Part shown: positions 1 to 51,807 of the stretch, piece by piece | Numbering within the stretch: position 1 is the first letter of the stretch | Layout of the letters: every line of letters starts with the position of its first letter | DNA from: Nitrosomonadaceae bacterium | GTDB lineage: Bacteria; Pseudomonadota; Gammaproteobacteria; Burkholderiales; Nitrosomonadaceae | Direction of reading: 5' to 3' | NCBI GenBank assembly: GCA_014190895.1 | Contig: BJGV01000009.1 | Span: 1-51,807, forward strand | DNA length: 51,807 bases | Notes under the pieces: generated by a model | What the model was told of the DNA's origin: nothing | What the model saw: the letters and a program-made list of their open reading frames with translations, nothing else | Databases searched by the model: none | Made by a program: the position numbers and the translations under genes

Positions 1-1
1 A

Positions 2-181
2 AAAAAACCGGAGGAAAAAAAAGCAGCAGCAAAAAAACCGGCAGCAAAAAAAGCAGCAGCAAAAAAACCGGCAGCAAAAAAAGCAGTAGCAAAGAAACCG
101 GCGGCAAAAAAAGCAGCAGCAAAAAAACCGGCGGCAAAAAAAGCAGTAGCTAAGAAACCGGCAGCAAAAAAAGCAGTAGCT
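2..181 (+). repeat. Six tandem 30-bp coding repeats
   Basis: Six consecutive 30-base units, each encoding KKPxxKKAxA. They differ at a few positions: GAG GAA in place of GCA GCA in the first unit, GTA/GCA exchange at residue 9, AAG/AAA. The repeat is purely coding and in frame, so its copy number can change without a frameshift. Confidence 0.9.
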
Positions 182-259
182 AAGGCAACAAATACACCCG
201 CTATTGTCAGCAGCTCGGCTTCTAGTTGGCCATTTCCAATCTCGGGCTCACGCCCTTAG
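2..259 (+). CDS. Histone H1-like Lys/Ala/Pro-rich protein, C-terminal part (5' end outside window)
   Basis: Reading frame 2 is open from the window edge to TAG at 257-259 and encodes 85 residues. The first 60 are six decapeptides of the form KKPAAKKA(A/V)A, followed by a short linker and the terminal sequence SSWPFPISGSRP. Low-complexity lysine/alanine tails of this kind occur in bacterial histone H1-like or AlgP-like DNA-binding proteins, where they bind DNA non-specifically; the aromatic WPFP end is something I associate with betaproteobacterial members. The N-terminal domain lies outside the window, so the exact family is not settled. The gene is followed by a strong hairpin terminator. 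Confidence 0.75.
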   Translation, partial: KKPEEKKAAAKKPAAKKAAAKKPAAKKAVAKKPAAKKAAAKKPAAKKAVAKKPAAKKAVAKATNTPAIVSSSASSWPFPISGSRP

Positions 260-273
260 GCTTGTGGATATTG

Positions 274-327
274 CTGCAAACAGCCCTAGCTAGAAGATTA
301 GGGTTGTTTGCAGATTTCATTTTTACT
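274..327 (+). terminator. Rho-independent terminator of the histone H1-like gene
   Basis: A 15-bp stem (274-288 with 299-313, one G-U pair) encloses a 10-base loop and is followed on the plus strand by a T-rich tract. It lies 15 bases after the TAG stop. The minus strand has no T-run beyond the stem, so it serves the plus-strand gene rather than gatB. Confidence 0.85.
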
Positions 328-352
328 TGATTTAATTAAATATTTTTTTATC

Positions 353-1927
353 TTAGGCTATTAATTTTTCTGCTAAGATTTTTTTTACTTGTGCGGGGTT
401 AGCTTTGCCAGTAGTAGCCTTCATTACCTGCCCAAAAAAGAAATTAAAAGCCTTCACTTTTCCATTACGATAATCAGACACCTGTCGTGGATTGGTAAAA
501 AAAATTTCATCAATAATTCTTTCAATTTCTTCTTTGCTTGAAACTTGTTTTAAATTCTTTGTTTCAATAATAGCGTCAGCAGTAACTCCATCCATACTAT
601 TCCACATATCATTCAGCACATCCTTAGCGGTTTTGCCTGAAATAGTCCCATCAACAATGCGCAACAATAATCCGGCTAACTGTTGTGCAGAAATTAAAGA
701 AACAACAATGATTTTGCTCTCTTGATTCAGGCGAGTAATAATTTCACCCACAACCCAGTTAGCGCAAAGTTTTGCGTGTGTGTTACCAACTATTTTCACA
801 ACTTCTTCAAAATAATCAGCCGTGGTTATATCGGCAGTTAACATTGCAGCATCATATGCAGAAAGTGCATAGATCTTATGGATGTCATTAACGGTAGCCA
901 TGTGGCAAGACTGCTTAATCAAAATATCCGGATTTGTTTCAGGTTTTGTACCAAATTGTTCTCGGAGAGCATCCGCGTAACTAGTCGTATCATGTGCCAT
1001 AAAACGACAAGATCGTTGCATTGGAAGTTCTGGCATAGAATTATTAATTTGCTCAATCCACTTTTGTGATATTTCTAATGGCAATAAATCTGGATCCGGA
1101 AAGTAACGGTAGTCTTGTGCATTTTCTTTATTTCGCATGACTCGAGTTTCACGTTTACTGGAATCAAACAATACTGTCGCTTGCTGAATTTTTCCACCAC
1201 TCTCTAGAGTATCAATTTGCCATTGTGCCTCATAGTCTATGGCTTGCTGCAGAAAACGGAATGAATTTAGATTTTTTATTTCCCGACGCGTACCGAGTGT
1301 GTTTTCTCCCAATCTACGTATTGATACATTAGCATCGCAACGAAACGAACCTTCCTGCATATTGCCATCGCAGATACCAATCCAGCGAACTAGGGAGTGC
1401 AAGGTTTTAGCAAAAGCTATCGCTTCCGAGCTGCTGCGCATATCTGGTTCAGAAACAATTTCTAGCAAAGGGGTGCCAGCACGATTGAAATCAATGCCAG
1501 TAACGCTATCAAAATCTTCATGTAGAGATTTCCCTGCATCTTCTTCTAAATGTGCCCGAGTAAGACGTATATTTTTATTGTGCTCACTACCATAGTGACC
1601 TGCTTGAATTTTGATAGAGCCACCTTGAACTACTGGCAATTCATATTGACTGATTTGATAACCTTTCGGCAGATCAGGATAAAAGTAATTTTTACGTGCA
1701 AAAATAGACACAGGGTTGATTGTTGCACCTACCGCTAGGCCAAATTTGATTGCTCGTTCTACCGCATCACGATTCAATACCGGTAATACTCCCGGAAACC
1801 CAATATCTATTAGGCAGGCCTGAGCATTTGGTAAAGCACCAAATATAGTTGAGGCGCCAGAAAATATTTTTGATTTGGTTGAGAGCTGTGTATGTACTTC
1901 AAGACCAACAACTATTTCCCATTGCAT
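353..1927 (-). CDS. gatB: Aspartyl/glutamyl-tRNA(Asn/Gln) amidotransferase subunit B
   Basis: GatB activates the misacylated Glu-tRNA(Gln) or Asp-tRNA(Asn) and accepts ammonia from GatA, giving Gln-tRNA or Asn-tRNA in the cytoplasm. The N-terminus [13 protein letters not shown], the [17 protein letters not shown] motif (residues 78-94), [11 protein letters not shown] and [17 protein letters not shown] are family signatures of the catalytic cradle. The C-terminal YqeY-like tail ends with [13 protein letters not shown]. At 524 residues it is about 40 longer than usual: residues 311-350, at the start of the helical domain between CRFM and [10 protein letters not shown], look like an insertion. 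It is last of the gatC-gatA-gatB set. Confidence 0.97.
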
Positions 1928-1963
1928 TTCTTTTTCCCCAAAGACTTTGGTTCTATAATAATT

Positions 1964-3418
1964 TTACTGTGTAAATGGCATTTGAGCATGCCAGTCCATG
2001 ACTTGCTGATACTGGTATGCGACATTTAACATTTGTGCTTCAGAAAAGTAATTTCCAATGATATGTAATCCTACCGGTTTGCCTTCGTTGCCAAAACCTG
2101 CTGGAATTGACATGCCTGGCAAGCCGGCTAGGTTAGTCGCAATAGTATAGGCATCCGATAGATACATGCGTAAAGGGTCGTTACTTTTCTCCCCCAAAGA
2201 AAAAGCAGTTGTGGGTGAGGTTGGCCCCATAATAATATCGCATTGTTTGAATGCTTCTATAAAATCTTGTGCGATCAAACGTCGCAATTTTTGGGCTTGA
2301 ATATAGTAAGCATCGTAATACCCGTGAGATAAAACATAGGTGCCAATTAAAATGCGACGTTTCACTTCCGCACCAAAACCTTGGGCGCGACTTTTCTGAT
2401 ACATGTCATTAAGATCAGTGTATTTTGGGGCACGGTACCCATAACGAACCCCATCAAATCGAGAGAGATTGCTGGATGCTTCTGCTGGAGCCAGTACATA
2501 GTAAACAGGAATTGAAAGTTTTGTGTTGGGTAATGATATTTCTACAGTTTTTGCACCGAGCTTGCGATATTCTGTAATAGCTGCTTCGACTGCACGAGCC
2601 ACATCATCACTCATCTCTTTAACAAAATACTCTCTTGGAAGACCAATGCGCAGGCCATCCAATGGCTTCCCTAAATCATGCGTGTAATCTTCTTTTTCTC
2701 GTTGCAAAGTGGTTGAGTCTCGTGGATCAAAACCCACCATAACATTTAACATCAATGCCAGATCTGCTGCCGATTTTGCTATTGGCCCACCTTGATCAAG
2801 ACTTGAAGCAAACGCAATCATGCCATAGCGTGATACTAGTCCATAAGTCGGTTTTATGCCAGAAACGCCACATAACGCAGCTGGTTGACGAATAGAGCCG
2901 CCAGTATCAGTACCGGTAGCAGCTGGTGCCATGCGGGCGGCAACTGCACAAGCTGAACCACCAGAACTTCCACCCGGAACAGTTGCAATATTCCATGGAT
3001 TTTTTACGGGACCATAAAATGAAGTTTCGTTACTTGAACCCATGGCGAATTCATCCATATTAGTTTTACCAATATTTACTGCGCCAATTTTATTAAAGTG
3101 TTCAATGACACCAGCATCATAAGGAGAAATAAAGTTCGATAACATTTTCGATCCACAAGTGGTCAACCATCCTTTTGTGCAGAAAATATCTTTTTGTGCG
3201 ATAGGGATGCCAGTCAATGGATGAGCGTCACCGGATGCAATTATTGCATCTGCATTACGTGCTTGAGCAAGACTCATCTCTTCATTAATTGTGATGAAAG
3301 CATTGTAATTTGGATTTAGTGCCTTTATCCGTTTTAGAAATTCACAAGTTAGTTCAACACTAGAAATTTCTTTTTGCGCAAGTAGCGCGGAGAGTTGCTT
3401 GAGACTGGAATTCAGCAT
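1964..3418 (-). CDS. gatA: Aspartyl/glutamyl-tRNA(Asn/Gln) amidotransferase subunit A
   Basis: GatA is the glutaminase of the GatCAB complex, releasing ammonia from glutamine and channelling it to GatB. It is an amidase-signature protein of 484 residues, the usual length. The Ser-cisSer-Lys triad is visible as K76 (IAQKD), S151 (PGGSSGGS) and the nucleophile S175 (GTDTGGSIR). It lies 71 bases after gatC and 36 bases before gatB on the same strand, as expected for a co-transcribed unit. Nothing about the gene is unusual. Confidence 0.98.
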
Positions 3419-3489
3419 AGAAGTTATAAAATTCGGGAGTAATTACAAAAAAGAAGATTTGTCTTAAAGTTGAGCCCGCTCCTCACGCC

Positions 3490-3777
3490 TCACTCAATAA
3501 CTTTTGGCACCAAATAAAACCGCGCCTCTACTTGAGGCGCTATTGATTGAAACAATTTATGCTGGTCTGTTTCGGTTACTACGTCATCACGCAGTCTTTG
3601 TACGGCATCTTGGGGGTGAGACATGGGTTTAATGGCAGATGTATCCACAGCCTGCATTTGTTCTATTAAACTAAAAATGCCAGTTAACTGGGCTAATGTA
3701 GCACGTGCCTCATCTTCGCCCACCTCAATTCGGGCAAGATTTGCAACACGCTTTACGTCGTCAAGAGATAGTGACAT
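3490..3777 (-). CDS. gatC: Aspartyl/glutamyl-tRNA(Asn/Gln) amidotransferase subunit C
   Basis: GatC is a small belt-like subunit that holds GatA and GatB together. It has 95 residues with the family N-terminus ([15 protein letters not shown]), the [16 protein letters not shown] helix and the [16 protein letters not shown] segment. It is the first gene of the minus-strand gatCAB operon and is divergent from mreB, with about 110 bases between the two starts, a layout typical of betaproteobacteria. Confidence 0.97.
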
Positions 3778-3826
3778 GAGTTACCAAAATTTCTATACAC
3801 ATACAATAAGTAGTAGGGTAACATAG

Positions 3827-4948
<1,122 letters not shown>

Positions 4949-5026
4949 ATAAGTATCAGATTAAGATTAAGACTGAATCCATCGTTAACTGGGTGTAAGT
5001 ATAAGAGCCATGGAATATCAGATCTA

Positions 5027-5914
5027 ATGGAGATAATCCCACAGTCTTTTAAATACACTCCAGGGGCATTTATGCGACTGGCATTCCTTCTCCCGTTATC
5101 ACTACTGATAATGTTAACTGATAACCATTTCAAGTATCTCCCAGAAATACGTCAAATTCTTGCTACCGCGATCTATCCGCTACAAATAATATCTACTGCA
5201 CCAGTAACAGCATATGCTCGAATAAATGAAATTTTCAGCAGCAATCAACAGTTAATTAATGAAAATAGGCACCTTAAAAGGCAACACTTCATTGACTCTG
5301 CTCAAGTCCAGGGGGTGTTAGCATTAGAAACTGAAAATAAACAACTACGTAAGCTATTAGAAATTAGACAGCAAGATAAGAATAAAGCTGTCATGGTAGA
5401 AATTGTTTCTATACCACGTGACCCCTTTAGTTACAAAATTACAGTTGATAAAGGTAGCCAGAATGGCATTCAACCAGGCCAGGTGGCAATCGATGATGTG
5501 GGGGTAATTGGTCAAGTTACGCGCACTTATCCATGGTCGTCTGAAATTACCCTAATTACCGATCCTGAACATTTCGTACCGGTACAGACGATACGAAATG
5601 GTCTGCGCTCGGTAGTTTCTGGTACAGGCAAAGATGGAATCTTGACATTAAATTATCTAGCAATTAATGCAGATATTCAAGAGGGTGATTTATTAGTTAC
5701 TTCCGGAATAGATGGTATTTACCCTCCGGGTTTGTTAGTGGCAGTGGTATCAAAAATAGAACGTGATGTTGCACACACCTTTGCCCGTATTATTTGCGCC
5801 CCAGTTGCCGGAGTAAATCTGAATCGGCAATTATTGGTTCTCTCCCCACTGTTGCCTGGCCTAGAAGATTTAACAAAAAAGATCGGCATTCAGATTAAGA
5901 CAAAGGAGCGGTAA
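5027..5914 (+). CDS. mreC: Rod shape-determining protein MreC
   Basis: Bitopic inner-membrane protein of the elongasome that activates PBP2-RodA from the periplasm. A single N-terminal membrane segment (about residues 16-33, LAFLLPLSLLIML) is followed by a coiled coil (about 65-115, NENRHLKRQHFID...ETENKQLRKLLEI) and the beta-barrel domain with the conserved VDKGSQNGIQPGQVAID and YPPGLLVAVVS segments. It has 295 residues, a normal length. It lies 78 bases after mreB and 7 bases before mreD. Confidence 0.95.
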   Translation: MEIIPQSFKYTPGAFMRLAFLLPLSLLIMLTDNHFKYLPEIRQILATAIYPLQIISTAPVTAYARINEIFSSNQQLINENRHLKRQHFIDSAQVQGVLALETENKQLRKLLEIRQQDKNKAVMVEIVSIPRDPFSYKITVDKGSQNGIQPGQVAIDDVGVIGQVTRTYPWSSEITLITDPEHFVPVQTIRNGLRSVVSGTGKDGILTLNYLAINADIQEGDLLVTSGIDGIYPPGLLVAVVSKIERDVAHTFARIICAPVAGVNLNRQLLVLSPLLPGLEDLTKKIGIQIKTKER

Positions 5915-5921
5915 GCGACTA

Positions 5922-6425
5922 ATGCCCATTGAGTATACCAAACAAGAAATTGTGCGGCCTATTAAGGCCCGCTTCATTATATTTAGCCTGATAGTAGCGC
6001 TATTGCTAAATCAACAGTCTTTACCAGGTATTATGTCATTACTGTGCCCAGACTTCCTTGCACTAGTGATACTTTACTGGAATATCTATCACTCAAAACA
6101 ATTTGGCATGGGTGCCGCCTTTAGTATGGGTCTGTTGATGGATGTGAGTGAAGCTAACGTACTTGGCCAGCATGCTATGGCGTATAGTGTCATGATTTTT
6201 TTTGTGTCAACGTTGTGTCAGCGTTTTCAAATGTTTCGGCTACCAGAGCAAATTTTTCAGATTGGATTGCTGTTACTCGCAGCGGAGTCCCTCATTCTTT
6301 TAATAAAGTTATTAAATGGAGCACAATTTCAGGATTGGAATTTTTTCTTCGCCAGCCTTATCGGCGCCCTATTCTGGCCCCTGCTCGTCTTTTTTTTAAG
6401 AAAATTAAGCTCCGGGGCACATTAG
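5922..6425 (+). CDS. mreD: Rod shape-determining protein MreD
   Basis: Small polytopic inner-membrane partner of MreC. It has 167 residues and about five hydrophobic segments, starting with FIIFSLIVALLLNQQSLPG. The family hallmark near the middle, GMGAAFSMGLLMDVSEANVLGQHAMAYS, is clear. Its position between mreC and the PBP2 gene supports the call. The start MPIEYTKQEIVRP follows mreC after 7 bases. Confidence 0.94.
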   Translation: MPIEYTKQEIVRPIKARFIIFSLIVALLLNQQSLPGIMSLLCPDFLALVILYWNIYHSKQFGMGAAFSMGLLMDVSEANVLGQHAMAYSVMIFFVSTLCQRFQMFRLPEQIFQIGLLLLAAESLILLIKLLNGAQFQDWNFFFASLIGALFWPLLVFFLRKLSSGAH

Positions 6426-6438
6426 CCATAAATGCACT

Positions 6439-8343
6439 ATGAAACGTAAAGCAGAGCTTCTCAATTATCCGCGTCAATTATATTATTTCCAACAGCGACT
6501 CGGCATCAGTGTCGGATTTATAGTACTGTTATTTCTTTTGCTCCTCGCTCGTTTCTGCTATTTACAAATATGGCAATACGAGCATTACCAAACTCTGGCA
6601 GAAAAAAATCGCATATCTGTCCTCCCAATCTTGCCTAATCGGGGATTAATTTTTGATCGCAATGGAGAAATATTAGCCGCTAATTATCCGGCGTACACGC
6701 TAGAAATTATACCGAGCAAGACTATCGATCTTGAAAATACTATTAACAAATTAGCCTCTATAATTAATATAGAGATAAAAGATCGAAAGTATTTTAATAA
6801 ATTGGTGAAGGAGAACGGAGGGCTTGAAAGTTTACCTATTCGCGCTCGTTTGTCCAGTGCTGAGGTGGCACGTTTTTCTGCTAACCACTATCTCTTTCCT
6901 GAAGTAGATCTTAGAGCACGTTTATTTCGTCAATACCCAAGAGGAGATGCTGCCTCACACGCAATAGGCTATATTGGCCGCATTAATGATAAGGATTTAA
7001 AAAAATTAGAAATTAATGAGGAGTTAGCTAATTACCGTGGTTCACAACATATAGGGAAAATTGGTATTGAGCAAAGTTATGAGAAAGAGCTACATGGCAT
7101 AACCGGTCTTGAGAAGATAGAAACTAACTCAATTGGTCGATCCATAAGAACCATATCACGCACCCCACCAATCTCAGGCAATAATCTAACGCTGACATTA
7201 GATATTAAATTACAAGAAGTAGCAGAAAAAGCATTCGGAAATAGACGGGGTGCGTTGGTGGCGCTTGATCCCAATAACGGAGAGGTGCTTGCGTTTGTCA
7301 GCAGACCTGGGTTTGATCCCAATCTCTTTGTTAATGGCATCGATCTGGATAGTTGGAATTTGCTCAATAACTCAACGGACAGGCCGCTCAATAACCGTGC
7401 TTTAAGTGGCTTATATCCGCCCGGATCGACTTTCAAACCATTTATGGCACTGGCTGGTCTTGAGCTCAAGCAACGTACGCCCGAGCACACCATAAGGGAT
7501 TTGGGATACTTTAGTTTACCTGGGAGCACGCATCGTTTCCGAGATTGGAAGGTCGGGGGACATGGGGACGTAAACATACATAAGTCGCTAGTTATCTCAT
7601 GTGATACTTATTACTATGGACTTGCTAATGATCTTGGTATAGACAGTATTCATGATTTTATCAGTCAATTTGGGTTAGGGAAGAAAACAGGAATTGACAT
7701 TGAGGGAGAGGCTGCTGGTCTATTGCCCTCAAAAGAATGGAAAATGAAGCAATATAAGAAAAAGTGGTACGTTGGCGATACTATTTCCGTTGGTGTTGGA
7801 CAAGGATACAACCTCACTACACCTTTGCAATTGGCCTTCGCTACTACGATACTTGCCAGTCAAGGAAAAGCTTTCCGACCCCGATTTTTGAAGAAGATCC
7901 AAGATAGTAGTACCGGTAAGATATACAAAAGTGTGGCACAACCACTATACACCCTCAATTTTGAACCAAATAATTTTAAGTGGATTAAAGATGCATTAAT
8001 AGATGTGACTCAGCCTGGAGGCACCGCTGCTATTGCGGGCGCCAATGCTGCCTATACTTTTGCCGGTAAGACCGGCACGTCACAGGTGGTTGGTATGAAA
8101 CAAGGTGAAAAATATAATGAGAGTAAAGTGAAAGAGCATCACCGCGATCACGCCTTGTTTATTTCTTACGCGCCGGCAGAAAAACCAAGCATCGTGTTAT
8201 CTGTATTAGTAGAAAATGGCGGACACGGCGGCTCTTCTGCTGCACCAATTGCGCGCCAGATAATGGATTACTTTTTACTTGGTAAGCTACCTGTGGAAGA
8301 GGCAACAAGAATCGTGGACGAGGAGGAAGGTACGCATGATTAG
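6439..8343 (+). CDS. mrdA: Penicillin-binding protein 2 (elongasome transpeptidase)
   Basis: Class B PBP that cross-links peptidoglycan during side-wall growth, anchored by one N-terminal membrane segment (about residues 23-42). It has a pedestal domain and a C-terminal transpeptidase domain. The active-site motifs are intact: S330-x-x-K (PPGSTFKP), S387-C-D389 and K544-T-G (AGKTGTSQ). The positions and the 634-residue length match E. coli PBP2 almost exactly. Its stop overlaps the rodA start by 8 bases. The normal KTG here contrasts with the altered motif in FtsI. Confidence 0.97.
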   Translation: MKRKAELLNYPRQLYYFQQRLGISVGFIVLLFLLLLARFCYLQIWQYEHYQTLAEKNRISVLPILPNRGLIFDRNGEILAANYPAYTLEIIPSKTIDLENTINKLASIINIEIKDRKYFNKLVKENGGLESLPIRARLSSAEVARFSANHYLFPEVDLRARLFRQYPRGDAASHAIGYIGRINDKDLKKLEINEELANYRGSQHIGKIGIEQSYEKELHGITGLEKIETNSIGRSIRTISRTPPISGNNLTLTLDIKLQEVAEKAFGNRRGALVALDPNNGEVLAFVSRPGFDPNLFVNGIDLDSWNLLNNSTDRPLNNRALSGLYPPGSTFKPFMALAGLELKQRTPEHTIRDLGYFSLPGSTHRFRDWKVGGHGDVNIHKSLVISCDTYYYGLANDLGIDSIHDFISQFGLGKKTGIDIEGEAAGLLPSKEWKMKQYKKKWYVGDTISVGVGQGYNLTTPLQLAFATTILASQGKAFRPRFLKKIQDSSTGKIYKSVAQPLYTLNFEPNNFKWIKDALIDVTQPGGTAAIAGANAAYTFAGKTGTSQVVGMKQGEKYNESKVKEHHRDHALFISYAPAEKPSIVLSVLVENGGHGGSSAAPIARQIMDYFLLGKLPVEEATRIVDEEEGTHD

Positions 8344-9439
8344 TTTTCTTATATCTATATGGCGTTATCTTACGCGCCATGTAGATAATTTCTTATTAGG
8401 CAGTATCTTCCTATTGATGTTGACCGGTCTGGTCACGCTCTACAGTGCTACCGATGGCAACCTAGAACGCTTAACAGGCCAAGCAATTAACATGCTGACG
8501 GCACTTAGTTTCATGTGGTTAGTTGCCAATGTTCCATTACGGGATATATTACGTCTTGCAGTGCCAATATACGTAGTTGGTCTCATTTTGTTAATCGGTG
8601 TAGCGTTATTTGGTGAGATTAATAATGGTGCGCGCCGATGGTTGAATATTGGGATTACCCATATTCAACCATCGGAATTAATGAAAATTGGCGTACCACT
8701 GATGTTGGCATGGTATTTTGATCGACGTGCAGCAACTTTGGGGACCTTAGATTATGTAATAGCAACAGTACTACTATTAGTGCCGGCGCTTTTAATTATG
8801 CGTCAACCAGATTTAGGCACCGCGTTGTTAATTATCTCTAGCGGTTTCTATATACTTTTTCTTGGGGGGTTATCATGGCGTATCATGACTGGGCTGTTAG
8901 TATCTATAGCAGGTAGCCTTCCTATTCTTTGGTCAATGATGCATGATTACCAACGACAACGTATCGCAACATTATTTGATCCAACTCAGGATCCATTAGG
9001 TTCTGGCTATCACATTATTCAGTCTACCATTGCGATAGGCTCAGGCGGCCTGATAGGAAAAGGTTGGCAGCAAGGTACCCAAACTCACCTTGATTTTCTT
9101 CCCGAGAAGAGTACCGATTTTATTTTTGCAGTATTCTCTGAGGAGTTTGGATTGATTGGCAATATTACGCTGTTATTTCTTTATGCGTTAGTGATAGGAC
9201 GCAGCATAGTGATTGCTGCTGATGCGTCGACCCAATTTACTCGTCTTATCTCCGGCTCGATTACCTTAACTTTCTGTACTTATATTTTTGTGAACATAGG
9301 CATGGTTACAGGTATTTTGCCGGTGGTGGGCGTACCGCTCCCATTAATTAGTTATGGCGGCACTTCGATGGTAACTATCCTCCTAGGTTTTGGTATCTTA
9401 ATGAGTATAAGAACACATGCCACACTAGTTAAAGCGTGA
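8336..9439 (+). CDS. mrdB: Rod shape-determining protein RodA (SEDS glycosyltransferase)
   Basis: SEDS-family lipid II polymerase working with PBP2 in cell elongation; about ten membrane segments. Signature stretches are NNGARRWLNIG, FQPSEL-like IQPSELMKIG, RQPDLGTALL, LDFLPEKSTDFIFAVFSEEFG and PLPLISYGGTSM. The frame extends upstream to 8279, but the ATG at 8336 has an excellent AGGAGG (8321-8326) nine bases ahead and gives the standard MISFLISIWRYL start and 367 residues. It overlaps mrdA by 8 bases and ends in a GTGA overlap with rlpA. Confidence 0.97.
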   Translation: MISFLISIWRYLTRHVDNFLLGSIFLLMLTGLVTLYSATDGNLERLTGQAINMLTALSFMWLVANVPLRDILRLAVPIYVVGLILLIGVALFGEINNGARRWLNIGITHIQPSELMKIGVPLMLAWYFDRRAATLGTLDYVIATVLLLVPALLIMRQPDLGTALLIISSGFYILFLGGLSWRIMTGLLVSIAGSLPILWSMMHDYQRQRIATLFDPTQDPLGSGYHIIQSTIAIGSGGLIGKGWQQGTQTHLDFLPEKSTDFIFAVFSEEFGLIGNITLLFLYALVIGRSIVIAADASTQFTRLISGSITLTFCTYIFVNIGMVTGILPVVGVPLPLISYGGTSMVTILLGFGILMSIRTHATLVKA

Positions 9440-10077
9440 TACAAAAAAATTGTAGAGACAAAAATATATTGGGTTATTCATCTATCTCCTCAATAGGAGT
9501 GACCTCAAGCATATTAGCAATTTTTCTTACTTTTTTTCTGGGGTGTAGCAATACTTTGAGAAAAGATACATCAGAAAAGACGCCCCTTATTACAACAAAA
9601 AAAAGCGGTAGTTACTATCTTGACGATGGTCCCGGAGATAATCAACCGCCTCATCTTAATTTGATTCCTGATGCCACCCCCCGAGTAGAACCTTTGCGTA
9701 AAATAAACATGCGGCCTTATGTTGCGCTTGGAAAACTTTATGTGCCAATGACTGCCCTGGGATTATATAAAGAGCAAGGAATGGCTTCATGGTATGGCCG
9801 CCGTTACCATAAACAGAAAACTGCATCTGGCGAGATTTATGATATGTATGCCATGACTGCTGCTCACGCTACTTTACCATTACCCAGTTACGCCCGCGTA
9901 ACCAACATTGTTAATAAAAAATCTGTGGTGGTTCGTATTAATGATCGCGGACCATTTCTCTCTAATCGGTTAATTGATCTTTCCTACACTGCTGCTTATA
10001 AGTTAGATGTGCTCAATGGTGGAAGTGCCTTGGTAGAGGTGGAAAGTATTGTTCCCACAGAGAGCAACGCAGATTGA
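9436..10077 (+). CDS. rlpA: Septal-ring lytic transglycosylase RlpA-like lipoprotein
   Basis: RlpA proteins cleave naked glycan strands at the septum. The GTG start overlaps the rodA stop (GTGA). A hydrophobic stretch ends in a lipobox-like FLGC with C37 as the likely lipidated residue. The double-psi beta-barrel domain is complete: GMASWYGRRYHKQKTASGE, YDMYAMTAAHATLPLPS, VVRINDRGPF and LIDLSYTAAYKL. The protein ends right after this domain at 213 residues, so the C-terminal SPOR peptidoglycan-binding domain of many RlpA proteins is absent. No frameshifted SPOR remnant is possible, because rnpB begins about 40 bases downstream. Confidence 0.9.
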   Translation: MIQKNCRDKNILGYSSISSIGVTSSILAIFLTFFLGCSNTLRKDTSEKTPLITTKKSGSYYLDDGPGDNQPPHLNLIPDATPRVEPLRKINMRPYVALGKLYVPMTALGLYKEQGMASWYGRRYHKQKTASGEIYDMYAMTAAHATLPLPSYARVTNIVNKKSVVVRINDRGPFLSNRLIDLSYTAAYKLDVLNGGSALVEVESIVPTESNAD

Positions 10078-10102
10078 AGTGCGGAGCAAGTTTGTTAAAT
10101 GG

Positions 10103-10111
10103 TGGTAATAT
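10103..10111 (+). promoter_or_regulatory. Extended -10 promoter of rnpB
   Basis: TGGTAATAT at 10103-10111 is an extended -10 element (TGn followed by TAATAT). The last base is separated by 7 bases from G10119, the first nucleotide of the RNase P RNA helix P1. No good -35 box is visible at the right distance (10083-10088). Confidence 0.6.
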
Positions 10112-10118
10112 TCCAATC

Positions 10119-10416
10119 GAAGCTGGCTAGACAGTCGCTGCCTTTTTTCAGCAATGAAAAATAGGGAGAGGAAAGTCCGGGCTCCATAGAGTAGGATGCC
10201 GGCTAATGACCGGCCGCCGTGAGGCGAGGAATAGGGCCACAGAGACGAGCGTATTAAATTACGGTGAAACGCGGTAACCTCCATCTGGAGCAAGACCAAA
10301 TAGGCAGGCTATGACGTTACTCGCTGAGCCTGCGGGTAGGTTGCTTGAGTGCACGAGTAATCTTGCGCCTAGAGGAATGACTGTCCAAGACAGAACCCGG
10401 CTTATCGGCCAGCTTC
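10119..10416 (+). ncRNA. rnpB: RNase P RNA, bacterial type A
   Basis: Catalytic RNA that removes the 5' leader of tRNA precursors. The 5' end GAAGCTGGC pairs with the 3' end GCCAGCTTC to form P1. Universally conserved blocks follow in order: AGACAGTCGC, GAGGAAAGTCCGGGCTCC, CCACAGAGACGAG, GTGAAACGCGGTAA, GGAGCAAGACCAAATAG, TGACTGTCCAAGACAGAACCCGGCTTATCGG. At about 298 nt it is short. P13/P14 are absent, as in other betaproteobacteria, and P12 is only a 4-bp hairpin (10250-10263). The boundaries are set by P1 pairing; the true 3' end may be a few bases later. Confidence 0.97.
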
Positions 10417-10657
10417 ACTTATTTTTAAACAGATTCTCTAACTGATTAAGAAAACCCTATCTGTAAGTAGTTTTTTTATAAGGCCCCTCATTGAACGTTT
10501 CCATGCCCTGTGTAGGCAGCCCTTTTTAAGCGTTGAATTTCTTCTAGTTTAAAATTTATCCCCCTATTTATTTAGCATGTCTCTCCACATTTAGGAAGAT
10601 ATGCTCTGCTTGTCTCTTCACTCTTTATCCCGTAATTGGAAACTGTCAACTCTCTTC
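10417..10657. other. Non-coding stretch between rnpB and the mra promoter
   Basis: Pyrimidine-rich, AT-rich sequence with no credible reading frame. A run of T at about 10470-10476 after rnpB might end its transcript, but no convincing stem precedes it. I see nothing else supportable. Confidence 0.5.
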
Positions 10658-10686
10658 TTGACTTCGTCATTTCTTTTAATTAAAGT
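10658..10686 (+). promoter_or_regulatory. Candidate mra (dcw cluster) promoter
   Basis: TTGACT (10658-10663) and TAAAGT (10681-10686) are spaced by exactly 17 bases, which places the start of transcription inside the MraZ boxes. A second possible promoter, TTGAGA (10715-10720) with TATATT (10740-10745), lies downstream. Either would serve mraZ. The choice is not resolvable from sequence. Confidence 0.5.
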
Positions 10687-10709
10687 GGGTAAAAGTGGGT
10701 AAAAGTGGG
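10685..10709 (+). promoter_or_regulatory. MraZ operator: three GTGGG boxes at 10-bp spacing
   Basis: GTGGG occurs at 10685-10689, 10695-10699 and 10705-10709, in three perfect copies of the decamer AAAGTGGGTA. MraZ is known to bind direct TGGG/GTGGG repeats with this helical-turn spacing upstream of its own gene and to repress the cluster. The mraZ ATG is 63 bases downstream. Confidence 0.85.
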
Positions 10710-10771
10710 TAAATTTGAGATACTAAAAACTGTATCTTCTATATTAAAAGAAAAAAGAACAAAGGATTGAA

Positions 10772-11218
10772 ATGTTTCGCGGTGTCACACAACTAAATTT
10801 AGATAACAAAGGAAGACTTGCGGTGCCTGCAAAGTATCGTGATAGTTTGATAACTGCTTGTGCCGGACATCTGGTCATCACTGTAGATTCTCCCAAATGT
10901 CTGTTGATTTATCCTAAGTCAGCTTGGGAGCCCATAGAACAAAAACTTAGCAACTTGTCTAGTTTTCATCCGCAAATTCGCAGTCTACAGCGTCTCTTAA
11001 TTGGTAATGCTAACGATGTAGAAATGGATAGTGCCGGACGCATCTTGGTGTCATTGCCTCTGCGTCAATTTGCTGAGTTAACAAAAAATGTTGTGCTGGT
11101 AGGACAAGGCGCAAAGTTCGAGCTATGGGATGAAGAGAAATGGAATCAACAGATTCAAGACTCTCTTACTCTTAGAAATGATGATATGTCGTCAGAACTT
11201 TACGGCTTCTCCTTGTGA
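10772..11218 (+). CDS. mraZ: Transcriptional regulator MraZ
   Basis: Ring-forming AbrB-like DNA-binding protein that autorepresses the division and cell-wall cluster. It has 148 residues with the two SpoVT/AbrB-like halves, each carrying the DxxGR signature (LDNKGRLAVP near residue 10, MDSAGRILVS near 88). AAAGGA precedes the ATG by 6 bases. Three MraZ boxes lie directly upstream. First gene of a 16-gene plus-strand run ending with ftsZ. Confidence 0.97.
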   Translation: MFRGVTQLNLDNKGRLAVPAKYRDSLITACAGHLVITVDSPKCLLIYPKSAWEPIEQKLSNLSSFHPQIRSLQRLLIGNANDVEMDSAGRILVSLPLRQFAELTKNVVLVGQGAKFELWDEEKWNQQIQDSLTLRNDDMSSELYGFSL

Positions 11219-11238
11219 TTTCTTAGTAATGAATTTAT

Positions 11239-12180
11239 ATGCATATTACGGTTTTGCTACATGAGGCAGTGGATGCGCTAGAAATCAAATTAAATGGAAC
11301 TTATGTTGACGCTACTTTCGGTTATGGCGGACACAGTCGTCAGATACTGAAACGTTTAGGAAGAAACGGAAGATTAATAGCGTTTGACAGAGATCCAATC
11401 GCAGTAATGAAAGGGCGAGATATTGAAGATGTGCGTTTTTGTATTGTGCATAGTAAATTTTCGCAGATACAGAGAATATTACAGAAAATGAATGTGAATC
11501 AAGTAGATGGCATATTGTTAGACTTAGGGGTATCTTCAACACAACTTGAAGAGGCGTCGCGTGGGTTTAGTTTTCGTTCCGATGGGCCACTTGATATGCG
11601 TATGGACACAAGCACTGGTCAGACCGCTACAGAATGGCTTGCTTCCGTTCCAGAGAAAAAGTTAGGACAGGTAATAAAAGAATATAGCGAGGAACGATTT
11701 GCTAAAAATATCGCAAGAGCAGTTGTTGCAGCAAGAATGCAACAGCCCATTGTTACGACACTTCAATTAAGTACGATTGTGGCAACAGCCGTGCGCTCAC
11801 GTGAACCAAACCAGAATCCGGCAACACGTACTTTTCAAGCCATACGAATTTATCTTAATCAGGAACTTGAAGAATTGTCTTCGACTTTACCGCAATGTTT
11901 GGAACTTTTAAATCTAGGGGGGAGATTAGTGACCATTAGTTTTCATTCGTTAGAGGATAGGATAGTTAAGCACTTCATGCGTGCAGCCTCAAATCCAGAT
12001 ACTTTGCCTAAGGGGGTGCCATTAAGAGCAAAAGAAGTGCGACATTTAAGTTGTCAGAAATTACAATTAATGGGCAAGGCAATACGCCCCAAGACAGGTG
12101 ACATTGTTTCTAATGCTCGAGCAAGAAGCGCAGTAATGCGAGTAGCGGAGCGCATTGATCTGAATAATTGCGGAGCGTGA
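11239..12180 (+). CDS. rsmH: 16S rRNA (cytosine-1402-N4)-methyltransferase
   Basis: SAM-dependent enzyme (MraW) that methylates N4 of C1402 in 16S rRNA. The N-terminus with LHEAVDAL, the SAM-binding motif VDATFGYGGHS, the segment DGILLDLGVSSTQLEEASRGFSF (split across about residues 95-118), PLDMRMD and the C-terminal ISFHSLEDRIVKHFM are all diagnostic. It has 313 residues, the normal length. It lies 20 bases after mraZ. Confidence 0.97.
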   Translation: MHITVLLHEAVDALEIKLNGTYVDATFGYGGHSRQILKRLGRNGRLIAFDRDPIAVMKGRDIEDVRFCIVHSKFSQIQRILQKMNVNQVDGILLDLGVSSTQLEEASRGFSFRSDGPLDMRMDTSTGQTATEWLASVPEKKLGQVIKEYSEERFAKNIARAVVAARMQQPIVTTLQLSTIVATAVRSREPNQNPATRTFQAIRIYLNQELEELSSTLPQCLELLNLGGRLVTISFHSLEDRIVKHFMRAASNPDTLPKGVPLRAKEVRHLSCQKLQLMGKAIRPKTGDIVSNARARSAVMRVAERIDLNNCGA

Positions 12181-12207
12181 GTAATAATTCACAGTAATAA
12201 GAATTCT

Positions 12208-12513
12208 ATGACTAGACTAAATATTTTTTTGATTTTAATTATGATTGTTTGTGGATTAAGTATTGTGACTTCACAGCACAGGGCGCGTAAACTTTTTTCG
12301 GAACTAGAAGAGGAGCAAAAATTAGCAGAACAACTAACAATAGAGTGGGGGAAATTACAACTTGAACAAAGCACCTGGGCTATGCGTTCGCGCGTTGAAA
12401 GGATTGCTACCAAACATTTATTAATGAGAGTGCCAGATGCACCATATATTCAGACCATCTCATTAATTGATCATCATAATTTAACCGTTCTTGGAAAAAA
12501 ACTAGATCCATGA
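12208..12513 (+). CDS. ftsL: Cell division protein FtsL
   Basis: Small bitopic divisome protein that works with FtsQ and FtsB to activate FtsW-FtsI. It has 101 residues: a short cytoplasmic N-terminus, one membrane segment (about 5-22), a coiled-coil stretch rich in Glu/Lys (about 30-60) and the typical C-terminal VERIATKHLLMRVPDA. Its TGA overlaps the ftsI ATG (ATGA). Sequence conservation in this family is low, but the position and architecture are decisive. Confidence 0.93.
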   Translation: MTRLNIFLILIMIVCGLSIVTSQHRARKLFSELEEEQKLAEQLTIEWGKLQLEQSTWAMRSRVERIATKHLLMRVPDAPYIQTISLIDHHNLTVLGKKLDP

Positions 12514-14234
12514 CACAAAATCTAGAATCCCATATTGTTTTACCAGCATGGCGCTCACGTATGCTGTATGGATTATTGATACTAAGTTTAATTGGGTTAG
12601 TAGGGCGAGCTTTTTATTTACAGGGTATACATAAGGATTTTTTGCAACAAAAAGGTAGTTCCCGTTACAGTCGTGTACTAGAAATGGGTACGCAGAGGGG
12701 AATGATCACGGATCGACATGGAGAACCGCTTGCAATTAGTACGCCGGTAGATTCAGTGAAGGCAAATCCACGAAAGATTAATGCAACACCCGAGCAATTG
12801 AAGAAATTAGCAGATTTAATAGAGACTAATGTCCCTGATATAAAAAAGAATCTTAATAGTCGGCAACGTGATTTTGTGTACCTTAAAAGACACGTTTCAC
12901 CCGATGTAGCAAAAAAGATAATCCAACTTGCTATACCAGGTATATCTCTTGTAAGGGATTTTCGTCGTTATTATCCAACAGGCGAACAAACATCACACAT
13001 GCTCGGTTTCACAGATCTGGATGACAATGGACAAGAGGGAATAGAACTGGCATTGCAAAAAACACTTGCAGGTGGGGTTGGTAGTCGTCGTATTATTTGG
13101 GATAGGCGTCATCGCGTTATCGAGGGCGTTGGAAACGTAAACGAACCTACGCCAGGAAAAAACATAGCGTTATCAATTGATAGTAAGATCCAATACTTGG
13201 CCTATCGTGAGTTGAAACAGGCTATTGAGGTTAATCAAGCTAAGGCCGGCGGGATTGTAGTGCTGGATACACAGACTGGCGAAGTATTGGCATTGGTTAA
13301 TCTTCCTACTTATAATCCTAACAATCGAATGAGAGCAAAAGGTGGCAGGGCCCGTAATAGGTCGGTAATAGATACATTTGAGCCAGGGTCAACTCTCAAA
13401 CCGTTTACCGTAGCGGCGGCTCTTGAGGCGCGTAAAGTGACACCTAACATGGAGTTCCAGACGGCGCCTGGTACTCTCACCATAGGCAATAGAACGATAC
13501 ATGATACCCATAATTATGGGCGCGTGACGGTAGAACAAGTAATTCAAAAATCTAGCAATGTAGGTGCTGCAAAAATTGCCTTGTTGTTATCTCCACAAAC
13601 ACAATGGGAAACTTTGAGTGGCTCCGGTTTTGGCGCATCCACTGGGTCAAAATTCCCCGGGGAGGCTAACGGCACACTTCATCCATTTAAGAAATGGGGG
13701 CAGATAGAGCAAGCCACCATATCTTATGGCTATGGTATTTCAGTGAGTCTTTTGCAGCTAGCCCGAGCTTATACTTTATTCTCTTCAGAGGGGTATTTGA
13801 AATCAGTGTCGCTATTGAAAATTGATGCACCAGTAGAGGGAAAACAGGTAATTTCACGGGATACAGCTCTTGCTGTAAGCAAAATGCTAGAGATGGTGGT
13901 GGGACGTGAAGGCACTGCACAGCTTGCGCAAATCAATGGATATAGAGTGGCAGGAAAAACTGCTACTACACATAAAACTGAGGGTCGTGGTTACTCAAAG
14001 AATCGTTATACCGCAACATTTGTTGGCTATGCCCCAGCTTCTAATCCACGTTTAATTGTTGCAGTAATGCTGGATGAGCCCTCAGCCGGCCAACATTTTG
14101 GGGGTCAGGTAGCCGCACCTATTTTCAGTCGTGTGATGGGGCGTGCTTTGGAGATTCTGAATATACCGCACGATACACCCATTAAAAATATGTCGTTATT
14201 GCCAATAACACTAAACCCCAAAGGCGATGTGTGA
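12510..14234 (+). CDS. ftsI: Peptidoglycan D,D-transpeptidase FtsI (PBP3), with altered KTG motif
   Basis: Class B PBP that cross-links septal peptidoglycan; one N-terminal membrane segment (about residues 20-38), a pedestal domain and a transpeptidase domain. The serine motif S294-x-x-K297 (PGSTLKP) and S348-S349-N350 are intact. The third motif reads K483-T484-A485 (AGKTATTHK) instead of the nearly universal KTG; the codon is GCT at 13962-13964. The length (574) is normal and the rest of the domain, such as FVGYAPASNPRLIVAVM, is conserved. ATGA overlap with ftsL and a GTGA overlap with murE. Confidence 0.96.
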   Translation: MTQNLESHIVLPAWRSRMLYGLLILSLIGLVGRAFYLQGIHKDFLQQKGSSRYSRVLEMGTQRGMITDRHGEPLAISTPVDSVKANPRKINATPEQLKKLADLIETNVPDIKKNLNSRQRDFVYLKRHVSPDVAKKIIQLAIPGISLVRDFRRYYPTGEQTSHMLGFTDLDDNGQEGIELALQKTLAGGVGSRRIIWDRRHRVIEGVGNVNEPTPGKNIALSIDSKIQYLAYRELKQAIEVNQAKAGGIVVLDTQTGEVLALVNLPTYNPNNRMRAKGGRARNRSVIDTFEPGSTLKPFTVAAALEARKVTPNMEFQTAPGTLTIGNRTIHDTHNYGRVTVEQVIQKSSNVGAAKIALLLSPQTQWETLSGSGFGASTGSKFPGEANGTLHPFKKWGQIEQATISYGYGISVSLLQLARAYTLFSSEGYLKSVSLLKIDAPVEGKQVISRDTALAVSKMLEMVVGREGTAQLAQINGYRVAGKTATTHKTEGRGYSKNRYTATFVGYAPASNPRLIVAVMLDEPSAGQHFGGQVAAPIFSRVMGRALEILNIPHDTPIKNMSLLPITLNPKGDV

Positions 14235-15784
14235 ATTTAGAATCTAAAGAACGACCAAGAATCCAAGCGGACTTACGTGCCATCAGTTGTCTTAGCGTCA
14301 TTATTAACAATCTTACTACAGATAGTCGTAGGATAAAACCAGGGGACACATTTCTTGCTTATGCTGGACAGAAATACGATGCTCGTCAATTCATTTCTGA
14401 AGCTATTGCAGCGGGAGCAAATGCAGTGTTGTGGGAACGTCATGGTTTTGCATGGAATCCGGCATGGAAGATACCTAATTTGCCGATAACTCAATTGCGA
14501 GTCAAAGCAGGACTTCTTGCTAGTTATATATATGACTATCCGTCAAAGCAATTAAATCTTATAGGGATTACAGGAACCAACGGCAAAACCTCATGCAGTC
14601 ACTGGATAGCCGAAACGCTAACTGCTTTAGGAAAAAAAACCGCAGTCATTGGTACATTAGGAGATGGTTTTTTAGGTACATTGCAACCCAGCTCTAATAC
14701 CACACCAGATCCTATTTTGTTACAGCAGAAAATAGTCGACTATCTAAAACTTGGTGCCAAGTACGTGGCGATGGAAGTGTCATCACATGGGATAGAACAA
14801 GGACGAATTCATGGCTCTACATTTACGACAGCCCTGCTGACTAATCTGTCACACGATCACCTTGATTATCATGGCAGTATGGAAGCATACGCTAAAATAA
14901 AAGCACGGTTGTTTAAATGGCCCGGTCTCAAGTGCGCCGTGCTTAATCTAGATGAGAAATTTGGTGAGACACTGCTAAAAAAACTTATAGACAAAGATGT
15001 AAAAGTTGTTGGATACGGATTTAAAAAACCAAAAATTAAAAATCTAAATTTTAAAAAATTTAGATTAGTGTGCGGGCATAATCTTAAGGTAAGTAATCAT
15101 GGTCTAGAGTTTGATGTAGAGTTTGGGACCGAGTGTGTAAAGTTTGAGACCCGTTTATTAGGTAGATTTAATGCTTCAAATTTATTGGCAGTACTGGCCA
15201 CTTTGTTAACCAATGAGATCAAATTAACTGATGCTGTGCTGGCGTTGCAGCAAGTTCATCCAGTGATGGGGAGAATGCAAAGATTAGGTGGCGGCAATCA
15301 TCCAGTAGTGATAGTAGATTATGCTCATACCCCAGATGCTCTAGAAAGAGTGTTAATGACGTTACGTGAAATCTCTCTCAGCCTCGATCCCTTGTTAAAA
15401 ACTAAAACTCAAGATTCAAAATTAATCTGTGTATTTGGTTGCGGTGGTGAGCGTGATAAAAGTAAACGCCCCCTCATGGGCGGAGTAGCCACAAGGCTAG
15501 CAGATAGGGTCATTGTTACTAGTGATAATCCGCGCGGTGAAAATCCATTTACCATTATCCATGAAATCCTAGAGGGCGTATATAAAGACAATTATTATGT
15601 AGAAGCAGATCGGGCATCAGCAATTTATCTGGCGATACAAGGCGCGTGTAAAGATGATGTAGTGTTGGTTGCCGGTAAAGGACATGAAGAGTATCAGGAA
15701 ATCAGCGGACAAAAGCACCCCTTTAACGATGTGAAGCTCGTGCAACAAATACTCCAAAGCTCGATAATCGGAGTGAAGGTATAG
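14231..15784 (+). CDS. murE: UDP-MurNAc-tripeptide synthetase, meso-diaminopimelate-adding
   Basis: Cytoplasmic Mur ligase that adds the third amino acid to UDP-MurNAc-L-Ala-D-Glu. The P-loop GITGTNGKT (residues 112-120) and the substrate motif D432-N-P-R435 indicate the meso-DAP-specific type. The GTG start overlaps the ftsI stop. At 517 residues it is slightly long. Residues near 270-280 are encoded by a perfect 11-bp inverted repeat (15041-15066), and a second small Lys-rich expansion, LLKTKTQDSK, precedes VFGCGGERD. Confidence 0.97.
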   Translation: MNLESKERPRIQADLRAISCLSVIINNLTTDSRRIKPGDTFLAYAGQKYDARQFISEAIAAGANAVLWERHGFAWNPAWKIPNLPITQLRVKAGLLASYIYDYPSKQLNLIGITGTNGKTSCSHWIAETLTALGKKTAVIGTLGDGFLGTLQPSSNTTPDPILLQQKIVDYLKLGAKYVAMEVSSHGIEQGRIHGSTFTTALLTNLSHDHLDYHGSMEAYAKIKARLFKWPGLKCAVLNLDEKFGETLLKKLIDKDVKVVGYGFKKPKIKNLNFKKFRLVCGHNLKVSNHGLEFDVEFGTECVKFETRLLGRFNASNLLAVLATLLTNEIKLTDAVLALQQVHPVMGRMQRLGGGNHPVVIVDYAHTPDALERVLMTLREISLSLDPLLKTKTQDSKLICVFGCGGERDKSKRPLMGGVATRLADRVIVTSDNPRGENPFTIIHEILEGVYKDNYYVEADRASAIYLAIQGACKDDVVLVAGKGHEEYQEISGQKHPFNDVKLVQQILQSSIIGVKV

Positions 15785-15786
15785 AG

Positions 15787-17148
15787 ATGATGATGATGCG
15801 AGAAGTCGCCGACGTATTGCATGCAGAATGGAATGCTAGAGATGTACTTTTTACCGGCGTGAGTACTGATAGTCGTACGGTAAAAATGGGTGAGTTATTT
15901 ATTGCTCTGAAGGGAGATAAATTTAATGGGCATGAATTCGTTACTGAAGCAGAAGAACGGGGAGCTGTAGCGGTAATAGTGAATCAAGAGTCAGGAGCTA
16001 AGAATAAGAAATCAGGCATCCCTTTAATGCTAGTGAAGAACACGCGGTTGGCTTTAGGGCAATTAGCAGGACATTGGCGACAGCGTTTTGCCGGTTCTTT
16101 AATTGCAGTGACTGGTAGTAACGGTAAGACTACAGTTAAAGAAATGATCACGTCAATTTTACATCAAACAGTTGGTGAGATTAATAACGTGTTAGCGACT
16201 GAAGGTAATCTTAATAACGATATTGGAGTGCCCCAGACATTACTCCGATTGCGGAAACAGCATGTTTATGCAGTGATTGAAATGGGCATGAGTAGTTCCA
16301 GTGAGATTTCCTATCTAACCAAGTTAGCAAAACCAAATATAGCATTGATAACTAATGCTGGTTTAGCTCATGTTGGAAACTTTAATTCGGCGGAAATGGT
16401 AGCTCACGCTAAGGGTGAAATTTTTGAAGGATTGGATGAACTGTCAGGAATAGCTGTTATTAACACCGATGATTTTTATGCTCCTTTGTGGCGGAAGTTA
16501 GCTGGTGGTAGACAGATAGTAGATTTTAGTTTGCTTCAAGCGGCAAAGGTAAGCGCTAATTACCAGTTAAATATGTTTGATAGCCAGATGATTTTAAAGC
16601 TTCCTGACGGGGATGAGAAGATAGATTTACAGGTTCCTGGGGAACATAACGTGCGTAATGCACTTGCAGCAGCTGCTGCGACAGTGGCAATGGACATTGG
16701 AAAAAAAAGTATTGCATCTGGATTAGGTAAGTTCACTGGGATAAATGGGCGAATGCAGAGGAAGCAATGTTCACATGGAGCCACGCTGATAGATGACAGT
16801 TATAACGCGAATCCAGATTCAGTCAGGGCTGCTTTAGCTGTACTAGCTAGAATCCCTGGTACCAGGATTTTGGTGATTGGTGATATGGGAGAATTAGGTA
16901 GAAATTCAGAAAATTTTCATGCGCTTATTGGCAAGGAGGCGCGTCTTATGGGAGTAGATAAATTGTTGGCTCTTGGCCAACTAAGCCAACACAGTGTCTT
17001 GGCATTTGGCACTGGTGCGCAACATTTTAAATGCATTGAAGACCTGCTAGTTGTAGTTAAGAGTCTTCTCGCACCTAATGTAACCTTGTTGGTCAAGGGA
17101 TCTCGCTTTATGCAAATGGAACGAGTGGTGAAAAAGTGCGAGTTGTGA
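15787..17148 (+). CDS. murF: UDP-MurNAc-tripeptide:D-alanyl-D-alanine ligase
   Basis: Last cytoplasmic Mur ligase; adds D-Ala-D-Ala to make UDP-MurNAc-pentapeptide. The ATP-binding loop is VTGSNGKTT (residues 108-116); further family segments are NNDIGVPQTLL, EMGMSSSSEI, NALAAAAA and DDSYNANPDSVRAAL. It has 453 residues. The start lies in a run of four ATG codons (15787-15798), so the initiation codon is ambiguous by up to three residues. Two bases after murE. Confidence 0.97.
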   Translation: MMMMREVADVLHAEWNARDVLFTGVSTDSRTVKMGELFIALKGDKFNGHEFVTEAEERGAVAVIVNQESGAKNKKSGIPLMLVKNTRLALGQLAGHWRQRFAGSLIAVTGSNGKTTVKEMITSILHQTVGEINNVLATEGNLNNDIGVPQTLLRLRKQHVYAVIEMGMSSSSEISYLTKLAKPNIALITNAGLAHVGNFNSAEMVAHAKGEIFEGLDELSGIAVINTDDFYAPLWRKLAGGRQIVDFSLLQAAKVSANYQLNMFDSQMILKLPDGDEKIDLQVPGEHNVRNALAAAAATVAMDIGKKSIASGLGKFTGINGRMQRKQCSHGATLIDDSYNANPDSVRAALAVLARIPGTRILVIGDMGELGRNSENFHALIGKEARLMGVDKLLALGQLSQHSVLAFGTGAQHFKCIEDLLVVVKSLLAPNVTLLVKGSRFMQMERVVKKCEL

Positions 17149-17235
17149 TGATAAGTGTTTAGGCATAAAGAGACTGTGCAGAATTCAGCGTAAACAAGAG
17201 AAGAGACTATTAAATGGATAGACTGTGATATTAGC

Positions 17236-18321
17236 ATGTTATTAGAGTTAGCTCAATGGCTTTCCCAGGACATTCGGGCATTCAATGTACTCAGTTACAT
17301 AACGCTCCGTACATTGTTGGCGGCACTCACATCCTTAATAATTTCATTTATGATCGGACCGATTATGATACGCAAACTTCTTGCTTATAAAATCGGTCAA
17401 TCGGTGCGTGATGATGGTCCAAAAACTCATCTTGTTAAGGCGGGCACTCCCACCATGGGCGGCGCATTGATATTAACATCGATAACTATTAGTACATTGT
17501 TATGGGGAGATTTGAGTAATCGTTATATATGGGTGGTACTCATAACGACATTGGGTTTTGGTGTTATTGGCTGGGTGGATGATTACCGTAAGGTAGTGCA
17601 TCGTAATCCACAAGGAATTCCAGCTAGGACCAAACTTTTATGGCAATCAGTAATTGCAATTTTAGCGGGGTTATATCTTGTTCTTACTGCTGAATTACCA
17701 GCTCAAACTATTATGATTGTGCCGTTTTTTAAGCAAGTTGCTTTGCCATTAGGCGCAATTGGTTTCGTAATGCTGTCTTATTTTGTCATAGTGGGTAGCA
17801 GTAATGCAGTGAATTTAACTGATGGCCTTGATGGTCTGGCTATAATGCCGACAGTGATGATTAGTAGTGGTCTTGCGATTTTTTCTTATGTGGCCGGTCA
17901 TGCTCTATTCGCAAAGTATCTTGGCATTCCTCATATTCCCCAAGCCGGTGAATTGGCTATATTTTGTGGCGCATTAGCAGGTTCTGGACTTGCTTTTTTA
18001 TGGTTCAATGCGCACCCAGCACAAGTATTTATGGGTGACGTTGGCGCCCTTGCTCTTGGTGCCGCATTGGGCATAGTAACTGTAATCATACGTCAAGAGA
18101 TTGTACTGCTCATCATGGGGGGTGTGTTTGTAATTGAAACGCTCTCGGTAATATTACAAGTAGCCTCATTCAAGTTAACTGGTAGGCGCGTTTTTAAGAT
18201 GGCCCCGTTACATCATCACTATGAATTAAAAGGCTGGAGTGAAAATCAGATTGTAGTGCGGTTCTGGATCATTACTATGATGCTAGTGTTATTTGGATTA
18301 TCCACATTAAAGTTGAGATGA
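17236..18321 (+). CDS. mraY: Phospho-N-acetylmuramoyl-pentapeptide transferase
   Basis: Integral membrane enzyme that makes lipid I on undecaprenyl phosphate. It has about ten membrane segments and 361 residues, matching the family. Motifs: [19 protein letters not shown], the catalytic Asp pair in [30 protein letters not shown] and [19 protein letters not shown]. It is separated from murF by 87 bases, the largest gap in the upstream half of the cluster, and ends in an ATGA overlap with murD. Confidence 0.98.
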
Positions 18322-19733
18322 ATCTACGAAAGAAAACTGTTTTAGTGTTGGGAATGGGCGAGACCGGATTGTCCATGGTTAACTGGTTATTACGTCTGGG
18401 AGCAAATGTACGTGTTGCTGACAGTCGTTTAACGCCACCAAATCTGGATGAATTACGAAAACTTGTACCCCCCGAACATTTATTTATTGGTGCATTCTCA
18501 GTTGATATTGTAATGAATGTGGATCTGATCTCCATTAGTCCAGGGGTATCTTTAGCGGAGCCGGTAGTACGTCAAGCAGTTAAGTGCGGGATCCAATTAG
18601 TAAGTGATATAGAATTATTTGCTTTGGCGTTAAAAGAATCGAATAACCCAAGACCAAAGATCCTAGCAATTACTGGCTCCAATGGTAAGACAACGGTGAC
18701 AGCCATGGTAGGAGCGATGGCAAAAAAGGCAGGATGGGATACAGAGATAGCTGGAAATATAGGACCAGCAGTTATGAATGCGTTTATGCGACGTGAGAGC
18801 TCTAGAAAATTTCCCCAATTATGGGTCTTAGAGATTTCAAGTTTTCAGCTCGATACCACACAGAGTCTAAATCCTGATGCAGCCGTTGTATTAAATTTAA
18901 GCGAGGACCATTTTGATCGTTATGTAGGCATGCAGGATTACGCTTTAGCCAAAGCCAGAATATTTTTAGGAGATCTTGATAACGATACTGTGCAGATTCT
19001 TAATCGCGATGATTCTCTGGTGGGCCCCATGGCGTTACCCGACAAAAGACAAATAACTTTTGGCTTGGGTGCACCACCTTCCGAAAAAGATTTTGGTTTA
19101 TTGCGGGATGGTGCAGACATATGGTTAGTACAGGGAGAGGTGCGTTTAATAAAAGCCAGTGAGCTTGCTATAACTGGTCTTCATAATATCAGTAACAGCC
19201 TGGCTGCGCTTGCATTATGTCACTCTATAGGGTTGCCTTTTGAGCCATTGTTAGAGAGTTTGCGAGAGTTCCAGGGGTTGCCGCATCGAATGCAGAAAAT
19301 TGCATCATTAAACGACATCACATTTTATGATGACTCAAAAGGCACTAATGTAGGCGCCACAGTTGCGGCACTGCAAGGAATGACACAAAGCGTAATATTA
19401 ATAGCGGGCGGCGATGGCAAGAAACAAAATTTTTCACCCTTAAAGAAAGTAATTTCTGAGCATGTGCGGGCAGTCGTCTTAATTGGACGTGATGCAGGAG
19501 AGATTGCTGCCGCAATAGATGGTTGTGGTGCGTCTCTTCATAGTGCAGTAACTATGGAAGAAGCAGTACAAAAAAGTTTTTTATTAGCGCAGACAGGTGA
19601 TGCAGTGGTGATGTCACCGGCGTGCGCAAGTTTTGATATGTTTAGGGACTATATTCATAGAGCCGAAGTTTTTATTTTAGCAATAAACAATCTACAGCCG
19701 AAAAATTTGACTGTAGAAACCACAATGCACTAA
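18318..19733 (+). CDS. murD: UDP-N-acetylmuramoyl-L-alanine:D-glutamate ligase
   Basis: Mur ligase that adds D-glutamate to UDP-MurNAc-L-Ala in the cytoplasm. An N-terminal Rossmann-like domain ([11 protein letters not shown]) is followed by the P-loop ITGSNGKTT (residues 118-126), [25 protein letters not shown] and YDDSKGTN. It has 471 residues. The start overlaps the mraY stop by 4 bases; ftsW follows after 14 bases. Confidence 0.97.
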
Positions 19734-19747
19734 TAAAGATACCAACG

Positions 19748-20908
19748 ATGATTTATCAAACCAATATCGATAATCGGAAAGTTTTACCTGATTTTGATCA
19801 GACTTTAATTTGGTCTGTGATACTTCTATTAAGTCTAGGATTGGTTATGGTTTACTCAGCCTCTATTGCCACTGAGCTGGGAGGGGGTACTAACGATCAT
19901 ACGACTTATTTTCTTGTGCGTCATAGCATCTATTTGGTAATAGGGTTGTTAGTAGGATTCATTGCATTTCAGATTCCAATTCGACTATGGCAGAAATGTT
20001 CGCCTTATTTATTTTTGTTTGGGGTGATATTACTAGTGCTGGTATTAATACCCGGCATAGGGCGAGAAATTAACGGTAGTAAACGCTGGCTTTCTTTATT
20101 AGTAATTAATTTACAGCCATCTGAGCTCATGAAACTTTTTGTAGTGATTTATGCAGCTGATTACACAGTTCGTAAGGCTGCGTATTTAGATAGTTTTCGC
20201 AAAGGCTTTTTCCCCATGTTAATCGTCATATTATTAGTGGGTGCATTACTGTTAAAAGAACCGGATCTTGGTGCTTTTGTTATTATTATTAGCATTGTCA
20301 TGGCAGTCTTGTTTTTAGGAGGGATAAGTTTAAAGCTATTCTTAGGGCTCATTGGTTTATTATTTATTAGTTTATTAGCACTGATTGTGTTTGAGCCTTA
20401 TCGTTACGATCGCATGGTGGGATTTATGAATCCATGGACTGATCCTTATGGGAAAGGCTATCAACTTAGTCATTCACTCATGGCGTTTGGACGTGGCGAA
20501 TGGTTTGGTGTGGGTTTAGGAGGTAGCGTGGAAAAACTTCTTTATCTGCCTGAAGCACACACCGATTTCCTGCTTGCGGTAATTGCAGAAGAGCTTGGTT
20601 TCTTAGGCGTCATAATAGTAATTATGCTATTTGGATGGCTGGTGACACGAGCTTTTTTAATAGGTCGTCAAGCATTTATCCAAAAGCATTGTTTCGGCGC
20701 ATTGGTAGCACAGGGCATTGGAGTATGGTTTGGAGTTCAGGCCTTCATCAATATGGGTGTGAATATGGGCATCCTGCCAACTAAGGGAATAACCTTACCG
20801 CTAATGAGTTTTGGCGGTAGCAGTATTGTTACCAATTGTCTTGCATTAGCAATTTTGTTACGAGTGGACTGGGACAGTCGGCAACTTCAGAAAGGCTATA
20901 CGACATGA
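19748..20908 (+). CDS. ftsW: Septal peptidoglycan glycosyltransferase FtsW (SEDS)
   Basis: SEDS-family polymerase of the divisome, partner of FtsI, with about ten membrane segments. Family stretches: [64 protein letters not shown] and [17 protein letters not shown]. It has 386 residues. It is distinguished from RodA by its place between murD and murG and by the [12 protein letters not shown] motif. Confidence 0.97.
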
Positions 20909-20946
20909 GAAAAATTTGAATCACGATTTAAAGTAGGAGCGTTAAT

Positions 20947-22020
20947 TTGTCTCAAACTATTTTGATTATGGCCGGAGGAACTGGGGGCCATGTATTTCCA
21001 GCACTGGCAGTTGCAGACTATATGAGAACAGCAGGCTGGCATGTAGTGTGGCTCGGAACTCAAAAAGGAATAGAAGCTAAGCTGATCCCGCAGCATGGGT
21101 ATGAAATAAAAATTATGAGTTTCTCCGGTTTGCGTGGGAAAGGCATGATGACCTGGATTACATTACCGCTGAGATTATTTCTGGCACTCTGCCAAAGCGC
21201 CAAAGTGTTATTAAGAACTCGGCCTGATGTGGTCCTCGGTATGGGTGGATACCCCGCATTTCCTGGAGGCATGATGGCTTCACTAATGAGAAAACCGCTC
21301 TTAATACATGAACAAAACTCGGTACCTGGCCTTACTAATAGAGTGTTGGCCAAGTTTGCAGACAAAGTGTTATTAGGCTTTCCTAATGCAATTGCAAACA
21401 ACCAGAGAGTAGTATTTTCTGGCAATCCAGTACGTAATGAAATTAGCCAATTAGAGATACCAGAAAAAAGGTATGCAGGACGGAGTGGAAAATTGAGACT
21501 GCTGATAATTGGGGGTAGTCTTGGTGCGCAGGCGCTAAATAATATTGTGCCAAAAATGTTGCAATTAATTCCAGAAGATCTGCGCCCGTTGGTAGTACAT
21601 CAGGCGGGAGAAAATTACCTAGATTCGTTAAAGGAGAATTATGCTGAAGCTGGGGTGGAAGGTAATTTGGTGACATTTATCAAAAATATGGCGGCTCGTT
21701 ACGCCTCTTGTGATTTAGTGATATGTCGGGCCGGAGCACTTACTATTGCCGAATTGACTGCGGCAGGTGTAGCAAGTATTTTAGTGCCTTTTCCCTATGC
21801 TACAGACGATCATCAAACCAGCAATGCAAAATTTCTAAGCGATAAGAATGCGGCAGTTTTATTACCGCAGGATCAGTTAACCCCATATAATTTAGCGAAA
21901 TTATTGATGGGATTTACTCGGAAGGGATTGCTGGAAATGGCGATGAAAGCTCGTGAATTAGCTGAACCAAATGCAACCAAATTAGTAGCAGAAGCATGCA
22001 TGAGCCTAGTTAAGACATAA
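20947..22020 (+). CDS. murG: UDP-GlcNAc:lipid I N-acetylglucosaminyltransferase
   Basis: Peripheral membrane GT28-family enzyme that converts lipid I to lipid II. N-terminal glycine-rich loop MAGGTGGHVFPALAV, then GMGGYPAFPGGMMA, HEQNSVPGLTNR, IGGSLGAQALN and CRAGALTIAELTAAGVASILVPFPYATDDHQ. It has 357 residues. The start is an unusual TTG, supported by AGGAG at 20935-20939 seven bases ahead; no in-frame ATG fits before the nucleotide-binding loop. Confidence 0.96.
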   Translation: MSQTILIMAGGTGGHVFPALAVADYMRTAGWHVVWLGTQKGIEAKLIPQHGYEIKIMSFSGLRGKGMMTWITLPLRLFLALCQSAKVLLRTRPDVVLGMGGYPAFPGGMMASLMRKPLLIHEQNSVPGLTNRVLAKFADKVLLGFPNAIANNQRVVFSGNPVRNEISQLEIPEKRYAGRSGKLRLLIIGGSLGAQALNNIVPKMLQLIPEDLRPLVVHQAGENYLDSLKENYAEAGVEGNLVTFIKNMAARYASCDLVICRAGALTIAELTAAGVASILVPFPYATDDHQTSNAKFLSDKNAAVLLPQDQLTPYNLAKLLMGFTRKGLLEMAMKARELAEPNATKLVAEACMSLVKT

Positions 22021-22081
22021 AAGGAACCGTATTTTTTTCCACTATTTATTTTTCTAACGCCATATATTTGCATTTGAAGAG

Positions 22082-23542
22082 ATGAGACACAAAGTAAAGC
22101 ATATTCATTTTGTTGGCATTGGTGGTTCTGGTATGAGCGGCATTGCTGAGGTGTTACTTAATCTGGGTTATCAGATAAGCGGCTCTGATATTTCAGATAA
22201 TATCATTACACAGCGTCTCAGGAAACTCGGGGCAATTGTGCACGTTGGCCATGCGAGCAATTATCCTATGTTAGCGGACGCCGTGGTGGTATCTGCCGCA
22301 GTGAGACCGGATAACTTAGAGGTAGTTGCTGCGCGTGAGCACAATATCCCAATTGTGCCGCGTGCGGTAATGTTAGCAGAGCTACTAAGATTACGTCGAG
22401 GCATTGCCATTGCAGGCACTCATGGCAAGACTACCACTACCAGCTTAGTTGCTAGTATTTTAGGGCAAGCGGGAATGGACCCAACCTTTGTTATTGGTGG
22501 CAGACTAGAAGCCGCAGGTTCTCATGCCAAGTTAGGCAGTGGTGAGTTTATTGTAGTGGAGGCAGATGAATCTGATGCCTCATTCCTATACCTACAACCC
22601 GTGTTAGCAGTAATCACCAACATAGATGCAGATCACATGGAAACCTATGGCCATGACTTCGGCCGCTTAAAAAAGGCATTCATAGATTTTTTACAGCATC
22701 TACCTTTTTATGGCATGGCAATTCTATGCATAGACGACCCCAATATACGTGAAATAATCCCAGCCGTTAATAAACCTATTACAACTTACGGTTTTTCAGA
22801 TACAGCGCAGATTCGGGCTATTAATATCTATCATCACAAAGGGCGAATGAATTTTATTGCTCTGATAGGAGCGAACGGCCAAGAACGTAAGCTTAACATT
22901 ACATTGAATCTGCCAGGGTTACACAATGTACAGAATGCGCTTGCTGCAATAGCAATAGGGAACGAATTGGGCGTACCAGATACAGCCATAATTAAAGCAT
23001 TGGCAGAATTCAAAGGTGTAGGGCGACGTTTCCAGCGTTTCGGTGAGATTAAATTAGTTGGTGAAAAAGATAACCAGAATAAGAGCTTCACATTGATTGA
23101 TGATTACGGTCATCACCCGGTAGAGATCGCCGCTACTATTGCCGCGACGCGGGGCGCATTTCCTGAACGCCGCCTAGTTTTGGTTTTTCAACCGCATCGT
23201 TATACTAGAACCAAAGACTTATTTGAAGATTTTGTTAAGGTTCTATCGACCGCTGATTTGTTAGTGTTAACGGAGGTTTATTCTGCAGGTGAGTTGCCTA
23301 TTATTGCTGCTGATAGTAGGGCACTTGTACGAGCAATAAGAATACAAGGAAAGATGGAGCCAATTTTTACTGAGGCAGTAGAAAATTTACCTGACATCAT
23401 TCACAGTGTAGCAAGAGATAACGATGTAGTGTTAGTGATGGGAGCTGGGTCAATTGGAGGAGTGGCATATAACGTTGCGGAGGGACAAAAATATATAGAA
23501 GACGAGCATTTTTGTATTAATAATGAATTGATTTATAAATGA
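22082..23542 (+). CDS. murC: UDP-N-acetylmuramate:L-alanine ligase
   Basis: First amino-acid-adding Mur ligase, cytoplasmic. N-terminal UDP-binding [16 protein letters not shown]-loop [13 protein letters not shown] (residues 110-122), [31 protein letters not shown] and FQPHRYTR are diagnostic. It has 486 residues. A short Lys/Asn-rich expansion, [10 protein letters not shown], precedes [11 protein letters not shown]. The TGA overlaps the murB ATG by 4 bases. Confidence 0.97.
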
Positions 23543-24537
23543 ATATACTCGAGATTGATAAATTATCTTGTGATCTGCATGCGCCAGAAACAGGAACATT
23601 AAGCAAAAGTCTGCGTGGCAAAGTGCACATGAAAGAGTCGATGAAGAAACATACCTCTTGGCGGGCCGGGGGCGAAGCTGAGCGTATCTATATTCCGGCT
23701 GATTTGCTTGATTTAACTTATTTTTTATGTAGTCTGTCGGAGAGTGAGCCGGTACATATGTTAGGGTTAGGGAGTAACTTGTTAGTACGCGATGGTGGAC
23801 TAAAGGGCACTGTAATATTATTGCATGCACAGTTGGGCGATCTGCAACTAGAGCATCAAGATGAAATTGAAGGATTAATTTACGCTGAAGCGGGTGTAAC
23901 TTGTGCCAAGGTGGCAAGATTTGCGGCATTACATAATTTAATAGGAGCAGAATTTCTAACCGGTATTCCTGGAACCGTGGGTGGAGCGTTAGCAATGAAT
24001 GCTGGTTGTTATGGTGCCGAGATGTGGGAGGTGATTGAGAAAGTGAAGATTCTCAACCGATCAGGACAAATATATGAAAGAAGGCCAATAAATTACGAAA
24101 TTAATTATCGGCACGTGAGTCTGAAAATAAAGTCGTCAATAGAGAATCAAGAATCAAAGAATATTATTAGTGAAGAATGGTTTGTTGGGGGGTGGCTCAG
24201 ACTTAAAAGTGGCAACGGTGCAACGTCTAGAAAGAAGATTAAAGAGTTGCTCATTAGACGTATTGGTAGCCAGCCATTAAATTTACCTAATGCCGGTTCG
24301 GTATTTAGTAACCCACCGGGAGATTATGCGGCACGACTGATTGAATCATGTGGATTGAAGGGTTTTCGTGTTGGCGGTGCAACTGTTTCTACCAAGCACG
24401 CTAATTTTATTGTTAATACCGGTCACGCCACAGCTGCCGATATTGAGGAGGTGATGAGAGTAATGCAGGACACTGTAGAAAAAAAGACTGGTGTCAAATT
24501 AATGCAGGAAGTACGGATTATCGGAGAGCCCCGTTGA
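23539..24537 (+). CDS. murB: UDP-N-acetylenolpyruvoylglucosamine reductase
   Basis: FAD-dependent enzyme that reduces UDP-GlcNAc-enolpyruvate to UDP-MurNAc. Motifs: [30 protein letters not shown], the flavin segment [18 protein letters not shown], the Ser-bearing [11 protein letters not shown] and the C-terminal Glu in [10 protein letters not shown]. It has 332 residues. An insertion of roughly 15-18 Ser/Lys/Asn-rich residues lies between NYRHVS and [11 protein letters not shown], encoded at about 24122-24172. Confidence 0.96.
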
Positions 24538-24589
24538 ATTTAAATGAACCCAGACTCTATACGGATTATTTTATTAGAAGGGGCTGGTC

Positions 24590-25507
24590 GTGAGTACTTA
24601 CAACTTTGGAAAAGTTGCAGTTCTTCTTGGCGGTCACTCAACTGAACGGGAGATCTCACTTAGAAGCGGGGCGTCTGTATTAGATGCATTGCGGAGAAGA
24701 GGCATAGATGCTCATCCATTTGATCCGGCCAAGGAATCGATGGGAACTCTTTTAGAAAGAAAATTTGATCGAGTGCATATTGCTTTACATGGACGCTATG
24801 GTGAAGATGGAACAGTACAAGGTGCACTCGAGCTTATGGGAATTCCGTATACAGGTAGTGGTGTATTGGCTAGTGCGCTTGCAATGGATAAATGGCGTAC
24901 CAAGCTTTTATGGCAAACAGCAGGAATTAATTCGCCTCGTCACGTTATGCTGAATACACCAAATGATCTTAGTAGGGCAGCAAGGGAACTTGGATTTCCT
25001 TTAATTATTAAGCCTTCACGCGAAGGATCGACCATCGGTTTAAGTAAAGTGACGTCGGTGGAAGATTTAATAACTGCATATCAGTTGGCAGTTAAGCACG
25101 ATGCCATGGTATTAGCAGAGCAATTTATTGAAGGGACAGAGCTGACCATCGCAATTCTTGGAGAAGTTCCGTTGCCAATAGTCCGGATTGAAACAGCAGG
25201 GAAACTCTACGATTACAAAGCTAAATACTTTTCTAACGAGACCAATTATTTTTGCCCAAGTGGTTTACCTGTTGGGCAAGAACAGGAAATACAGGAACAG
25301 GCATTGCACGCTCATAAGGTATTAGGATGCGAAGGTTGGAGCAGGGTGGACATGATACTTGATAGATCAGGAGAATATTATTTCCTTGAGACCAATACCT
25401 CGCCTGGCATGACTGATCATAGTCTTGTGCCTATAGCAGCGAGAGCAGCGGGAGTATTATTTGAGGATTTAGTGATACGAATATTAGAGTTAGCTCATGT
25501 GGGATAA
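24590..25507 (+). CDS. ddl: D-alanine:D-alanine ligase
   Basis: ATP-grasp ligase that makes the D-Ala-D-Ala dipeptide used by MurF. N-terminal VAVLLGGHSTEREISLRSG, HGRYGEDGTVQGALELMG, the ATP-grasp segments PLIIKPSREGSTIGLSKV and YFLETNTSPGMTDHSLVP are conserved. It has 305 residues. The GTG start has AAGGGG ahead. The last 11 bases overlap ftsQ. This is the DdlB position of the cluster. Confidence 0.97.
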   Translation: MSTYNFGKVAVLLGGHSTEREISLRSGASVLDALRRRGIDAHPFDPAKESMGTLLERKFDRVHIALHGRYGEDGTVQGALELMGIPYTGSGVLASALAMDKWRTKLLWQTAGINSPRHVMLNTPNDLSRAARELGFPLIIKPSREGSTIGLSKVTSVEDLITAYQLAVKHDAMVLAEQFIEGTELTIAILGEVPLPIVRIETAGKLYDYKAKYFSNETNYFCPSGLPVGQEQEIQEQALHAHKVLGCEGWSRVDMILDRSGEYYFLETNTSPGMTDHSLVPIAARAAGVLFEDLVIRILELAHVG

Positions 25508-26210
25508 CCATCAGACGTTACGTTTATTAGCTAATACTATGTTTGTTTTTTTATTGGTATTAATCATGTATATTGTCGGCCCATGGGCGATAAATTTACC
25601 GATTTTTCCTTTGAAAGAAGTCAGTGTTGCCGGTAATGGTGGAAAGCTGGAGCATGTAACACGAGATCAGATTAATAGCGTTATTCGTAGCCAGGCGACG
25701 GGAAATTTTTTTACAGTCGATCTGGAGGCGATACGTAACGCACTTATAAAATTACCATGGGTGCGTACTGCTAGTGTGCGTCGACATTGGCCTAAGAGTT
25801 TGGAAATAGTATTGGAAGAACATATGGTGTTGGCTCTCTGGGGAGATCTTGCATTAGTAAACACCTACGGAGAAATATTTGAGGGCGTAACAAATACAAG
25901 ATTACCAAAATTCATAGGACAAATGGAAAACGTGCGTGAAATGACTAATCAGCATGCCATTTTCAACAAGTTGTTGCAGCCATTGGGGATGAATATTGCT
26001 CAGATAGATCTTTCTCCCCGTCGTGCTTGGCGTATTTATACGAACAATGGAGTAGCTCTGGAGCTGGGACGTGAGCAGGTGGAAGATCGGCTAGTATTTT
26101 ACGTATCTGCGCACAATCAGATGATTGAAAAATTTAAAAAACAATTAACTTATGTAGATCTGCGTTATTCGAATGGATTTGCTGTACGTTTACCAGAAAT
26201 TACACAATAG
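25497..26210 (+). CDS. ftsQ: Cell division protein FtsQ
   Basis: Bitopic divisome scaffold linking early and late proteins. It has 237 residues with one membrane segment (about 14-32, MFVFLLVLIMYIV), a POTRA domain (FPLKEVSVAGNG...NFFTVDLEAIRNALIKLPWV) and the FtsQ domain with VRTASVRRHWPKSLEIVLEEH. The ATG lies inside the ddl end (11-base overlap). ftsA follows after 57 bases. Confidence 0.95.
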   Translation: MWDNHQTLRLLANTMFVFLLVLIMYIVGPWAINLPIFPLKEVSVAGNGGKLEHVTRDQINSVIRSQATGNFFTVDLEAIRNALIKLPWVRTASVRRHWPKSLEIVLEEHMVLALWGDLALVNTYGEIFEGVTNTRLPKFIGQMENVREMTNQHAIFNKLLQPLGMNIAQIDLSPRRAWRIYTNNGVALELGREQVEDRLVFYVSAHNQMIEKFKKQLTYVDLRYSNGFAVRLPEITQ

Positions 26211-26267
26211 AAACCTTTAAAATAAAATTTGAAGAAACCGTATTTATGAAGAGGATTTCCGAGATTA

Positions 26268-27506
26268 ATGAATAAGATTAATGAAAATAGAAATCTGGTT
26301 GTTGGTCTTGATATTGGTACCTCAAAGATTATTGTTGCCGTTGCTGAAGTAAAACCTGAAGGCGGGTTCGAGATTATTGGTATAGGCAGCCATCTCTCAA
26401 GTGGTCTTAAAAGGGGGGTGGTGGTAAATATTGAAAGTACGGTAAATGCAATTCAGCGCGCGTTAGAAGAGGTCGAGTTAATGACTAATTGTAAGATTCG
26501 AGAAGTCTATACAGGTATTGCTGGTAGTCACATTGGGAGTTTCAATTCGCATGGGATGGTAGCAATTAAAGATAAAGAAGTATCGAAAATAGACGTAGAG
26601 CGTGTAATGGAAACTGCCAAAGCAGTGAACATCCCTACTGAACAGCAAGTTTTACATATTCTTAATCAAGAATTCATTATCGATGGTCAAGAAGAAGTGC
26701 GCGAGCCAATAGGGATGAGCGGCATAAGATTAGAGGTAAAAGTGCACATTGTTACCGGCGCTGTATCGGCCATACAAAATATCATGAAATGTATTCGTCG
26801 CTGTGGTTTGGAGGTGCGCGATGTGATATTACAACCGCTTGCTTCAGCAATGGCAGTTTTATCAGAAGATGAAAAAGATTTGGGTGTGTGTTTAGTTGAT
26901 ATCGGCGGGGGCACTACTGATATCGTAGTGTTTACTCATGGGGCAATACGTCATACCAAAGTTATCCCGGTTGCTGGTGATCAGATCACTAACGATATTG
27001 CAATGGCGTTGCGCACCCCTACTAAAGATGCAGAGGACATTAAGTGTCACTACGGTTGTGCTCTGCGTGGAATGACTGATCCAGAAGAAATGATAGAGGT
27101 GCCGAGCGTAGGTGACCGTGGCGTACGCCAACTCTCTAGACAGACACTTGCAGAAGTCATTGAACCAAGAGTAGAAGAGCTGTATTCTCTCGTGCAGGAG
27201 GAGTTGCGTCGTAACGGTCTTGAAGACCTGCTCTCTTCTGGAATTGTCATTACTGGAGGTAGCAGCTCCTTACAAGGGATGGTAGAACTTGGTGAAGAAA
27301 TATTTCATATGCCAGTTCGATTAGGGCTGCCAAATTACCGTGGGAGCTTGGTAGAGGTAGTACGTACCCCGCGATTTTCAACTGTCGTCGGTCTGATTAT
27401 TGCAGGTATGGAACAGATACATTATCGTCAGGATATTCGATTAAAGGGCAATTTATTGCAGCAAATTTTTGAAAGAATGAGGGGGTGGCTTCGGGTAAAT
27501 TTCTAA
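26268..27506 (+). CDS. ftsA: Cell division protein FtsA
   Basis: Actin-like protein that tethers FtsZ filaments to the membrane. Phosphate motif VGLDIGTSKIIVAVAEV, the 1C domain [32 protein letters not shown] and VITGGSSSLQGMVEL are present. The C-terminus FERMRGWLRVNF forms the expected amphipathic membrane-targeting helix. It has 412 residues. It is followed by 129 bases before ftsZ, enough room for an ftsZ promoter or leader. Confidence 0.98.
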   Translation: MNKINENRNLVVGLDIGTSKIIVAVAEVKPEGGFEIIGIGSHLSSGLKRGVVVNIESTVNAIQRALEEVELMTNCKIREVYTGIAGSHIGSFNSHGMVAIKDKEVSKIDVERVMETAKAVNIPTEQQVLHILNQEFIIDGQEEVREPIGMSGIRLEVKVHIVTGAVSAIQNIMKCIRRCGLEVRDVILQPLASAMAVLSEDEKDLGVCLVDIGGGTTDIVVFTHGAIRHTKVIPVAGDQITNDIAMALRTPTKDAEDIKCHYGCALRGMTDPEEMIEVPSVGDRGVRQLSRQTLAEVIEPRVEELYSLVQEELRRNGLEDLLSSGIVITGGSSSLQGMVELGEEIFHMPVRLGLPNYRGSLVEVVRTPRFSTVVGLIIAGMEQIHYRQDIRLKGNLLQQIFERMRGWLRVNF

Positions 27507-27635
27507 ATAGTTTTTCAAGAAATAGATTGTGTATCTCATTAATTCCTTTAAAGACAGGCAGCATCTAGAGAGATTAAGGGTAAACAATTTTGAAGAGTGT
27601 AACTATGGTGCTTAATTCACAGAAGGAGACATTGT

Positions 27636-28805
27636 ATGTTTGAAATCATGGAAGCAAAAAACCAAGAGGCCGTTATAAAAGTTATCGGTGTTGGTGGTTG
27701 CGGAAGCAATGCAGTGGATCACATGATTCAAAATGGTGTGCAAGGTGTTGAATTTATTTGTATCAATACCGATGCACAAGCACTTCAGCGTAATAAAGCA
27801 AACAATCTGCTCCAATTAGGGTCTGTCACAACGAAGGGCTTGGGCGCAGGAGCAAATCCAGAAATTGGGCGTGAAGCAGCGTTAGAAGATCGTGAGCATA
27901 TTGCTGAACTGATTAAAGGTTCGGATATGTTATTTATCACTGCCGGGATGGGTGGTGGCACCGGCACTGGTGCGGCGCCAGTGGTGGCAGAAATAGCAAA
28001 GGAAATGGGTATTCTGACTGTTGCAGTTGTAACAAGACCATTTTCATTTGAGGGGAAACGTTTAAAAGTAGCACAAATTGGAATGGAGGCGTTGTCGCAA
28101 TACGTAGACTCTCTAATCGTGATTCCTAATGACAAACTGATGGCGGTCTTAGGAGATGATATCACCATGCTAGATGCGTTTAAGGCTGCAAATAATGTTC
28201 TGTATGGTGCAGTTGCAGGAATTGCAGAAGTTATAAATTGCCCAGGTCTTGTTAATGTAGATTTTGCTGATGTAAAAACAGTGATGTCTGAAATGGGCAT
28301 GGCAATGATGGGTTCTGCATCTGCAGCAGGTATAGATCGAGCTCGTTTAGCGGCAGAGCAAGCTGTGGCAAGTCCCCTTCTTGAAGATGTGAATTTATCC
28401 GGAGCACGTGGTGTTCTGGTCAATATTACCGCTAGTTCTGGAATGAAAATGCGAGAAGTTAATGAGGTAATGAATACGATTAAAGATTTTACTGCGGAAG
28501 ATGCTACCGTTATTATTGGCACTGTAATTGATGAGAATATGCAGAATGATTTACGAGTTACTGTGGTTGCAACTGGGCTTGGTGAGGTGGTCAATTATAA
28601 CGCTCATTCACGACCATTAAGTATAGTCAATGTTCGTACTGGAACCAACGATGCTGTGTCAGAGAATACGATGCACTGGAAAGATCCAGAAATTCCTGCC
28701 GCGCTACGTTCGAGTAGTAGACGAGATGCAACAATAGAAGCAATGAAACAATCCGGCATTGATGTATTAGATATACCAGCCTTCTTGCGGAAACAGGCTG
28801 ATTGA
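27636..28805 (+). CDS. ftsZ: Cell division GTPase FtsZ
   Basis: Tubulin homologue forming the division ring. GTP-binding segments [14 protein letters not shown] (residues 17-30), the tubulin signature [10 protein letters not shown] (107-116) and the T7 loop region [11 protein letters not shown] are present. The conserved C-terminal peptide [12 protein letters not shown], which binds FtsA and other partners, is intact. It has 389 residues. AAGGAG precedes the ATG. It is the last gene of the cluster here; lpxC does not follow. Confidence 0.99.
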
Positions 28806-28812
28806 AAGATTG

Positions 28813-28842
28813 CTGTAATAAAAAAATGGATGCAGTTTTTTT
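28813..28842 (+). terminator. Weak terminator after ftsZ
   Basis: A 5-bp stem (CTGTA at 28813-28817 with TGCAG at 28831-28835, one G-U pair) and a 13-base loop are followed by seven T. It is weak, but it lies 8 bases after the ftsZ stop and is the only candidate for closing the dcw transcript. Confidence 0.35.
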
Positions 28843-28965
28843 GGAGGACTTACAATTACTATGAGAGGAGATTTGATTATTTGCTACATAGATTTCACAT
28901 ATCTTTTAGACTCTCAGTAATTGACGATCATGTCCCTTGGAGCATGAGGTACTAACCCCTTTGCT

Positions 28966-30381
<1,416 letters not shown>

Positions 30382-30406
30382 TTATCGTAACAAATCCCAT
30401 TCTTTT

Positions 30407-30886
30407 TTATTTTTTTATTAATTCACGTAAGTGTGCGAGTCTATCTAAAATTTTACTTTCCGATCCCTGTGTCATTGGCTGATAAAATTTTACTTCTGGC
30501 ATGCTATCAGGAAAATAACTCTCATTGGTAGCATAACCCCCCTGGCCCATCATGAGAATGACGGTATTTTTTCAAACCCCATTTTTTCCATTAGACTTGT
30601 TGGCGCGTTGCGCAAATTTTTTGGTACTTCGCGCGACTTGTCATTGGTTACAAAAGATTAAGTCTTATTATACGCGAGATAAGCAGCATTGCTCTTCGAC
30701 GTACTGGCAAGATACAAGACTGCCCGTTTTAATGCTAAATCACCCTCTGGACTCCCTTAGGCGTTCGTAGGTTTGACAGGCTTAACGTGAATCGTAGAGG
30801 CCATAAATAACATCCTCCAATATTCTTGGATGTGATTGTTTCGCTAATGAAGCGACAGGTTTTTCTTTTGTAAATAGATCAGTCAC
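30407..30886 (-). pseudogene. rarA: Degraded rarA (replication-associated recombination AAA+ ATPase)
   Basis: Minus-strand remnant of RarA/MgsA. A GTG at 30886, overlapping the lolA stop, starts a typical RarA N-terminus (VTDLFTKEKPVASLAKQSHP, then RILEDVI) that stops at TAA 30784-30782 after 34 residues. Directly after this comes the C-terminal third: ACQTYERL, a +1 shift near 30757, GSPEGDLALKRAVLYLA and SKSNAAYLAYNKT, an in-frame TAA (30660-30658), SREVPKNLRNAPTSLMEKMG, a +1 shift in an A6 run (30572-30567), then YRHSHDGPGGYATNESYFPD to the normal end LAHLRELIKK. The whole AAA+ core (Walker A and B) is deleted. lolA-rarA-serS is the usual order, so this is decay in place. Confidence 0.92.
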
Positions 30887-31556
30887 TGATTATATCTACA
30901 CCCTTAGGTGGAATAAATTTGAATAACTCGGATGAAAATTTAGGGTTTCTCTCAAGATTAGAGAACGTAAGAATCGTAGTTTGACCAAAATTGTCTTTTA
31001 ATTCCATAATTTTAAGTAGCCCTGCTTTTGTGAATCCTAGACGCACTAATTCAAAAGAACCTTCTTTTTTCTTGGGTTCGGCTGCTAGCCATTCTAGCCC
31101 CCCTTGCAGACCAACCTCGCTAAGATGAAAATGATCTTCAATAGCTTTGTTGCTAGCAAGAAGGCCGGCCGGACTACTGTCTATAGTTGAATCAAGTTTC
31201 CGTACGGTCACCTGATTAAGATCATTGTCATAAAACCATATCTTGGCGCCATCTCCAATTATTACTTGCTCATAAGGTTTTTTATATACCCACTTGAACT
31301 TCCCTGGACGTTCGAATTGCATCGTCCCATCAATTCTTTGTATTGGGCGAGCATTCTTATCGAGCAGAGTTTGAGAGAATGTTGCATAGACGGCATGAGA
31401 ATCTGCAATAAAGGCTTCTAGACTTTTTATAGCACCAGCATGAACCGTACAAGGGATTAAATGAGAGAGGAGTAAAAAATAGCAGAAATTAGGAAGACAT
31501 CTAGTAGAATTTTTTCTAACAAGAGTCTGTAAAAAACTTAGTCGAAAATTCTTCAT
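30879..31556 (-). CDS. lolA: Outer-membrane lipoprotein carrier protein LolA
   Basis: Periplasmic chaperone that carries lipoproteins from LolCDE to LolB. It has 225 residues, with an N-terminal signal peptide (hydrophobic stretch near residues 22-40, probable cleavage after HAG). The mature protein carries LolA landmarks: VYATFSQTLLDKNARPIQRIDGTMQFERPGKF (spread over residues 56-87), FKWVYKKPYEQVIIGDG, WFYDNDLNQVTVRKL and SPAGLLASN. It lies between ftsK and the rarA remnant, and its stop overlaps the old rarA start. Confidence 0.94.
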   Translation of the reverse strand: MKNFRLSFLQTLVRKNSTRCLPNFCYFLLLSHLIPCTVHAGAIKSLEAFIADSHAVYATFSQTLLDKNARPIQRIDGTMQFERPGKFKWVYKKPYEQVIIGDGAKIWFYDNDLNQVTVRKLDSTIDSSPAGLLASNKAIEDHFHLSEVGLQGGLEWLAAEPKKKEGSFELVRLGFTKAGLLKIMELKDNFGQTTILTFSNLERNPKFSSELFKFIPPKGVDIISD

Positions 31557-31579
31557 AAGTAAGATTCTTTGTGGGACAA

Positions 31580-33883
31580 TTACTCATTTCTCTCTGGGAT
31601 TAAAACTTCCCGATTACCATTACTTTGCATGGCAGAAACAAGACCGGCTTTCTCCATTCCTTCAATTAGTCTTGCGGCACGATTATAACCGATGCGCAAA
31701 TGTCGCTGTACAAGTGAAATTGAAGCTCGGCGAGATTTTAGCACCATCGCAACTGCTTCGCTATAAAGCGGATCAGTCTCACTATCTTCTGATTTGATTA
31801 CCCCACTACTTTCACCCTCGCCGCTACTTTCTTCTGATAAATTAAATATCTCATCTACGTAACGGGGTTCGCCGTGAATCTTGAGATAATCCACTACTCG
31901 ATGTACTTCTTGATCGGCAACAAAAGCACCATGTACTCGTTGGGGATAACCGCTACCAGAGGACAGATAAAGCATATCACCTTGTCCTAACAAGGTTTCT
32001 GCACCCATTTGGTCGAGTATGGTGCGAGAATCTATTTTACTTGATACTTGGAATGCAATTCGTGTAGGAATATTAGCTTTAATGAGGCCAGTAATAACAT
32101 CCACAGAGGGCCGTTGAGTGGCAAGTAGTAAATGTATACCGGATGCGCGGGCTTTTTGTGCAAGCCTAGCAATTAACCATTCAACTTTCTTTCCTACGAC
32201 CATCATTAAATCTGCTAATTCATCTATAACTACTACAATCAGCGGCATTTCTTCTAAGAGTTCGGGCGCATCAGGCGTCACACTAAAAGGATTGGTAAGT
32301 GGATCAGAATTCTGAGCTGCATCGCGAATTTTTTGGTTGTAGCCACCGATATTTCGCACCCCCAGAGATGACATTAGCTTGTAGCGTCTCTCCATCTCTG
32401 CTACACACCAGCGAAGTGCGCTTGCCGCTTGGCGCATATCGGTTACCACGGGTGCTAGTAAATGTGGGATGCCTTCATAAATGGATAATTCAAGCATTTT
32501 TGGATCTACTAGAATCAGTCGCACTTGTTCGGGCGTGGCCTTGTAAATAATACTTAAAATCATGGCATTAATTGCCACTGATTTACCGGATCCAGTTGTT
32601 CCGGCTACAAGTACATGTGGCATTTTAATCAAATCGGCGACTACTGGATTCCCGCCAATATCTTTTCCTAGGGCGATTGTCAATGGCGAGATCATGTCGG
32701 CATAGGCTTTTGAACTGAGAATTTCTGACAGCCGCACTATCTGACGTTTTGGATTTGGAATTTCCAATCCCATGCTGGTTTTACCAGGAATAGTTTCAAC
32801 TACACGTATACTTGCTACCGAAAGTGATCGCGCCAAATCTTTTACTAAATTAAGAATCTGACTTCCTTTCACGCCCACTGCAGGCTCTATTTCATAACGG
32901 GTAATGATCGGTCCTGGATAGGCCGCTATAACTTTAACCTCAATGCCAAAATCAAGTAGTTTGCGTTCAATAAGACGCGAAGTGAATTCAAGTGTTTCCA
33001 TGGAGAGGCCCTCTACATCTTTTTTTGCTTCATCCAGGAGATGCAAAGGAGGCAAAGATGAGTCAAGTAGATCAACAAACAGAGGGACCTGTTTCTCTTG
33101 AATGACACGCGGTGATTTCAGGATCTCACCAACAGGTAGTGTGATATGTAGCGGAGGATAATCTTCAAGGCGCTTCTTCTCTGTTTCAACCAGCTCTTCA
33201 CGTTTTACCAGAGAAATTATACCCGCCTGCCGGTCTTGCCGGTCTTGCCAGTACCCCTGGATACTTGAATAACTATTTTCAATTAGTTCACCCAGTTTTT
33301 CCACAAAACGTAACCATGAGAGACCGGTGAACAAGCTCAGACTAATCGTGATTAGAGCCAGTAGAGCGAGTGTTGATCCAGTGAATCCTAATGCCTGAGA
33401 TAGATTTTTGCTGATTGTATTGCCCAGCATCCCCCCCGGTGTCTGAGGTAACGTGACACCAAGTGTATAAAATCGCAGCGCTTCAAGTCCGCTACTGGCA
33501 GCTAAGAGCGTTATAAAACCAGCAGCTGAAACAAACAACGAGCGTCGGTTAAACACCCCCCCCGAGGCATTAAGACGGCGATAGCTCCATAACACTAGAC
33601 AGAGGCATAACAAGACCCATAACCAAGCCGAGACGCCAAATAGATATAGCAGTAAATCGGATAACCATGCGCCCACATACCCACCAGGGTTCTGTACTAG
33701 AGCGCTACCAACATTGTGAGACCAACCGGAATCAGCACGATCATACCCATAGAATATTAATATCAAATACAACATCATACTTAACAGCGCAAGTGAAGTT
33801 GATTCGCGCAGCAAACCAATAATCTTGGGCGGTAGTGGATCTACACTTGGCTCTTTCATTATCTGTTTTTTTGTTGGAGTCAT
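31580..33883 (-). CDS. ftsK: DNA translocase FtsK
   Basis: Septal DNA pump that clears and resolves chromosome termini. The N-terminal domain has four membrane segments (between residues 30 and 195), followed by a short linker of about 60 residues. The motor domain has Walker A GTTGSGKS (428-435) and Walker [14 protein letters not shown], and a C-terminal gamma winged helix ends in [21 protein letters not shown]. It has 767 residues, the short-linker betaproteobacterial form. A 9-base tandem duplication near 33231-33250 encodes QDR twice in the linker. lolA follows after 23 bases. Confidence 0.97.
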
Positions 33884-34214
33884 GGATAGAGTTAGGGAGA
33901 GGAGTGAGGATTTGAGTTTTGATTATACAAGACAAGACAATGAAGGCAGATAAGTGTCAGTAAGATCTCGCAGGGTTTGGAAGAGCAAGTATTAACAATA
34001 CAGCCTTTTTTACCTACACAGGTTACATCAAGAGAGTCAATTTTGTGATTAGCAGAAAAAGTCATCCTATTTCTTAGCTCCCCATTTTTTATGATGCTTA
34101 CTAGAAAACTCGGAGTTTTTTTATAGTTTCTGTCCTGTTATTTTTTGATGAATCCAAGAGATTGAGAGGGGGCATTATTTATTTTACCATTCTATCAATG
34201 AATATGGAGATTAC
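33884..34214. other. Non-coding gap between glcF and ftsK
   Basis: This 331-base gap lies upstream of ftsK and downstream of glcF, both on the minus strand. I see no credible reading frame or remnant of trxB, which I would have expected to be a possible neighbour. A 6-bp stem with a CGG loop and a T-run occurs at 34105-34122 on the plus strand, but no plus-strand gene precedes it. Confidence 0.5.
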
Positions 34215-35480
34215 TCATACGTTAATAGAGTGGTGTAGTTTCTCATCGAGCATCTCTATCCAATGTTTAACCGGCACTGCCGCAACACCCCTCAGGTGTA
34301 TTAGGCAACCAATGTTAGCGGTGACGATTTGAGAAAGATCATCAGATTCGAGCGCCACAATTTTATTTCTTAATAATTGTTGCGATAATTGTGGTTGTAG
34401 AATCGAATAAGTTCCTGCTGCACCGCAACAGAGATGAGAATCCTGAGGGACAATCAAATCAAAGTCCGCAGCAGCCATAATCTTTTCCACGATACCATTG
34501 ATTTGTAGGCCATGTTGCAGGGTGCAAGGAGAATGGAATGATAACCTAGTCTTTTTGTTACCGGGTGTTGGTTTGTTGTAGAGAATTAATGCCATATTGT
34601 TTTCGGCATTAATGATTTCACTAATGTCCCTAGCCATCCCTGAGATGCAAGCCGCTTTCTCTGCATAGACGGGATCATGTTTTAAGAGATGCCCATACTC
34701 TTTGACAGTCACTCCACAACCACTAGCAGTTATGATAATAGCCTCAACTTTTTGTTTTGTCTCGTTTTTAATGTACGGCCACCAAGCATCTACATTGCGA
34801 CGCATGTACCCCAACCCTTCTTGTTGAGCGCCGAGGTGGTAAGAAACTGCGCCGCAACAACTTTCATTTTCTGCTTGAATAAGTGATATACCAAATCTAT
34901 CCAGTACCCTTGCAGTTGCTGAGTTGATATTCGGAGCTAGTACTGACTGTACACAACCATTTAAAATCAGCATTTTACGTGTATGCTTTTCTGACGGCCA
35001 TGCCCCAGCATTTTTGATTTTTGACGGCACTGAATTTTTAAGTTTTTTCGGCAATAGCGGTCGAAGAAATCGTCCTAATTTAAGCAACAATTTAAGGGTA
35101 CTTGTTTTAGATAGTACTTGGCGTAGTGTATATCTTTTGGTGCCTGCTATTAATTTACGTCCGGCCTGTTTTTCAACGATATTTCGACCAATATCCAACA
35201 GTCGACCATAGCGCACACCAGAAGGACAGACTGTCTCACAAGCTAGACAAGTAAGACAGCGATCCAAATGTAGTTGAGTTTTGTCTGTGACGGGCTGACC
35301 CTCCAACACTTGTTTTATAAGATAAATGCGTCCGCGGGGACTATCTAACTCGTCACCCAACAACTGATAAGTTGGACAAGCAGAGAGGCAGAATCCACAG
35401 TGAACGCAATTTCGTATTATGGCTTCGGCCTCTTGGCCATCAGAGGAATTTTTGATGAGATCAGTGAGGTTAGTTTGCAC
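34215..35480 (-). CDS. glcF: Glycolate oxidase iron-sulfur subunit
   Basis: Iron-sulfur subunit of the three-part glycolate oxidase that turns glycolate into glyoxylate and passes electrons to the respiratory chain. Two 4Fe-4S motifs are at the N-terminus (CVHCGFCLSACP near residue 25 and CLTCLACETVCP near 75). Two CCG domains (SCCGAVSYHLG and LCCGAAGTYS) form the C-terminal half. It has 421 residues. It is the last gene of glcD-glcE-glcF, four bases after glcE. Confidence 0.96.
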   Translation of the reverse strand: MQTNLTDLIKNSSDGQEAEAIIRNCVHCGFCLSACPTYQLLGDELDSPRGRIYLIKQVLEGQPVTDKTQLHLDRCLTCLACETVCPSGVRYGRLLDIGRNIVEKQAGRKLIAGTKRYTLRQVLSKTSTLKLLLKLGRFLRPLLPKKLKNSVPSKIKNAGAWPSEKHTRKMLILNGCVQSVLAPNINSATARVLDRFGISLIQAENESCCGAVSYHLGAQQEGLGYMRRNVDAWWPYIKNETKQKVEAIIITASGCGVTVKEYGHLLKHDPVYAEKAACISGMARDISEIINAENNMALILYNKPTPGNKKTRLSFHSPCTLQHGLQINGIVEKIMAAADFDLIVPQDSHLCCGAAGTYSILQPQLSQQLLRNKIVALESDDLSQIVTANIGCLIHLRGVAAVPVKHWIEMLDEKLHHSINV

Positions 35481-35484
35481 TGTC

Positions 35485-36558
35485 CTATAGTCCTTGGTAT
35501 GTACGACCAGGGTTTAATATCCCCATGGGGTCGAATATCTTTTTTAGGCGCCGATGGATTCTTTCCATCTCTGGTGCAAGAGGGTGAAACACAGAAGAAG
35601 ATTGTCTATTATTACGAAATAATGTAGCGTGCCCACCAGCAGTCTCTGCTGTTACTCGCAAAATATCTTCGGTTGTATTTACATTACATATCAACCATCG
35701 TAGTGCACCACCCCATTCAATTAGTTGTTGTTCAGATGATAATAATGGCGGAGTACTAGATTTTATGGATAAGCGCCAGAGCGGCGCGTTAGATTGAAAG
35801 AATGCGTGGGTCTGTTCGCGTATGGATTCCCAGAAAACAGAATCCTCGATAACTTTTTCGCCACCTAATTTCTTAGAAGCTGCATGTACTGCAGACTCGG
35901 CACCAGAGAGTCTCAATGTTAACTCATTATTATAGAAACAAGTGGCAGAAATAGGCAGTGGTTTGCTTGCCCATATGTTCATTTCTTTGATAGCATCAGA
36001 TTCTTTCATTTCCATACGTAGAGTCAACTCAACTCGTGGTAGCGGTAGTACTTTAAGTGAGATCTCTAGTAGCAAACCAAGTGTTCCCATTGACCCTGTC
36101 ATTAAACGTGAGATATCGTAGCCAGCAACATTTTTCATAACTTGCCCACCAAAACGCAAGTCATTTCCTTTGCCATCAAGCATACGCACCCCTAGTACAA
36201 AATCACGTGCTGCACCAACAGATGCTCGACGCGGACCAGCTAATCCACTAGCAATGCAACCTCCAAGAGTGGCAGTAGAACCAAAATATGGCGGTTCGAA
36301 GGCCAACATTTGATTACGTGCATTTAATTCTGTTTCCAGATCAATTAAACGAGTGCCAGCACGAGCAGTCAAGACTAATTCAGCTGGATCGTAGTCTACA
36401 ATACCGGAATATACTGTTGTATTAAGAATTTCACCCTCTTGTTTATTAGTGTAGTTACCATAGAAATCCTTGCACCCCCCACCTCGTATGTACAGCGGTG
36501 TTCTATTCTTAGCTGCAACATGAATGATGTCGATAAACTGGTCAATAAAATGTTGCAT
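35485..36558 (-). CDS. glcE: Glycolate oxidase FAD-binding subunit GlcE
   Basis: Second FAD-binding subunit of glycolate oxidase. It is an FAD_binding_4-type protein with PLYIRGGGCKDFYG, LGGCIASGLAGPRRASVGAARD and GGQVMKNVAGYDISRLMTGSMGTLG. The C-terminus FDPMGILNPGRTYQGL matches the FAD-linked oxidase family. It has 357 residues, the usual size for GlcE and shorter than GlcD. It lies between glcD and glcF on the same strand. Confidence 0.95.
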   Translation of the reverse strand: MQHFIDQFIDIIHVAAKNRTPLYIRGGGCKDFYGNYTNKQEGEILNTTVYSGIVDYDPAELVLTARAGTRLIDLETELNARNQMLAFEPPYFGSTATLGGCIASGLAGPRRASVGAARDFVLGVRMLDGKGNDLRFGGQVMKNVAGYDISRLMTGSMGTLGLLLEISLKVLPLPRVELTLRMEMKESDAIKEMNIWASKPLPISATCFYNNELTLRLSGAESAVHAASKKLGGEKVIEDSVFWESIREQTHAFFQSNAPLWRLSIKSSTPPLLSSEQQLIEWGGALRWLICNVNTTEDILRVTAETAGGHATLFRNNRQSSSVFHPLAPEMERIHRRLKKIFDPMGILNPGRTYQGL

Positions 36559-36601
36559 ATTTTTTATTGTGGAATGTGATGCTAGTAACTGAAGTAGTTA
36601 T

Positions 36602-38056
36602 TTAGAATCTAGGCAATTCTGGGAATTTATTGTTAATTTTATGTACATGCATTGCGCCATGTTCTGCACAGCGACGTAGAGTCGGCACTGCTTTCCCAGG
36701 ATTTAGTAATCCATCTGGATCAAATGCTGCTTTGACGGCATGAAACACTTCTAATTCAGAAGTCTTGAATTGAGAGCACATTTGATTAATCTTTTCTATA
36801 CCCACACCATGTTCCCCGGTAATGGTTCCCCCCACTTGAATGCACATTTCAAGTATTTTCGCACCAAATTCTTCTGCTTTCTTGAGTTGGTCTGGCAGAT
36901 TTGCATCGTATAGTATTAAAGGGTGTAAATTTCCATCGCCAGCGTGAAATACATTCATACAGCGTAAATTATACTCCGTAGAAAGTTTCTCAATAATGTT
37001 TAGCACATGTGCAAGATTTTTGCGCGGAATGGTACCATCCATACAGTAGTAGTCTGGCGAAATTCGACCTGCTGCAGGGAATGCAGCTTTGCGCCCAGCC
37101 CAGAACATGAGTCGCTCAGTTTCGTTGCTGGATATTTTAATTTCTATTGCACCACTTTCCTCCATAATTTCACTGATACGTTGTATTTCTTCAGTCACCT
37201 CCTCTGCTGTTCCATCAGATTCACACAATAGAATCGCCGTAGCTTCAAGGTTATAACCAGCGTGCACATACCCCTCTACTGCATGAATAGCAATTTTATC
37301 CATCATTTCCATACCGGCGGGAATGATGCCTGCACCAATTACATTCGCTACAGCGTTACCCGCTTTACGGATATCGTCAAAAGCCACCATAACAACCTGA
37401 GCTTTCTCCGGCTTAGGAATAAGTTTCACAGTAACCTCAGTGATGATACCTAGCATACCTTCGCTGCCAGTTATGAGCGCCAGTAGATCATAGCCTGGGG
37501 TGTCTAGACCAGAACTTCCAATTTCAAGGCATTTACCCTCAATAGTTATTACCCGTAACTTGAGAATGTTGTGTACTGTGAGCCCATATTTAAGACAGTG
37601 TATCCCCCCAGAATTCTCTGCCACATTGCCACCAATTGAACAAGCAATTTGTGAGGAAGGATCTGGCGCGTAATACAACCCGTATGATTCCGCTGCTTTA
37701 CTTATATTAAGATTCTGTACCCCTGGCTGCACTCGTGCAGTACGTGTAACCGGATCAATTTCAAGTATATCTTTTAATTTGACAAGTGATAATAGTATAC
37801 CTTCTGCATGAGGCAGAGCACCACCGGACAGCCCAGTCCCGGCTCCCCGTGCGACTACAGGAATCTTTGATTCGTGACAGATCTGAAGAATTTTTATCAC
37901 TTCTTTTTCAGTTTGCGGCAGAACTACAATCATTGGTATTTGTCGATAAGCTGACAGACCATCGCACTCATAAGGCCTCGTGTCTTCTGCTTTATACAGT
38001 ACTGCATCAGGTGGTAGGAAAACTTTCAGGCTATTGACAAGTTCCGGATAATGCAT
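36602..38056 (-). CDS. glcD: Glycolate oxidase catalytic FAD subunit GlcD
   Basis: Flavin-containing catalytic subunit of glycolate oxidase. FAD-binding region PVVARGAGTGLSGGALPH and ACSIGGNVAENSGGIHCLKYG, and C-terminal FAD-linked oxidase landmarks NVFHAGDGNLHPLI, GTITGEHGVGIEK and FDPDGLLNPGKAVP. It has 484 residues. First gene of the glcDEF operon. A glycolate oxidase suggests salvage of phosphoglycolate from an oxygenase side reaction or growth on excreted glycolate. Confidence 0.96.
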   Translation of the reverse strand: MHYPELVNSLKVFLPPDAVLYKAEDTRPYECDGLSAYRQIPMIVVLPQTEKEVIKILQICHESKIPVVARGAGTGLSGGALPHAEGILLSLVKLKDILEIDPVTRTARVQPGVQNLNISKAAESYGLYYAPDPSSQIACSIGGNVAENSGGIHCLKYGLTVHNILKLRVITIEGKCLEIGSSGLDTPGYDLLALITGSEGMLGIITEVTVKLIPKPEKAQVVMVAFDDIRKAGNAVANVIGAGIIPAGMEMMDKIAIHAVEGYVHAGYNLEATAILLCESDGTAEEVTEEIQRISEIMEESGAIEIKISSNETERLMFWAGRKAAFPAAGRISPDYYCMDGTIPRKNLAHVLNIIEKLSTEYNLRCMNVFHAGDGNLHPLILYDANLPDQLKKAEEFGAKILEMCIQVGGTITGEHGVGIEKINQMCSQFKTSELEVFHAVKAAFDPDGLLNPGKAVPTLRRCAEHGAMHVHKINNKFPELPRF

Positions 38057-38123
38057 AAATTTAATCTATTAAGTCCAAAATTTTTAAATTTTTTTAACAG
38101 TGCTTCGCCAATGCGTAACTACT

Positions 38124-38996
38124 TTATTTAAATAATCGAGCCAATTCTGTTCCCGGATCTTCGGCTCGCATTAAAGCTTCTCCTACTAGGAAAGCATTGA
38201 CATGATAGCTGCGCATCAAGGCAACATCAGTAGGTGCAAGTATGCCGCTTTCAGTGACCACAATACGCTCACTTGACAATTTAATTTCATTTGACGGAAT
38301 CCTGTTCTCCGAAGAAACAGTATTGAGAAGTTTTAAAGTAGTATCTAATCGTGTTTCAAAAGTATGTAAATTGCGGTTGTTAATGCCAATTAGAGGAGTA
38401 TTTAGTTGTAACGCAAGCTCTAGTTCCTCTTTATTATGAACTTCTACCAATACTGCCATTCCAAGAGAACAAGCAAGAGACTCAAATTTAAGCATTTTAG
38501 TGACTATCTCACGTTCCTTGATCTTCTCCTCTTTTAGCAAAGGAAGCGCCAAAAAAGTCGCAACGATAAGTAAGATACAGTCTGCTCCCATGGCCCGCGC
38601 TTCTAGAATTTGATATTCGTCTACTATAAAATCCTTGCGTAGCACTGGTAAATTACAAACAGCGCGAGCTTGTTTTAGGTACTCTGTGCTACCTTGAAAA
38701 AATTTTTCATCTGTGAGCACGGATAAGCAAGTTGCGCCATGTAATGCGTAACTTATCGCAATGGCAGCAGGGTCAAAATTTTTTCGTAATACACCTCTAC
38801 TGGGACTAGCCTTCTTTATCTCTGCAATTACCGCCGATTCTCCCGCGGCAATTTTATGACGGATAGCATTAATGAAATCTCTTGGCGGCGTAGAGATCTC
38901 TGCTTCCATACTAACATCGGTGATAGATTTTACATTTTTTGCGGCGACAACTTCTTCTATTTTTGTGGCAAGAATTTTTTTTAAAATATCAGACAT
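38124..38996 (-). CDS. trpC: Indole-3-glycerol phosphate synthase
   Basis: TIM-barrel enzyme of tryptophan synthesis. Motifs: [16 protein letters not shown] at the N-terminus, [21 protein letters not shown], the catalytic [32 protein letters not shown] and VVTESGI. The frame continues 5 codons upstream to 39011, but the ATG at 38996 gives the usual start. At 290 residues it exceeds the usual 260-270, because of two expansions: Lys/Glu-rich after LLIVATFLA, and Ser/Asn-rich between LKLLNTV and ERIVVTESG. Confidence 0.95.
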
Positions 38997-39199
38997 ATTA
39001 AAGAATTCCATGCATAAATTTAATCTCTTGAGCGATCAAGTTCCTACAAAATAAGAATTAGACTCCGTGCTTTATTTTATAGAACGCAGAAGATACTTTC
39101 TGTAAGAGTAAAAGTTATGATTTAAGATGAGCTCAACTTATTTTTTTGTAACTAAAAGAATTAGAATTTATATTCACTATATTTTTTATTCTAGAAAAT

Positions 39200-40216
39200 T
39201 TATTTGTTAGTAAAGTCCACTAATTCTTGCAATTTTTGCATGGCCTTACCACTTTTTATTGCTATGCGTGCCTCTTCGAGGCCTTGTTCAAGAGATTTCA
39301 CTATACCGGAAACATAAATTGCCGCTCCTGCGTTAAGCAACACTACATCTAACGGAGGTCCAGGTTTGTTTTCTAGCACTGATAACAGCATATTTTTTGA
39401 TTGAATGCGATCCATAACTTGAATCGTTTCAATAGTAGATATTTGCATACCAAAGTTTTCTGGTCTGATAAAGTATTCTGTTATTTTTCCATGCCGGAGC
39501 TCTCCTATTTTAGTCTCACCTGTGATAGTAATTTCATCCAAACCATCTTGACCGCATACCACCATTGCATGGCGACTACCAAGTTGTTGTAGCGCATGTG
39601 TTAGCATTTCAACAAGTTTGGAATCAAAAACACCAAGCACCTGATTTTTTGCTTCAGCAGGATTAGTTAAGGGCCCTAAAATGTTAAATAGGGTGCGTAC
39701 CCCTAATTCCTGTCGTACTGGCATTGCATATTTCATAGCACTATGGAAATTAGGAGCGAACATAAAGCCGACACCAATTTTACTAATGGCTTTAGTTACT
39801 TGTTGCGGTGTTTGATTAAGATTGACGCCAAGCATCTCAAGCACATCAGCGCTGCCAGACTTACTAGAAACAGACCCTCCTCCGTGTTTGGCGACAGATG
39901 CTCCAGCAGCAGCAGCAACAAATGCAGAAGCGGTGGAAATATTAAAAGTATGTTTAGCATCCCCACCGGTGCCACAAGTATCTACTAGATGTGAGCGATC
40001 AGAGATCTCCACCCGAGTAACAAACTCACGCATTACTTGTGCGGCAGCAACAATCTCAACAATATTTTCCCCTCTAACTCTTAGCCCACTGAGAATGGCA
40101 GAGATTATTACGGGAGAAAAATTTCCACTCATTAGTTGACGCATGATCGATAGCATCTCATCATGAGAGATCTGACGGCGCTCAATTATTCTAGTTAGAA
40201 TTTCTTGTGGGTTCAT
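39200..40216 (-). CDS. trpD: Anthranilate phosphoribosyltransferase
   Basis: Transfers phosphoribosyl from PRPP to anthranilate. The PRPP-binding DTCGTGGDAKHTFNIST (about residues 80-96), AKHGGGSVSSKSGSADVLE and RTLFNILGPLTNPA are diagnostic. It has 338 residues. It lies 16 bases after trpG and 203 bases before the preferred trpC start, an AT-rich gap with no other gene. Confidence 0.97.
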   Translation of the reverse strand: MNPQEILTRIIERRQISHDEMLSIMRQLMSGNFSPVIISAILSGLRVRGENIVEIVAAAQVMREFVTRVEISDRSHLVDTCGTGGDAKHTFNISTASAFVAAAAGASVAKHGGGSVSSKSGSADVLEMLGVNLNQTPQQVTKAISKIGVGFMFAPNFHSAMKYAMPVRQELGVRTLFNILGPLTNPAEAKNQVLGVFDSKLVEMLTHALQQLGSRHAMVVCGQDGLDEITITGETKIGELRHGKITEYFIRPENFGMQISTIETIQVMDRIQSKNMLLSVLENKPGPPLDVVLLNAGAAIYVSGIVKSLEQGLEEARIAIKSGKAMQKLQELVDFTNK

Positions 40217-40232
40217 AATTTCATCTTTTCAT

Positions 40233-40820
40233 TTATTGCTTGTTTTTTGGCGCGACTCCCTGAGCAAGAAAGTTCTTTAAAAGTTCTTTTCCATAATTAG
40301 TCAGAATAGATTCAGGATGAAATTGAACACCCTGAACTGCAAAAACTTTATGACGAACGCCCATAATTTCACCATCTTCGGTCCATGCAGTGATTTCAAG
40401 ACAGTCCGGCAGACTCTCTCGTTCTATGGCAAGAGAGTGATAACGGATAGCTGTAAATGGGCTGGGTAAGCCATGAAACACACCGGTGTTATTGTGGAAA
40501 ATTGGCGAGGTCTTGCCATGCATTAGATGCTTAGCATGAACAATTTCACTACCAAAGGCATGACCTATACTTTGGTGACCAAGACATACGCCCAGTATAG
40601 GAAACTTATGACCATAATGCTGAATTAACGACACCGATATCCCCGCCTTTTTTGGCGTACAAGGCCCTGGAGAAATTACAATATGCGAAGGTTTTAACTG
40701 AGAAATTTCATCTAGTGTAATCTTATCGTTGCGAAATACTAAAACCTCTTCGCCCAATTCTCCAAAATACTGCACTAAGTTGTAAGTAAAAGAGTCGTAA
40801 TTATCGATCATCAATAGCAT
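40233..40820 (-). CDS. trpG: Anthranilate synthase glutamine amidotransferase component
   Basis: Class I glutamine amidotransferase supplying ammonia to TrpE (or to PabB, if shared). Catalytic triad C79 (GVCLGHQ), H168 and E170 (VQFHPES); N-terminal [20 protein letters not shown] is typical. It has 195 residues. It is first in the trpG-trpD-trpC set here; the partner trpE, which commonly lies upstream, is not in the window. Confidence 0.96.
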
Positions 40821-41078
40821 AATTGCATTAACCTATTGAATTATATATTACTGCTATCGTTTAATATCATTGGATACCCGCCTATATACCAGCTTTTAAG
40901 AATGCTATCCTTGGATAAAGAGGTAAAAAAATAGCTATTAATTATACATTAGAAACCCAATAGTTGGTGGGACGCTAGCAAGCAAATAACAGGCATATTG
41001 TGGAATAATTCAGAATAATAAAAGTGAAAAATACCCATATACAATCGGCCATTTGCCAATGATTTAATAATATCTCAC

Positions 41079-41106
41079 GTATTTCATATTAAGTATTTCA
41101 TATTAA
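41079..41106. repeat. 14-bp tandem duplication at the decarboxylase stop codon
   Basis: GTATTTCATATTAA occurs twice back to back (41079-41092 and 41093-41106). The second copy contains the stop codon of the minus-strand decarboxylase gene, so the duplication lies just outside its coding end and does not alter the protein. Confidence 0.85.
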
Positions 41107-42338
41107 ATCAAGATTTCTGGTGGGATAGGGTGATTAAGAAAAGCTGTTGGACTGGAAGTAAGTCCGTAAGCACCAGATTGAAACACAACAATTAAATCTC
41201 CAATCTGAGCCTTGGTCATTTCCATCTCGTCTATTAATAAATCCAGTGGCGTGCACAATCGACCCACTATGGAGACAGTCTCTCTTTCTGTGCCCTCTAC
41301 CCTGTTGCCAAGGACGACAGGATAATTCTTTCGTATCACTTGTCCAAAATTACCGGAAGCAGCAAGATGATGATGCAAGCCGCCGTCAGTCAATAAAAAT
41401 ACTTTTCCTCGGGATATTTTTCGTTCCAGCACGCGGCATACATAAATACCTGCTTCTGCTACAAAGTATCGACCAAGTTCAAGCGCAATTTTTGTTTCAG
41501 GGAGTTGTTGTTTTATATTTTTTAATAACCGATATAAATTTTCACCGATTGACATTAAATCCAGCGCCTGGTCTCCTGGAAAATAAGGGACGCCAAAGCC
41601 CCCGCCGATATTTATAAGACGAGCTGGACTAGGAGCATCTTGGGCGAGACGCATGCCGAGTTGTAAAGTTTTCTCATGAGATTCTTGGATAGCCTCTGCT
41701 TTTAGGCTTTGTGAACCACTAAAAATATGGAATCCTTCAAAATCTAAACCAAGCTCATCAATTCGAGTAAGCATAGCGGGAACGCGCTCAGAGTCCACGC
41801 CAAACTGCCTTGATCCGCCCCCCATTTTTACACTGGACGACCTAAGTTCAAAGTTTGGATTAACACGAACGGCCACTTTTGGACATATCCCAAGATACTG
41901 GCCAAGATTAGCGACACATTCCATTTCCTGCTCTGACTCCATGTTTAAGATAATGCCGGCAGCAATGGCGCAGGATAGTTCATTTCTGCCCTTTCCTGGT
42001 CCAGCAAAACTAATGAGATTCGGAGGCATTGGAGTATTAAGTGCGACCTGCATTTCTCCTACTGACGCCACATCAATTCCATCTACTAAGCCAGACATAT
42101 GTTGCACAACAGCAGGCATAGGGTTGGCTTTCATGGAATAATGAAGGCGAATTTCTGGGGGCAGACAAGTACGAAGAAGAGTCACACGTTCTGTAATCAA
42201 TTGGCGATCATAAGCGTAGAATGGTGTTGCACCTACCCGCTGGGCTAATTGAGTGAGCGGCATACCTCCCACCTGAAGACAATTATCGTGTATTGGGAAC
42301 TGAGTCATGAGCAAGTGCTTGGGGTAGATGTTATTCAT
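41103..42338 (-). CDS. PLP-dependent decarboxylase, exosortase A system-associated type
   Basis: Alanine-racemase-fold, group IV (LysA-like) decarboxylase. The PLP lysine is K70 (HYSMKANPMPAVV); GIDVASVGEMQVAL, SVKMGGGSRQFG, INIGGGFGVPY and ELGRYFVAEAGIY follow. Its closest resemblance is to the decarboxylase family found beside exosortase A and PEP-CTERM exopolysaccharide genes rather than to biosynthetic LysA. It has 411 residues; an alternative start is M11. The substrate is unknown. Its ATG overlaps the ligase stop by 4 bases, implying translational coupling. Confidence 0.85.
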   Translation of the reverse strand: MNNIYPKHLLMTQFPIHDNCLQVGGMPLTQLAQRVGATPFYAYDRQLITERVTLLRTCLPPEIRLHYSMKANPMPAVVQHMSGLVDGIDVASVGEMQVALNTPMPPNLISFAGPGKGRNELSCAIAAGIILNMESEQEMECVANLGQYLGICPKVAVRVNPNFELRSSSVKMGGGSRQFGVDSERVPAMLTRIDELGLDFEGFHIFSGSQSLKAEAIQESHEKTLQLGMRLAQDAPSPARLINIGGGFGVPYFPGDQALDLMSIGENLYRLLKNIKQQLPETKIALELGRYFVAEAGIYVCRVLERKISRGKVFLLTDGGLHHHLAASGNFGQVIRKNYPVVLGNRVEGTERETVSIVGRLCTPLDLLIDEMEMTKAQIGDLIVVFQSGAYGLTSSPTAFLNHPIPPEILI

Positions 42339-43921
42339 GTTCTTATCTTCGTAAAAGTATATTCTAATTCCTGAGTAAGAATTTTACGATCAGTTTTTCC
42401 ATTAGAGTTCCGTGGAAAATCTCCCTCCCAAATTTTAATTTGACTAGGCAGCATGAAAGTAGGGAGACTAGATTTACATGTTGCCAACAATGTTTCGGCA
42501 TCAAGGCTTATCCCTTTTTTTGGTATTGCGATTACAACGATAGCTTGTCCCAATAGAGAATGCGGAACACCAACAACCACAACCTCTTCTACAAGTTCTG
42601 TAGCATAAATTATTTCTTCTATTTCAGTTGGACTGATACGGTAACCCGAGGTTTTTATCATCTCATCTCGGCGATTAATAAAATATAAAAAACCTTCCTC
42701 ATCTACACGTACTGTGTCACCTGACCATACTGCAAGTTCTGGAACAGTTGACCTAGTTTCACATTGAAGAAGTGGTCTGAAGCGCTCTGCAGTTCTTTCT
42801 GGATCATTCCAGTAGCCCATGGACACCAGAGCTCCGCAATGTACTAGTTCGCCAGGTTCATTGGGCGCGCAGGATGAGCCATCTTCTCTCAGCACCAACA
42901 CTTTAGCGTTAGGTATAGCTTTGCCAATTGAGTCTGGTCTTATATCGATCTCCTGCGGAGCTAGAAAAGTTGAACGAAAGGCCTCGGTAAAGCCATACAT
43001 CAAAAACACTTCCGTATGGGGGAGTTTCTTGCGTAAAAGATTAAGAGTCGATCGTGGCATCCCGCCACCTGAGTTTGTGATATAGCGTAATGACATATTT
43101 TTTGACCAATCCAATTGTGCCAGCTGAATCCATAGCGATGGTACTGCAGCAAGGCCAGTAATATTCTCTTGTTCAACGATACTGATGATATCTTGAGGTA
43201 AAAGATAGTTTATTAAGATCCCAGTAGCCCCACTATAAAACGCTGTGGTGATTTGATTGAGTCCATAATCAAAGCTTAGAGGTAATACTGATAAGATTCG
43301 ATCACTGGAGCAATTTTTCAAGTATTGAGCAACGCTTTTTGCCCCCATTAATAAATTACAATGGGACAGAACCACTCCTTTTGGCTTACCAGTGCTGCCA
43401 GAAGTGTAAATAATTGAAGCCATATCGCTGTCAATACCGTGACGCATTTTAGATAATCTTGCAGCGGATATCACTTGATTCCAAGGTATGATAGTCAGAC
43501 TAGGGATAATCAATAGACTATCTTCTGAACCAACTATCACCGCAGTATGTAGATCAGGACATTTTGGCAAAACTCTTGCAAGAAACTTGAGTCGATCAGT
43601 CGAGGTTACAAGAATTTTTACATTACAATCCTGTAATATATGGGCCACTTGTTCTGGTTTTAGAAAAGGATTGATAGGTACAAATACTGCGCTTACAGCA
43701 GCGGTACCAAATAAAGCGATTACTCCCTCCAGATTTTTTTCCAGATAAACGGCTAGACGTTGATTCCGATCTAGTCCTAAGGAGAATAGAGCCGCGGCCA
43801 CACTCTCAATTGCTCCGGCCATCACAGCATAGCTTATCTTCTGGTCTTGATAGATCAGAGCATCTGAGTCAGGCGCACGATCGGCGGATTTAAAAATTAA
43901 CTCGTGAATCAGATCAGACAT
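42335..43921 (-). CDS. AMP-forming acyl-CoA ligase-like protein, exosortase A-associated type
   Basis: Adenylate-forming enzyme of 528 residues. AMP-binding P-loop IIYTSGSTGKPKGVVLSH (about residues 170-187), LPLSFDYGLNQ, MYGFTEAFRSTFL, SGDTVRVDEEGFLYFINRRDEMIKTSGYRISP and the C-terminal lysine in RNSNGKTDRK. It resembles the ligase family that accompanies exosortase A systems and is coupled to the PLP decarboxylase gene. The carrier protein that often accompanies this pair is not adjacent. The acyl substrate is not known; a role in exopolysaccharide or surface decoration is inferred. Confidence 0.85.
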   Translation of the reverse strand: MSDLIHELIFKSADRAPDSDALIYQDQKISYAVMAGAIESVAAALFSLGLDRNQRLAVYLEKNLEGVIALFGTAAVSAVFVPINPFLKPEQVAHILQDCNVKILVTSTDRLKFLARVLPKCPDLHTAVIVGSEDSLLIIPSLTIIPWNQVISAARLSKMRHGIDSDMASIIYTSGSTGKPKGVVLSHCNLLMGAKSVAQYLKNCSSDRILSVLPLSFDYGLNQITTAFYSGATGILINYLLPQDIISIVEQENITGLAAVPSLWIQLAQLDWSKNMSLRYITNSGGGMPRSTLNLLRKKLPHTEVFLMYGFTEAFRSTFLAPQEIDIRPDSIGKAIPNAKVLVLREDGSSCAPNEPGELVHCGALVSMGYWNDPERTAERFRPLLQCETRSTVPELAVWSGDTVRVDEEGFLYFINRRDEMIKTSGYRISPTEIEEIIYATELVEEVVVVGVPHSLLGQAIVVIAIPKKGISLDAETLLATCKSSLPTFMLPSQIKIWEGDFPRNSNGKTDRKILTQELEYTFTKIRT

Positions 43922-44260
43922 TATAGGAAGAACCTATTTTTTAAATGATTTATATGGTGAAGAGAAATAGTGATAGTTCATACAAGATTATTTATTCTAT
44001 TCCATAATGATTCATTAAGTCATAGATGGTAAAGTGGTCAACATTAATTGCTTCTTATTAAAGTGATCAATAAAAAATACTTGAGATCGCAAGATGTGCT
44101 GTAGTGAACAAAAGATCCCCCGTGCATTAGATTGAATTAAAATTTTTTACTTCAAGGGCGTATAAATTTAATAATTTTTCGGAATTTTATGAACTCATTT
44201 TTTAGATTTATATGTACGGACTCATAATAAACTACAACTAAAGGTTCTAAATAACTTTCT
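43922..44260. other. Divergent AT-rich gap between the ligase gene and ribF
   Basis: This 339-base gap separates two divergent genes and should hold both promoters. A candidate ribF promoter is described separately. I see no reading frame, no rpsT or murJ remnant and no tRNA. A riboflavin (FMN) riboswitch is not apparent. Confidence 0.5.
44146..44175 (+). promoter_or_regulatory. Possible ribF promoter
   Basis: TTTACT (44146-44151) and AATAAT (44170-44175) are separated by 18 bases upstream of ribF. In such AT-rich sequence matches of this quality arise by chance, so the confidence is low. Confidence 0.3.
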
Positions 44261-45217
44261 ATGCATATTTTTCGTGGAACTATCCCTCAGAATAGAAATC
44301 CTGTTGCATTAACTATAGGTAACTTTGATGGTATGCACTTAGGCCATCAGACTATGCTTCGTTATCTGAGGGAGTCTGCTGACAGATTGGATCTTGTTTC
44401 TTGCGTTATGATTTTTGAGCCACATCCGCGCGAGTTTTTATCGCCAAACCAGGCACCTGTTAGACTGAATAGCCTCCGAGAAAAGTTAGAATTTTTTTCA
44501 GAATTAGGTATTAATCAGGTGCAAATCTGTCGCTTTAATTCAAAATTCGCAGAAATTAGCCCGAAAGATTTTATGGGACGTATTCTTCAAGGAAGACTTT
44601 TGGCTCGCTGGATTTTGGCAGGAAAAGATTTCCGTTTTGGTGCGAATCGCGTAGGCGATTTAGACATGCTTAAGACCTTTTCTGTACAATATGGTTTTGA
44701 GGTACATGAAATGCCAAGTTATGTCATTAATAGCTTACGAGTTTCAAGTACTGCGGTACGGCAAGCCTTAGCGATAGGTAATCTGGAATTTGTTAAATGT
44801 CTTTTAGGGCGTCCTTACAGTATTAGTGGGCGCGTGATAGATGGAGATAAACTCGGTAAGAAAATTGGTTATGCAACTGCTAATATTCAATTGAAGCGCG
44901 AGCAACCGCCGATCTCTGGAATTTTTGCAGTTGAGATTTGTGGCGCAATCGAATTATCCCCACAAATAGTAATGCGTGGGGTAGCTAGTTTAGGAGCTCG
45001 TCCTACAGTTCATGAAAATAGCGAACTAGTGTTAGAGGTGCATATATTTGATTTTAAAAAAGATATTTATGGCCTCCATTTGCGCGTAAATTTTCTACAT
45101 AAACTGCGGGACGAGGAAAAATATCCGAACTTAGAGATGCTTGCTAGGCAAATTGGAAAAGATGTGGAGAATGCAAAAAATTACTTCTCTTCAGAAGCGC
45201 GCTCTACTGAAAATTAG
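44261..45217 (+). CDS. ribF: Bifunctional riboflavin kinase / FAD synthetase
   Basis: Makes FMN and FAD from riboflavin. The N-terminal adenylyltransferase domain has [17 protein letters not shown] (HxGH nucleotide motif) and FEPHPREFL; the C-terminal riboflavin kinase domain has [11 protein letters not shown] (usually G-x-P-TANI, here with Ala for Pro) and [13 protein letters not shown]-like [11 protein letters not shown]. It has 318 residues. First gene of ribF-ileS-lspA, a common proteobacterial order; ileS follows after 11 bases. Confidence 0.96.
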
Positions 45218-45228
45218 GCCAATACAAC

Positions 45229-48132
45229 ATGACAGATTACAAGAGAACACTTAACTTACCGGACACGCCTTTTCCTATGCGAGGAGATCTTGCTAAGCGT
45301 GAACCCCTCATACTCAAGGCATGGAAGAAAAATAATCTCTATCAGAAAATACGTAAAGTTTGCAAAGAGCGCCCTAAGTTTATTTTGCATGATGGCCCTC
45401 CATATGCCAATGGCGATATACATATCGGTCATGCAGTTAATAAAATTCTTAAAGACATCATTGTTAAAAGCAAAACATTATCTGGCTTTGATGCGCCTTA
45501 TGTTCCTGGATGGGACTGTCATGGGTTGCCAATCGAACATCAGATAGAAAAAAAATATGGGAGAAATTTACCTGCAAAAAAAGTAAGAGAATTATGTCGT
45601 ATCTTTGCACAAGAGCAGATAGAAAGACAGAAAGCTGATTTTATTCGACTCGGTGTCCTGGCAGATTGGGATAACTCATATCTTACTATGAGTCATAATA
45701 TTGAAGCAGGAATCATTCGTACACTTGGAAAAGTTTATAAGAATGGTTATCTATATCGAGGGAAAAAACCCGTCAATTGGTGCATAGAGTGCGGCTCAGC
45801 TCTTGCAGAAGCAGAAGTTGAGCACGAAGACAAAAATTCACCTGCAATTGATGTTGCTTTTCTGGTCATGGATAACGATGCTCTTGCCAGAGCGTTCCGT
45901 ATATCAGCTATTGTTGAACCAGTGTCGGTGGTAATTTGGACTACCACACCCTGGACCCTACCTGCCAATCAAGCAGTAAGTGTACACCCAGAATACAGTT
46001 ATCAGTTGGTGAGAACTGTTAGAGGATTGCTCATTCTCTCAAGTCAGGCCTATGCCGAATCGTCCCAGGTTAAGTCAGCTACAACTGATAAGAGAATTGA
46101 TTTATCGCTCCCAAAAACGACATTGCTTATAGACCTCTGTCTATCTGATTATGGCCTAGAAAATTTAGGAGTGCTTGGCACTTGTACGGGAGCCCAACTT
46201 AATTTACTTAGGTTGCAACACCCATTTTATGATCGCGTTGTTCCTATTGTTTGTGGTAAGCATGTTACTGCTGATATAGGTACAGGATTGGTACATACCG
46301 CTCCCGCACATGGTGTCGATGATTACATTGTTGGGCAAGAGTACGGCTTACCAGTAGAAAATCCAGTCGACAGTAACGGAAATTTTTTTGAGCACATACC
46401 GTTGGTAGGCGGCATATCAGTATGGAAGGCCAATGACGTGGTAATTCGTCAGCTAAAAGAAAACGGCTCATTGTTAAACTTCAGACAATTACAGCACAGT
46501 TACCCACACTGTTGGCGACATAAAACTCCAATTATTTTTCGTGCTACTTCTCAGTGGTTCATTGGCATGGACAGACCCAGAAGAAACGAAACGCTCCTTG
46601 ATATTCCTGTTGCAAATAAGGTATCTAATGATAGAGATACTCTTAGAGTATGCGCCAGTTCGGCAATAACAGATGTTGAATTTTTTCCAAACTGGGGGCG
46701 CGCCCGTTTAGATTTAATGATCAGTAATCGCCCTGACTGGTGTGTTTCGCGCCAACGTAACTGGGGGGTGCCAATGGCCCTCTTTCTGCATAAAGAAACA
46801 TATGAACCGCATCCCCATACTGACATATTACTAGAAAAAGTAGCGCAACTTGTTGAAAAAAAAGGAATTGAGGCATGGTTTAATTTAGATGCAAGAGAGT
46901 TGCTGGGAGACGAAGTAAATGATTATGAGAAATCGACGGATACTTTAGATGTGTGGTTTGATTCTGGTACAACTCACGACACTGTTCTTAGATCTAATGA
47001 GCAATTAAAATATCCAGCTGATCTTTATTTAGAGGGCTCAGATCAGCATCGTGGCTGGTTTCAATCCTCTCTTTTGACTGGTTGTGCGGTTAATAGTGGC
47101 GCACCTTACAAAGCGTTGCTTACTCATGGCTTTGTAGTTGATGGCAGTGGCCGCAAAATGAGCAAATCGAAAGGTAATGTCATTGCGCCCCAAAGAGTAA
47201 TAGATACTTCAGGGGCCGATATTATTCGATTATGGGCGGCTTCTACAGATTATTCTGGCGAACTTTTTATCTCCGATGAGATTCTTAAACGAGTAGTAGA
47301 AAGTTATCGACGTATACGTAATACACTACGTTTTTTGCTAGCAAATCTAGTGGATTTCAACCCAATTACTGATAGCATCCCAGTAGAAAATTGGTTAGAA
47401 GTTGATCGCTATATGCTAACGTCTATCAGAGTGCTTCAAAATGAATTAACACAGAGTTATGAACGCTACGAGTTCCATCTCATAGTGCATAAATTGCATA
47501 ATTTTTGTTCAGAGGATTTGGGTGGATTCTATTTGGACATTCTTAAAGATAGGCTCTACACCACTTCTGCTAAAAGTATTCCGCGTCGTTCAGCGCAGAA
47601 CGCGTTGCATCATATTGCACATAGTCTGGTGCGTTTATTTGCGCCTATCCTTAGCTTTACAGCTGATGAGGCGTGGGAGCATCTGACTGGCGATGCTGAC
47701 GATAGTGTCTTATTGCATACTTGGCATAAATTTCCATTACAGTCAGATGCAGTACTATTGATGGAACGCTGGAAGAGAATTCGTGAGCTACGTTCTCAGG
47801 TACAAAGGAAGCTAGAGGACTCTCGTGCTTTAGGAAAGATTGGCTCTTCACTTGCAGCTGTTGTAGAAATTTGTATAGGCGGAGATGATTTTATATTACT
47901 TAATTCTTTGGGGGATGATCTACGTTTAGTAATTGTTACCTCAGAAGCTCGCGTAGTAGAAGCTATCGGTGACTATAAGGAAGGAATTTTTGTGACCCCT
48001 AGCGACTATTTAAAATGCGAACGTTGTTGGCATTATCGTCAGGACGTTGGTAATGAAAATGACCACGCCACTATATGCGGTCGATGCGTGTCAAATCTTT
48101 TCGGTTCTGGCGAAATTAGGAAATATGCCTGA
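45229..48132 (+). CDS. ileS: Isoleucyl-tRNA synthetase
   Basis: Class I synthetase with editing domain. The HIGH motif is H65-I-G-H68, [18 protein letters not shown] follows, the editing domain has [14 protein letters not shown] and [17 protein letters not shown] is at 643-647, and a C-terminal zinc site uses C930, C933, C950 and C953. It has 967 residues, about 30 more than E. coli, with small expansions at [14 protein letters not shown] and at [12 protein letters not shown]. It is the bacterial IleS1 type with the C-terminal zinc domain. Confidence 0.98.
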
Positions 48133-48184
48133 GTTTAGTTAAATCTTTTCGGTAATTATTTTTTATAATTGGACATAGATTAGT

Positions 48185-48655
48185 ATGCAACTGCGTACCA
48201 GCCTAACTCTAACAATAGTATTGCTAGTAATAGATTTTATCACCAAGCGTTGGGTAGAATCAGCATTGACTCAGGGTCAAGAGATCCCATTAACAGCTTT
48301 CTTTAATTTGGTGTTAACTTATAATGCGGGAGCAGCATTCAGTTTTTTAAGTGATGAATCTGGATGGCAGCGTTGGTTTTTGAGCGGCGTCTCTGCGAGC
48401 GCCTCAGTTTTTATCGGCTATCTTCTATACAAACATGCAGCAGAAAAATTATTTTGTATTGCACTGAGTTTAATATTAAGTGGTGCGTTAGGAAATTTAT
48501 GGGATAGGATGCTATTGGGTCATGTAGTTGATTTTATAGATCTCCATTACGACGGTTACCACTGGCCTGCATTTAATGTGGCAGATTCCATAATTTGTAT
48601 AGGGGCAGCATTCCTAATACTTGAGAGTGCTCGATCTAAAGAAGTTAAAAACTAG
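48185..48655 (+). CDS. lspA: Lipoprotein signal peptidase (signal peptidase II)
   Basis: Inner-membrane aspartyl protease that cleaves prolipoproteins before the lipid-modified cysteine. Four membrane segments; catalytic D116 (VVDFIDLHY) and D134 (NVADSII), with the conserved LTYNAGAAFSFL and GALGNLWDRM. It has 156 residues. Its stop codon is only 3 bases from the stop of the convergent adenosyltransferase gene. Confidence 0.97.
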   Translation: MQLRTSLTLTIVLLVIDFITKRWVESALTQGQEIPLTAFFNLVLTYNAGAAFSFLSDESGWQRWFLSGVSASASVFIGYLLYKHAAEKLFCIALSLILSGALGNLWDRMLLGHVVDFIDLHYDGYHWPAFNVADSIICIGAAFLILESARSKEVKN

Positions 48656-48658
48656 TAC

Positions 48659-49210
48659 TCAGCAATTTTTTCTTGGTTGCCACAATACATCTTTTACATT
48701 CTGTTCACGATTTAGTATTCGACAGAGTACAAATAAAAGATCAGATAAACGATTTAAGTATTTGATGTGAATTGGCGCAACTGTTTCTGTTTTAGAGAGT
48801 CTAACTAAGGATCTTTCCGCCCGGCGGCACACAGTGCGGGCGACGTGACAAAGAGATGCTGCACGGGTTCCGCCGGGGAGTATAAACTCTTTTAATGGGG
48901 ATAGAGTTGAGTTGTATTGGTCAAGTTGGTTTTCTAGGCGCGTGACCTGAGTTTCATTAATGCTGATGTGATTGGGTATACTCAAGTCACCGCCTAGATT
49001 AAATAAATTGTGTTGAATTTTTTCTAATTCTTCGCGTATTCCAGTCTCAATATCTTCTGTAAGCAATACACCAATAAAACTGTTGAGTTCATCTATATCA
49101 CCGTTAACTTCAATTCGATGACTATCCTTAGTAGATCGCGTGCCATCCCCGAGACCCGTGGTGCCATCGTCGCCAGTTCGGGTATAAATCTTTGTCAGGC
49201 GATTAGCCAT
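48659..49210 (-). CDS. Cob(I)alamin adenosyltransferase, PduO type
   Basis: ATP:corrinoid adenosyltransferase that makes adenosylcobalamin. The N-terminal ATP loop YTRTGDDGTTGLGDG, the helix with CHVARTVCRRAERSLVRLS and the C-terminal YLNRLSDLLFVLCRILN are family hallmarks. The frame begins 13 codons upstream at 49249, but the ATG at 49210 gives the usual MANRLTKIYTRTG start and has GGGG ahead. It has 183 residues. It implies use of a B12-dependent enzyme; none is in the window. Confidence 0.94.
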   Translation of the reverse strand: MANRLTKIYTRTGDDGTTGLGDGTRSTKDSHRIEVNGDIDELNSFIGVLLTEDIETGIREELEKIQHNLFNLGGDLSIPNHISINETQVTRLENQLDQYNSTLSPLKEFILPGGTRAASLCHVARTVCRRAERSLVRLSKTETVAPIHIKYLNRLSDLLFVLCRILNREQNVKDVLWQPRKNC

Positions 49211-49261
49211 ATAATTAACCCCATAAGAAGACTGTAAGGCGATATGCAATTCGCATTTTTA

Positions 49262-50692
49262 TTATTTCTTTTGTTCACGTTTGTTGTCTGATAAAGGCAA
49301 AAATAATGCAGGAAGGGTTTTTTTGTGTTGCTCATGGATGAAATGTTTTTTGACGGCAGAGCTCAATATTGGCGCATTAGAAATAGGCATTAATTTTTTA
49401 TTATCAGAGAGGGATGGAGAGAATTTGTAGGGCTGGCTAAATAATTGATCCTGTGGGACTTTAGGCTGCTTATCTTGTTCTGATCTAATTTTTTTACGTT
49501 GCCCACTCTCATTAAATGAGTTTTTAGGTTTTACTAAAATACTTGTTATATTTGATTCAAATCCAGTTATTGTTTTTACTGGGAGCGTAATTTTGAGAAG
49601 TTTCTCGATATCTGTAAGCAATTCTTTCTCTTCATCACATACCAATGAAATCGCTTCCCCCTTCGTGCCTGCCCGCCCAGTGCGCCCTATACGATGAATA
49701 TAATCTTCTGGTGTGTTGGGTAATTCAAAGTTAATTACATGCGGCAAATCCTCAATATCAATTCCACGTGCCGCAACATCAGTTGCAACTAGGACACATA
49801 CAGACCCTAACTTAAACTCTGCTAAAGCTTGAGTGCGTTGTGGCTGACTTTTATCCCCATGAATTGCGGTAGCCGTTATATCATCACGTTCCAATTGCCG
49901 AGCAAGTTGATTCGCGCCATATTTAGTGCGGACAAATACTAATACTTGTCTCAGATTCTGTGATTTGATGATATGCGTTAATAAATTACGCTTATAATCT
50001 TTTTGAATCAGGTAAACGGAATGGGTTACCAGTTCAGTTATAGAGTTGCTTCTTGTCACCTCAATTAGCACTGGTTTTCTTAGTAGCGTATCTGCAAGTT
50101 TCTTAATTTCTTCAGAGAAGGTAGCGGAAAACATTAGACTCTGGCGTTGCTCTGGCATGAGTGAGAGAATATGCTTGATATCTGGTAAGAAGCCCATATC
50201 CAGCATACGATCAGCCTCATCTAATACCAGAATTTCCACTTTAGACAGATTTATAGTTTTTTGTTGAATGTGATCTAGTAGGCGCCCAGGAGTTGCCACC
50301 AGGATATCAACCCCAGCACGTAAATCTTTAATCTGCGGATCCATATGGACCCCGCCATATACTACCGTGCATTTGAGCGGGAGATATTTACTGTAAATCT
50401 TAACACTCTCTAGTACTTGTGCCGCTAATTCTCGTGTCGGCACTAAGATTAGTGCACGAATTGGGTGTTTGGCAGGTGATGCGCTGTTACTGGCATGAGG
50501 TTGTAATCGGTGCAACATTGGCAAGGTAAAACCTGCAGTTTTACCGGTGCCGGTTTGTGCCCCACCCATAATATCTTTGCCATCAAGTATCAATGGAATC
50601 GCCTGAATCTGGATTGGGGTGGGTTCTGTATAACCTTGATCAGTGATTGCCCGCATAATCTCAATCGAAAGATTTAGTTGATTGAATGACAT
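49262..50692 (-). CDS. rhlE: DEAD-box RNA helicase, RhlE type
   Basis: ATP-dependent RNA helicase acting in ribosome assembly or RNA turnover. Q motif with [14 protein letters not shown], motif I AQTGTGKT, Ia [23 protein letters not shown] (DEAD), III FSATF, and [12 protein letters not shown]. The start [16 protein letters not shown] is typical of RhlE. It has 476 residues, with a basic, Lys/Ser/Gln-rich C-terminal tail of about 100 residues that probably binds RNA. Confidence 0.94.
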
Positions 50693-50720
50693 CCGTATTA
50701 TCTCCTCATCCCATGATGAA

Positions 50721-51476
50721 TTATTGATCTTGTTCTGCCAACAAACTACTCATTATCTTTTTTAAATAACTTAACAGTGGTTTTGCTCCACCAATAGCCA
50801 CCGCATCAACTAGACAATACCATGCAGCAACTCCACTAGGAGGATTTCCTTGCGGTAGTCCAAAAATAGGTTCTATTGTGGCCCACTTCCAGGTTCCTGC
50901 CGCTGTACCTATTAACTCTAACCATGTGGTAATAAAGAATGCGGCAAGATAAACCATTGGTGACCGACCTTTAAAAAGATAGATAAGGAAGACACAGAAT
51001 AATAATGCACCTACCGCATCACCTTGTTCCGGGAAACCGCTGATTCCCCAGACTGACCATGCACCACATACCAGGACCACAAATGCCGCAATTTTTTTGG
51101 CGTATTTTAGAAAAAACCCAGAGCGAGCTAGAGCAACGGCAGTTAAGTAGACCATACCATGGCCAGGGGGAACGTAAGATGGAACATTTCCAAACCGATA
51201 TGTGTACCCACCCATATAAATAGATGCAAAATGCTCGCCAATTGTTGCAAAGATAACAGCAATTATAATCTGTGCTCGTACTTCATTATTCTCACCAAAA
51301 AGCAAACATAATAGAAATGTCCACGCAATAACTCCCATAGCATTCTGTTTCTCTAAGCTTCCAGAAGCATCAATATTCAGACTGATTGCCACGCATACAA
51401 AAGTAAGTGCCGCTATTAAATAATCACGTTTTTTATGTACGCAAACGATATTATTTTGTGGAAAATAACGGAGCAT
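50721..51476 (-). CDS. Unrecognised polytopic membrane protein
   Basis: This 251-residue protein has about seven hydrophobic segments and a short cytoplasmic N-terminus. Polar, possibly functional residues are embedded between the segments: [34 protein letters not shown] (split at about residues 83-116), [13 protein letters not shown] and [31 protein letters not shown]. The conserved-looking Glu, Tyr, His and Trp in these loops suggest an enzyme or transporter rather than a structural protein. A faint likeness to carotenoid-enzyme-type membrane domains (WxE...GxxxGxW) is not enough to name it. It follows the helicase gene's start by 28 bases on the same strand, upstream in transcription. Confidence 0.7.
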
Positions 51477-51609
51477 TTCTATGTCTATAAAATTTTAAAA
51501 TACTGATTACGGTAATGAGAGGTTTTAAAGGTATCTTGTCTATGAAGGGTGTCTGGGGATTGCATCAGCGATTACGTGCGGATGCGGTTGATGTTGTCTC
51601 AAATAGAGG

Positions 51610-51648
51610 TTTATAACATGCCCCTTTGGAAAATGGGACATGTTATAA
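51610..51648. terminator. Long hairpin between the membrane protein gene and the last gene
   Basis: TTTATAACATGCCC pairs with GGGACATGTTATAAA across a short loop, with one bulged base, giving a 14-bp stem. It follows the end of the minus-strand gene at 51700 by about 50 bases and would act as its terminator, but there is no T-run after it in that direction, so it might also be a protein-binding palindrome. Confidence 0.5.
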
Positions 51649-51699
51649 AAAATAGCTAACTCTGGTAAGTGGCTCAGAAGAAATCAGATGCATTAAGAA

Positions 51700-51807
51700 T
51701 TAGTCCTCTTCCTCTTCTTCTTCCTCGTCACTTTTCTTTTTCTCTGCTTTCAGTACCATTTTGCCTTGTACTAAACTGGCATTAAGATCTGTCTCAGTCA
51801 CTTCTTT
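51700..51807 (-). CDS. C-terminal end of an unidentified protein with acidic tail (5' end outside window)
   Basis: The minus strand is open from the window edge to TAA at 51702-51700, giving 35 residues: KEVTETDLNASLVQGKMVL, then KAEKKKSDE and a run of Glu ending in Asp. The switch from a basic to an all-acidic tail suggests a nucleic-acid- or protein-interacting C-terminus. I do not recognise the family from this fragment. Codons GAA/GAG dominate the tail, so the end is a near-triplet repeat (CTC/CTT on the plus strand). Confidence 0.6.
   Translation of the reverse strand, partial: KEVTETDLNASLVQGKMVLKAEKKKSDEEEEEEED

Follow-up and report, generated by a model that had tools for sequence, protein, structure and literature searches.

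The septal transpeptidase gene and its third motif

The glycine of the K(T/S)G motif is regarded as a fixed element of the penicillin-binding protein (PBP) active site. The ftsI gene of a Nitrosomonadaceae bacterium (GCA_014190895.1, contig BJGV01000009.1) raises the question of whether a septal transpeptidase can carry another residue at this position and still function, as the motif in its translation reads KTA. The gene lies in a window of 51,807 nucleotides, which is the whole stretch of DNA analysed here, and the features that bear on the question are given in Table 1.

Table 1. Positions of FtsI, its motifs and associated genes in the window
Feature	Coordinates	Strand	Remarks
Upstream ORF in ftsL position	12208..12513	+	Overlaps ftsI start; tblastn matches in relatives
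ftsI, class B penicillin-binding protein, predicted septal peptidoglycan D,D-transpeptidase (PBP3)	12510..14234	+	574 aa ORF
SxxK motif, S294-T-L-K297	13389..13400	+	S and K in 169/169 rows
SxN motif, S348-S349-N350	13551..13559	+	S, S and N each in 169/169 rows
Third motif, K483-T484-A485 instead of KTG/KSG	13956..13964	+	Codons AAA ACT GCT
T487, two residues past the third motif	13968..13970	+	Ala in 147/169 rows, Thr in 3
murE (presumed)	14231..15784	+	Downstream, overlaps ftsI stop; tblastn matches in relatives
PBP2/MrdA, elongation class B PBP	6439..8343	+	Normal KTG; TIGR03423 above cut-off

A preliminary description of this locus had reported KTA as the third motif of FtsI, intact SxxK and SSN motifs in the same protein and an ordinary KTG in the PBP2 of the window. 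The codons and coordinates given for the first are right, the second is upheld by translation and alignment, and the PBP2 frame does encode KTG; the K(T/S)G motif of a septal class B PBP is absent from FtsI, which has KTA in its place. A shift or indel in the alignment mimicking a motif change was ruled out, as the flanks align without gaps (GYRVAGKT-A-TTHK against GYRVAGKT-G-TTHK; L025/L026).

The ftsI frame is open over its full length and is overlapped by both neighboring ORFs, and full-length ORFs were listed throughout the surrounding cluster. The upstream ORF, which we take to be ftsL, and the downstream ORF, presumably murE, place the gene in a division and cell wall cluster whose members are matched in relatives, their names being assigned from general knowledge. 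FtsI has a PBP_dimer domain at residues 62–205 (PF03717, 71.7 bits) followed by a Transpeptidase domain at residues 247–543 (PF00905, 252.2 bits), each scoring above its cut-off. The NCBIfam FtsI model NF011685, which is of the subfamily kind, gave 465.6 bits, its cut-off being 737, with the window protein the only one scored, and the best-scoring NCBIfam model was that of Neisseria gonorrhoeae PBP2 (penA), at 538.6 bits and below its cut-off of 1105. In the FtsI tree the window protein clusters with six FtsI proteins of the same genus (support 100/96); the closest relative, also of this genus, is 70% identical and has KTG. The window protein resembles the FtsI/PBP3 proteins of its genus and family in length, in domain order, in the SxxK and SxN motifs, in the K-T of the third motif and in its place between an ftsL-like ORF and murE, but differs from them in having alanine where they have glycine. 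The name FtsI was retained on this orthology, and its function as an enzyme is predicted from sequence.

Conservation of the motif glycine

The preliminary description had called the third motif almost always KTG or KSG, and the conservation found here is stricter than that. In a joint alignment of 169 rows, made up of FtsI-type proteins from the order and the wider phylum, position 485 is glycine in all 168 other proteins (162 KTG and 6 KSG) and alanine in the window protein alone. Residues S294, K297, S348, S349, N350 and K483 are invariant across the same rows, and position 484 is threonine or serine. An alignment of FtsI from relatives had been proposed as a check on whether KTA is common, and it is not, occurring in 0 of the 168 other aligned proteins. 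The observation holds, and the motif is rarer than first described.

The alignment draws on a sample of relatives and a sample of the phylum. From 60 related genomes, 59 yielded FtsI, and the other, G001, an assembly rated 72% complete, gave only PBP2-type and weaker matches; together with the FtsI of a Methylotenera (L034) these made 60 proteins, KTG in every one. The phylum sample consisted of 120 genomes (119 besides the one studied), and the best match of 109 was taken into the alignment, 103 with KTG and 6 with KSG, one entry repeating G010. Seven FtsI-type proteins outside the alignment have KTG as well (7/7), comprising those of six genomes read by motif search (G439, G442, G461, G475, G497 and G508) and a second FtsI-like copy in G460. 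Genomes G503 and G532, whose contigs end before the motif, and G471 and G518, with PBP2-like matches only, were left out. The genus is represented by eight genomes including the one studied, and the six relatives with FtsI all have KTG, G001 being the one without FtsI.

A sequence pattern containing KTA matched in 2 of the 399 genomes of the order, once in the FtsI studied here and once in a frame of G392 (L065) that was judged by eye not to be FtsI, being a frame without PBP motifs. The KTG form of the pattern matched in 273 of the 399 genomes, the studied genome not among them, and genomes without a match to either form are uninformative. A second genome of the same species was not found. 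A literature search for a natural KTA PBP or an altered KTG glycine, in which most articles were judged on less than their full texts, turned up none; "KTA" brought up a single article, PMC8147781, whose main text does not contain the motif.

Consensus error or real substitution

The main rival to a real change is an error of the consensus or a minority allele, by which base 13963 would have been called C where the true codon is GGT and the enzyme would be wholly ordinary. GCT is one base from GGT, a codon that relatives use at this position: in a codon alignment of the 60 relatives, codon 485 is GGC in 31, GGT in 17, GGA in 9 and GGG in 3. The unbroken run of glycine in the other 168 rows also speaks for an error, as does the isolation of the departure in a protein with no other column of at least 95% conservation altered, and findings chosen for their oddness would tend to favor errors. 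The codons flanking 485, on the other hand, resemble those of the genus, and the genome is estimated to be 99.97% complete with a contamination of 0 and has full-length ORFs in the cluster, values of which neither bears on a single base. We regard such an error as a serious possibility that nevertheless falls short of probable, in which case the locus would stand as a caution on single-residue findings in draft genomes. A real change is put somewhat above even, the functional and the neutral readings of it, both discussed below, overlapping with one another.

Integrity of the remaining protein

At columns conserved in at least 95% of the 169 rows the window protein departs once, at 485 (median 0, maximum 5), and at least one such departure is found in 63 of the 169 rows. 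The protein keeps 16 of 17 conserved glycine columns, 485 being the sole loss. A pseudogene or general decay was ruled out by the full open frame and by the lack of any other alteration at the columns of at least 95% conservation.

In the 61-row alignment, 485 is the only column in which the window protein is the sole exception to an otherwise uniform residue. Lone departures of this kind are not unusual in themselves, 15 of the 61 rows having at least one, and none besides that of the window touches the three motifs. Across the 169 rows there are six lone departures spread over five rows; the one in the window is the only one within a motif, and another, T486S in L191, adjoins the motif. When the count is confined to 30 family rows, the window FtsI accounts for 15 of 45 lone departures; the corresponding shares of this genome are 7/38 for MurE and 2/26 for RsmH, the latter counted over 29 rows. 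The columns of the 14 lone departures besides 485 all vary across the 169 rows, and nothing among them stands out as a compensating co-change; K381 is the only one of the 14 to have a residue found at its position in no other of the 169 rows. Compared with its three nearest relatives, the transpeptidase domain has a pN of 0.144–0.150, far lower than its pS of 0.67–0.75, the latter near saturation.

Divergence of the lineage

The end branches leading to the window are 0.405 in FtsI, 0.405 in MurE, 0.429 in PBP2 and 0.252 in RsmH, lengths that depend on which relatives are in the tree. Measured as the mean path to the family outgroup, the FtsI of this genome (0.715) exceeds the six other rows of the genus (0.347–0.616). 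The corresponding MurE path is 0.766, with three genus rows longer (0.898–0.947), and that of RsmH is 0.502, with three of the five genus rows longer (0.531–0.590). Rapid evolution throughout the lineage is only partly borne out as the full explanation, the FtsI path being the longest in the genus but those of MurE and RsmH not. By these measures several genes of the lineage have diverged, with FtsI perhaps a little more diverged, and the extra divergence of FtsI could mean relaxed constraint or adaptation.

A neutral substitution would fit the length of the end branches that the lineage has for FtsI, MurE and PBP2. This is the functional reading in a milder version, with alanine tolerated without measurable effect and the glycine merely frozen elsewhere. 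Alanine is also small and suits a beta strand. The presence of glycine in 168/168 homologues argues instead for selection against alanine, and so does a table of representative superfamily structures in the available part of PMC12073871, where by our own count the third motif position is glycine in 25 of 25 rows and the lysine and threonine are not always kept. A neutral change is considered unlikely.

Other cell wall enzymes of the genome

A search of the genome with PF00905 gave three proteins. One is FtsI, and the other two, PBP2 and a protein of class A-like size, both have KTG. In the nearly complete genome this search brought up no other septal class B PBP, nor a second FtsI copy that would free the FtsI of the window. 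The genome has one YkuD-domain protein, and a PF00144 search of it gave no match. Two matches above cut-off to PF13354 (Beta-lactamase2), at C18:15880–16323 and C1:205620–206033 (L196 and L197), may be low-molecular-weight PBPs, not beta-lactamases. At 1.32 Mb in 25 contigs, the genome is among the smaller ones of its family, in which sizes are 1.0–2.0 Mb within the same genus and 1.0–3.7 Mb in the rest, several of these genomes being incomplete.

The class A-like PBP and the YkuD-domain protein, both encoded elsewhere in the genome, would leave room for an FtsI that has lost its transpeptidase activity and is kept for a structural role in the divisome, with cross-linking carried out by the class A-like PBP or by an L,D-transpeptidase. 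The alteration of an invariant motif residue and the large share of lone departures among the 30 family rows (15/45) point the same way. In pseudoenzymes, however, more than one motif residue tends to be lost, and here Ser294, Lys297, SSN and K483/T484 are all kept and the other columns of at least 95% conservation are without departure. We consider the loss of activity very improbable.

Our preference leans to a single-copy, functional FtsI/PBP3 that carries alanine in place of the third-motif glycine, a residue otherwise invariant, as judged from the conservation described above. This enzyme would still cross-link septal peptidoglycan, because FtsI is conserved and no replacement enzyme was found. 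Weighing against it, the invariance of the site across 168 homologues and the superfamily table leads one to expect that the glycine is needed, which makes a natural alanine unlikely a priori; the nearest relative, at 70% identity, has KTG, and the search gave no other genome of the species; and the gene looks somewhat freer than MurE and RsmH, both in lone departures and in the path to the outgroup. That this is a natural septal transpeptidase working with KTA, where glycine is otherwise fixed in every FtsI compared and in the table as found in the available part of PMC12073871, seems evenly poised.

Possible effects on the active site

Related enzymes suggest how the substitution might act. 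In gonococcal PBP2, the beta-3 strand bearing KTG twists and thereby forms the oxyanion hole, as described in the accessible portion of PMC8503634; its KTG is at residues 497–499, with the glycine kept where the window FtsI has alanine. The sections of PMC12073871 at hand describe the oxyanion hole of CTX-M-14 as formed by two backbone N atoms, those of the nucleophile and of the residue following KTG, and report a contact between the Calpha of the motif glycine and the main-chain O of the residue two positions N-terminal to the nucleophile. Class A beta-lactamases have the same superfamily motif in a different enzyme, K234-T/S235-G236, compared here by motif only, and Gly236 is counted among their invariable residues in the part of PMC12777564 available.

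By analogy with these structures, the extra methyl group on strand beta-3 of the window FtsI, near the main chain that precedes the nucleophile, would alter the ease with which the strand twists, the Cbeta at 485 being expected to press on the equivalent of the glycine-Calpha contact or to restrict the twist. An altered twist would in turn affect the oxyanion hole, here putatively the backbone N of S294 and of T486, and could raise or lower acylation by beta-lactams, by the D-Ala-D-Ala substrate or by the two together. These structures make it plausible that acylation or the affinity for beta-lactams would be affected, as the preliminary description had proposed. An AlphaFold2 model of the window FtsI with one homologue had a mean pLDDT of 36.4, too low for use. 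If the functional reading is true, the oxyanion-hole strand would be freer than thought, with alanine in the only septal enzyme found, and the protein would offer a natural test of the need for glycine in transpeptidation, in beta-lactam acylation or in both, and of whether the two can be separated.

Near the motif, residue A501 of gonococcal PBP2, two residues past KTG, corresponds to T487 of the window FtsI by counting from the motif, and substitutions of A501 alter reactivity with cephalosporins and penicillin according to the accessible text of PMC5187516. The threonine is shared by the window protein and two relatives of the same genus, both of which have KTG, and T487 is thus not tied to Ala485.
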